Under the pieces are notes generated by a model that was not told where the DNA came from, searched no databases, and saw only the letters and a list, made by a program, of their open reading frames with translations. A stretch of DNA of 34,011 nucleotides, taken from a virus. Positions 1-34,011 of the stretch are shown here, in pieces; the stretch's first letter is position 1; each line of letters starts with the position of its first letter. Location: positions 1 through 34,011 of the IMG/VR virus record IMGVR_UViG_3300030101_002014; one strand, written 5' to 3'. The position numbers were made by a program, and so were the translations under genes.

Positions 1-219
1 ATCTTGTGCTGATTGTTTTTGTTTTGCAAGTTTTATATTCTCTCTTACAACTTCTATGTCATTTTTTATTGGATATATTGTTTTGCTTTTACAACTATTG
101 CATAAATACCTTTGTTTGTAATTCCCACCAGCACTTTTCTGTGAACCCTTTTTAATAAGATCCTTGCTACCACAATTAGGGCAGGATAAAAAATATAATC
201 CGTCCTCTGAAAGTTTCAT
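1..219 (-). CDS. Zinc-ribbon N-terminal part of a metallophosphoesterase-type protein (cut by window edge)
   Basis: The reading frame starts at ATG 219 and is still open at base 1, giving 73 residues. It begins MKLSEDGLYFLSCPNCGSKD and holds a four-cysteine zinc ribbon: C-P-N-C near residue 13 and C-N-S-C near residue 40, with the spacing of transposase/InsA-type ribbons. A Lys/Gln-rich helix follows (ENIKLAKQKQSAQD). From memory, phage metallophosphoesterases carry such a ribbon and helix just before an FREYAR-type helix. That FREYAR-type helix is the first thing seen at the other end of this window (34011 inward). I infer that this is the N-terminus of the protein at 33009-34011. The start overlaps the stop of the nuclease gene in ATGA. 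Confidence 0.7.
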   Translation of the reverse strand, partial: MKLSEDGLYFLSCPNCGSKDLIKKGSQKSAGGNYKQRYLCNSCKSKTIYPIKNDIEVVRENIKLAKQKQSAQD

Positions 220-575
220 TTTGTTAATCTCTTAAATCCATTGCTATTGTTTATTAAATCTAGCAAATCCTCAAATTCAAAGCAAACCATTACTTTTGAA
301 CGGTTTTTAGAGAATATTAATAGTGGTGTTAATTCCTCTGAATTTTCACACGCTTGATCATAGCATTTCCAAACATTTATTTTTTCTACTTTTTTACACT
401 CTACTGCATAAGGAAAAGTATCTCTACCTGCTTTGGACAATATAATATCCATACCACTCTCTCCCATAACAGCTGTCTTTATATCGTGTTCGTTTATGCC
501 CAGCTTTTTAATTATCATCTCTCTGACTTTATTCTGAAAATTTCTACCTTTTGCTTTCGCACTACTTGGTTTCAT
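216..575 (-). CDS. PD-(D/E)XK nuclease, Holliday-junction-resolvase-like
   Basis: This 119-residue protein shows a compact PD-(D/E)XK core. D43 lies in GESGMDI, followed by E59-C-K61 (YAVECKK) on the next strand and Q74 in a helix after it (WKCYDQA). A basic N-terminus (KPSSAKAKGRNFQNKVREMI) is typical of small phage nucleases of this type. Such proteins are usually annotated as VRR-NUC or resolvase-like endonucleases and cut branched or damaged DNA during recombination and packaging. The start overlaps the stop of the preceding gene in ATGA and its own stop overlaps the next start, so it is translationally coupled in the early operon. The exact substrate cannot be read from the sequence. Confidence 0.7.
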   Translation of the reverse strand: MKPSSAKAKGRNFQNKVREMIIKKLGINEHDIKTAVMGESGMDIILSKAGRDTFPYAVECKKVEKINVWKCYDQACENSEELTPLLIFSKNRSKVMVCFEFEDLLDLINNSNGFKRLTK

Positions 576-772
576 CTATATTCCTCCTCTTCAAAATCGC
601 AATGGTCATTACATTTAGAGCATAAACCAATCCAAGTTCCATTTATGTTGTGTAAATTTCCTAAAGCAGACCAACCGCAGCAACTTGACAATAATTCTTT
701 TTCATCAGAATCAATAAACAAATCTATGTTTTCTTCAATTTGATCTTTTGTATATCCCTCTACTTCTTTCAT
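572..772 (-). CDS. Small zinc-binding protein (CC...C-x2-C-x3-C)
   Basis: This is a 66-residue acidic protein with C31-C32-G and C51-S-K-C54-N-D-H-C58, followed by an acidic tail (FEEEEYR). The pattern matches the small phage proteins that read SCCGA...GxCxxCxEHC, which are common and have no assigned function. A single treble-clef or ribbon-like zinc site is the likely fold. It is coupled by ATGA overlaps to both neighbours in the replication operon, so it is probably made with the nuclease and the organiser-like protein. I do not know its target. Confidence 0.65.
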   Translation of the reverse strand: MKEVEGYTKDQIEENIDLFIDSDEKELLSSCCGWSALGNLHNINGTWIGLCSKCNDHCDFEEEEYR

Positions 773-1026
773 AATTTCTCGCTTTCGTTTACTTTATCCC
801 AATCTTTCATATCAGAAGTGTCTATTTCTTTTGCCCAAGTGCTTTCTTTTTCTTCTTTTTTTTGATCTTCTATAAATACTGCTTTTACTATTTCATCAAC
901 TATTTCTCTAAATTCATTTTGTTCGTAATGACTTATACTAATCTCTTTAACTAAATGTATTACTTGATTCCATTTAGCAGTATTTTTATGCAACTCTTGT
1001 TGCGTCTTTAATAATAGATTACTCAT
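769..1026 (-). CDS. Hypothetical early protein, helical
   Basis: This 85-residue protein is rich in Lys and Glu and predicted largely helical (LLLKTQQELHKNTAKWNQVI, then EIVDEIVKAVFIEDQKKEEKE). I see no catalytic motif, metal site or membrane segment. It is real on context: ATGA overlaps join it to the organiser-like gene upstream and to the zinc protein downstream. A small DNA-replication accessory or inhibitor role is possible but unsupported. Confidence 0.6.
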   Translation of the reverse strand: MSNLLLKTQQELHKNTAKWNQVIHLVKEISISHYEQNEFREIVDEIVKAVFIEDQKKEEKESTWAKEIDTSDMKDWDKVNESEKL

Positions 1027-1760
1027 TTGTATTCCTTTCTAGGTTGTATTCGTTGATCGCAACACGAAACATATAAATCTCTGTATTCCGATACTGTTTT
1101 TTGTTTGTTGCAAACTGCACACTCATAAATAAAAATCGGCTCATCTGGTTCACTTTGTAATACCACTTCATCAGTCCACCTTTCTTGATTAAGATAAGTT
1201 TCTGGATTAGGTATGTATTGTTGGTTTTGCCATTGATTCGACTTCTTTTGCAATTCTAAATTCTTTAATATTAAATCAATAGGATAATTGTTTGAATTAA
1301 ATTTATCCTCTACTTTTTTCTTACCAACCTTTTTAGGATAATGCTTCCAGAATAAATTAAAATCTTTGTTTTCTTTATTCTTACTTTCTTCCTTTCTTAT
1401 AATATGGTTATTAGCTGGTTGTCTTCTGGTTGGTTTTAATTCATTGTATCGTTGATATCCGACAATAATTAGGTGGGTTAGTAGTTGGTTAGATTTTACC
1501 TCAATCATATTTGTTTTTTGAAGTTTTTTTAAAAAAGTTCTTAGTTGCTGCCTTGACATATTATTACGATTAGCAAAATTTTTTTGTGAGAATACAATTT
1601 CCCCTCTATTTACTTTTATAATTTGATTATTAATCAACATTGATGAGGACTTTATACTAGCCCTCATCAACATATCTATCCAACATTTTAGGTATAATGG
1701 ATTGCTCCAGATCCAGTTGTCTTGGATCTTTCGATAAAGTTTTATAAAACTATTATCCAT
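1023..1760 (-). CDS. Phage replication initiator / replisome organiser-like protein
   Basis: This 245-residue protein opens with FIKLYRKIQDNWIWSNPLYL and continues with a winged-helix segment (about residues 22-105: GEIVFSQKNFANRNNMSRQQ, then LRTFLKKLQKTNMIEV). That is the typical N-terminus of DnaD-like or lambda-O-like replication proteins. A Lys/Asn-rich linker follows. The conserved C-terminal stretch FNLFWKHYPKKVGKKKVEDK (from about 134) ends in YIPNPETYLNQERW, also standard for this group. The last 35 residues add a possible zinc site (C214-x2-C217, C233-C234). It would bind the phage origin and bring in the host helicase; no helicase, primase or polymerase gene is visible. The start overlaps the stop of the 24-codon membrane ORF. 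Confidence 0.75.
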   Translation of the reverse strand: MDNSFIKLYRKIQDNWIWSNPLYLKCWIDMLMRASIKSSSMLINNQIIKVNRGEIVFSQKNFANRNNMSRQQLRTFLKKLQKTNMIEVKSNQLLTHLIIVGYQRYNELKPTRRQPANNHIIRKEESKNKENKDFNLFWKHYPKKVGKKKVEDKFNSNNYPIDLILKNLELQKKSNQWQNQQYIPNPETYLNQERWTDEVVLQSEPDEPIFIYECAVCNKQKTVSEYRDLYVSCCDQRIQPRKEYK

Positions 1761-1827
1761 TGAGCAAGTAAGTTACACCAAAACAAATGATGGCTAATAC
1801 GACTACTAAGAAAACACCATCTATCAT
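1753..1827 (-). CDS. 24-residue membrane mini-protein
   Basis: The frame MIDGVFLVVVLAIICFGVTY plus LLNG is almost all one transmembrane segment with a short acidic N-terminus. A strong Shine-Dalgarno (GGAGGTAGA) lies just before the ATG at 1827. That ATG overlaps the TGA of the preceding gene (ATGA), and its stop lies 8 bases inside the next gene. Coupling on both sides and a good ribosome site make it very likely translated. Its function is unknown; small phage membrane peptides of this kind can be host-takeover or superinfection-exclusion factors, but nothing in the sequence decides this. Confidence 0.6.
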   Translation of the reverse strand: MIDGVFLVVVLAIICFGVTYLLNG

Positions 1828-2381
1828 TCTACCTCCATATATTTGCTAAGACTAGCTATTGCTTTTTTGTAAACATCGATATTATTTCTTATACCATTTT
1901 TATTTTTTTGTAGCCATTGCCTTGCTTGTTTATCTAATATTCCTTTTTCTAATGCCTCTTTTTCAAGCCTATCAAACTTTGTGACTTGTGTGACTGTTGG
2001 TGGTTTGACTTGCCAATCATCTGATTCTACATCTGTGTAGAAAAATTTGTCGCCATATAGTCCTAACAATTTAAGAGTTGCTCTGGCTTTACCCCTTTTT
2101 TCAGCCATAGCCCAAAAGTATTGATTTTTGCAATTAAGATCATTAGCCTCGCCAAAAGTTTCTTCTTCGACTAAACCAAGTTCATCGCTTTCCAGCCAAC
2201 CTTTTACTTTTATTGCAACTCCCATTCCTTCTCTATGCTCAAGATTATCAGACATTTCAAACTTTATGCCTTCCGTGTCTATCATCTTGACCACTCCACC
2301 AAAAGATATAATCTTCTTACCACGAAGAACCCAAAAATCTCCCTCTTCCAGATTATACTTTTTAATTAGATCTTCACTCAT
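1824..2381 (-). CDS. Candidate single-strand annealing / recombination protein
   Basis: I chose the ATG at 2381 (MSEDLIKKYN) because it sits behind GGGAGGAAGT and overlaps the TGA of the HTH gene; this gives 185 residues. The central motif GEANDLNCKNQYFWAMAEKR, then GKARATLKLLGLYG (about residues 77-110), resembles the helix of Rad52/ERF-type annealing proteins, where a stretch like AxTxAxKRALxxLG lies at the ring interface. I have seen similar motifs in unannotated proteins of aquatic phages. The rest is a beta-rich N-terminal half (FWVLRGKKIISFGGVVKMID) and a helical tail. The family assignment is tentative. Position in the replication operon next to a resolvase-like nuclease fits recombination. 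Confidence 0.45.
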   Translation of the reverse strand: MSEDLIKKYNLEEGDFWVLRGKKIISFGGVVKMIDTEGIKFEMSDNLEHREGMGVAIKVKGWLESDELGLVEEETFGEANDLNCKNQYFWAMAEKRGKARATLKLLGLYGDKFFYTDVESDDWQVKPPTVTQVTKFDRLEKEALEKGILDKQARQWLQKNKNGIRNNIDVYKKAIASLSKYMEVE

Positions 2382-2578
2382 ACTTCCTCCCATAGTTGTT
2401 CATAGCTAGTTCCAGTCACGTAGCATATAGCTAACTTAGATTGCATTGGAACTTTATTTTGTTTTCTCCATTGACTTATAGTCACTCGATTTATTTCTAA
2501 ACGTCTGGCTATCCAAGAATTAGTTCTTTCATTGGTAGTTAGCCAAATGTCTAAAAGATAAAATACATTATTAGTCAT
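2378..2578 (-). CDS. Cro/CI-type helix-turn-helix protein
   Basis: This is a 66-residue protein from ATG 2578, which overlaps the stop of the upstream gene; an upstream GTG at 2605 is open but less likely. A helix-turn-helix is visible at about residues 18-42: ERTNSWIARRLEINRVTISQ, then WRKQNKVP. The layout (helix 2 ending ARRLEI, helix 3 VTISQWRK) is that of Cro-like single-domain DNA binders. It probably regulates the early operon it lies in. The palindromic ATAGCTAT sites upstream of this operon (3192-3247) are possible operators, but there is no direct evidence linking them. Confidence 0.65.
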   Translation of the reverse strand: MTNNVFYLLDIWLTTNERTNSWIARRLEINRVTISQWRKQNKVPMQSKLAICYVTGTSYEQLWEEV

Positions 2579-2804
2579 ACTTTTTCCAATCCTCCTTCCA
2601 CCCACTTTCGATTGCTGCGGATATTAATTGATCTTTAGTTAAATGACTTGCTGACATATAATCATAAAAAGTCAAATCTCCAGAATCTATTTGTTTTCCA
2701 TTTGATTCGACTATTTGTCTATCGATATATTGTATTTCAGCAACTTTATTAATTCTTAAATACAATATCATAGAATTGATTTGTTTATCTGATATTATTT
2801 TCAT
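2571..2804 (-). CDS. Hypothetical early protein (77 residues)
   Basis: The start at ATG 2804 (MKIISDKQINSMILYLRINK) is preferred to ATG 2819 because it forms an ATGA overlap with the preceding gene. The protein is mixed alpha/beta with an N-terminal helix, a short strand region (VAEIQYIDRQIVES) and a C-terminal helix ending WKEDWKKYD. I recognise no family. Coupling to both neighbours in the minus-strand operon supports it as real. Confidence 0.55.
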   Translation of the reverse strand: MKIISDKQINSMILYLRINKVAEIQYIDRQIVESNGKQIDSGDLTFYDYMSASHLTKDQLISAAIESGWKEDWKKYD

Positions 2805-3160
2805 TGTGATATACTCCATTCGTATTCTTCTTCCAAACTTTCATTAAGTTCTTCTTTAAAATCATCTTCGTTTTTTTGTACTTTTTTTCCATAGTGTCCG
2901 TTTTTTTGATCCAGAGATATAACAATTTGTCCATCACTTTCCCAATATTCGTAACTATAAAATTCAGTTTCTGCATTACCATCAGTAACCACAGATTGAA
3001 ATATAATAGGAGCCTCTTCATCAATACACTTGTCGTCTAAGAAATCTTTTAACTTAGAAACCGTAACTTGACTTGTTTTTCTTTCAAACCAATACTGATG
3101 TGTATCTTTCCAATGTTCTATTTTTTCTTTGATCCATTTTTCTTTTTTCTTTTTTGACAT
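2801..3160 (-). CDS. Hypothetical first gene of the early operon
   Basis: This 119-residue protein starts with a Lys-rich stretch (SKKKKEKWIKEKIEHWKD). It has a beta-rich middle (EFYSYEYWESDGQIVISLDQ) and a very acidic C-terminus (EDDFKEELNESLEEEYEW). The charge split may mean that the tail mimics DNA or binds a basic partner, which is speculation. It is the first gene after the 304-base intergenic region, with GAGGTTGGA before ATG 3160, so it should be the most promoter-proximal product of the operon. No known family recognised. Confidence 0.55.
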   Translation of the reverse strand: MSKKKKEKWIKEKIEHWKDTHQYWFERKTSQVTVSKLKDFLDDKCIDEEAPIIFQSVVTDGNAETEFYSYEYWESDGQIVISLDQKNGHYGKKVQKNEDDFKEELNESLEEEYEWSISQ

Positions 3161-3191
3161 TCCAACCTCTTGTTGTTAATAAAACTTTGGA

Positions 3192-3247
3192 CATAGCTAT
3201 AGGAGAACTAACTGATAGTGAATAATGAGATATAAGATATAGCTATG
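3192..3247. repeat. Inverted repeat of palindromic ATAGCTAT sites, operator-like
   Basis: CATAGCTATA at 3192-3201 is repeated in perfect inversion as TATAGCTATG at 3238-3247, 36 bases apart. Each arm contains the 8-base palindrome ATAGCTAT, so the region presents two identical dyad sites with centres 46 bases apart. It lies 30-90 bases upstream of the first gene of the early operon, where a repressor or replication-initiator site would be expected. Confidence 0.45.
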
Positions 3248-3433
3248 CCCAATAATAAATAATAGTTTGTTTTTGTTCATTCCTTGCTGCTAAATATAAA
3301 TATAAATATACAAATGTGTAAAGAAAATAATACAAATAAGTAAAAAAAAATTTTAAGTATGAATATAAAATTATAAATATTAAATTAAATTCCTTTCTAT
3401 ATGTTCATTCATATAACCTTGTTTGTTAGCGAG

Positions 3434-3458
3434 AAGGGGGAGTTTTTTTCTCCCCCTT
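3434..3458. terminator. Strong stem-loop between two minus-strand units
   Basis: AAGGGGGAG (3434-3442), a loop of seven T, and CTCCCCCTT (3450-3458) form a perfect 9-bp stem. It lies a few bases past the stop of the minus-strand gene at 3465, where a terminator is expected. However, the trailing T-run (GTTTTTATTT, from 3461) is on the plus strand; read on the minus strand the stem is followed by TTCTCGC. It may end both directions weakly or act as a processing signal. Confidence 0.5.
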
Positions 3459-3464
3459 TCGTTT

Positions 3465-3662
3465 TTATTTACTATTAAAATAATTTAAAATACTCGCTTT
3501 GTTATTGTGTTGTAGATCTAGTTCATCGTAATTACGAATAATAAAGATAGTTTCATCTTTTGTTAAATTCGCATCTTCTCTGAATCTAGGATCAAACACA
3601 TTATAAGTTCCTTTATCTCTAGTATTTAGAAATCTAAAGAACTTTTCCTTACTAACACTCAT
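3465..3662 (-). CDS. Hypothetical protein (65 residues)
   Basis: A small mixed-charge protein starts MSVSKEKFFRFLNTRDKGTY and ends NYFNSK. The start overlaps the stop of the upstream gene by 11 bases, and it is the last gene before the hairpin at 3434-3458. The central stretch DANLTKDETIFIIRNYDELD is predicted helical. No family recognised and no catalytic or metal motif seen. Confidence 0.5.
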   Translation of the reverse strand: MSVSKEKFFRFLNTRDKGTYNVFDPRFREDANLTKDETIFIIRNYDELDLQHNNKASILNYFNSK

Positions 3663-3900
3663 TGCGTTCCTTCCTTTCGTAAGAGTTCATTAACTTTACT
3701 TTGTGATAATAACCTTTTTTTGAATCATCAAATCCAGAAGTAAAATAAACCCCTTGATTTAATTTATTAGTTGCTTTCGAACAAATTTCGGTATTGGTTG
3801 TAGCCCAGCCAAGATTGTGGATTTCTAATCCTTCCTCCATTGCTACTTGACAATGAGCGTTTACCATTTCTTCAAATTGTTCCTCCGTATATTGACTCAT
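3652..3900 (-). CDS. Hypothetical protein (82 residues)
   Basis: The start at ATG 3900 (MSQYTEEQFEEMVNAHCQVA) is chosen because AAGGAGGAATAAT stands directly before it; the open frame extends further upstream into the preceding gene. The N-terminal half is an acidic helix. The second half is beta-rich and basic (GVYFTSGFDDSKKGYYHKVK). Three cysteines (in NAHCQ, EICSK and the terminal EC) do not form an obvious metal site. Unknown function. Confidence 0.5.
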   Translation of the reverse strand: MSQYTEEQFEEMVNAHCQVAMEEGLEIHNLGWATTNTEICSKATNKLNQGVYFTSGFDDSKKGYYHKVKLMNSYERKERNEC

Positions 3901-3901
3901 A

Positions 3902-4537
3902 TTATTCCTCCTTGTATCTATCTTCTGGTTGTTCATTATCTCTTGGAATCAAACTCCAAACTGTTTTTCCATCTTTAAATTTACTTTTATAAATAGAATA
4001 TTTCTCGAATCCAAAATCCGTAATATCCCCAAAAGAGTTACCTTCTGGATCCGAAGAAATATCAATATAATCTTCTGGATTTAAAGACATAAGACGATTA
4101 ATCAAAGTTCCAACCTTCATACGAAAACCATCTTCTTTTGTGTATGCTTGATATTTTGGAGATTTAAAAATATAATTTTTATCTCTCTCTTGGATATAAC
4201 CATACTCATAATTTTCGGCTTTGTTTTTAAGGTAATCGATTCGAAATTTATAATAATCTATTTCTTGTTTTCTCGTTTGGAATCTCGCATAAGGTTTTAA
4301 AGTTCCATTTTTTAAACCTTCCTTTGCGTGTTTAGATATAAAATACTTTTTGTTTTTATATTTAAACATTCCATTATTTATTAATGCTGAAATTCCAACG
4401 CAATAATATCCATTCGGACGTTTTTTATTATCATTGTATTTTAAGTCATAAAAAAATTGTTGCATCTCAGAATAAGATACACCTTCTTTTTTATCCTTCA
4501 TAAACTCCAGCAATTTGATTGCGTTACTTTTTCTCAT
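3902..4537 (-). CDS. Winged-helix-like hypothetical protein
   Basis: This 211-residue protein has an N-terminal segment (about residues 1-72) that reads like a winged helix. It runs IKLLEFMKDKKEGVSYSEMQ, a recognition-type helix, then GISALINNGMFKYKNKKYFI as the wing. The remainder is Lys/Tyr-rich with a helical region (about 85-125) and no motif I know. The start has AGAGAGGA upstream. It overlaps the 169-residue gene by 14 bases. A DNA-binding regulator of the early region is a reasonable but unproven guess. Confidence 0.5.
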   Translation of the reverse strand: MRKSNAIKLLEFMKDKKEGVSYSEMQQFFYDLKYNDNKKRPNGYYCVGISALINNGMFKYKNKKYFISKHAKEGLKNGTLKPYARFQTRKQEIDYYKFRIDYLKNKAENYEYGYIQERDKNYIFKSPKYQAYTKEDGFRMKVGTLINRLMSLNPEDYIDISSDPEGNSFGDITDFGFEKYSIYKSKFKDGKTVWSLIPRDNEQPEDRYKEE

Positions 4538-5033
4538 TTTGTTTATCCTCTCTTATTTGTTCTAAATAGATTTCGACCAATACGTCATAGGGTGCTGAAC
4601 ATATAAAAGTACCCACCCAATAAGCCAAATAGTTTACAAATTGTTCTGAGTTTTCAATATTAATATCATTAAGTTCCAGATCCATATCATCTTTCAACCA
4701 TTCAGCCCAACCGAAAAAATTCAATCCGATAAATTCAGTTGCTTTACCATAACCAATAATAAAATAGTCCTCGTTGAAAACACGATTTGCTAAGTCATAT
4801 TCGTTTAGTTGGTCAAGCGTTAATTTATCTGGAAGGTTTTCGTTTACGTAATCGATTGCCTTATCTCTGATTTGTTCGATGTTGCTTAATAAAGAATCTT
4901 GATTATAAAAACCACTAATTTTTATTACATCTTCTTTAAAAAGCGATTTTGCTCGTTTGGTTATTATTGAAGTGACTTGTTTTTTAGTTAAAACGACATC
5001 ATCAATATTAAACCCATCATTATTATTATTCAT
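4524..5033 (-). CDS. Hypothetical phage protein with FNEDYFIIGYGKA motif
   Basis: This 169-residue acidic protein contains VFNEDYFIIGYGKATEFIGL at about residues 88-107. The motif resembles FNTDYYIIGTYxAxxWL stretches I associate with small unannotated proteins of podo- and siphophages. The C-terminal third is helical (SEQFVNYLAYWVGTFICSAP). No enzyme motif is evident. Its start follows GAGGTACTAACA and it leads the short operon 5033 to 3465. Confidence 0.5.
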   Translation of the reverse strand: MNNNNDGFNIDDVVLTKKQVTSIITKRAKSLFKEDVIKISGFYNQDSLLSNIEQIRDKAIDYVNENLPDKLTLDQLNEYDLANRVFNEDYFIIGYGKATEFIGLNFFGWAEWLKDDMDLELNDINIENSEQFVNYLAYWVGTFICSAPYDVLVEIYLEQIREDKQNEKK

Positions 5034-5334
5034 TGTTAGTACCTCGTTTTGTTATTAATAAAAATTTTTTCAGTATAAAAATAAAAACTTGTTTAGTAAA
5101 AAAATAAAAATACCCTCCAGAAAATAATATAATATCTAGATCGGAAACTTTAAAAAGTTGAAATTTTTGGGTGTTCTCTTTCTGGGTTTTGTTTTTCATA
5201 ATTTCGCAGCTTGTTTGCTATGACTGTTTTTTTAGCCTAGTTCCTTAATTGCTTTTTTTAGTTGCTCCCAGAAGAACAAGAGAAAAAAGCTATATGTTAT
5301 TATCTCTATTATCATTTTTTTGTTCCTTATGTTG
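5034..5334. other. AT-rich leader region with two possible micro-ORFs
   Basis: This 301-base stretch lies between the gp88-like gene and the 169-residue gene, both on the minus strand. It is extremely A/T-rich near 5050-5130. It contains a 27-codon ORF with a good ribosome site (5232-5315). A weaker 57-codon minus-strand frame (5026-5199, MKNKTQKENTQKFQLFKVSD onward) has a hydrophobic Phe/Ile-rich middle but no clear Shine-Dalgarno, and it overlaps the start of the next gene. I could not place a convincing promoter. Confidence 0.4.
5232..5315 (-). CDS. 27-residue membrane mini-protein
   Basis: The frame MIIEIITYSFFLLFFWEQLK plus KAIKELG starts at ATG 5315, eight bases after AAGGA. It has one hydrophobic segment (ITYSFFLLFFW) and a Lys-rich amphipathic C-terminus, the layout of a small single-pass membrane peptide. 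It lies 17 bases downstream of the gp88-like gene stop, so it could be co-transcribed with it. The codon string is short and the region AT-rich, so chance cannot be excluded. Confidence 0.4.
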   Translation of the reverse strand: MIIEIITYSFFLLFFWEQLKKAIKELG

Positions 5335-6342
5335 TTAGTGTATCGGCGTTACTATGGTAACATTTTTAAATTTAGGCATTCCACAAGCGTGACCTTGATT
5401 AGTACAATTTTGACAAATGCCTCCACAAATGAATGTCTTGTGAAATCCTAAACTCTTGGCTTTTTGTCTTAGTTCTTTTTTATCTTCTTTTGTCAAATCC
5501 GTAGGCTTGACTTTTTTATCCATAGGCAAACCTATAAAGTGACCTCTTACAAAGTCATATTTTTCTAGAACTTTTTTAAGAGGTTTATATATCGGATGCA
5601 CTCCAGAGCTGAGATTTAGCAAAAAGTTTTTGGGTATATTTTCGGCTCCATATACATCAATAAAGTTTTTGAAAAGATGTAAACTTTTTGAATATGCGTA
5701 AGCTCTAAGTGTTGGGAACTTGTTAAGTATATCGAACCAAGCTATCATTTTATCCAAGCTTTGAAAATCTCCATCGTTGTATAATCTAAAATTTACGACT
5801 TGGAGATCCTTAACTTCTCTTTTATATATTCTTCTGGATAAGTTCCATCTTAAAGAATCTTCTATAATTTCGAAAGCGTGATTCTCCAATATGGTATTGG
5901 CAACCCATCGAGCAACGACATTTGGATTTCTTAAACTCTTGAATGAATAGCAAAAACTTAAACAACCTCCAGCCCCTCCACAATTTACCTTTGGCATCGT
6001 TGAGAAGTTCAAGAAGTTTAATTTGTCGTTCCCATCTGAAAAGATGGTTATATTATTTATTTTACCTTTGCCATCAAAAAGTTTATAAAGTTCTTCCTTA
6101 GGATTTGAAGAGTTACAAGCTTTAAGAATCGGAAGTAATTTATCTTGGTAAATGTTTTGAGGGCTACCAAGATATTTCTTTTTTTTGTCTGGGTTTTTAT
6201 TTCCTTTGAATTGACTCATCGCGTTATGGTCGAAAGGATTATTATCCAGCCAATTATTAACAATATTAATTGAAGAGTCATAATCTTTACGAACTACTAA
6301 ACCAGCAAAGCTTAAGACATCTTCTCTTTTTGTTAGTTCCAT
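5335..6342 (-). CDS. Phage 'gene product 88'-like cysteine-motif protein
   Basis: The frame is open from GTG 6393. I prefer ATG 6342 (MELTKREDVL) because AAGGA lies ten bases before it; ATG 6369 is an alternative. The protein has about 335 residues. It shows C-x5-C-x3-C (MPKVNCGGAGGCLSFCYSF), then a conserved core with LQVVNFRLYNDGDFQSLDKM and a strand RAYAYSKS. It ends with a second cluster C-x3-C-x2-C-x6-C (FICGGICQNCTNQGHACG). This order matches the phage GP88 family of actinophages and other phages, whose biochemical role is unknown. The cysteine clusters could hold zinc or an iron-sulfur centre. It stands alone between two noncoding regions, which suggests its own promoter in 6343-6773. 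Confidence 0.6.
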   Translation of the reverse strand: MELTKREDVLSFAGLVVRKDYDSSINIVNNWLDNNPFDHNAMSQFKGNKNPDKKKKYLGSPQNIYQDKLLPILKACNSSNPKEELYKLFDGKGKINNITIFSDGNDKLNFLNFSTMPKVNCGGAGGCLSFCYSFKSLRNPNVVARWVANTILENHAFEIIEDSLRWNLSRRIYKREVKDLQVVNFRLYNDGDFQSLDKMIAWFDILNKFPTLRAYAYSKSLHLFKNFIDVYGAENIPKNFLLNLSSGVHPIYKPLKKVLEKYDFVRGHFIGLPMDKKVKPTDLTKEDKKELRQKAKSLGFHKTFICGGICQNCTNQGHACGMPKFKNVTIVTPIH

Positions 6343-6773
6343 ATTTGTTAATTCCTTGTTTGTTATCATCTCTGATAATTTAACTATAACCACAGTTAGA
6401 TGTTAGTTTTTTTTACATATCTAGTAAAATATTTTTATTATCTTTTGGGGTTTTATACCTAGGCAACACCACGCCCCAACTTTTAAAACGACAATTTCAA
6501 GCGTTGGTTGATTTTTACCCCCAAAGGCGTATATTTATATTAATGTAAAGTCTATTAGTGATCCTCGCAGAAATGCGATTAACGACTAGCGTATAAATAG
6601 TAATAATTTAATACTCATATACTAAGAATCAAGAAAATAAAAAATTCCCGTAAACGACTAATAATAAGAGAGATGTGCAATGTATATCAAGTAACACTTT
6701 AACCTGAAAAAAACTAGACAACAAATCCTAAATTTTGGTGGTTTTTTATAAATATTTTCCCCTAAATTACTCT
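6343..6773. promoter_or_regulatory. Divergent control region with GC-rich island and small repeats
   Basis: This region separates the minus-strand early genes from the plus-strand genes, so it should hold divergent promoters. Visible elements: TTGGGG at 6445-6450 and CCCCAA at 6474-6479 enclosing a CCTAGG palindrome; a GC-rich stretch to about 6530 in otherwise AT-rich DNA; a short hairpin TCGCA-GAAA-TGCGA at 6565-6578; and the octamer AACGACTA at 6581-6588 repeated at 6653-6660. A possible plus-strand promoter is TTGATT (6508) followed after 17-18 bases by ATATTT/TATTTA (6531), but it is weak. No gene seen before ATG 6774. Confidence 0.4.
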
Positions 6774-6977
6774 ATGCCTAAATATGATTATATATGTCTT
6801 GAAACAAATAATGTTTTCGAGGTGGAGCAAAAGATGACAGATGATCCTCTCGAAAGATGTATTTGTTGTAAAGAAAGATTTCTTGTAAAAAGAATACCTT
6901 CTGTGCCATTATTAGTCGTTAATACTCCAGCATCGATGACAGATCGTAAATTATATAAAGAATTGGATATAGATTAA
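6774..6977 (+). CDS. FmdB-like zinc-ribbon protein with altered first cysteine pair
   Basis: Starting at ATG 6774 the 67-residue protein begins MPKYDYICLETNNVFEVEQK and continues MTDDPLERCICCKERFLVKR. This matches the FmdB family pattern MPxYDYxCxxCxxxFEVxQxMxDxPLxxCPxCG. The first pair is reduced to a single Cys (C-L-E-T), while the second is C-I-C-C, so zinc may be bound differently. An upstream GTG at 6735 is open but lies before the family start. Its stop TAA overlaps the ATG of the next gene. Function of phage FmdB-like proteins is unknown. Confidence 0.65.
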   Translation: MPKYDYICLETNNVFEVEQKMTDDPLERCICCKERFLVKRIPSVPLLVVNTPASMTDRKLYKELDID

Positions 6978-7132
6978 TGTTTGATTACTGTTCGCTAATA
7001 AAAGCTTATTGTTCGTTTGCAGCGAAAGAAAAAGAACTTACATATTGTGGTTTAGCTACTGGTAAAAAAGTAGAAACAAGAGTAGATTATTTAAAAAATT
7101 GTCCAAAAGACAAATTAAAAAAGAGGAGATAG
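6977..7132 (+). CDS. Small Cys/Lys-rich protein (51 residues)
   Basis: The frame MFDYCSLIKAYCSFAAKEKE onward starts in a TAATG overlap with the FmdB-like gene and ends KLKKRR. Four cysteines (in DYCS, AYCS, TYCG and KNCP) are spaced widely and could form a zinc site or a disulphide pair. The C-terminus is strongly basic. It is followed by GAGGAGATAG just before the next ATG. I recognise no family; operon position and coupling are the support. Confidence 0.55.
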   Translation: MFDYCSLIKAYCSFAAKEKELTYCGLATGKKVETRVDYLKNCPKDKLKKRR

Positions 7133-7134
7133 TT

Positions 7135-7206
7135 ATGCCTTATCATTATGGAAAAATGAAAAAGAAAAAAAAGAAAAAAAAGATGAAGAGAGGTAAAAAG
7201 AAATAA
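7135..7206 (+). CDS. 23-residue poly-lysine mini-protein
   Basis: The frame reads MPYHYGKMKKKKKKKKMKRG plus KKK. It stands behind AAGAGGAGATAGTT, an excellent ribosome site, and its TAA overlaps the ATG of the next gene. About two thirds of the residues are Lys or Arg. Such peptides would bind DNA or RNA by charge alone; a DNA-condensing or virion-internal role is possible. Similar Lys-rich peptides headed by a Tyr/His/Gly cluster recur in aquatic phages as far as I recall, without assigned function. Confidence 0.5.
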   Translation: MPYHYGKMKKKKKKKKMKRGKKK

Positions 7207-7385
7207 TGGCTAAAAATTTAAAAGGTGTTAGTCTGAAAGGATTAACCAAAGTACAGAAAAGACAGATGAGCAGACATAAGGTTCATCATACAAAAGCACA
7301 TTTACGATCAATGGCAGCAGCTATGAGAAAGGGCAAAACCTTTAAACAAGCTCATACTGCAGCAATGCGTAAGGTTGGTAAATGA
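7206..7385 (+). CDS. Basic 59-residue protein
   Basis: The frame MAKNLKGVSLKGLTKVQKRQ onward starts in a TAATG overlap and ends AMRKVGK. It contains HHTKAHLRSMAAAMRKGKTF, then KQAHTAAMRKVG, which looks like two related amphipathic helices (AAAMRKGKTF and HTAAMRKVGK share spacing). It is strongly cationic with several His and Met. No known domain; a nucleic-acid-binding helix is likely. Tight coupling to neighbours supports expression. Confidence 0.55.
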   Translation: MAKNLKGVSLKGLTKVQKRQMSRHKVHHTKAHLRSMAAAMRKGKTFKQAHTAAMRKVGK

Positions 7386-7510
7386 ATGTTACCGTATCAT
7401 CTGCTAGAAACTTTATACCGAAGCGTCTTTATGGAATGCGTAAAAAAAGTATAAAGTCTAAATTAAAAGGCAGTCCATTTAAAAAAAAATTTAAATACTT
7501 AAAGGGGTAA
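7382..7510 (+). CDS. Basic 42-residue protein
   Basis: The frame MNVTVSSARNFIPKRLYGMR plus a Lys-rich tail (KSKLKGSPFKKKFKYLKG) starts in an ATGA overlap with the preceding gene. More than a third of the residues are Lys or Arg. AAGGGG stands before the next gene. The protein belongs to the run of tiny basic proteins here; its role is unknown. Confidence 0.5.
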   Translation: MNVTVSSARNFIPKRLYGMRKKSIKSKLKGSPFKKKFKYLKG

Positions 7511-7513
7511 GTT

Positions 7514-7729
7514 ATGTGGGAATTATTTAAAGATAAAAACGAGTACAATGAAAAAAATATTATAGGTTTTCTATCCTTTGCTTTGATGTGTGTATTTGGC
7601 ATAGTTGATTTAGCAATGGGTATTATTGGAATAGAATTAATGGTAAACGATTACATATATAACTCATTTGTCTGGGTAACGCTTGGATCATTTGGAATTG
7701 CAGGAGCAGAAAAAGTCTATAAAAAATGA
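7514..7729 (+). CDS. Small two-helix membrane protein, possible second holin
   Basis: This 71-residue protein has a charged N-terminus (WELFKDKNEYNEKN). One long hydrophobic stretch follows (IIGFLSFALMCVFGIVDLAM, running into GIIGIELMV), then a second one (YIYNSFVWVTLGSFGIAGAE), and the tail is KVYKK. Size, two membrane segments and a basic tail resemble small holins, and the end GSFGIAGAEKV is like the end of the main holin (LGLGGMRSFEKV at 20874-21245). It is far from the endolysin, so the role could be different. The ribosome site is AAGGGGTAAGTT. Confidence 0.5.
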   Translation: MWELFKDKNEYNEKNIIGFLSFALMCVFGIVDLAMGIIGIELMVNDYIYNSFVWVTLGSFGIAGAEKVYKK

Positions 7730-7869
7730 GGCGATCATTATTTAAAGAACGCACTAGAAAGTCAAATGGTGCAAAAAAAACTCGGCAAGGTATGAGCCAT
7801 AATACAAAGTTTGGAAATAAACAATCTAAGAAATACTATAAGAAAAAATACATTGGTCAAGGTAAGTGA
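7726..7869 (+). CDS. Basic 47-residue protein
   Basis: The frame MRRSLFKERTRKSNGAKKTR onward starts in an ATGA overlap with the membrane protein and ends KKYYKKKYIGQGK. Its own stop overlaps the GTG start of the small terminase gene (GTGA). Nearly half of the residues are Lys or Arg, with Tyr and Gly, a composition suited to nonspecific nucleic-acid binding. No family recognised. Its position directly before the small terminase suggests a packaging or virion link, which is inference only. Confidence 0.5.
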   Translation: MRRSLFKERTRKSNGAKKTRQGMSHNTKFGNKQSKKYYKKKYIGQGK

Positions 7870-8534
7870 GTAATTTAGAATTAAAAAAAGCCAATCAAAT
7901 GGCTGCTATTGATTTATTGATCCACAATCCAGAATTAACAAAGAAAGAATTAGCCGAACACCTTAAGCTAGGAGAATCTACAATACATAGCTGGTTTGCA
8001 GATGATAGGTTTATTGATTTATACTATAAAAAATATATGGTTTCTTTCAACTCTAAGCTGCCAATGGTATTAGATAGTATGATAAGAGAGGCAGTCGAAG
8101 GTAATGTCCAGGCAGGGCGTCTTGTATTAGAACATTCAGGAAAGCTAGTCAAAAACATCAATGTAACAGTAGATAGTCCATTCGAAAAGTTTTTAAAAGC
8201 AGAAGAGATTGATGCAAAAGATATTATCGATGCTGAAAGTGAAGAGGTTACTGAAATACTAGAAACTCTTCCAGAGAGAAATCCAGAAAATGACAAACCA
8301 AGAAAAAGAGAGATTAGTGAAAAAAAAGCAGTAGAAAGAATTAAAAAAGGTAAAAAACCATCTCAAGAAAAACTGAGAGAAGATAGAGCAAGTAGATATG
8401 CTTTATTGCAACGAGCTAAAAAGGTTGGATTGAAACCATTACCCTCACGACGTCCTACTAATAGTGAAAGAAGAAAGTGGTTAAAAAAATTAGAAGAGTT
8501 AGAATTTAAGCAACGCCAAAATCTTCAGGCATAA
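7866..8534 (+). CDS. Terminase small subunit
   Basis: This 222-residue protein starts at GTG 7866, in GTGA overlap with the gene before. Residues 10-50 hold a helix-turn-helix (MAAIDLLIHNPELTKKELAE, then HLKLGESTIHSWF) of the phBC6A51/insertion-element type found in small terminases. It is followed by MVLDSMIREAVEGNVQAGRL and VLEHSGKLVK, the conserved helix pair of this family. The C-terminal half is very charged and basic (KPRKREISEKKAVERIKKGK), probably a DNA or large-subunit contact. The protein would recognise the packaging site and hand DNA to the large subunit. The large subunit gene lies on the opposite strand 2 kb away, an unusual separation. The tail of this gene overlaps the convergent 72-residue gene by 29 bases. 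Confidence 0.75.
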   Translation: MSNLELKKANQMAAIDLLIHNPELTKKELAEHLKLGESTIHSWFADDRFIDLYYKKYMVSFNSKLPMVLDSMIREAVEGNVQAGRLVLEHSGKLVKNINVTVDSPFEKFLKAEEIDAKDIIDAESEEVTEILETLPERNPENDKPRKREISEKKAVERIKKGKKPSQEKLREDRASRYALLQRAKKVGLKPLPSRRPTNSERRKWLKKLEELEFKQRQNLQA

Positions 8535-8724
8535 TATCATATTTTTCATATAATTCTGACATTTCCATTGAGATATAAGCTATATTGCTTTTGTCTATTT
8601 CTTTTGTTGATGTTTTATTTGGTGCTATTTTCATACATAAAAACCCTAGTAGTTCGTTATTAGCTTCAGAGATTTCTCTTAGCTCTACAATCATTAAATA
8701 TAATTTCTGAATCAAATCTTTCAT
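8506..8724 (-). CDS. Hypothetical protein, last gene of the inverted packaging block
   Basis: This 72-residue protein starts in an ATGA overlap with the gpG-like gene. The N-terminal 35 residues form a likely coiled helix (LIQKLYLMIVELREISEANN). The rest (MEMSELYEKYDIMPEDFGVA) is acidic. The 3' end overlaps the small terminase gene tail-to-tail by 29 bases. No family recognised. Position after the gpG-like gene suggests a head-completion accessory, but nothing shows it. Confidence 0.5.
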   Translation of the reverse strand: MKDLIQKLYLMIVELREISEANNELLGFLCMKIAPNKTSTKEIDKSNIAYISMEMSELYEKYDIMPEDFGVA

Positions 8725-9293
8725 TCTACTAGTTTACGCATACTAGTTGAAAGATTCCTTATAAATTCTTTGAAAAACCCATTTATTTCAGCATCAATCT
8801 TTTTTTCCATAATTTCAAATGCTTCATCATCAGATGTAAAAAAGAATTTTCTTTGCGGCACTTTAGCAAAATCTCCCATATACCCTTTGTATGATTTATC
8901 ATCTCTTATTACTCCAGATACTTTGCTTTCCAAGTGTTGTTCGTATTTTTCAAGCTCTGTTCCAACAGCAGAAGCAAGATTTGCTTCATCTATCCCATAA
9001 TTGATACTTCTTTCTAGTTCTCCAGTATCTGTCATAATTTTATTATTTTTTATTTTAGATTCGTTGTGATCGTGCTTTATAGCTAAATATTTATAGGTAG
9101 ATGGTGCATATTTTTTACCAGTAATATCTCTTTCCGTTTTAAATGTTTCTTTAACTTTTTTTTTAGCAAAGATTGCTAAACCCTCAAGTGATGAAAGAAG
9201 ATTTGTATTGAATGCTTCTCCAGTAACCTTGTTAAAATTGAAATTAACTCTAACTTGCTGGAACAGTTTCATCTTGTTGTATCTCTGTTTCAT
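8721..9293 (-). CDS. Phage virion morphogenesis protein, gpG/gp10-like
   Basis: This protein has up to 190 residues; starts at 9293 or 9272 (MKLFQQV) are both possible and neither has a clear ribosome site. It overlaps the portal gene. The middle carries ERDITGKKYAPSTYKYLAIK, then IMTDTGELERSINYGIDEAN, and near the end VPQRKFFFTSDDEAFEIMEK. This is the order D.G..W/YxP...(M).TG.L..SI...(V).G......Y....PxRxFxG seen in Mu gpG / tail-completion (HK97 gp10-like) proteins. Those close the head-tail joint or act in early tail attachment. Gene order portal then gpG-like supports the assignment. Confidence 0.6.
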   Translation of the reverse strand: MKQRYNKMKLFQQVRVNFNFNKVTGEAFNTNLLSSLEGLAIFAKKKVKETFKTERDITGKKYAPSTYKYLAIKHDHNESKIKNNKIMTDTGELERSINYGIDEANLASAVGTELEKYEQHLESKVSGVIRDDKSYKGYMGDFAKVPQRKFFFTSDDEAFEIMEKKIDAEINGFFKEFIRNLSTSMRKLVE

Positions 9294-10548
9294 TCACAGA
9301 TTTATTAGCTTGTATGATTTGCTGTGCTTCGCTAATACTCAAATCTTTGTTTTCTTCTGCTAATAATTGTGCCTGAGTAGTTAGGTTGTGTTTAAGTTTA
9401 TATTCATTTAACATAATCTTATCTTGCGTAGTCATAGGATATTCAACCTCAGAAAAGTCTACTTTAAATTGCGAAACTTCTGGTAATCCTAAATTATTTG
9501 CTAGTGAAAGGGCATACTCTACTTTATAAAACTCTTTTTCATATTGACGATACAATTCTTTATCATCAATAAAATCTTCGTGGCGTTCTAAATCTTTAAT
9601 CATTAATGATATACCACTAGGTACTTCCCCACCAGATTGTGCAAAAGTTACAAATAAGTGATTATTTAATGCTACAAGTTCAATCTGCCATTTTATATTT
9701 TCAATTACAGCTTCTACATTACCTTCTGGCGAAACAATATTATAGCTACTTCCTTCAGGCAGAGTAAGAATTTCGTCTGATCCTGCTCTAACATTTGAGT
9801 TGTCAGATATAAGTCCAGTTACTACTGGTTGTCCAAACATTTGGAATCTTAATCCTAGTTGCATTTCAGTCATTGTAATATTAATATGTTCATTGGCAGA
9901 TATTAAATCAGATGCACCTTCAACAAAGAAAGAATCTAATTGTTCTTCTCTGTGTGTGAATACAAAAGGCAAAACACCTAAATTGTGTTGTATTTCCTCT
10001 AGTATATCTCCGTTTTCATTAAATTTGATGTGAATTTCTTTATCCCAATAAGCATACATTAGTTCTTCTGTATCAGAAATATCAGCGTGTCCTTGCATCA
10101 TTGGATATACAATAGATTCTGGTTTGTAAGGATTATTTCCAAAGTACGGCTCAAAATAATAAATAGGACGATATTCAAACCTTTGTTCTTCTTCATCATA
10201 CATTACATAAGTAGCACAAGTTCCAAGCAAACGAGTCATTCGTTCCATTTGTTTCATTCTTGCATTCTTGACAATAGTATAATCTAAGTATCTTTCACTT
10301 ACATTTCTTTTTGCACCAATAGTATAAATCTTTGACATACGATTTACGAATTTTTTAACGATGTTAGTATTGTAATGAGGAATTTCTTGGAATGCGTCAG
10401 ATTTAAAATATCCTTCAATATATTGATCTGTAAGTGAGCCAGAATAATAATCTAAAAATTTTCTTACTTCTTGTCTACGAGCTTTTGCTTGTTCTTCTTT
10501 AAAATGTGTTAATGAATCTTGTATAATTTCTCTAGCTGTTAAAACCAT
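9250..10548 (-). CDS. Portal protein
   Basis: The start at ATG 10548 (MVLTAREIIQ) is chosen because AAAAGGA stands eight bases before it; the frame is open to 10581. The 432 residues have the size and order of SPP1-type portals. There is an N-terminal helical region with YYSGS and a conserved NTNIVKKFVNRMSKIYTIGA. A middle wing follows (RPIYYFEPYF..., LPFVFTHREEQLDSFFVEGA, SDLISANEHINITMTEM), then the long stem helices and a GGEVPSGISLMIKDLERHED segment typical of portals. The C-terminal tail is Gln/Glu-rich. Twelve copies would form the packaging channel at one head vertex. It lies directly after the large terminase, 13 bases apart, on the minus strand. Confidence 0.8.
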   Translation of the reverse strand: MVLTAREIIQDSLTHFKEEQAKARRQEVRKFLDYYSGSLTDQYIEGYFKSDAFQEIPHYNTNIVKKFVNRMSKIYTIGAKRNVSERYLDYTIVKNARMKQMERMTRLLGTCATYVMYDEEEQRFEYRPIYYFEPYFGNNPYKPESIVYPMMQGHADISDTEELMYAYWDKEIHIKFNENGDILEEIQHNLGVLPFVFTHREEQLDSFFVEGASDLISANEHINITMTEMQLGLRFQMFGQPVVTGLISDNSNVRAGSDEILTLPEGSSYNIVSPEGNVEAVIENIKWQIELVALNNHLFVTFAQSGGEVPSGISLMIKDLERHEDFIDDKELYRQYEKEFYKVEYALSLANNLGLPEVSQFKVDFSEVEYPMTTQDKIMLNEYKLKHNLTTQAQLLAEENKDLSISEAQQIIQANKSVNETEIQQDETVPAS

Positions 10549-10561
10549 TAAAGTATTCCTT

Positions 10562-11893
10562 TTATCGTGATATTCTTCCAATGAAATTACTTCTAATTGG
10601 GAATCTATTCAATATAAAATATCTAAAAGCATCGCAACCGTGTTCATAATATCCGTCCTTAATAGGATTATTAGAAATTGATTTGCCTTCCACAGCTTCT
10701 GGGAATCTATATCCTTCGAAATCCTCTGCAATTCCTACACACTTTTTATCCACTTTTATTCTTCTTAGTCCATCTGCATTTTCAAAAAATCCACGACAAT
10801 AACTTACACCAGATTGTATATCACGAGATAGTTTGTCCATTCTGTATTCTACATAAATTCCGTGTCTGCGTAAGATGTGAATATCTCCCATTCCAGATTG
10901 TCCTTGTACAAAACTACCTGCAGGATCTCCGTAATAGGTAATGACTGGATAGTTTTTCTTTTTTATCATTTCTGCTAATTTATCTGTTGGTATATTGCGT
11001 TCGTGAATTATTTCATCAATAATATTAATATGCCAATTACCATCTTGCTTAAATGTTTGAAACCATAATACTGATGGCATTCTAAAACCAAAGTCCATTG
11101 AACAATAGGTTGGTAAATTTTCTTGATATGGAACATCTCCCATATCTATTTCTCTGTCAAATGGATATACTCTTCCTTCCATTGATGTAAACTTTGCTGC
11201 AAACTCTTGGTCAAATAATTCTTTGGACATATTTCTTTTTCGTTCTTGAATAAAAGAATCTTTCTTTCCTTCTGGAAACGCATATTGATTTTCCCAACTT
11301 GGAGATTGTTGTGAATACCATTGAGGATCTGTTTGACCTAATAAAAACAAATCATATATCCAATTAAATCCTTCAGGTGTAGTGATAAAGATGGCTTTAC
11401 CCTTTCTATCTACAAGAGTGGGAGATAAATACATATCCCATATTCTTCTTGGCATTTTTGCTGCCTCATCTATAATTAATAAATCTACTCCTTCTCCGAC
11501 TAGCGAGTCTGGGTTTTCGCAAGACATACCTTCTACTGTTGTTCCCCATTTAAATTTTATATACTGTTCTTTTTCAGATGCTCTATCAATATCGTTTGCT
11601 TTACCTGCTACCATATCTTTCCATATTTCACGGAACATTAATCTTGATTTTTTGTAAGATAATCCAACAAGCCATATTTTTTTATTAGGTTGTGCTGCGT
11701 AAAATTCAGCTTCACGGAATGCTGCAGTAGTTTTACCATACCTTCTACCACAGATGTTTACGAAATAAGATGCGTCAGGTTTGTCAGGAAAATGTAATTT
11801 TCTTTGCCCTTCGTGTGGTTGATATTTCATAAAGTCAAACCACTTTTGTTTGAACTCGAACTCTTTATTTTTCTTTGACATTCTAATTGTCAT
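10562..11893 (-). CDS. Terminase large subunit
   Basis: This 443-residue packaging motor has all main motifs. Walker A is CGRRYGKTT (G49-T56), Walker B LLIIDE (138-143) and the coupling motif ITTPEG (170-175). The RNase-H-like nuclease carries its acidic residues in SMDFG (D267), YYGDPAG (D323) and HGCDAFRY (D421). Length is normal for the family. It hydrolyses ATP to drive DNA into the head and cuts the concatemer. ATG 11893 has no clear ribosome site; ATG 11881 (MSKKNKEF) is an alternative. It is transcribed away from the scaffold and capsid genes from a 55-base divergent gap, and away from the small subunit's strand. Confidence 0.92.
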   Translation of the reverse strand: MTIRMSKKNKEFEFKQKWFDFMKYQPHEGQRKLHFPDKPDASYFVNICGRRYGKTTAAFREAEFYAAQPNKKIWLVGLSYKKSRLMFREIWKDMVAGKANDIDRASEKEQYIKFKWGTTVEGMSCENPDSLVGEGVDLLIIDEAAKMPRRIWDMYLSPTLVDRKGKAIFITTPEGFNWIYDLFLLGQTDPQWYSQQSPSWENQYAFPEGKKDSFIQERKRNMSKELFDQEFAAKFTSMEGRVYPFDREIDMGDVPYQENLPTYCSMDFGFRMPSVLWFQTFKQDGNWHINIIDEIIHERNIPTDKLAEMIKKKNYPVITYYGDPAGSFVQGQSGMGDIHILRRHGIYVEYRMDKLSRDIQSGVSYCRGFFENADGLRRIKVDKKCVGIAEDFEGYRFPEAVEGKSISNNPIKDGYYEHGCDAFRYFILNRFPIRSNFIGRISR

Positions 11894-11925
11894 TAATTTA
11901 AATCATAATTAACTTAATACCATAA

Positions 11926-11931
11926 TATAAT
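11926..11931 (+). promoter_or_regulatory. -10-like TATAAT ahead of scaffold/capsid genes
   Basis: A perfect TATAAT lies in the 55-base gap between the divergent large-terminase and scaffold genes. It would start transcription about 11 bases before the scaffold ATG, just upstream of AAGGAG. No good -35 hexamer is found 16-18 bases upstream, so if used it may need an activator. Confidence 0.35.
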
Positions 11932-11948
11932 CCACTTAAGGAGTAAAA

Positions 11949-12500
11949 ATGTCTGAAGAAACACAGAATACAGCCGTTGAGGAAGCTGTAAAAGAACCTC
12001 AAGTCAGTCAAGACGAAAAAAAGACACAAGAAGCTGTTCCATATTATCGTTTTCAGGAGCTAGTGAAAGAACGAAATGAATTGAAAAGCAAAGTAGATCA
12101 GATAGCAACTGCACAGGAAGAACAGCGTAAAAAGACTTTAGAAGAGCAAGGCGAATACAAAGCTCTCTTAGTTGAAGAACAAAATAAGAATAAAGATTTA
12201 CAAACCAAGTTTGATGAGGTTAATGAATCTTTTTCTAATTATGTAAATCAAGAAAGAGAATCACTTCTAAGTAAAATTCCTGAAACGAAAAGAGAAAAAT
12301 TTGAGAAGGTAGATGATTTATCTCTTTTGCGTGACATAGCATCAGAATTTGATTCAAAGTCTGGTGTAAATGTAGGACAAGTTGAGAATAAAGTATCTGT
12401 ACAGAAGTTTAAGGGTAATCCTTTTTCTGATATGGGAGATGCTAAACAGCGAAGAGGATCGCATAAAGACTTGATAAGTCATTACCTTAAGAAAAAATAA
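11949..12500 (+). CDS. Capsid scaffolding protein
   Basis: This 183-residue, Glu/Lys/Gln-rich protein is predicted mostly coiled coil. It has VPYYRFQELVKERNELKSKV at about 30-50, then a long helix with AQEEQRKKTLEEQGEYKALL, and a basic C-terminal end (AKQRRGSHKDLISHYLKKK). The YxRFxxLxxERNxL segment and the basic capsid-binding tail are standard for scaffolds. It stands immediately upstream of the major capsid gene, with AAGGAG before its ATG. It would template procapsid assembly and leave before maturation. Confidence 0.75.
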   Translation: MSEETQNTAVEEAVKEPQVSQDEKKTQEAVPYYRFQELVKERNELKSKVDQIATAQEEQRKKTLEEQGEYKALLVEEQNKNKDLQTKFDEVNESFSNYVNQERESLLSKIPETKREKFEKVDDLSLLRDIASEFDSKSGVNVGQVENKVSVQKFKGNPFSDMGDAKQRRGSHKDLISHYLKKK

Positions 12501-12530
12501 ACATTTTAAATCTTAAGGAGAGTAAATAAA

Positions 12531-13403
12531 ATGGCTGACGGAAATGTAACAAAGACAACAGCTGCCAATTTTATACCAGAGATGTGGAGAGATGCAATTC
12601 TTGATTATGCTGAAAGAAAATTTCAGTTAAGAAATCAAGTATTAGACTTTTCATCTATGTTATCAAGTGGTGGCGACATACTTAATATTCCAAAGGTTAC
12701 TGAAGAAACTGCTGCTGCAAAATCAGCAAATACTGCAGTAACATATACTAACAATACTGACGGAGTTATCCAACTCGCAGTCGATCAACATCACTACGAA
12801 GCTAAAAGAATCGAGGACATCGTAAGAGTTCAAGAATCTGCTGATCTATTTAATGCTTATGCACAGTCAATGGGTTATGCTTTAGCTAAGAAAGTAGAAA
12901 ATTACCTTGCAGTAGATATTTTACAATCTGCTACTGGTAACGATGTGTCACTTTCAACTGACAACACTTTCACAACTGCTTTAATTAGATCTGGTTTACA
13001 AAAACTACTTGATGCAGGACACGATTACACAGACGGAGAACATTATTTCTATTGTTCACCAGCTGCGTATATGTCACTATTATCTTTAGGCGACTTCACA
13101 GAAGCACAAAAAAGAGGAGATGCAGAAAATCCTCTTGCTTCAGGAAGAATTGTTAATGCTTATGGATTAGAAGTGTATCCAAGCACAGACTGGGACGATG
13201 ACGGTGGTTCAGGAGATGAAACTGCAACAATCTTCAACAGAAACTCTGTGTATTTTGCACAGCAGTTAGCTCCAAGAGTTCAAAGTTCTTATGACATTGA
13301 CCACTTGGCAACTTCTGTTGTAGCTGATGTTTTATTTGGAGCTGCTTTATCACACGCTGCAAATTCAACAGCAATGGGTATTGTTAATTTCAACAATGCG
13401 TAA
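12531..13403 (+). CDS. Major capsid protein, HK97-type fold
   Basis: This 290-residue protein sits directly after the scaffold with AAGGAGAGTAAATAAA before the ATG. It starts with FIPEMWRDAILDYAERKFQL, has an early loop (GDILNIPKV), then helices with YAQSMGYALAKKVENYLAVD. It continues with ITALIRSGLQKL-like and YFYCSPAAYMSLLSLGDF segments and a C-terminal AVVADVLFGAALSHA-like strand. This is the usual order for P22/T7-like short HK97-fold capsid proteins without a fused protease. No head protease gene is visible, in line with a separate scaffold. The DDDGGSGDE stretch (about residues 222-230) may be a surface loop. Confidence 0.8.
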   Translation: MADGNVTKTTAANFIPEMWRDAILDYAERKFQLRNQVLDFSSMLSSGGDILNIPKVTEETAAAKSANTAVTYTNNTDGVIQLAVDQHHYEAKRIEDIVRVQESADLFNAYAQSMGYALAKKVENYLAVDILQSATGNDVSLSTDNTFTTALIRSGLQKLLDAGHDYTDGEHYFYCSPAAYMSLLSLGDFTEAQKRGDAENPLASGRIVNAYGLEVYPSTDWDDDGGSGDETATIFNRNSVYFAQQLAPRVQSSYDIDHLATSVVADVLFGAALSHAANSTAMGIVNFNNA

Positions 13404-13412
13404 TAGTTAATT

Positions 13413-13433
13413 AGGGGAGCTTTATGCTCCCCT
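13413..13433 (+). terminator. Intercistronic hairpin after the capsid gene
   Basis: AGGGGAGC (13413-13420), TTTAT, GCTCCCCT (13426-13433) form a perfect 8-bp stem, extended outward by AGTTAA/TTAACT around a small bulge. No T-run follows, so rather than a full terminator it may protect the capsid mRNA or reduce read-through into the fibre genes. Confidence 0.55.
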
Positions 13434-13449
13434 TAACTAGGAGATTAAT

Positions 13450-13689
13450 ATGGCTAATTTTACATCAACTCATACTGGAGCAATAGTTGATTCATCTGTA
13501 ACCAAAGTAAATGCTAGTGGAGTAACACAAGCAGACTTAACTAAGTTAAATGATGTTACTGCAACTGCTTCAGAGTTAAATCAATTAGACGACAAAACAG
13601 TCGGTGGTACAAATAGTGACGATATAGTCGATATTGCATCATCGCAAACCTTAAGCAATAAAACGCTTGAGGGTGGAACTTATACATAA
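13450..13689 (+). CDS. Small fibre-type / capsid-decorating protein
   Basis: This 79-residue protein, MANFTSTHTGAIVDSSVTKV onward, is rich in Thr, Ser, Asn and Asp. It ends VDIASSQTLSNKTLEGGTYT. The phrase SSQTLSNKTL recurs as GSQTLTNKTLASPAFTG in the 1257-residue fibre, and GGTY recurs at the end of the next protein. The middle (DLTKLNDVTATASELNQLDD) is a motif I know from phage fibre and head-decoration proteins. It likely forms a trimeric beta-rich spike. The ribosome site is AGGAGATTAAT. Confidence 0.55.
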   Translation: MANFTSTHTGAIVDSSVTKVNASGVTQADLTKLNDVTATASELNQLDDKTVGGTNSDDIVDIASSQTLSNKTLEGGTYT

Positions 13690-13705
13690 ATTTTAGGAGA
13701 ATAAT

Positions 13706-14497
13706 ATGGCTAATACAGTCCAAATTAAAAGACATAGTAGTAATACTAACACATCAGCTCCAGGTAGTTTGGCTAGTGGAGAGTTAGCATTAAATCAGGC
13801 AAGTAAAAAATTATATGTCGGTAGACATAATAATAGTAGTGTTGAAGTATTTCACTTACCTACATTGCAAGATATAACTTATGGCAATGGAGTTAGTGGT
13901 ACTGTAGCTTCTGGAACAGATGATAATTCTGTTACACTTGCTTTAGATGTAACTGATTCTAATGTGTTTGCTTCAACTAGTGCAAAGGGATTAGCTTCTT
14001 TTTCAAGCGATAATTTTGATGTAACTAGTGGAGTAGTAACCATTAAAACTGGTGGTGTCGTAACTGCAGAGATTGCAGCCGATGCTATTACTGGTGCTAA
14101 GATTGCAGATGATGCAGTTGATAGTGAACACCTAGCTGCTGGTGGTATTGATGAAGAACACATTGCAAACGATGCAGTAACTGCTAATAAAATTGTAGAC
14201 AACATTGCCTTAGCTGGTAATTGTAGCACAACTGGTAACTTTACCGTTGGTGGAAACTTAGTAGTTCAAGGAGATACTACTACTTTAAATACAGCTACAT
14301 TAACAGTTGAAGATAAAGAGATTGTTATTGCAAGTGGTGCTGCAGATTCATCTGCTGCTGACGGAGCAGGAATTAGAGTAGACGGAGCAAGTGCTACGAT
14401 ACTTTACGATCATACTGGCACTCAATGGGAGTTTAATAAAGCTATTGAGGCACAGCAGGGTTTTGTTGATACCACTTTTGACGGTGGAACTTACTAA
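13706..14497 (+). CDS. Tail or head fibre protein
   Basis: The 263 residues begin MANTVQIKRHSSNTNTSAPG, then SLASGELALNQASKKLYVGR. This is the short N-terminal domain (ELAxNxxxKKLYxG) common to phage fibres. A repetitive region follows with VTAEIAADAITGAKIADDAV and DEEHIANDAVTANKIVDNIA, a classic fibre-shaft repeat (AxxIxxxAIxxxKIADxAV). A beta-rich region (NFTVGGNLVVQGDTTTLNTA) comes next, and the end is VDTTFDGGTY. The start region is close in DNA and protein to the start of the following 1257-residue gene, so the two are probably related by duplication. No chaperone domain is present. Confidence 0.65.
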   Translation: MANTVQIKRHSSNTNTSAPGSLASGELALNQASKKLYVGRHNNSSVEVFHLPTLQDITYGNGVSGTVASGTDDNSVTLALDVTDSNVFASTSAKGLASFSSDNFDVTSGVVTIKTGGVVTAEIAADAITGAKIADDAVDSEHLAAGGIDEEHIANDAVTANKIVDNIALAGNCSTTGNFTVGGNLVVQGDTTTLNTATLTVEDKEIVIASGAADSSAADGAGIRVDGASATILYDHTGTQWEFNKAIEAQQGFVDTTFDGGTY

Positions 14498-14511
14498 GTT
14501 AGGAGAACACT

Positions 14512-17500
14512 ATGGCTAATACTATTAAGATAAAAGCTGGTAGTGGTACACCTACTACGAGTAATATCGTTGATAGAGAACTTGCATTTGATAGAGGTGC
14601 GAACAAATTATACATCAATGACAATGGAACTATTGTAGATCTAACTGGATCTGGAGCTAGTGGAGATATTGAAGGTGTAACTGCTGGAACTGGTTTATCT
14701 GGTGGTGGTACATCTGGCACAGTAACTTTAAATATAGATTCAACAGTAGCTACACTTACTGGCTCACAAACACTTACTAACAAAACTTTAGCAAGTCCTG
14801 CTTTTACTGGAGATATAAATTTTACTGATGCTTCTACACCAGTATTCAATGTAACAGACACTACAAATACTGTTACAACAAAAATACAATCTGCAGATAG
14901 TTCTGGATTAGTAGGAACAAGCACAGACCATAATTTTAATATAATTAGAAATAATGTATCTCAAATTTTATTACAAGACGGATTTTTAATTATTAATAAT
15001 CCTGGTAATGATGTAGATGTAAACATAAAAGATTCAAGTGCAAATTCATTATTTAGAACAGATGCTGCAAATTCAAGAGTAGGTATTTTAGATGCTTCGC
15101 CAAGTTTTACTTTAGATGTTAATGGAACTGGTAGATTTACTGGTGCAGTACAATTAGATGATAACTTGACTGTATCTGGTAATTTAATAGCTGATACTAT
15201 TGATGTAGCTGGAGATATTACACTTGACGCAGACGGAGCTGATATAATATTAAAAGACGGTGGTACAGAATTTGGTAGACTAACAAACTTCTTAGGTGGA
15301 TTAACTTTGAAAACAGGTTCATCTTCTTCTAACGGTCTTATATTCTCAGCAGACGGAACTACTATGATTACTGGAGGAAGTGTACAGATGTCAGGAGGTT
15401 TTGTTCTTGACGGTAATACTATTACAGGTGTAGATGACTCAGGAGAATTTACTGATGATGATGCTCACATTATGACATCTGCAGCTGTTAATGATAGAAT
15501 ACTGTCTTTTGGTTATATAACTACTGATACAAATACAGTAACTACTAACATAGCAGGTACTGGTATTGATGTAAGTTCTGGTACTGGTAATTCTACTATT
15601 AGTGTTGATGTATCTGACTTTATGTCTAATGGTAGCAATAACAGAATATTAACTGCTACTGGTGCAGATGCTATGAACGCAGAAGCTAATCTTACTTTTG
15701 ATGGAAGCACATTAGCTTTAGATGGTGTTTTAACAGTAACTGAGGGAAGTGGAACTAATACAGTAGTAAACCTTAATGGATCTGCAGCAACATTTTTAGA
15801 AAAAGATACTGGAACTGAATTTTACATAGCAAACAATGCACAAGATAAAGACATAATTCTTAGAGTAAATGATGGTGGCTCAAATGTTACTGCCATAAGA
15901 ATAGATGCAAGTGAAATAGGTAGAGTTAAATTACCTAACGATGCACAAAGATTAGTGCTTGGTGCAAGTGATGATTTACATTTAGAACATAATGGAACAA
16001 ATAGTTTTTTCAGCAATCAAACTGGAGATTTTTACATACAAAACCAAGCAGATGATAAAGACATAATTTTTAGAGCTGACGATGGTAGTGGTGGAAATAC
16101 ACCTTACATAACCTTAGATGGTAGTGCAGGTTTTACTGTAGCACAAAAAAGAATTAGATTTAATGATAATGTTCTTGCTTCATTTGGCGATGGACAAGAT
16201 GCGTATATCTATCACGATGGTACTGATACTCAAATTGTTAATGAAAATGGAGATTTATTTATTCAAAACTTAGCTAACGATAAAGATATTAGATTTAGAA
16301 GTGATGATGGAAGTGGAGGAGTAGCAGAATATTTTAGAGTAGATGGAAGCTCTGAACTAACTTTATTTAGCAAACAGACATCTCATTTAGATAATGTAAG
16401 AGCAAACTTTGGAGATGTTTCAGACTTAAGAATATATCACGATAGCTCAAATAGCTACATACAACATTTAGGAACTGGTAATTTAATAATTCAACAAGGT
16501 TTAGATGATGGAGATTTAGTTTTACAATGCGACGATGGTAGTGGTGGAGTAACTGCTTACCTAACATTAGATGGCAGTAATACTTCTATTTATGCTTATA
16601 AACCACTTTTTGTAGGTAGTAGTGCACAAATACAATTAGATGATGTCAATAGTAGATTATTACTTAAAGATGATATAAGTTTAAAACTTGGAACTGGTGG
16701 AGATTTTGTTGCATTTCACAACGGAAGTAATACATTTTTAAGAGAAAATACTGGTGGATTATTTATTGACCAATTAGTAGATGATGGAGATATAAGCCTT
16801 AGAAGTGATGATGGTTCAGGTGGAATAACTGCTTACATAACATTAGATGGTAGTATAACTAAAACTACTTTCAATCAAGATGCAAGAGTTGTTGATAACA
16901 AAAAAATTGCTTTTGGTAATGCAGATGATTTACAAATCTATCACGATGGTAATAACAATGTTATCAACACAGTAAAACAAGATGCAGATTTATTCTTTGT
17001 TGTAAACGATGGTGGTGCAACTAAAAATGCTATTCAAATAGATGGAAGTGATAATGGTAGTGTTTTTCTGAAAAACGATAATCAATATTTATATATTGGT
17101 GCTGGTAATGATATTGCTATTGGACACGATGGCACGAACTCTATTTTTTATAACTATACTGGAACTTTACAAATAAGAACTGTTGCAGAAGACCAAGATA
17201 TGTTTTTATCTGTTAATGATGGTGGTAGTCATATACACGCATTACAAATAGATGCAAGTGATGGTGGTAGTGCAATTTTTAGTCACGATGTAAAAGTCAA
17301 TGATAATGGTAAATTAAAAGCTGGTAGTGGTAATGATTTTACTATACATCACGATGCAAGTCATACTTTTGTACAAAATACAACTGGTAATTTACTTATA
17401 AGAAATCAATCTCATGGTAGCAAACTACAATTCGGTACAGAAGATAGTAGTGGTACTTTAGCTTATGTTTTAAATATAACTGGAGATAATCATAGAGTCG

Positions 17501-18285
17501 GTATAGGAGTCACAGACCCTGGAGAAAAATTAGATTTAAGAGGTGGTAATTTTAGAGTAGGTGGATTTAATACTGGAAGTGATTTTGGTGCAATATTTAC
17601 ACCTGCTGATTCAGCATCTTATTGGCACATATACAATGACGCAGGTGGACATTTAGCATTTGGTAGAAGTGCAACAATAGGTAGTTCAGAAAAGATGAGA
17701 ATAGACTCATCAGGAAATGTCGGTATTGGAACTACATCACCTGGTGCTTTGTTCCACGTTCAAGAAAGTGGTACTGGAGCAGGTATTGGTGGTATTATAA
17801 CTGAAACTACTACTCAAAATGGTAATGCTGGTATAAGATTTAGAACAGATGGAACTGATAGATGGGCAATAACAACTATTGGAACTAACGGTTCAGATTT
17901 AAGAATTAGAGATGCAGATGGTAGTGCAGATAGAATACAAATAGATTCAAGTGGAGATTTACATTGTGATCAAGATGTTGTAGCATTTTCTTCTACGCCT
18001 TCTGATAAAAAATTAAAAACAAATGTTAAAAATATTGATTATGGTTTAGATACTATTATGAAACTAAAACCAAAACAATATGATTGGAAAACAGACGACA
18101 GACACGATATAGGATTTATTGCACAAGAAGTAGAACAAGTAATACCTGAAATAGTAAAAGATAAAAAACACTTTGATAAAGAAATAAAGACTTTGAATTA
18201 TGAAAAATTAACTGCTGTATTGATAAAAGCAGTTCAAGAACAACAAGTTCAAATAGAAGAACTTAAAACTAAAATAGGAGAATAA
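14512..18285 (+). CDS. Large repetitive fibre with C-terminal S74 intramolecular chaperone
   Basis: This 1257-residue protein has the N-terminal fibre domain (IKAGSGTPTTSNIVDRELAF, DRGANKLYINDNG). A Gly/Thr/Ser-rich shaft with GSQTLTNKTLASPAFTGDIN follows, then eight related units of about 70 residues (DLHLEHNGT...DDKDIIFRADDGSGG...YITLDGS; nucleotides 15791-17510). RVGIGVTDPGEKLDLRG and NVGIGTTSPGALFHV segments come next. The last 94 residues are a peptidase S74 chaperone: S1164-D-K-K-L-K1169 (catalytic Ser/Lys pair), DIGFIAQEVEQVIPEIV, LNYEKLTAVLIKAVQEQQVQ. The S74 domain trimerises the fibre and then cuts itself off before the serine. Role: host attachment or surface-polymer binding. Confidence 0.85.
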   Translation: MANTIKIKAGSGTPTTSNIVDRELAFDRGANKLYINDNGTIVDLTGSGASGDIEGVTAGTGLSGGGTSGTVTLNIDSTVATLTGSQTLTNKTLASPAFTGDINFTDASTPVFNVTDTTNTVTTKIQSADSSGLVGTSTDHNFNIIRNNVSQILLQDGFLIINNPGNDVDVNIKDSSANSLFRTDAANSRVGILDASPSFTLDVNGTGRFTGAVQLDDNLTVSGNLIADTIDVAGDITLDADGADIILKDGGTEFGRLTNFLGGLTLKTGSSSSNGLIFSADGTTMITGGSVQMSGGFVLDGNTITGVDDSGEFTDDDAHIMTSAAVNDRILSFGYITTDTNTVTTNIAGTGIDVSSGTGNSTISVDVSDFMSNGSNNRILTATGADAMNAEANLTFDGSTLALDGVLTVTEGSGTNTVVNLNGSAATFLEKDTGTEFYIANNAQDKDIILRVNDGGSNVTAIRIDASEIGRVKLPNDAQRLVLGASDDLHLEHNGTNSFFSNQTGDFYIQNQADDKDIIFRADDGSGGNTPYITLDGSAGFTVAQKRIRFNDNVLASFGDGQDAYIYHDGTDTQIVNENGDLFIQNLANDKDIRFRSDDGSGGVAEYFRVDGSSELTLFSKQTSHLDNVRANFGDVSDLRIYHDSSNSYIQHLGTGNLIIQQGLDDGDLVLQCDDGSGGVTAYLTLDGSNTSIYAYKPLFVGSSAQIQLDDVNSRLLLKDDISLKLGTGGDFVAFHNGSNTFLRENTGGLFIDQLVDDGDISLRSDDGSGGITAYITLDGSITKTTFNQDARVVDNKKIAFGNADDLQIYHDGNNNVINTVKQDADLFFVVNDGGATKNAIQIDGSDNGSVFLKNDNQYLYIGAGNDIAIGHDGTNSIFYNYTGTLQIRTVAEDQDMFLSVNDGGSHIHALQIDASDGGSAIFSHDVKVNDNGKLKAGSGNDFTIHHDASHTFVQNTTGNLLIRNQSHGSKLQFGTEDSSGTLAYVLNITGDNHRVGIGVTDPGEKLDLRGGNFRVGGFNTGSDFGAIFTPADSASYWHIYNDAGGHLAFGRSATIGSSEKMRIDSSGNVGIGTTSPGALFHVQESGTGAGIGGIITETTTQNGNAGIRFRTDGTDRWAITTIGTNGSDLRIRDADGSADRIQIDSSGDLHCDQDVVAFSSTPSDKKLKTNVKNIDYGLDTIMKLKPKQYDWKTDDRHDIGFIAQEVEQVIPEIVKDKKHFDKEIKTLNYEKLTAVLIKAVQEQQVQIEELKTKIGE
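15791..17510 (+). repeat. Tandem array of about eight degenerate fibre repeats
   Basis: Each unit is about 210-220 bases and encodes a segment of the form DLxIYHDGTNS...TGDLFIxNxADDKDIxFRxDDGSGGxxxYITLDGS. Units begin near 15791, then continue with IYHDG-type starts through GNDFTIHHDAS, ending near 17510. DNA copies keep phrases such as GATGGTAGTGGTGGA, so the array could expand or contract by recombination. Confidence 0.7.
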
Positions 18286-18286
18286 A

Positions 18287-18532
18287 ATGGCTAAAATAAT
18301 CGCAGAAAAAGCACAAGAACAAGCAGAAAGCTCAGTCAAAATGGTTGAAATAAAGCATACAAGAACTATGAAAGATGCAGCTGGTAAAGATGTTGAAGTA
18401 GTTGATTATATTGATGTAAAATCAGTAGATGAAGCAATTTCACAAGCAGAATCCAGAAAAGCAAGTCTTGAAGCACAAGTAGTTGAAGTAGATGCAGAAT
18501 TAGTTGATTTAAAAGCAATTAAAGACGCATAA
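18287..18532 (+). CDS. Small coiled-coil protein following the fibre
   Basis: The 81 residues start MAKIIAEKAQEQAESSVKMV. They have a short beta part with KHTRTMKDAAGKDVEVVDYI and a C-terminal heptad-like helix (SVDEAISQAESRKASLEAQV, VEVDAELVDLKAIKDA). It follows the fibre by one base, with AGGAG inside the fibre end, and its stop overlaps the next ATG (TAATG). A fibre-associated or fibre-assembly factor is plausible from position; no family recognised. Confidence 0.5.
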   Translation: MAKIIAEKAQEQAESSVKMVEIKHTRTMKDAAGKDVEVVDYIDVKSVDEAISQAESRKASLEAQVVEVDAELVDLKAIKDA

Positions 18533-19152
18533 TGACTTTAACTTCATCAGGACAAATTAGCATTAGTGATATTAATGGAGAATTTGGTAGGAGTGGAACA
18601 ACTGCTAATAGTTCGTTAGAAGATTTATCTGACGGAACAGTTGCAACAATCAATACTGCAAATGCAAGTGGAGATCGTCCAGATGGCTCTGCTCCTCACG
18701 CTATGACAGAGTTCTATAGCTATGACCACGATTTGGTAACAACTTCTTGGAGTGTAAGTGGAAATACTGGATTAAATTGTGCTGGTAGTGCTGGAACAAC
18801 AGATATGGCAAATAGTTTTGCTACTTGTGTTTTGACTGGAGGATCTGGTGGTGTAGATGTTGAAAATCTTTCTATAACTGGTGGAGCTTTTGGTAATTTA
18901 AAATTTCAGTTTACTACTGACGGTAGCACACCAAGTAGTGGAACATCTGGAGCATCAAGTATTACACAACTACAAAATTCACTATCGAGTTTTAATTCTG
19001 GAACACTAAAGATTAGACCAGGTTGGCAACATACACCGTCTAATAAAGACGGTACTGGTGCATTTAGTTTTACATTAAGAAGTAATGGTGTAGATAGTTC
19101 TGCAATTACTGGAAGTATTACATTTGAAAGTGGAGGAGGATTTGATCCGTAA
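18532..19152 (+). CDS. Structural / receptor-related protein with ISLSDI-type N-terminus
   Basis: The 206 residues begin MTLTSSGQISISDINGEFGR. They match the short N-terminal motif (GxISLSDIxxEFG) found on many phage tip, fibre and putative receptor-binding proteins. The body is Ser/Thr/Gly-rich and beta-type (DMANSFATCVLTGGSGGVDV, NLKFQFTTDGSTPSSGTSGA), and ends SGGGFDP. Start and stop are both in TAATG overlaps. It is likely a virion surface protein; exact place unknown. Confidence 0.55.
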   Translation: MTLTSSGQISISDINGEFGRSGTTANSSLEDLSDGTVATINTANASGDRPDGSAPHAMTEFYSYDHDLVTTSWSVSGNTGLNCAGSAGTTDMANSFATCVLTGGSGGVDVENLSITGGAFGNLKFQFTTDGSTPSSGTSGASSITQLQNSLSSFNSGTLKIRPGWQHTPSNKDGTGAFSFTLRSNGVDSSAITGSITFESGGGFDP

Positions 19153-19424
19153 TGGCTATCACATACAGAGGTATAAGATTTGCAGGTTATAATAAACCTA
19201 AGAGAACACCTGGTCATAAAACTAAATCACACGCAGTTTTGGCTAAATCAGGTGGCAAGATAAAGTTAATTAGGTTTGGACAACAAGGTGTAAGAGGAGC
19301 AGGAAAGAATCCTAGAACAGCAGCAGCTAGAGCTAGGAGAAGAGCATTTAAGGCACGACACGCTAAAAATATTCGCAAAGGGCGTATGAGTGCAGCATAT
19401 TGGGCGAATAAAGTAAAATGGTAA
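19152..19424 (+). CDS. Basic 90-residue phage protein (DUF6321-like)
   Basis: The protein MAITYRGIRFAGYNKPKRTP continues GHKTKSHAVLAKSGGKIKLI and ends KNIRKGRMSAAYWANKVKW. The KPKRTPxHxTKSHxVxxKxxGKxKLIRFGxQG pattern and the terminal KGxMSAAYWANKxKW are those of a small basic family widespread in phages (I recall it as DUF6321), whose role is not known. It is one of a series of cationic proteins in this region and may be an internal virion or DNA-binding component. Confident as a real gene, not about the function. Confidence 0.7.
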   Translation: MAITYRGIRFAGYNKPKRTPGHKTKSHAVLAKSGGKIKLIRFGQQGVRGAGKNPRTAAARARRRAFKARHAKNIRKGRMSAAYWANKVKW

Positions 19425-19434
19425 AGGATATAAA

Positions 19435-19731
19435 ATGGAAATAGGTAAAGATAGTAAATTTACATTATCCATAGAAACTGGTATCAGTATAGCAGTTACT
19501 ATTGGTATGGTAGTAGGTCTGTGGTATTCTTTACAAGCTGATATTGAAGAAGCTAAAAGATTGCCAGAGCCAGAAGTATCACGAATGGAGTATGATTTGA
19601 AAGATCAAATGATTCGTGATTCAATATTAAATACAGAAAATAAAGTAGATAAGTTAGAGGAAAAAGTTGATGATATTAAAGAAGATACAAAAGCTATTAC
19701 TCAAACACTTATAGATATGAACAACAAATGA
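19435..19731 (+). CDS. Membrane-anchored coiled-coil protein, lysis-region
   Basis: The 98 residues have a short N-terminus, one transmembrane segment (ISIAVTIGMVVGLWYSLQAD at about 17-36), then a long charged coiled coil (ENKVDKLEEKVDDIKEDTKA). Type and size recall spanin-like or hemolysin-XhlA-like accessories, although XhlA has the opposite order (coil first, membrane at the end). It lies about 1.1 kb upstream of the holin-endolysin pair. A lysis or envelope role is inference. Confidence 0.5.
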   Translation: MEIGKDSKFTLSIETGISIAVTIGMVVGLWYSLQADIEEAKRLPEPEVSRMEYDLKDQMIRDSILNTENKVDKLEEKVDDIKEDTKAITQTLIDMNNK

Positions 19732-19737
19732 GGTTTA

Positions 19738-20121
19738 ATGATGAATTATTATTATGGTATCTTATATTTAGTTGGTTTTTGTTTTTGGCTATCGCCATTA
19801 CAATCTCAATCAGTTAATTTAGACAGCTTCCAAAAAATACAATTAATGAGTTTGGAAGAATGTGCAGTAGTGCAAGTAAATGCTTCTTGGAACTTTGCCA
19901 ATAGGTTAAAAATAGAACAACTGAAAGATTGCTATATAGCAGAAGTTGATCTTGCTAATAAAAAAATTGGTGCAGTTATTCAAAAAGAGTGGAATATTAA
20001 AACAGTTCCTACTATAATTATATTTGAAAAAGGTAAAGAGGTAATGAGGTTTGAAGCAGGAATCTCAATGAAGTTTAATGAAGATGAAGTATTAAGAAAA
20101 ATAAAAATGGAAATAAAATAA
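19738..20121 (+). CDS. Secreted thioredoxin-fold protein lacking the CxxC pair
   Basis: The 127 residues start at ATG 19738 or ATG 19741 after GAGGTTTA. The first 25 (MMNYYYGILYLVGFCFWLSP then LQSQS) look like a signal peptide or membrane anchor. The rest follows a thioredoxin order: strand CAVVQVNAS, then W51-N-F-A-N-R56 where WCxxC would be, strand YIAEVDLANKK, helix, then KTVPTIIIFEKGKEVMRFEA with the cis-Pro at P91 and the usual GKEVxRFxG end. The active site is lost, so it is probably a binding or chaperone-like fold, not an oxidoreductase. C42 and C65 could still form a disulphide. Confidence 0.6.
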   Translation: MMNYYYGILYLVGFCFWLSPLQSQSVNLDSFQKIQLMSLEECAVVQVNASWNFANRLKIEQLKDCYIAEVDLANKKIGAVIQKEWNIKTVPTIIIFEKGKEVMRFEAGISMKFNEDEVLRKIKMEIK

Positions 20122-20134
20122 TTTAGGAGATATT

Positions 20135-20236
20135 ATGAAAACTAAAATGAAAAAAAAGAAAAAAGGTTTGACAGCAAAACAAAAGAAACTACCTATGGCT
20201 TTACAAAAAGCTATACTAAAAAAGATGCGTAAGTAA
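20135..20236 (+). CDS. 33-residue Lys-rich protein
   Basis: The frame MKTKMKKKKKGLTAKQKKLP plus MALQKAILKKMRK starts after TTTAGGAGATATT, a strong ribosome site, and its TAA overlaps the ATG of the next gene. More than half the residues are Lys or Arg. GLTAKQKKLPxALQKAILKKM is a pattern I recall from small aquatic phage proteins. Likely nucleic-acid-binding by charge; function unknown. Confidence 0.55.
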   Translation: MKTKMKKKKKGLTAKQKKLPMALQKAILKKMRK

Positions 20237-20424
20237 TGCCTAGAAAAAAGAAAAGAAAATCGAGAGTCAATCAAGCAGGAAATTATACTAAACCTACGCT
20301 TAGAAAGCGTCTATTTCAAAAAATCCTTAGAGGAAATAAAGGTGGTAATCCTGGACAATGGAGTGCTAGAAAAGCACAGATGTTAGCACTCGCCTACAAA
20401 CGAGCAGGTGGTGGTTATAGATAA
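20236..20424 (+). CDS. Basic 62-residue protein with GGxPGQWSARKAQ motif
   Basis: The protein starts MPRKKKRKSRVNQAGNYTKP and contains LRKRLFQKILRGNKGGNPGQ followed by WSARKAQMLALAYKRAGGGY. The segment (R/N)YTKPxLRxRLxxxIxxGxKGGxPGQWSARKAQxLAxxYKxxGGGY recurs in many phage and some giant-virus proteins. It is a small conserved module without a proven function; I think of it as nucleic-acid-associated. Its start and stop both overlap neighbours, so the three basic genes 20135-20663 form one translational unit. Confidence 0.65.
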   Translation: MPRKKKRKSRVNQAGNYTKPTLRKRLFQKILRGNKGGNPGQWSARKAQMLALAYKRAGGGYR

Positions 20425-20663
20425 TGGCTCTCAAGAAATCACAGAAAAGTCTGCGTAGGTGGACAAAACAAAAATGGCGTACCAAATCTGGTAAACCGTC
20501 ATCAAAGACTGGAGAGAGATATTTACCAGAACGCTTGATAAAAGCAATGACTTCTTCAGAATACGCATACGAAACTCGCAAGAAAAGAAAAGCAAAAAAA
20601 GCAGGAAAGCAACGAGCTAAGTATTCACGCAAAACAAGAAAAAGAATGCGTAGATATTCATAA
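20424..20663 (+). CDS. Basic 79-residue protein with SLRRWTKQKWRTKSGKPS motif
   Basis: This protein reads MALKKSQKSLRRWTKQKWRT, then KSGKPSSKTGERYLPERLIK, and ends in a run of Arg/Lys (KRKAKKAGKQRAKYSRKTRK). The opening and the GERYLPExxIKAxxxxEYAxxTRKKR segment match a small viral family I recall as DUF5872, found in phages and large DNA viruses and often next to the GGxPGQWSARKAQ protein as here. Function is unproven. It starts in overlap with the preceding stop. Confidence 0.65.
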   Translation: MALKKSQKSLRRWTKQKWRTKSGKPSSKTGERYLPERLIKAMTSSEYAYETRKKRKAKKAGKQRAKYSRKTRKRMRRYS

Positions 20664-20704
20664 TTTGTTATATTCTTACAAATATTAATAAAGTAAGGAA
20701 TACT

Positions 20705-20887
20705 ATGAAACTAGAAGAACAACAATCAAAACTGAAAGAATTAGTAGATCAATTCAATCAATGCAATGAGCAAATTACAATGCTACAAGCAAATAATGCA
20801 GAATTGCGTATGCAAATAGCAAAACAACAAGGAGTTATAGAAGCACTACAATCTTTAGAAGAAGGCAAAAAAAATGCCAAAACTTAA
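20705..20887 (+). CDS. Small coiled-coil protein upstream of the holin
   Basis: The 60 residues (MKLEEQQSKLKELVDQFNQC, then NEQITMLQANNAELRMQIAK) form one heptad-repeat helix, probably a dimer or trimer. It has no membrane segment. AAGGAATACT precedes the ATG, and its end overlaps the holin start by 14 bases, which links it to the lysis cassette, perhaps as an antiholin or regulator. Inference from position only. Confidence 0.5.
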   Translation: MKLEEQQSKLKELVDQFNQCNEQITMLQANNAELRMQIAKQQGVIEALQSLEEGKKNAKT

Positions 20888-21245
20888 TGTAGTAGCAGGT
20901 ATAATAGATAAAGTAGTAGATAAAATCGATGACTTTACTCTTGACAAAGCAGAAAAAGCACAACTTATACAAGAAATTAACAAAGCTCAACTTGAAGTCA
21001 ATAAAGTTGAAGCAGGTAGTACAAACTTGTTTGTGTCTGGTTGGCGTCCGTTTGTTGGTTGGACTTGTGGTGTAGCGTTATGTTATCACTTCATACTTCA
21101 ACCGTTCTTAACTTTCTTATTGTATGCCTTTGGCTACCAAATAGTGTTGCCTACTTTCGATATGGGAACATTGACGACGATACTTCTAGGTATGCTAGGT
21201 TTGGGGGGAATGAGGAGTTTCGAGAAAGTGAAGAAATCAGCGTAA
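20874..21245 (+). CDS. Holin with three transmembrane segments (GTA_holin_3TM-like)
   Basis: This protein has 123 residues. The N-terminal amphipathic part (NVVAGIIDKVVDKIDDFTLD, then KAEKAQLIQEINKAQLEVNK) is followed by the conserved VSGWRPFVGWTCGVALCYHF. Two more hydrophobic segments come after it (TFLLYAFGYQIVLPTFDM and LTTILLGMLGLGGMRSFEKV). This is the architecture of the GTA-type 3TM holin. It makes inner-membrane holes that release the endolysin. Its stop TAA overlaps the endolysin ATG. Confidence 0.8.
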   Translation: MPKLNVVAGIIDKVVDKIDDFTLDKAEKAQLIQEINKAQLEVNKVEAGSTNLFVSGWRPFVGWTCGVALCYHFILQPFLTFLLYAFGYQIVLPTFDMGTLTTILLGMLGLGGMRSFEKVKKSA

Positions 21246-21718
21246 TGGAATTTGACGAAATAATAAAAAAGGTGTTAGAACACGAGGGAGGATATGTTAA
21301 TGACAAAGATGACAGAGGTGGGGAAACAAAGTATGGTATTACTAAAAGATTTTATCCTGATCTTGACATCAAGAATCTTACTATTGATGACGCTGTTAAT
21401 ATCTATTACGAAGATTATTGGAAACCATCTAAAGCATCATTACTTCCCAAAGATTTAAGATACCCATATTTTGATTGTGTTGTAAACACAGGTCAATCAA
21501 GAGCTGTAAAAATATTGCAACAGGCGTGTAACAATAAAAATACATTTAAAATAAAAGAAGATGGTAAGATTGGTGCTGCAACTATATCAGCTTGTAAAAA
21601 ATTAGAGGCAGATAGATTTATTTCATATAGAATTTTATTCTATTCTTTGCTAATTTCTGATAACCCTACACAAGAAAAATTTTGGTACGGTTGGTATAAA
21701 AGAGCCAAAGGAGAGTAA
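21245..21718 (+). CDS. Endolysin, glycoside hydrolase family 108-like
   Basis: From ATG 21245 the enzyme has 157 residues; the longer open frame upstream is only a shadow of the holin gene. The start FDEIIKKVLEHEGGYVNDKD then DRGGETKYGITKRFYPDLD is the GH108 signature (E-G-G-Y...D..GGxTxYGIT), with E14 the expected catalytic acid. The C-terminal half (YFDCVVNTGQSRAVKILQQA, KIGAATISACKKLE) follows the family's peptidoglycan-binding-like region. It cuts the glycan chain of peptidoglycan. No signal peptide is visible, so holin-dependent release is expected. Confidence 0.85.
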   Translation: MEFDEIIKKVLEHEGGYVNDKDDRGGETKYGITKRFYPDLDIKNLTIDDAVNIYYEDYWKPSKASLLPKDLRYPYFDCVVNTGQSRAVKILQQACNNKNTFKIKEDGKIGAATISACKKLEADRFISYRILFYSLLISDNPTQEKFWYGWYKRAKGE

Positions 21719-22699
21719 ATGCCTACATACATTACATCAAGAGATTTAAAAGATGTTTTTCCAAATTTAGATGAATTTGACACAAAAAAACCTATATACA
21801 ACTGGGTTGTAGATTCAGGCAGCAGATATGTTTCTCACGACTCTGGATTAGTAACTGCCTTGTTTGTTGATGGATCAAATCAAGGATCTGCACAAGCAAA
21901 TAAAGCTTCAGTAGATGCTAATGGAGAGTGGTTTTACGATAGCACAATAGACGCAGTTTATTATTACAATGATTCAAGCACACCAGAAGATTTACTTATG
22001 GAAGCTGGAGAAGATTTTGCAACTCTCAAAACAAGAGTAATGAAAGACGCAAGTGATTATGTTGATTCTAAATTAGATTCTAACTTACCAAGAGAACAAT
22101 TTTTATTGAAAGATGGAACATACGACTATCTTATTAGAAGATTAACTGCTTTAGTAGCAGCATTTTTTTTAGTTAGGGGTAAAAATCCTACAAGCGATAT
22201 TGCAGAATCTTTATTTGATGAAGCACAAATGCACATCGCAGATTTAAATGCAGGTAAAGCAAAGTTGAGTTATATGAATACGGGAGATGCCTCCAAAGGT
22301 ATTGTAAGACAAATATCTGTGTCTGGAAATCTTAATATTGTTGATACTAGAGGTAATTATTTTGGTAGCTATGATAGATTAAAAGTAATAGTTACAACTG
22401 GTGGTGCTATTGGAACTGCTAAATATTCTGTATTTGCAAAAGACGATAACACTTTAAAAAACAATCAAGTTGTGACAGATGAAGTTATAAATGGAGATTA
22501 TCAAGATTTAGCAGCAGGTTTACAAATTAGATTTCAAGGATCATCAGATAGTTCTACTGCAACACAAAATGATGAGTGGGAGATAGAAGTAACTGGTATA
22601 TATGAAGAAGTAGAGAATGCCTCTATGCGTTCAGTCAGAATGACTCGTAAAGATTTTAAACAGTTTTATCGAGGTAAAGATGGCTCTCGCATCTACTAA
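21719..22699 (+). CDS. Head-tail connector-type protein
   Basis: The 326 residues start MPTYITSRDLKDVFPNLDEF, like the DUF1320/gp36-type connectors (YIxxxDLxxxxP). The N-terminal part contains a helix bundle with PREQFLLKDGTYDYLIRRLT and AAFFLVRGKNPTSDIAESLF, matching the connector fold. A C-terminal beta domain (VRQISVSGNLNIVDTRGNYF to EVTGIYEEVENASMRSVRM) is extra compared with plain gp36 proteins. The gene follows the endolysin without a gap and overlaps the next by 20 bases. Role: adaptor between portal and tail. Confidence 0.55.
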   Translation: MPTYITSRDLKDVFPNLDEFDTKKPIYNWVVDSGSRYVSHDSGLVTALFVDGSNQGSAQANKASVDANGEWFYDSTIDAVYYYNDSSTPEDLLMEAGEDFATLKTRVMKDASDYVDSKLDSNLPREQFLLKDGTYDYLIRRLTALVAAFFLVRGKNPTSDIAESLFDEAQMHIADLNAGKAKLSYMNTGDASKGIVRQISVSGNLNIVDTRGNYFGSYDRLKVIVTTGGAIGTAKYSVFAKDDNTLKNNQVVTDEVINGDYQDLAAGLQIRFQGSSDSSTATQNDEWEIEVTGIYEEVENASMRSVRMTRKDFKQFYRGKDGSRIY

Positions 22700-23099
22700 T
22701 GCCTGGAAACTTGATATAGAAGAAACTATACAAAATGGTTTAAGAAGTGAATTTAAATCATCTCTACCAGTTTTTCGTTCTAAATTAAATAATATTCGAG
22801 GTAATCAATTTGCAATTATTAAAGGAGATACATCAAATCCTAATAATAATATGTTTTCTAAACTATCTAGTACATACAATGTTACAATAGATTTTTTTAT
22901 GTTAGATAGAAAAAGAAATGACAATACTATTAAAAAATTTTTTAAAATAGTTTCGAGATTAGAAGAAACTTTATATTCTTTACTAGAGATTGATCCTACA
23001 TTTAGCGTTGAAGTAAACTCAATAAATTATCAAGACGACGAGGACATTGAAGGATATAGAAAAGCAATATTTGAAATATCTTTGAGGAGTGTAAGATAA
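22680..23099 (+). CDS. Tail-terminator-like protein A
   Basis: The 139 residues contain LRSEFKSSLPVFRSKLNNIR and a strand-helix pattern ending GYRKAIFEISLRSVR. The helix-turn LRxEFKxxLPxxF recurs in the next gene (LRTEFKGALPIYFDTKHQDI), so the two are probably paralogues. Position after a connector and before the tail tube fits tail-end or head-tail joining proteins. The ORF overlaps the previous gene by 20 bases and ends TAATG with the next. No stronger evidence. Confidence 0.45.
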   Translation: MALASTNAWKLDIEETIQNGLRSEFKSSLPVFRSKLNNIRGNQFAIIKGDTSNPNNNMFSKLSSTYNVTIDFFMLDRKRNDNTIKKFFKIVSRLEETLYSLLEIDPTFSVEVNSINYQDDEDIEGYRKAIFEISLRSVR

Positions 23100-23608
23100 T
23101 GGCTATATCATCAAACAACATTACTTATGAAAAAATTATGATTCCTTTAAGAGATAAACTACGCACAGAATTTAAAGGTGCATTGCCGATTTATTTTGAT
23201 ACAAAACATCAAGATATTGGAACGAAGTCATTGCGTATATATCCGACATCTCAAGAATTACAAGAAAAACGAACAAATAGTTTTATGAATCTATATAATA
23301 TAGAAATGGATTATGTAATCAATACAAAATTAGACAACGAAAAAGCACTAGATGTTATGTACAAAGATGTAAGTCGAATAGAAACGGTTTTATTCAATAA
23401 TTCTAATGGTGGAAGCATACCATATTTTTATGCAGCTATGCCTACCATAGAACACAATATTGATGTAGAAATACAAGATTCTTACGTTTCAAGAATATCA
23501 GTTCCAGTTCTATATGAAGAGGTACACGAAAAGTTTGTGAGATTTGTTACCTCTAATGATAAATTCTTTGTATTATCTAATGGATCTTTTTATATTGTAA
23601 GGAGTTAA
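23099..23608 (+). CDS. Tail-terminator-like protein B (paralogue of A)
   Basis: The 169 residues begin MAISSNNITYEKIMIPLRDK, LRTEFKGALPIYFDTKHQDI, then SLRIYPTSQELQEKRTNSFM. The order helix-EFKxxLP-strand is shared with the protein before. The C-terminal part has YVSRISVPVLYEEVHEKFVR. It starts in a TAATG overlap. Two adjacent relatives here may serve as tail terminator and a head-tail joining ring; which is which cannot be told from sequence. Confidence 0.45.
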   Translation: MAISSNNITYEKIMIPLRDKLRTEFKGALPIYFDTKHQDIGTKSLRIYPTSQELQEKRTNSFMNLYNIEMDYVINTKLDNEKALDVMYKDVSRIETVLFNNSNGGSIPYFYAAMPTIEHNIDVEIQDSYVSRISVPVLYEEVHEKFVRFVTSNDKFFVLSNGSFYIVRS

Positions 23609-23610
23609 TT

Positions 23611-23790
23611 ATGGCTAAAAAATATAAATTAAAAGACGAACTTATGCCTAGAAAACCTAGCTTTCTTAGGTTAAGCTATTCTGACTGGGCAAAACTTAAT
23701 GGTGGCAAATCTGTAGAATTAGATAGTGTGCCAGAATTAGCAAAAGATTATTTAGAAGAAGTAAAATCAAAAGTAAAAGAGGTAAAGTAA
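23611..23790 (+). CDS. Small tail-module protein (59 residues)
   Basis: The frame MAKKYKLKDELMPRKPSFLR continues LSYSDWAKLNGGKSVELDSV and ends in a charged helix (KDYLEEVKSKVKEVK). AAGGAGTTAATT precedes the ATG. The pattern of a short beta section (KSVELDSVPE) and an acidic/basic tail is like small head-tail proteins of other siphophages. It lies one base before the tail tube gene. Function not known. Confidence 0.55.
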   Translation: MAKKYKLKDELMPRKPSFLRLSYSDWAKLNGGKSVELDSVPELAKDYLEEVKSKVKEVK

Positions 23791-23791
23791 A

Positions 23792-24805
23792 ATGGCAAAT
23801 CTAAGTACAGCATTTTCTCCAAAAGAGTTTGAGTTGGCTATTGCTCACGAAGCAACAGTAGGAACAGCAAGTTCAACGGTAGGAGATTATATATTAATGA
23901 ATATTGATTCAATCGAAATGCCTTCATTGAATCCACAACAAGTTTTAGATGTAAGACACGGAGCAGGAAGAACTTTAAAAGAAGTAGATATGTTCCTATC
24001 AAACAATCTTACTATTAAAGAAATAAGTTTTTCAGGAATTGCAGACGCAACTATTTTACCAAAATTAGTCAAAAATATTACACAAGATGCAAGTGGTGCT
24101 TCTTCTATACCTGCATCTTACGATCCATCAGAATTAAAAATAGGCGATAGTACATCTACAGCAGATGTAGGAACATTTAGTGTATTATTAAATGTGCCAT
24201 CAGCTAACAACTCTATGTTATTTACTGGTTGTGTTTTAACTTCATTTACTTTAAGTGGAGATATTAGCGAAGAATCAGGAAGAATTAAAATGTCAGGAAC
24301 TTTTAAAACTGGCTCAAAACCAGATTTTACAAGCAACTTGAATCCAACAAGTACAGCTCACTTTAATACAAACTATTTTACAACAGATTATGGAGATGAC
24401 GCAGATACAAATGCAGTAACAGTTATTGCAGGTGTTGCAGATCCTATTTTAAAATCATTTAGTTGTACTATTGAAAACGATGCTCAATTTATGGGATTCA
24501 ATGCAGCAGGTAATCATCAAATTATTGCAAGAGCTTTACCAGAAGCATCTGTAACATTTGATTCAGTAATTAAATACGACGCAGATACAGACGGATTAAT
24601 TGCTTCTTTTGAAGGGCAATCATCATCTACAGTAGCAAACACACTAACAGCAAAAGATAGTGTTACTAGAAATGTAGATTTCTCAATACCAAAAGCAATC
24701 ATTACAGACGTATCTTTCTCAGAGGAAGAAGCTATGTTCTTGTCAGTTAGCACAAGAGGAGTAGCAGGTACTTCTGGAGATTTAGTTGCTATTACTATAG
24801 AGTAA
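23792..24805 (+). CDS. Major tail tube protein
   Basis: This 337-residue, Ser/Thr/Asp-rich beta protein starts LSTAFSPKEFELAIAHEATV with GTASSTVGDYILMNIDSIEM. It has strand-rich segments such as FTGCVLTSFTLSGDISEESG and IKMSGTFKTGSKPDFTS, a hallmark of tube proteins, and ends with EEAMFLSVSTRGVAG. It precedes the tail chaperone and tape measure as expected. It would stack in hexamer rings to form the tail tube. It could contain an extra surface domain, since it is longer than simple tubes. Confidence 0.7.
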   Translation: MANLSTAFSPKEFELAIAHEATVGTASSTVGDYILMNIDSIEMPSLNPQQVLDVRHGAGRTLKEVDMFLSNNLTIKEISFSGIADATILPKLVKNITQDASGASSIPASYDPSELKIGDSTSTADVGTFSVLLNVPSANNSMLFTGCVLTSFTLSGDISEESGRIKMSGTFKTGSKPDFTSNLNPTSTAHFNTNYFTTDYGDDADTNAVTVIAGVADPILKSFSCTIENDAQFMGFNAAGNHQIIARALPEASVTFDSVIKYDADTDGLIASFEGQSSSTVANTLTAKDSVTRNVDFSIPKAIITDVSFSEEEAMFLSVSTRGVAGTSGDLVAITIE

Positions 24806-24823
24806 ACAAATAAAGGATAACTA

Positions 24824-25087
24824 ATGTCTAAAAAAATAACACTCAAGAGTGGTGTAAAAGCTACCCTTGTAGAAATGTCTGTGGACAATTTTGATAAATG
24901 TATGGATTCTATACAATTTGAAGAAGTCGATGGAAAACAATTAATTAAAAATCAATTTGCATTAAGCACACTATGGATTAGAAATGGTGTTGAAGGTGCA
25001 GATGACAAATTTATTAAATCTTTATCTATAGAAGATAGAGTAGAATTACAATTAGCTATTCAGGAATACAATAGCTTGGGGGAATAG
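24824..25087 (+). CDS. Tail assembly chaperone, short (G-type) product
   Basis: The 87 residues (MSKKITLKSGVKATLVEMSV to QEYNSLGE) are an acidic/helical chaperone of the usual size, between the tail tube and tape measure genes. The end of the gene carries TTGGGGGAATAG, the place of a -1 shift (see 25078-25084). AAGGATAACT precedes ATG 24824. It should bind the tape measure during tail assembly, together with the frameshifted longer form. Confidence 0.7.
   Translation: MSKKITLKSGVKATLVEMSVDNFDKCMDSIQFEEVDGKQLIKNQFALSTLWIRNGVEGADDKFIKSLSIEDRVELQLAIQEYNSLGE
25078..25084 (+). promoter_or_regulatory. Probable -1 ribosomal frameshift site (GGGGG run)
   Basis: In the zero frame the ribosome reads TTG GGG GAA TAG. 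A slip back by one base lets the P-site GGG re-pair perfectly on the five-G run (25078-25082), and reading continues GGG GGA ATA GAA into the downstream frame. Lambda uses a related G-rich heptamer (GGGAAAG) at the same gene position. Confidence 0.6.
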
Positions 25088-25527
25088 AAACCCTCTCACT
25101 TGAATTAAATATATTAATAGATGATTGGTGTGAGGGTTGTAAATATTCTACCTTTCCATATAAAGCTAAGTTACCTCTTAAAAAGAATAACAGCATTCAC
25201 ACCTTTACATCTATGGACGATGTATGGTATGTTGTAGATCTACTAAAACAAGAAGTCGAGGAACATAACGCTACTTCTGAAAAACAATTTGAAATACATC
25301 AAGCCATTATATCTCATATACCTTTTTTTACTTGTCCTAATCATTTTATAAGCAAAGAATATCAACGTGATATACAGAGATATACTTATTGTAAAAAGAT
25401 GAAAGTACCTCCCTTTCAAGGATCATACGGAAATCAACCAAAAAAATGGATTGATAAGTGCAATGTTATAGAAAAAATGTTAAATTATATTCAATCACAA
25501 CAGATAAAAAAAAGTAAAGATGGCTAA
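25081..25527 (+). CDS. Tail assembly chaperone, frameshift (GT-type) extension
   Basis: The -1 frame is open from the TAG at 25072 to 25527. From 25075 to 25212 it has no ATG, GTG or TTG, and ATG 25213 has no ribosome site in front of it, so independent translation is unlikely. The extension begins IETLSLELNILIDDWCEGCK and continues FPYKAKLPLKKNNSIHTFTS, MDDVWYVVDLLKQEVEEHNA, ending IQSQQIKKSKDG: 148 residues, giving a fusion of about 234. The C-x2-C (WCEGC) and later cysteines (FFTCP, YTYCK) may bind metal. This is the T half of a lambda G/GT-like arrangement. Confidence 0.7.
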   Translation, partial: GIETLSLELNILIDDWCEGCKYSTFPYKAKLPLKKNNSIHTFTSMDDVWYVVDLLKQEVEEHNATSEKQFEIHQAIISHIPFFTCPNHFISKEYQRDIQRYTYCKKMKVPPFQGSYGNQPKKWIDKCNVIEKMLNYIQSQQIKKSKDG

Positions 25528-27757
25528 AAGATACGAAATAGAATTAAAGTTTTCCTCTCCTGGTGCAAAAAAACTAAGACAAGCACTAGATTCCTTAGCA
25601 GCAGCTCAAAATAGATTAGCTAAAAAACAATCTAAATTGAATGTCCAAAGCAAGATGGCTGAAAATGTCACACAGAAAATGATTCAGTCGCAAGAGAAAC
25701 ATCGTGTAGCACTATCAAAAAGTAGAGTACAAATTGTTCAACTTCAGAAAAGAATAGAGCAATTAAATCTCAAAAACAAACTACTCAAACAAAGAATAGA
25801 TAAAACAACTGGCTCTTTCGGTAGATTAAGATTGGCTACTGCTGGATTGCAAAGACGACTTGGTGCTATTAGAAACACAATGCTTCTTTTTACTTTTGCC
25901 TTTGGTGCTGCCTTAAATGCAGTAAGAGGATTTATACAAACATCAATGCAGTTTGAGGCAGTTAAAGTGCGACTGAATGCAATGTTTGGCTCTGTAGAAA
26001 GAGGTACAGCAGCATTTGAAACATTCAATGAAGTAGCAGCAACCACACCATTTACATTGACTGACGTTGTTGAGGCTGGTGCAGCATTAAAAGCATTCGG
26101 TACAAACGCAGAAGAAATGATTAAACCTACTGCTGACTTAGCAGCCTTTATGGGTGTAACTGCTACTGAAGCAGCACAAGCACTTGGTCGAGCATTTGCT
26201 GGTGGTGCAGGAGCAGCAGACATTCTTAGAGAAAGAGGTATTTTACAATTAGTTCGTGATTTTAAAGGTATTGAAGATTTATCAAAACTAACATTGCCAG
26301 AATTTAGACAAGCATTAACAGATACATTGCTTGATCCAGCTTCTGGTATTGCAGGAGCTACAGACGCATTATCTAAAACAATGATAGGTATGACTTCCAA
26401 TTTAGCAGACGCAGTTACTAGAATGGGTGCAGGTATTGGAGATTTAATTAATTTTAGAGGTGCTATACAAGGAATGACTTCCTTCTTTAGTTCTTTTGCA
26501 AATTTTCTTACTGAAGTAAATAAAACAAATGTAGATAAAATTAAAGAGCTTAATAAAGCTCTAGGTATTGAAATACCAGATGACACACTTAAAAAATCAA
26601 AAGAAGCATTAGAAATAAGACAAAAACAATTAGAATTAATATTAGATCCTACAACTAATCTTACAAAAGCAAGTAGCGATTTAAATAAAGCACTTGAAGA
26701 TGAATTAGAGCTAAGAGAGTTTTTAGAAAGTTTTGGTAAAAAAACTGCTATGAGAGATAAAGATGGTGTGATGCGTACTAAAGGAGCAGTAATAGCAGAA
26801 GTTTCCAGAGCTGAAGCTAGAAGAAAAGCTCTTCAAATTCAAGTAGACGGTTTTAAAGAATTAGATGCAATACAACAAAAATTAGTTATTACCAATTTAA
26901 ATCTTGATGTAGCCAATAGAGATGCTGTTGAAAGTTTTGCATCTGGATTACAACTATTAAATGATATAGCTGATAAAGAGCCATTGGATTTAGGACTATC
27001 ATTTAGAATGCCTGAAACTGGTATTCAAGCATTTGCAGATGATATAGCAGATAAAGTAGCTTCTGTAGATAAAGATAAGTTAAACAGAGCTTTTGAATCA
27101 TTATTAGAGTTTGAAACATTATTCCAGAATCAGCTTGTTAATGGATTTATGAACTCTTTCAATCAAATTATTGCTTTACAAAAATCAAATCTAGATCAAA
27201 GAATAAATAATGAAATAAAAGCATTAAAGAAAACAGACAAGTTTAGAAATGCTTCTATAGAACAAAGACAGACAATGGAAGATGATATTCGTGCTAAGTT
27301 TGCAGACGAACAAAAAAGAATATTTAAATTACAAAAAGCAATGCAAATATCTAAAGTTGTTATTGATACTGCAGCAGCTATCAATCAATTAATGCAAACA
27401 GCATTAGCATCAAAGTTAATTGATCCTACTGCAGTTATAAGAGCTAAAGCTATTTCTATTGCAATGGGAGCAGTTTCTGCAGCACAAATAGCAACTATAT
27501 CTCAACAACAAGCACCAGCATTTGCTCGTGGTGGCTCTTTTGTCACGCAAGGAAAACAAATGATTATGGTTGGAGATAATCCAGGTGGTAGAGAAAGAGT
27601 AGATATTACACCATTATCAACTCCAGATTTTGCAGATGCAGGTGGTGGTGCAAGTATCAATGTAAATATTATGGGTAACGTTATTGGTACACAAGAATTT
27701 GTAAGAGATAATTTATTACCAGAGATTGAAAATTCAATTAGACGAAACCTTGCATAA
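25520..27757 (+). CDS. Tail tape measure protein
   Basis: The 745 residues have a coiled N-terminus (KRYEIELKFSSPGAKKLRQA, heptads to about 100) and a hydrophobic segment (RNTMLLFTFAFGAALNAVRG). The conserved tape measure core follows (MFGSVERGTAAFETFNEVAA, TPFTLTDVVEAGAALKAFGT, GVTATEAAQALGRAFAGGAG), then a long helical region. The C-terminal GKQMIMVGDNPGGRERVDIT and PL motif is usual for the family. By the rule of about 0.15 nm per residue, a tail near 110 nm is expected. It overlaps the chaperone by 8 bases. Confidence 0.88.
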   Translation: MAKRYEIELKFSSPGAKKLRQALDSLAAAQNRLAKKQSKLNVQSKMAENVTQKMIQSQEKHRVALSKSRVQIVQLQKRIEQLNLKNKLLKQRIDKTTGSFGRLRLATAGLQRRLGAIRNTMLLFTFAFGAALNAVRGFIQTSMQFEAVKVRLNAMFGSVERGTAAFETFNEVAATTPFTLTDVVEAGAALKAFGTNAEEMIKPTADLAAFMGVTATEAAQALGRAFAGGAGAADILRERGILQLVRDFKGIEDLSKLTLPEFRQALTDTLLDPASGIAGATDALSKTMIGMTSNLADAVTRMGAGIGDLINFRGAIQGMTSFFSSFANFLTEVNKTNVDKIKELNKALGIEIPDDTLKKSKEALEIRQKQLELILDPTTNLTKASSDLNKALEDELELREFLESFGKKTAMRDKDGVMRTKGAVIAEVSRAEARRKALQIQVDGFKELDAIQQKLVITNLNLDVANRDAVESFASGLQLLNDIADKEPLDLGLSFRMPETGIQAFADDIADKVASVDKDKLNRAFESLLEFETLFQNQLVNGFMNSFNQIIALQKSNLDQRINNEIKALKKTDKFRNASIEQRQTMEDDIRAKFADEQKRIFKLQKAMQISKVVIDTAAAINQLMQTALASKLIDPTAVIRAKAISIAMGAVSAAQIATISQQQAPAFARGGSFVTQGKQMIMVGDNPGGRERVDITPLSTPDFADAGGGASINVNIMGNVIGTQEFVRDNLLPEIENSIRRNLA

Positions 27758-29955
27758 TGCCATTAACTGCTTCAACGGATTACAAAAATGCTTTGACTTC
27801 TACCATAAAAGAAGAGTGGATATTTGAATTAAGAAATAACACCTACACCGACGGCTCTGTCAATACGCAATACATAAGAGTCGGTACTGCTTTAGTTGGT
27901 AGTGGTGCTACACAATATCATTCACTAATTACTTCTTCGCCTTCAATAAGAGAAAGTATTGATTTAGTAGAGTCTACATCAAAGGTTGGAAACATTAGTA
28001 TAACTTGTGTCAATGGACAATTATCAAATCATAGTAACGCTACTCTTGCAGCAGAAATTTATGGTGGCACAAGAAAATATATAAATAGAGATGTTGTGGT
28101 AAAGTCAAGAGTTGGTGGGCAAGAGAATACTATTTATACTGGAAGATTAAAATCAGTTAGATTAGAAAATCAAGATACTGTTACTATAGAAATATCAGCG
28201 AGAACTCCTATCGATTTTTTAAAGATACCAGAACATACAAGCAATGCTGGTAATTTTTTTCCAATATTTTATGGATCTGGAACACCACAAACATCTACTG
28301 TAAGTAGTCCTCAACTAATGCAATATAGTCCTGCAAAAGTATTTCCAGTTATGGTAGATAGTTTAAATAATGGACAATATAATTGTTTAGCACACGAAGC
28401 AGTAACAGATGGTAGATTACACTATCCAATAAAAGATTTATTTAGTTCTGACGGATTTCCAGTATTTGTTCCATTAGATGATGTACAAAATAACTCTTTT
28501 GATGATTATGAAGGTGCAACAAATGATACTGATAAAAATGTTTTATTTACAGATTTGGATTTAGAAAGAGCATATTTAGTTAGACCAGTTCAAAACATAT
28601 CTATTACTTTGCCTAGCACAGGACTTCCATCTAATACTAGTAATTTTTCAGATAATAATGCTAATACTTCTGCAACTTGGAATTTTACTGCACCACAAGG
28701 AGATGGCACAGATAGTTTAAAGTTTAAGATTAATGATATATCAAAAGAAGAACACGAAATACAGGAGTGCAAATTGCATATAAAATGGGCAGTTTCTAAT
28801 CATTCTGAAAATAGTGGTGGTACTATTGTTTCTACTTTAAGAGTGAAACCAACATATACTGGTTCTACTAATACTGTAGTTATTGACAACGAAACTGGTA
28901 ATAGGACTGCTGCTTATTCTTCTGCGATAGATTTATTAAGCACAAGCACATTCTCAAATGCAAATGGACAAATACCTGATGATGTAGAAATAGAATTTTT
29001 AATCACACACAATGTTCAAGATAATAACGATAGTGCTGGTAGCGTAACTATTAGTCCATTTGATTTCTTTTTAGAAATAACTACAAAAATTACAGATACA
29101 GATAATCTTGCAAATTCAAGTGCAGTTACTGGAATCAAAAAACTATATACTGGAGCAGATGGACTTGATCAATCTTTTAATGCTGGTAACGTCGCAACTA
29201 ATATAGTGCAAATGCACAGAGATTTGATTCATAGGTTTGGAGGTATAACAGATACTCCAGAAAATTATTCTGCATTAAACACAGCGAGAAGTAGTTGGAC
29301 TGTATACTATTATTTACATAAACAAGAAGAGTTACAAAAAGTGTTAGACAAAACACAAAAAGAAGGTGGGTTTATATTTAGATTTAAAGCGAGTGATGGT
29401 AGCCCACAATACATTTATTTGGTAGATAGCCCTTCTACAAATCACACCATATCAAAAAGCGATATAACCAACACTAATATATCTCTTACTGCTTTTGACA
29501 ACTTAATTACAAAAAGAGTTTTAAAATATCAAAGAAATCCAATTAATGATGAGTTGTTGTTTGAAAAGACTTTTACAGACACAACTAACGATCCGAGAGG
29601 TATTTATAATGTCCAAAGCGAAGAAAACGTTTCATCTGAAGATTTAGAAATATTGTCTGGTGCAATAGGCGCAGCCAATGGTAATATGGGTAGTGGTAAT
29701 AAGAATGACGGCTATGCTAATTATTATAATGCGATTGAAGGTAATCCAAAAATATTAGTAGAAACCGAAATTATTAATCCAGGTAGTAGTGGTGGCTCAC
29801 ATTTTTATTTAATGGAAGTTGGAGATATTTGTGCTTTTGATCATACAGATATGATTGTAGAGCCATTTGGAGAAAGTTTCAATGGTAAAAAGTTTATGGT
29901 AGTTGGTATAATTAGAAATCCAGGCAATTTAAAAGTATCTTTGAGAGAAATATAA
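27757..29955 (+). CDS. Tail tip / baseplate-type protein
   Basis: The 732 residues start MPLTASTDYKNALTSTIKEE in a TAATG overlap with the tape measure. The N-terminal third is beta-rich with an SPSIRESIDLVESTSKVGNI segment, then YTGRLKSVRLENQDTVTIEI and ARTPIDFLKIPEH. The middle has a galactose-binding-like beta stretch (about 280-440) and the C-terminal third helices with HKQEELQKVLDKTQKEGGFI. Position after the tape measure and size fit a tail-tip hub protein, but I do not recognise the family with certainty. No lytic motif seen. Confidence 0.5.
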   Translation: MPLTASTDYKNALTSTIKEEWIFELRNNTYTDGSVNTQYIRVGTALVGSGATQYHSLITSSPSIRESIDLVESTSKVGNISITCVNGQLSNHSNATLAAEIYGGTRKYINRDVVVKSRVGGQENTIYTGRLKSVRLENQDTVTIEISARTPIDFLKIPEHTSNAGNFFPIFYGSGTPQTSTVSSPQLMQYSPAKVFPVMVDSLNNGQYNCLAHEAVTDGRLHYPIKDLFSSDGFPVFVPLDDVQNNSFDDYEGATNDTDKNVLFTDLDLERAYLVRPVQNISITLPSTGLPSNTSNFSDNNANTSATWNFTAPQGDGTDSLKFKINDISKEEHEIQECKLHIKWAVSNHSENSGGTIVSTLRVKPTYTGSTNTVVIDNETGNRTAAYSSAIDLLSTSTFSNANGQIPDDVEIEFLITHNVQDNNDSAGSVTISPFDFFLEITTKITDTDNLANSSAVTGIKKLYTGADGLDQSFNAGNVATNIVQMHRDLIHRFGGITDTPENYSALNTARSSWTVYYYLHKQEELQKVLDKTQKEGGFIFRFKASDGSPQYIYLVDSPSTNHTISKSDITNTNISLTAFDNLITKRVLKYQRNPINDELLFEKTFTDTTNDPRGIYNVQSEENVSSEDLEILSGAIGAANGNMGSGNKNDGYANYYNAIEGNPKILVETEIINPGSSGGSHFYLMEVGDICAFDHTDMIVEPFGESFNGKKFMVVGIIRNPGNLKVSLREI

Positions 29956-29973
29956 AAAGGATTAAATTTTATT

Positions 29974-30372
29974 ATGCCAATATCATCAGTAAAATTCGGA
30001 GAAGATACAAACGGAACTAATACTGGAAATTATACACCCAGTCAAAATCCTAACATAGGAACAGAAGTATCTAAAAAATATGACGGTATTGTTGTAAAAA
30101 AATCTTTGGGTGGCGAAACTTATACTTTTGCTAATCACGAATCATCAAGAAGGCAAAGAAGATTGATTTACGAAAATATAAGCGAAACAAATAAAAACTT
30201 ATTAGTAGCATTATTTGATTTTGCCAAAGGACAAAAGAACTCTTTTCATTATACAGAAACTGGAAATTTTTCAGATAGCTTTGAAGTTCGTTTTGTAAAC
30301 AACAAATTACCAGTATCAGAAACAGCTTATAATGTGTATCGTGTTGAAATCAATATTGAAGAGCAGTTATAG
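29974..30372 (+). CDS. Minor tail protein
   Basis: The 132 residues (MPISSVKFGEDTNGTNTGNY to VYRVEINIEEQL) are beta-rich. The core ETYTFANHESSRRQRRLIYE is followed by ISETNKNLLVALFDFAKGQK and NSFHYTETGNFSDSFEVRFV. Similar short proteins with a WxxxYxxxS...F..AKGxxxxF pattern are found next to tail-tip genes in siphophages. It closes the plus-strand structural operon. Weak ribosome site (AAAAGGATTAAATTTT). Confidence 0.55.
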   Translation: MPISSVKFGEDTNGTNTGNYTPSQNPNIGTEVSKKYDGIVVKKSLGGETYTFANHESSRRQRRLIYENISETNKNLLVALFDFAKGQKNSFHYTETGNFSDSFEVRFVNNKLPVSETAYNVYRVEINIEEQL

Positions 30373-30483
30373 AAAATTTTTCTTCTTAAAATACCCCTAC
30401 ATAGCCATAAAAAGACTCTTGATAGCATATCATAAGCGAGATAGAACAAAGTGGTATGACAACCCCAAATAATGCGTTATTTG
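30373..30483. other. Convergent gap between structural and methyltransferase genes
   Basis: These about 100 bases separate two converging units. The only structure is CAAATAA-TGCG-TTATTTG (30466-30483), a 7-bp A/T-rich stem that runs into the adenine methyltransferase stop. It has no T-run for the plus strand, so a true terminator for the structural operon is not evident; CCCC runs at 30393 and 30463 are the only G/C clusters. Confidence 0.35.
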
Positions 30484-30977
30484 TTAATATCCCTTTTTAA
30501 CTCTGAAAATGTGCCAGGATCAACACCCCAACCTACTATCATACTAGGAAATGGTGCAGAATTAGGTAATTTGCCTTCATTATTATAAAAAGTTACTCTT
30601 CCTTTTATAAAAATTACTTCAGCAGATTTGTAGATATAGTTATGAAACCATTTCGTATCCGTTCTAGCAGGTAGTAAAGCTACCGTAACATAACCTCTTT
30701 CAAAATATTGATCATAAGCTCGTTTGATAAATTTTTCCATACCTCTACTATATGGTGGATTCATATAATTAGTTTCATACCATTCGTTTGTTAAACAGCT
30801 AAATTCTTTTGTAAAGTAAAGATCGCAAAGAGCATTGTCATCATCAGCACAAACATCGCAATCAAAATCAAAATAATAATTGATTGTTTCAAACAATTCG
30901 TACGGAGTGTGCCAATCATCTTTTTCAGATCTGAAAGCTACATCTTGATAAAATCTACCCTGAGCTTTTTTCGTCAT
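30477..30977 (-). CDS. DNA N6-adenine methyltransferase (phage Dam-type)
   Basis: The 166 residues follow the phage Dam family: DDWHTPYELFETINYYFDFD, then CDVCADDDNALCDLYFTKEF, N73-P-P-Y76 (YMNPPYS) and a C-terminal strand with LLPARTDTKWFHNYIY and EVIFIKGRVTF. DxCA binds AdoMet and NPPY is the catalytic motif that methylates adenine. This group makes host-like or protective methylation and rarely has a partner nuclease. It is the last gene of the right-hand minus-strand group; its start overlaps the 66-residue gene. Confidence 0.85.
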   Translation of the reverse strand: MTKKAQGRFYQDVAFRSEKDDWHTPYELFETINYYFDFDCDVCADDDNALCDLYFTKEFSCLTNEWYETNYMNPPYSRGMEKFIKRAYDQYFERGYVTVALLPARTDTKWFHNYIYKSAEVIFIKGRVTFYNNEGKLPNSAPFPSMIVGWGVDPGTFSELKRDINK

Positions 30978-31155
30978 CTTTATCCCTCAATCTACGCAAT
31001 ATAAGATTTTCTCTTATCTTGTTATTTTTTTTTGCTCTTTCGATTATGTTATTATTTTCTTCTCTCAAAGTTAATAATAATTTTTTGTACTTTTTTTCTA
31101 TTTTTTTATCTATCATAATTTTATGGGGTAGCCGTAGCCAACCAGGTATTTGCAT
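30955..31155 (-). CDS. Hypothetical basic helical protein, start uncertain
   Basis: The frame is 66 residues from ATG 31155 or 53 residues from ATG 31116 (MIDKKIEKKYKKLLLTLREE). Neither has a clear Shine-Dalgarno. The C-terminus is a charged helix (NNIIERAKKNNKIRENLILR, RLRDKDDEKSSG). It overlaps the adenine methyltransferase start by 23 bases. An 8-bp inverted repeat spans the first start (31124-31219). The gene is likely real by operon position but I know nothing of its function. Confidence 0.4.
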   Translation of the reverse strand: MQIPGWLRLPHKIMIDKKIEKKYKKLLLTLREENNNIIERAKKNNKIRENLILRRLRDKDDEKSSG

Positions 31156-31219
31156 AAACTTATTAACAAGAAGGTAAGCTCCTATATTTAATTGTTTATA
31201 TGTATACCAAACTACCCCA
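31124..31219. repeat. 8-bp inverted repeat across a leader
   Basis: TGGGGTAG (31124-31131) is repeated in inversion as CTACCCCA (31212-31219), 80 bases apart. A tandem GTAGCC (31128-31139) lies beside the left arm. On the minus strand this would place a large loop around the start region of the 66-residue ORF, so it could control translation of the adenine methyltransferase; no direct evidence. Confidence 0.35.
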
Positions 31220-31224
31220 ATTAG

Positions 31225-31434
31225 TTAAAATGGTAATTCTTCGTCTTTTGATTTAGGAATAGAAAAAGCTAACCCAAAATATTTTTTACCAGTTTTACTT
31301 TCGTTAATCCAAGCAGACACATTATAAACTTTTCCGTTTACATTGGCTTGTCCAGTATAGTCTGGGTGTGTATCTTTTTCTTTCTTTTCGTTTGTAAATA
31401 TTGATCCCTTGTTTTCTTTGTGTTCGTAAGCCAT
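31225..31434 (-). CDS. Small OB-fold/SSB-like protein with acidic tip
   Basis: The 69 residues read MAYEHKENKGSIFTNEKKEK, then DTHPDYTGQANVNGKVYNVS and AWINESKTGKKYFGLAFSIP, ending SKDEELPF. The pattern GxxFxNxxxxxxxPDxTGxxxVxGKxYxxSAWxxxxKxGxKYxxLxF is that of the DUF736-like small phage proteins. The terminal DEELPF resembles the DDDIPF tip by which SSB binds its partners. It lies directly after the cytosine methyltransferase (the two touch at 31434), so DNA protection or replication support is plausible. Confidence 0.55.
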   Translation of the reverse strand: MAYEHKENKGSIFTNEKKEKDTHPDYTGQANVNGKVYNVSAWINESKTGKKYFGLAFSIPKSKDEELPF

Positions 31435-32423
31435 TATTCCTCCAATAGGTTATTTATTTTTATTATTCTTCTTCCGATAATATATGGGATTTGTGGTACA
31501 ACTCCATTTCCAAGTCCTTGTACTCTATCGTTATATCTGTCCACTTGTTGGGATAGCCCATAAGCCACTCTATCCAATTCGGATTCATTTTTAAGTATTT
31601 CAAAGGTTTTGATTCTAAATTTTCCAATTCCGTTATTTTGTTTTTCAATACTTTTATTTGCTCTTCTTTCGGAAGTTGGTTGTGTAGATACATTATTGCA
31701 TCTTTCAGCTTTACTCCGTATCTTACGCCCTTTTTGTTCTTTCGACTGAAACTTCCAGTCTTGCTCATTTCGACATTCTTTACTGCTCCCCCTTGAACGT
31801 CTGCTGCTCTCGGTGTTGGATAATTCAAAATCTCTTCTTTGTAAAGTGTTTTTGGCAAACCGTTTTCCTCGAATTTTGTTCCCACTCTTCCCCTGAGTGC
31901 TGTGTAATTGTCCCTGAAATCTCTGCTCAATGGTGTCGAATAACTCTCTCTTGTATGCAATGATCCAAAGTCTTTTTCTGAGGTGTCTACCTCCAACATC
32001 TCTTGCTGATATAACTTGCCATTCTGCATCATACCCTGCTTTGGCAAGATCGTGCAAAACTCTTGTTCCTCCTTTATTAGCGAGGTTTGATACGTTCTCG
32101 ATAAAAACCCATCTTGGTTGTAAATCGCAAATAACTCTCCACATTTCAAACCAAAGACTACTCCTCTCTCCATCTAATCCTGCTCCTTTTCCTGCTGTGC
32201 TTATGTCCTGGCAAGGAAATCCACCACTTATAATATCAACAGATTCTAAATTGTTTTTATTAACATCTCTTATGTCTTTATAATGATTAGCTTTTGGAAA
32301 TCTTTTTTTCAGAAGTTCGTGACACCAATCATCAACCTCGCAAGTCCAGGCAGTTTCGATACCAGCCATCTCAAATCCAAGATCAATACCACCGATACCA
32401 CTAAAAAGACTACCGTGTTTCAT
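31434..32423 (-). CDS. DNA (cytosine-5) methyltransferase
   Basis: Start ATG 32423 makes an ATGA overlap with the winged-helix gene. The 329 residues show motif I (F7-SGIGGIDLGF), motif IV GGFPCQDIS with catalytic C71, motif VI IENVS (E109-N-V) and motif VIII GRHLRKRLWIIA (R146-R151). Near the end come RVAYGLSQQVDRYNDRVQGL and GNGVVPQIPYIIGRRI (motifs IX-X). The target-recognition part is unusually short and basic (about 165-280). The enzyme would methylate cytosine in a sequence that is not readable here. A second open frame with its own conserved motifs lies inside this gene (31463-32173). Confidence 0.88.
   Translation of the reverse strand: MKHGSLFSGIGGIDLGFEMAGIETAWTCEVDDWCHELLKKRFPKANHYKDIRDVNKNNLESVDIISGGFPCQDISTAGKGAGLDGERSSLWFEMWRVICDLQPRWVFIENVSNLANKGGTRVLHDLAKAGYDAEWQVISARDVGGRHLRKRLWIIAYKRELFDTIEQRFQGQLHSTQGKSGNKIRGKRFAKNTLQRRDFELSNTESSRRSRGSSKECRNEQDWKFQSKEQKGRKIRSKAERCNNVSTQPTSERRANKSIEKQNNGIGKFRIKTFEILKNESELDRVAYGLSQQVDRYNDRVQGLGNGVVPQIPYIIGRRIIKINNLLEE
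31463..32173 (-). CDS. Overlapping reading frame with phage methyltransferase-associated motifs
   Basis: This frame is +1 relative to the methyltransferase and is open for 236 codons. Its sequence is not random. It has YQTSLIKEEQEFCTILPKQG followed by MMQNGKLYQQEML (about 28-60), YPTPRAADVQGG (118-129) and MNPNWIEWLMGYPNKWTD (196-213). In phage proteins I know this order well: LPxSGMMxNGxLYxLxxLE, then WPTPxAxDxxG, then LNPxWVEWLMGFPxGWT, in proteins accompanying Dcm enzymes. Over 711 bases the same DNA thus codes two conserved proteins; EWLMGYPNKWTD and DRVAYGLSQQVD are the same bases. The true start is uncertain; no ribosome site is obvious. Confidence 0.6.
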   Translation of the reverse strand: MERGVVFGLKCGELFAIYNQDGFLSRTYQTSLIKEEQEFCTILPKQGMMQNGKLYQQEMLEVDTSEKDFGSLHTRESYSTPLSRDFRDNYTALRGRVGTKFEENGLPKTLYKEEILNYPTPRAADVQGGAVKNVEMSKTGSFSRKNKKGVRYGVKLKDAIMYLHNQLPKEEQIKVLKNKITELENLESKPLKYLKMNPNWIEWLMGYPNKWTDITIEYKDLEMELYHKSHILSEEE

Positions 32424-32713
32424 TTTAATTTCCATCTATAAGAAAATCTACCAAAGTTTCCAATGTGTTTATTTTTAGTCTTTACAATATATCCTTCGTT
32501 TTTTAAATCTGTAAAAGCTCTTCTTATAGAAGTCAATGGTGTTTTTTCGTGTATTAACTTCTGATCCTTTAAATCAAACTCCATAGTTTCTGGTGTATAC
32601 TCATAGTTGAAGTTTTTTTGAAACATAGCCAGAACTATCTCTTTTTGATTTTTTGCTTTTCTTATGTTATTTTTTAAGTTTAATGATATTTCATTCGTAG
32701 TATTATAGTACAT
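32420..32713 (-). CDS. Winged-helix transcription-factor-like protein
   Basis: The start at ATG 32713 (MYYNTTNEISLNLKNNIRKA) stands after AAGGAGAGGAAT; the frame is open upstream to 32791. The 97 residues have KEIVLAMFQKNFNYEYTPET, then TPLTSIRRAFTDLKNEGYIV and KTKNKHIGNFGRFSYRWKLK. This is a winged helix (helix, helix, recognition helix PLTSIRRAFTDL, wing with HIGNFGRFSY), a form seen in small phage regulators. The stop overlaps the methyltransferase start in ATGA. It may regulate this operon. A promoter candidate lies just upstream at 32748-32775. Confidence 0.6.
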   Translation of the reverse strand: MYYNTTNEISLNLKNNIRKAKNQKEIVLAMFQKNFNYEYTPETMEFDLKDQKLIHEKTPLTSIRRAFTDLKNEGYIVKTKNKHIGNFGRFSYRWKLK

Positions 32714-32747
32714 ATTCCTCTCCTTGTTTTGTTTTAGGCAATAAGAT

Positions 32748-32775
32748 ATTATAGCTTTTTTAAGCCAATTTTTAA
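32748..32775 (-). promoter_or_regulatory. Promoter candidate for the methyltransferase operon
   Basis: On the minus strand TTAAAA (32775-32770) is followed after 16 bases by a perfect TATAAT (32753-32748), about 35 bases before ATG 32713. The -35 matches TTGACA at four of six positions. It would drive the winged-helix gene and the methyltransferases, down to the genes at 30477. Confidence 0.4.
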
Positions 32776-32796
32776 CACAATGTGGTTTCATATTAT

Positions 32797-32997
32797 CTAA
32801 TCGTCACAATTTTCGCAATGTTTCCAGTTTGGATTCAATCCAACATACTCTTCTTGTGTTACTACTTTAGGTTTTTCCATTGCGTTTTTAACATCAAAAG
32901 CAACTTCTTTAATTGCTGGTGGCAATCTTTTTACCCAATGACTTCTGAGAATATATTTCAAGACTTGTGTTTCTTCTGGATTTAATTTTAACATCAT
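32797..32997 (-). CDS. Hypothetical protein (66 residues)
   Basis: The frame MMLKLNPEETQVLKYILRSH onward starts after AAGAGGTAACGAT and ends with WKHCENCDD, where C-x2-C might bind metal with a partner. The middle (KRLPPAIKEVAFDVKNAMEK) is helical. It lies between the metallophosphoesterase and the winged-helix gene. The only support is the ribosome site and coding context; function unknown. Confidence 0.5.
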   Translation of the reverse strand: MMLKLNPEETQVLKYILRSHWVKRLPPAIKEVAFDVKNAMEKPKVVTQEEYVGLNPNWKHCENCDD

Positions 32998-33008
32998 ATC
33001 GTTACCTC

Positions 33009-34011
33009 TTATATAACTATTTTATGTATTACTTTGTTTGGTTTTAGTTTGTTAGAAGATTTTGCATTATAACTTTCTAACTCTTCATCAATGTCATAAC
33101 ACTCATCTCCAACATTTTGTAAATCTATTTTCATAGCATCTATATTTTTATTTTCGTGAAAAATATAAATATTTTGACTTGCTCTTCCAGATAGATTTAA
33201 TCCTTTTTCGCTGTATTCATTTGCTCCCACAAGCGAACTACTTCTACTTGCTATATCTCCTACTCTTGCAGAGTGTATGTGTCCAGAAATAATATAATCA
33301 ATTTGAACACCTCTTCCAGAGAATCTCCCTTTTATTTGATTTACGCTTTTTTCGTATTGTGTAGTAAAACTTCCGTTTCCGTGTAATAGTAATAGATTTT
33401 GTCCAGCAATATTAACAACACATTCCGTAGGATCATCAACTACAAACTGCACATCTGTTTTTTTAAAGTAATGTCTTAGTATTTCAAAGATTACAAAGTC
33501 GTAATTATCTGACGCCATAAAGTCTGACCAACCCCAATCTTGTTTTAATCTACTTTCGTTCCCAGTTACACAAGCAACTGTCACAGAGTAATCTTTTCCA
33601 ATGTCAAATATAATTTGCTGTAAAAGATCTACTGCTAAAAATACGGCTTTAGATCTATTTGTGGACATATTTAACATTTCATCTAATCGTCTGTCAGAAT
33701 TTATTAAATCTCCAGTTATTGCAATTAAAACACTATCAATATTGTAAACTTTAAATATTTCTTTTGCTCTATTTACATAATGTTTTAAACGCCTAGCAGC
33801 AACTTTGAAATCATAATTGTTATGAGGTAGGGAAACAAGCTCGTTGAAATGTGTATCAGATATTTGCAAGACACCAACACTATTACCTTGTTTGACTTTT
33901 TTAAATTTAAACTCTGAAAAATTCTTTTGTTGCAATAATGCTTGAATATCAAATAATAAATTATGAACTGCGTTTTCGTATCTTGCATACTCTCTAAATG
34001 ATTTCCTTTCT
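33009..34011 (-). CDS. Calcineurin-like metallophosphoesterase, C-terminal part (cut by window edge)
   Basis: The frame is open from 34011 to the stop at 33009, with no start in the window; a TTG at 33935 is not a convincing start because the frame continues upstream as SFREYARYENAVHNLLFDIQ. All metallophosphoesterase motifs are present: GVLQISDTHF (D-x-H), AITGDLINSD (GD), CVTGNESR (GN, then E in place of the usual H), LLLLHGNG and ISGHIHSARVGD (GHxH). The family includes SbcD-like nucleases and phage DNA phosphodiesterases. The missing N-terminus is probably the zinc-ribbon piece at 1-219, which would make a full protein of about 410 residues. Confidence 0.8.
   Translation of the reverse strand, partial: ERKSFREYARYENAVHNLLFDIQALLQQKNFSEFKFKKVKQGNSVGVLQISDTHFNELVSLPHNNYDFKVAARRLKHYVNRAKEIFKVYNIDSVLIAITGDLINSDRRLDEMLNMSTNRSKAVFLAVDLLQQIIFDIGKDYSVTVACVTGNESRLKQDWGWSDFMASDNYDFVIFEILRHYFKKTDVQFVVDDPTECVVNIAGQNLLLLHGNGSFTTQYEKSVNQIKGRFSGRGVQIDYIISGHIHSARVGDIASRSSSLVGANEYSEKGLNLSGRASQNIYIFHENKNIDAMKIDLQNVGDECYDIDEELESYNAKSSNKLKPNKVIHKIVI

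Follow-up and report, generated by a model that had tools for sequence, protein, structure and literature searches.

The window analysed here, from a marine phage, is a whole 34,011-base virus contig record, and on its plus strand a run of very small genes leads into the gene for the small terminase subunit (TerS, 7866–8534; PHROG family phrog_24579, E 8.5e-9, and also HTH_Tnp_1_2, E 1e-9). The run is headed by a 67-amino-acid FmdB-like zinc-ribbon gene (6774–6977) that the earlier, sequence-only reading of this DNA omitted; it matches Pfam Zn_ribbon_8 (PF09723, E 3.1e-8), slightly short of the family cut-off. Next come a 51-aa Cys/Lys gene with four cysteines (CK, hereafter the Cys gene; 6977–7132), a 23-aa poly-lysine peptide that is 61% Lys or Arg (module A, 7135–7206), two basic proteins of 59 aa (module B1, 7206–7385) and 42 aa (module C, 7382–7510), a 71-aa membrane protein with two hydrophobic stretches, judged by eye (module E, 7514–7729), and a 47-aa basic protein (g6, 7726–7869; phrog_516, E 1.7e-5) that adjoins TerS. 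From the zinc ribbon to TerS, the junctions are TAATG (−1), +2, TAATG (−1), ATGA (−4), +3, ATGA (−4) and GTGA (−4), so that five ORFs of 23–59 codons plus the membrane protein are coupled into the small terminase with gaps of −4 to +3. PHROG and Pfam profile searches returned no family match for module C, and module E likewise has no family match; the idea that module E is a second holin copy was dropped, as it shows no similarity to the window's holin.

Upstream, 380 bases without a long ORF (6394–6773) separate the cassette from a divergent GP88 gene; an Rfam search of the window, this stretch included, gave no match, and the window contains no tRNA. Promoter-like sites number 17 in 6380–8760, versus 11.3 in shuffled sequence, a difference on which nothing here is based. 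Downstream, at 8506–11893, the minus strand carries the large terminase subunit gene (TerL; PHROG E 8.2e-42) and a putative portal gene, named by its position and with no family match, both of them running towards TerS. In two other loci (L119 and L120), TerL and a portal-like gene come after TerS on its own strand; given this difference, the block has been inverted in one of these two lineages. The window also encodes a major capsid protein (PHROG E 2.8e-27).

A scan with TerS found 124 relatives in viral contigs, and the best 80 of these together with the window gave 81 loci. We calculated pN/pS for each module represented by at least three distinct sequences, after removing rows shortened by contig ends and rows identical in DNA; for module A, the analysis took only those sequences that begin MPYH, and module I (two distinct sequences) and module J lay outside the test. 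Every module with enough sequences is under purifying selection as a protein, with pN/pS between 0.04 and 0.34. The membrane protein is the most constrained cassette gene (0.04), followed by the poly-lysine peptide (0.09; 36 distinct sequences, pS 0.79, pN 0.07), H (0.09), F (0.10; five sequences, bootstrap 0.03–0.76), B1 (0.17), B2 (0.18), the 47-aa gene (0.20), C, D and G (0.24 each) and the zinc ribbon (0.30; 53 distinct sequences), with the Cys gene the highest among the tested modules (0.34; 53 sequences). For the zinc ribbon, A, B1, B2, C, D and E, which the control covers, the wrong frames gave 0.92–2.80. The A-rich coding of lysine runs favours short open frames, and several out-of-frame ORFs rich in Lys and Arg do occur here, which is what one would expect if the genes were chance ORFs in an A-rich stretch; because pN/pS is low in frame and 0.92–2.80 in the wrong frames, however, the ORFs are real genes, and for the modules named above the chance explanation is refuted. 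Strong selection can, then, act on a poly-lysine ORF of 20 codons as a gene. The sequence-only reading had described the five tiny ORFs, the membrane protein, TerS and their couplings, all of which we found where it had placed them, and its view of them as real coupled genes next to packaging genes is upheld by the coding test and the gene couplings; the synonymous-site constraint whose absence from relatives it would have counted against itself is present.

Of the 81 loci, 64 span the full stretch that begins with the Cys gene and ends with the 47-aa gene, and these 64 complete cassettes comprise 16 gene sets. Their order is zinc ribbon, Cys gene, A or F–G, one of B1, B2 or J, C or H, D, E, 47-aa gene, TerS, where all modules between the Cys gene and the 47-aa gene are optional. 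The cassette therefore has fixed ends (zinc ribbon plus Cys gene on one side, 47-aa gene plus TerS on the other) and a swappable middle. Module A is found in 54 of the 64 cassettes, E in 46 and C in 32, and copies of the H family sit inside the cassette in seven relatives; the 47-aa gene is seen in 77 of the 81 loci, and the other four contigs begin too near TerS. A few loci are odd: one carries G, J and H (L076) and three have the additional module I (L069, L072 and L074). The B slot holds B2 in 32 cassettes, B1 in 13, J in nine and nothing in 10, and never two modules at once, an exclusivity that did not arise once when 20,000 random draws kept these counts (a test that ignores kinship).

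On a quick TerS tree, B1 versus B2 required 10 changes, where shuffled labels needed 11.4 on average; this slot is thus exchanged almost freely, and B1/B2 identity is almost unlinked to the tree. For the B slot as a whole, the figures were 17 and 29.1, and gene content is therefore not random on the tree. Near-independence of the TerS phylogeny is what would be seen if these were host-takeover or counter-defence proteins merely sitting in a late operon (acting on the nucleoid, the ribosome or RNA polymerase, or as nuclease inhibitors), with the swapping reflecting an arms race, and phage T4 offers a precedent in IPI, at once a head protein and a restriction inhibitor (PMC9026906). We nevertheless consider this explanation unlikely, since in most of the phages seen the neighbourhood is one of late rather than early genes.

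Viral contigs contain at least 550 relatives of the cassette protein B1 (a match to phrog_31838 over residues 13–59, E 1.6e-6). In 52 sequences, L13, Q17, H24, H27, H28, H32, M36, G43, F46, H50, A53 and G58 are invariant, five of them histidines, and the protein is predicted to adopt a three-helix fold (mean pLDDT 89.5). The combination of invariant residues and predicted fold suggests a metal site or a specific contact with nucleic acid. Elsewhere in the window, on the same strand, lie three further small basic proteins. H (90 aa, 19152–19424; phrog_7595, E 2.1e-36) keeps invariant Trp, Arg and Gly positions and is also predicted to fold (AlphaFold model, mean pLDDT 87.0). The genes for b62 (62 aa, 20236–20424; phrog_17747, E 5.9e-32) and b79 (79 aa, 20424–20663; phrog_14910, E 7.6e-25) are coupled, overlapping by one base, and in two other loci (L163 and L167) the two form one fused protein of 132 aa; in other phages b62 adjoins B1, H and b79. 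A candidate assignment of b79 to a known Pfam domain was dropped when no match was found.

Searches of the PDB by fold with the B1 and H models gave nothing significant (the best VIA-align Z for B1 was 4.3, with an rmsd of 2.9 over 57 aligned residues, to the AAA+ protein NorQ), and sequence searches of the PDB with B1, H, F, DUF6321, b62, b79 and a profile of the 47-aa protein gave nothing convincing. Among viral models, that of H resembled ICP1 ORF125 (E 2.8e-4) and an XkdF-like protein (E 6.2e-5), and full-length H aligns to residues 182–261 of phrog_9979, which is ICP1 gp125, annotated as a capsid protease with a Peptidase_S78_2 domain. By alignment and predicted fold, then, H corresponds to a domain of an XkdF-type capsid protease, but in the window it stands alone, without the protease domain.

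These features bear on the simplest account of such proteins, that they are protamine-like DNA counter-ions that lower the pressure of packaged DNA. The four basic cassette proteins have pI values of 10.8–12.0, and a net charge of +14 to +17 within 23–59 residues, together with the selection that holds the poly-lysine peptide, is what this account would predict. B1 and H, however, are predicted to be folded, with invariant His in one and Trp, Arg and Gly positions in the other; five histidines would not be expected to persist in a mere polycation, and the predicted fold and the kept histidines together argue that B1 is not one. Moreover, 10 of the 64 cassettes have no module A. Plain DNA neutralisation is thus a poor fit as the sole role, given these predicted folds, and we consider the counter-ion account very unlikely as a general explanation; the poly-lysine peptide may still neutralise or condense DNA, as the sequence-only reading proposed for the set.

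The small basic families recur well beyond this group of phages. Of the B1 relatives, 80 loci were kept, 70 of them beyond the TerS clade. A B1 ORF was called in 66 of those 70, and 53 were non-redundant. Another mini-family lay within three ORFs of B1 in 31 of the 53 loci, compared with 42 out of 283 control small ORFs further off in these loci (Fisher P 1e-10, although ORFs within one locus are not independent); the remaining 22 loci had no recognised mini-family neighbour. The neighbours were H (15), b79 (9), b62, YLSG, DUF6321, G and DUF5824 (4 each), the 47-aa type (3) and the Cys gene (1), with matches to the short, Lys-rich G being weak evidence. In a PHROG scan of the larger neighbours of B1 (75 of 156), the large and small terminase subunits were the most frequent named families; after terminase, the families listed (25 of 84) include endolysin, major head protein and head maturation protease, as well as virion structural protein, tail protein and portal.

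Individual gene orders give the same picture. In one locus (L153) the order is TerL, a putative portal (so named by its likeness to the window's), b62, b79, B1, H, a minor-head-like protein, a 159-aa protein and a scaffold protein. In another (L116), B1 lies ahead of a PHROG small terminase and TerL, and a third (L123) is nearly identical in gene order. In Prochlorococcus phage MED4-184, B1-like and H genes directly precede a scaffold-like gene. The F gene (MAKRGLYANIH...) is found one gene upstream of the annotated terS in P-GSP1; HTVC031P and S-TIP37 have it between the genes for scaffold and capsid, P-SCSP1o has it behind the capsid gene, and in CRP-810 it neighbours H, with the capsid gene close by. 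In the T4-like phage ACG-2014e it is fused to DUF6321, directly after gp16. B1 and H are also found near lysozyme or holin genes: a B1 relative follows lysozyme in HTVC111P, and H lies by lysozyme in S-EIV1 and after endolysin in ICBM2. These three are counter-examples to a head-gene setting, as is phage NCTB, which has H among metabolic genes. In unrelated marine phages, then, small basic families border on genes for terminase, head proteins and lysis. The families are also common: H occurs in 146, F in 87 and a DUF6321 gene in 551 out of 50,697 phage records, and in the matches listed these genes are mostly named "hypothetical protein". Searches of phage records with the cassette region at the nucleotide level, and by tblastn with TerS or the 47-aa gene, gave no match. 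Among the papers that our searches of open-access PMC listed, none describes the mini-protein set, judging by title and abstract, and a search there for lysine-rich small phage genes with terminase found nothing.

Such neighbourhoods could also mean that the proteins work alongside TerS inside the infected cell as helpers in packaging or head assembly (in DNA delivery, as pac-site chromatin or as assembly chaperones) without being retained in the virion. The TerS coupling in all 64 complete cassettes speaks for such helpers, as do the placement of B1 ahead of both terminase genes in L116 and L123 and that of F in P-GSP1 and ACG-2014e. The same families are found elsewhere by scaffold, capsid or lysozyme genes, away from TerS, and in phage S-CREM2, where gp136 (which adjoins TerS) and gp137 are encoded between TerS and TerL, the published virion table lists gp136 with eight unique peptides and gp137 with four but includes neither TerS nor TerL (PMC10665884). 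We therefore find the helper explanation rather doubtful, though worth keeping in mind.

The S-CREM2 data reach the window by way of DUF6321, which gp137 carries at 44.7 bits, above the cut-off. The linked domains DUF6321, F and J occur in T4-like cyanophage proteins encoded between gp16 and gp17, among them the DUF6321 protein T4-GC119, which in P-HM2 has a J-like motif (E 9e-6 among nine proteins). These proteins resemble the cassette in being terminase-adjacent, in the J-like motif of P-HM2 GC119 and in the F–DUF6321 fusion of ACG-2014e; they differ in being multi-domain proteins of 141–849 aa. The window itself has no DUF6321 match at E ≤ 1, and virion evidence therefore reaches it via linked families only. 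Moreover, S-CREM2 gp137 is acidic overall, and its four peptides give 4.1% coverage and possibly lie outside the DUF6321 part (PMC10665884). In P-HM2, 12 of 92 distinct coding sequences in 60–159 kb carry the note "similar to Synechococcus phage S-SM1 protein", namely gp3, gp13, gp14, gp15, gp18, gp19, gp20, gp21, gp23, GC400, GC190 and GC119, and GC190 is a virion protein (PMC3037559). Read as marking orthologues of S-SM1 virion proteins, the note would suggest that GC119 is present in virions too. The passages searched in the P-SCSP1u cryo-EM paper do not mention that phage's F and DUF6321 proteins, and the small virion protein ORF009 of P-SS2 was dropped as a candidate relative because it is not basic. 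The gp16–gp17 region of cyanomyoviruses is described as hypervariable (PMC3037559, citing Millard et al. 2009), and, like the cassette, has variable small genes beside terminase genes; it holds metabolic genes, petE, gnd and zwf among them, whereas the cassette has none of this kind.

As a functional model for the cassette proteins, the internal proteins of T4 come closest. IPI, IPII and IPIII are small and basic, are present at about 300 copies each and bind DNA in low salt; they are poorly conserved, and relatives of T4 carry other basic proteins that are possible substitutes (PMC9026906). The cassette proteins are likewise small and basic, and the exchange of different basic proteins between relatives, seen here in the gene sets and B-slot swaps, is common to both; the window's genes, in turn, have 23–59 codons and are coupled to TerS. 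The T4 proteins are targeted to the capsid by an N-terminal sequence of about 10 residues that the head protease removes (PMC7697877). By eye, the N-termini of the modules differ from each other and share no leader, and no match to an S78-type head protease (PF14550 or PF04586) was found in the record, which may be a fragment; the window's proteins are thus not T4 internal proteins by membership.

Our preferred reading, held with middling confidence, is that the cassette encodes exchangeable late, head-associated accessory proteins that are transcribed with the small terminase. The suggestion in the sequence-only reading that the proteins may enter the capsid gains indirect support, from family neighbourhoods, from the H domain in the ICP1 protease and from the detection of gp137 in S-CREM2 virions; going from a place beside head genes to one inside the head relies on linked families and not on the window's own proteins. 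The action on host RNA that the same reading raised finds no support. On this accessory-protein reading, the proteins would be made late and attach to the inside of the head or to DNA during its packaging; some of them, at the least, would leave with the virion and may be ejected in the manner of T4 IPI–III. Module swapping would reflect differences between hosts, as has been proposed for the T4 proteins. The cassette proteins are probably not all equivalent: the poly-lysine peptide may serve as a counter-ion, and the membrane protein would have to do something different from the basic ones.

More tentatively, as something we regard as possible but still improbable, abundant marine phages from several unrelated lineages may share a kit of basic proteins of 20–130 aa, from at least 10 families, that travels in or on the head and is traded one gene at a time. 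It would be encoded either as rows of mini-genes alongside genes for the head and for packaging, or as domains fused into larger head proteins. Such a kit would amount to a widespread and mostly unannotated internal-protein system, and some of its members perhaps bind metal (the five invariant histidines of B1) and are ejected to act in the host. If these are virion proteins, the heads of some of the commonest ocean phages hold an unrecognised set of proteins, and the question of internal-protein function raised by T4 becomes testable in cultured marine phages.

Two further regions of the window are of note. A 1257-aa protein encoded at 14512–18285 resembles tail fibres, with several tail-fibre PHROG matches. 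A C-5 cytosine methyltransferase gene (31434–32435; PF00145, E 1.5e-50) is overlapped, in another frame of the same strand, by an ORF of 236 codons (31463–32173).
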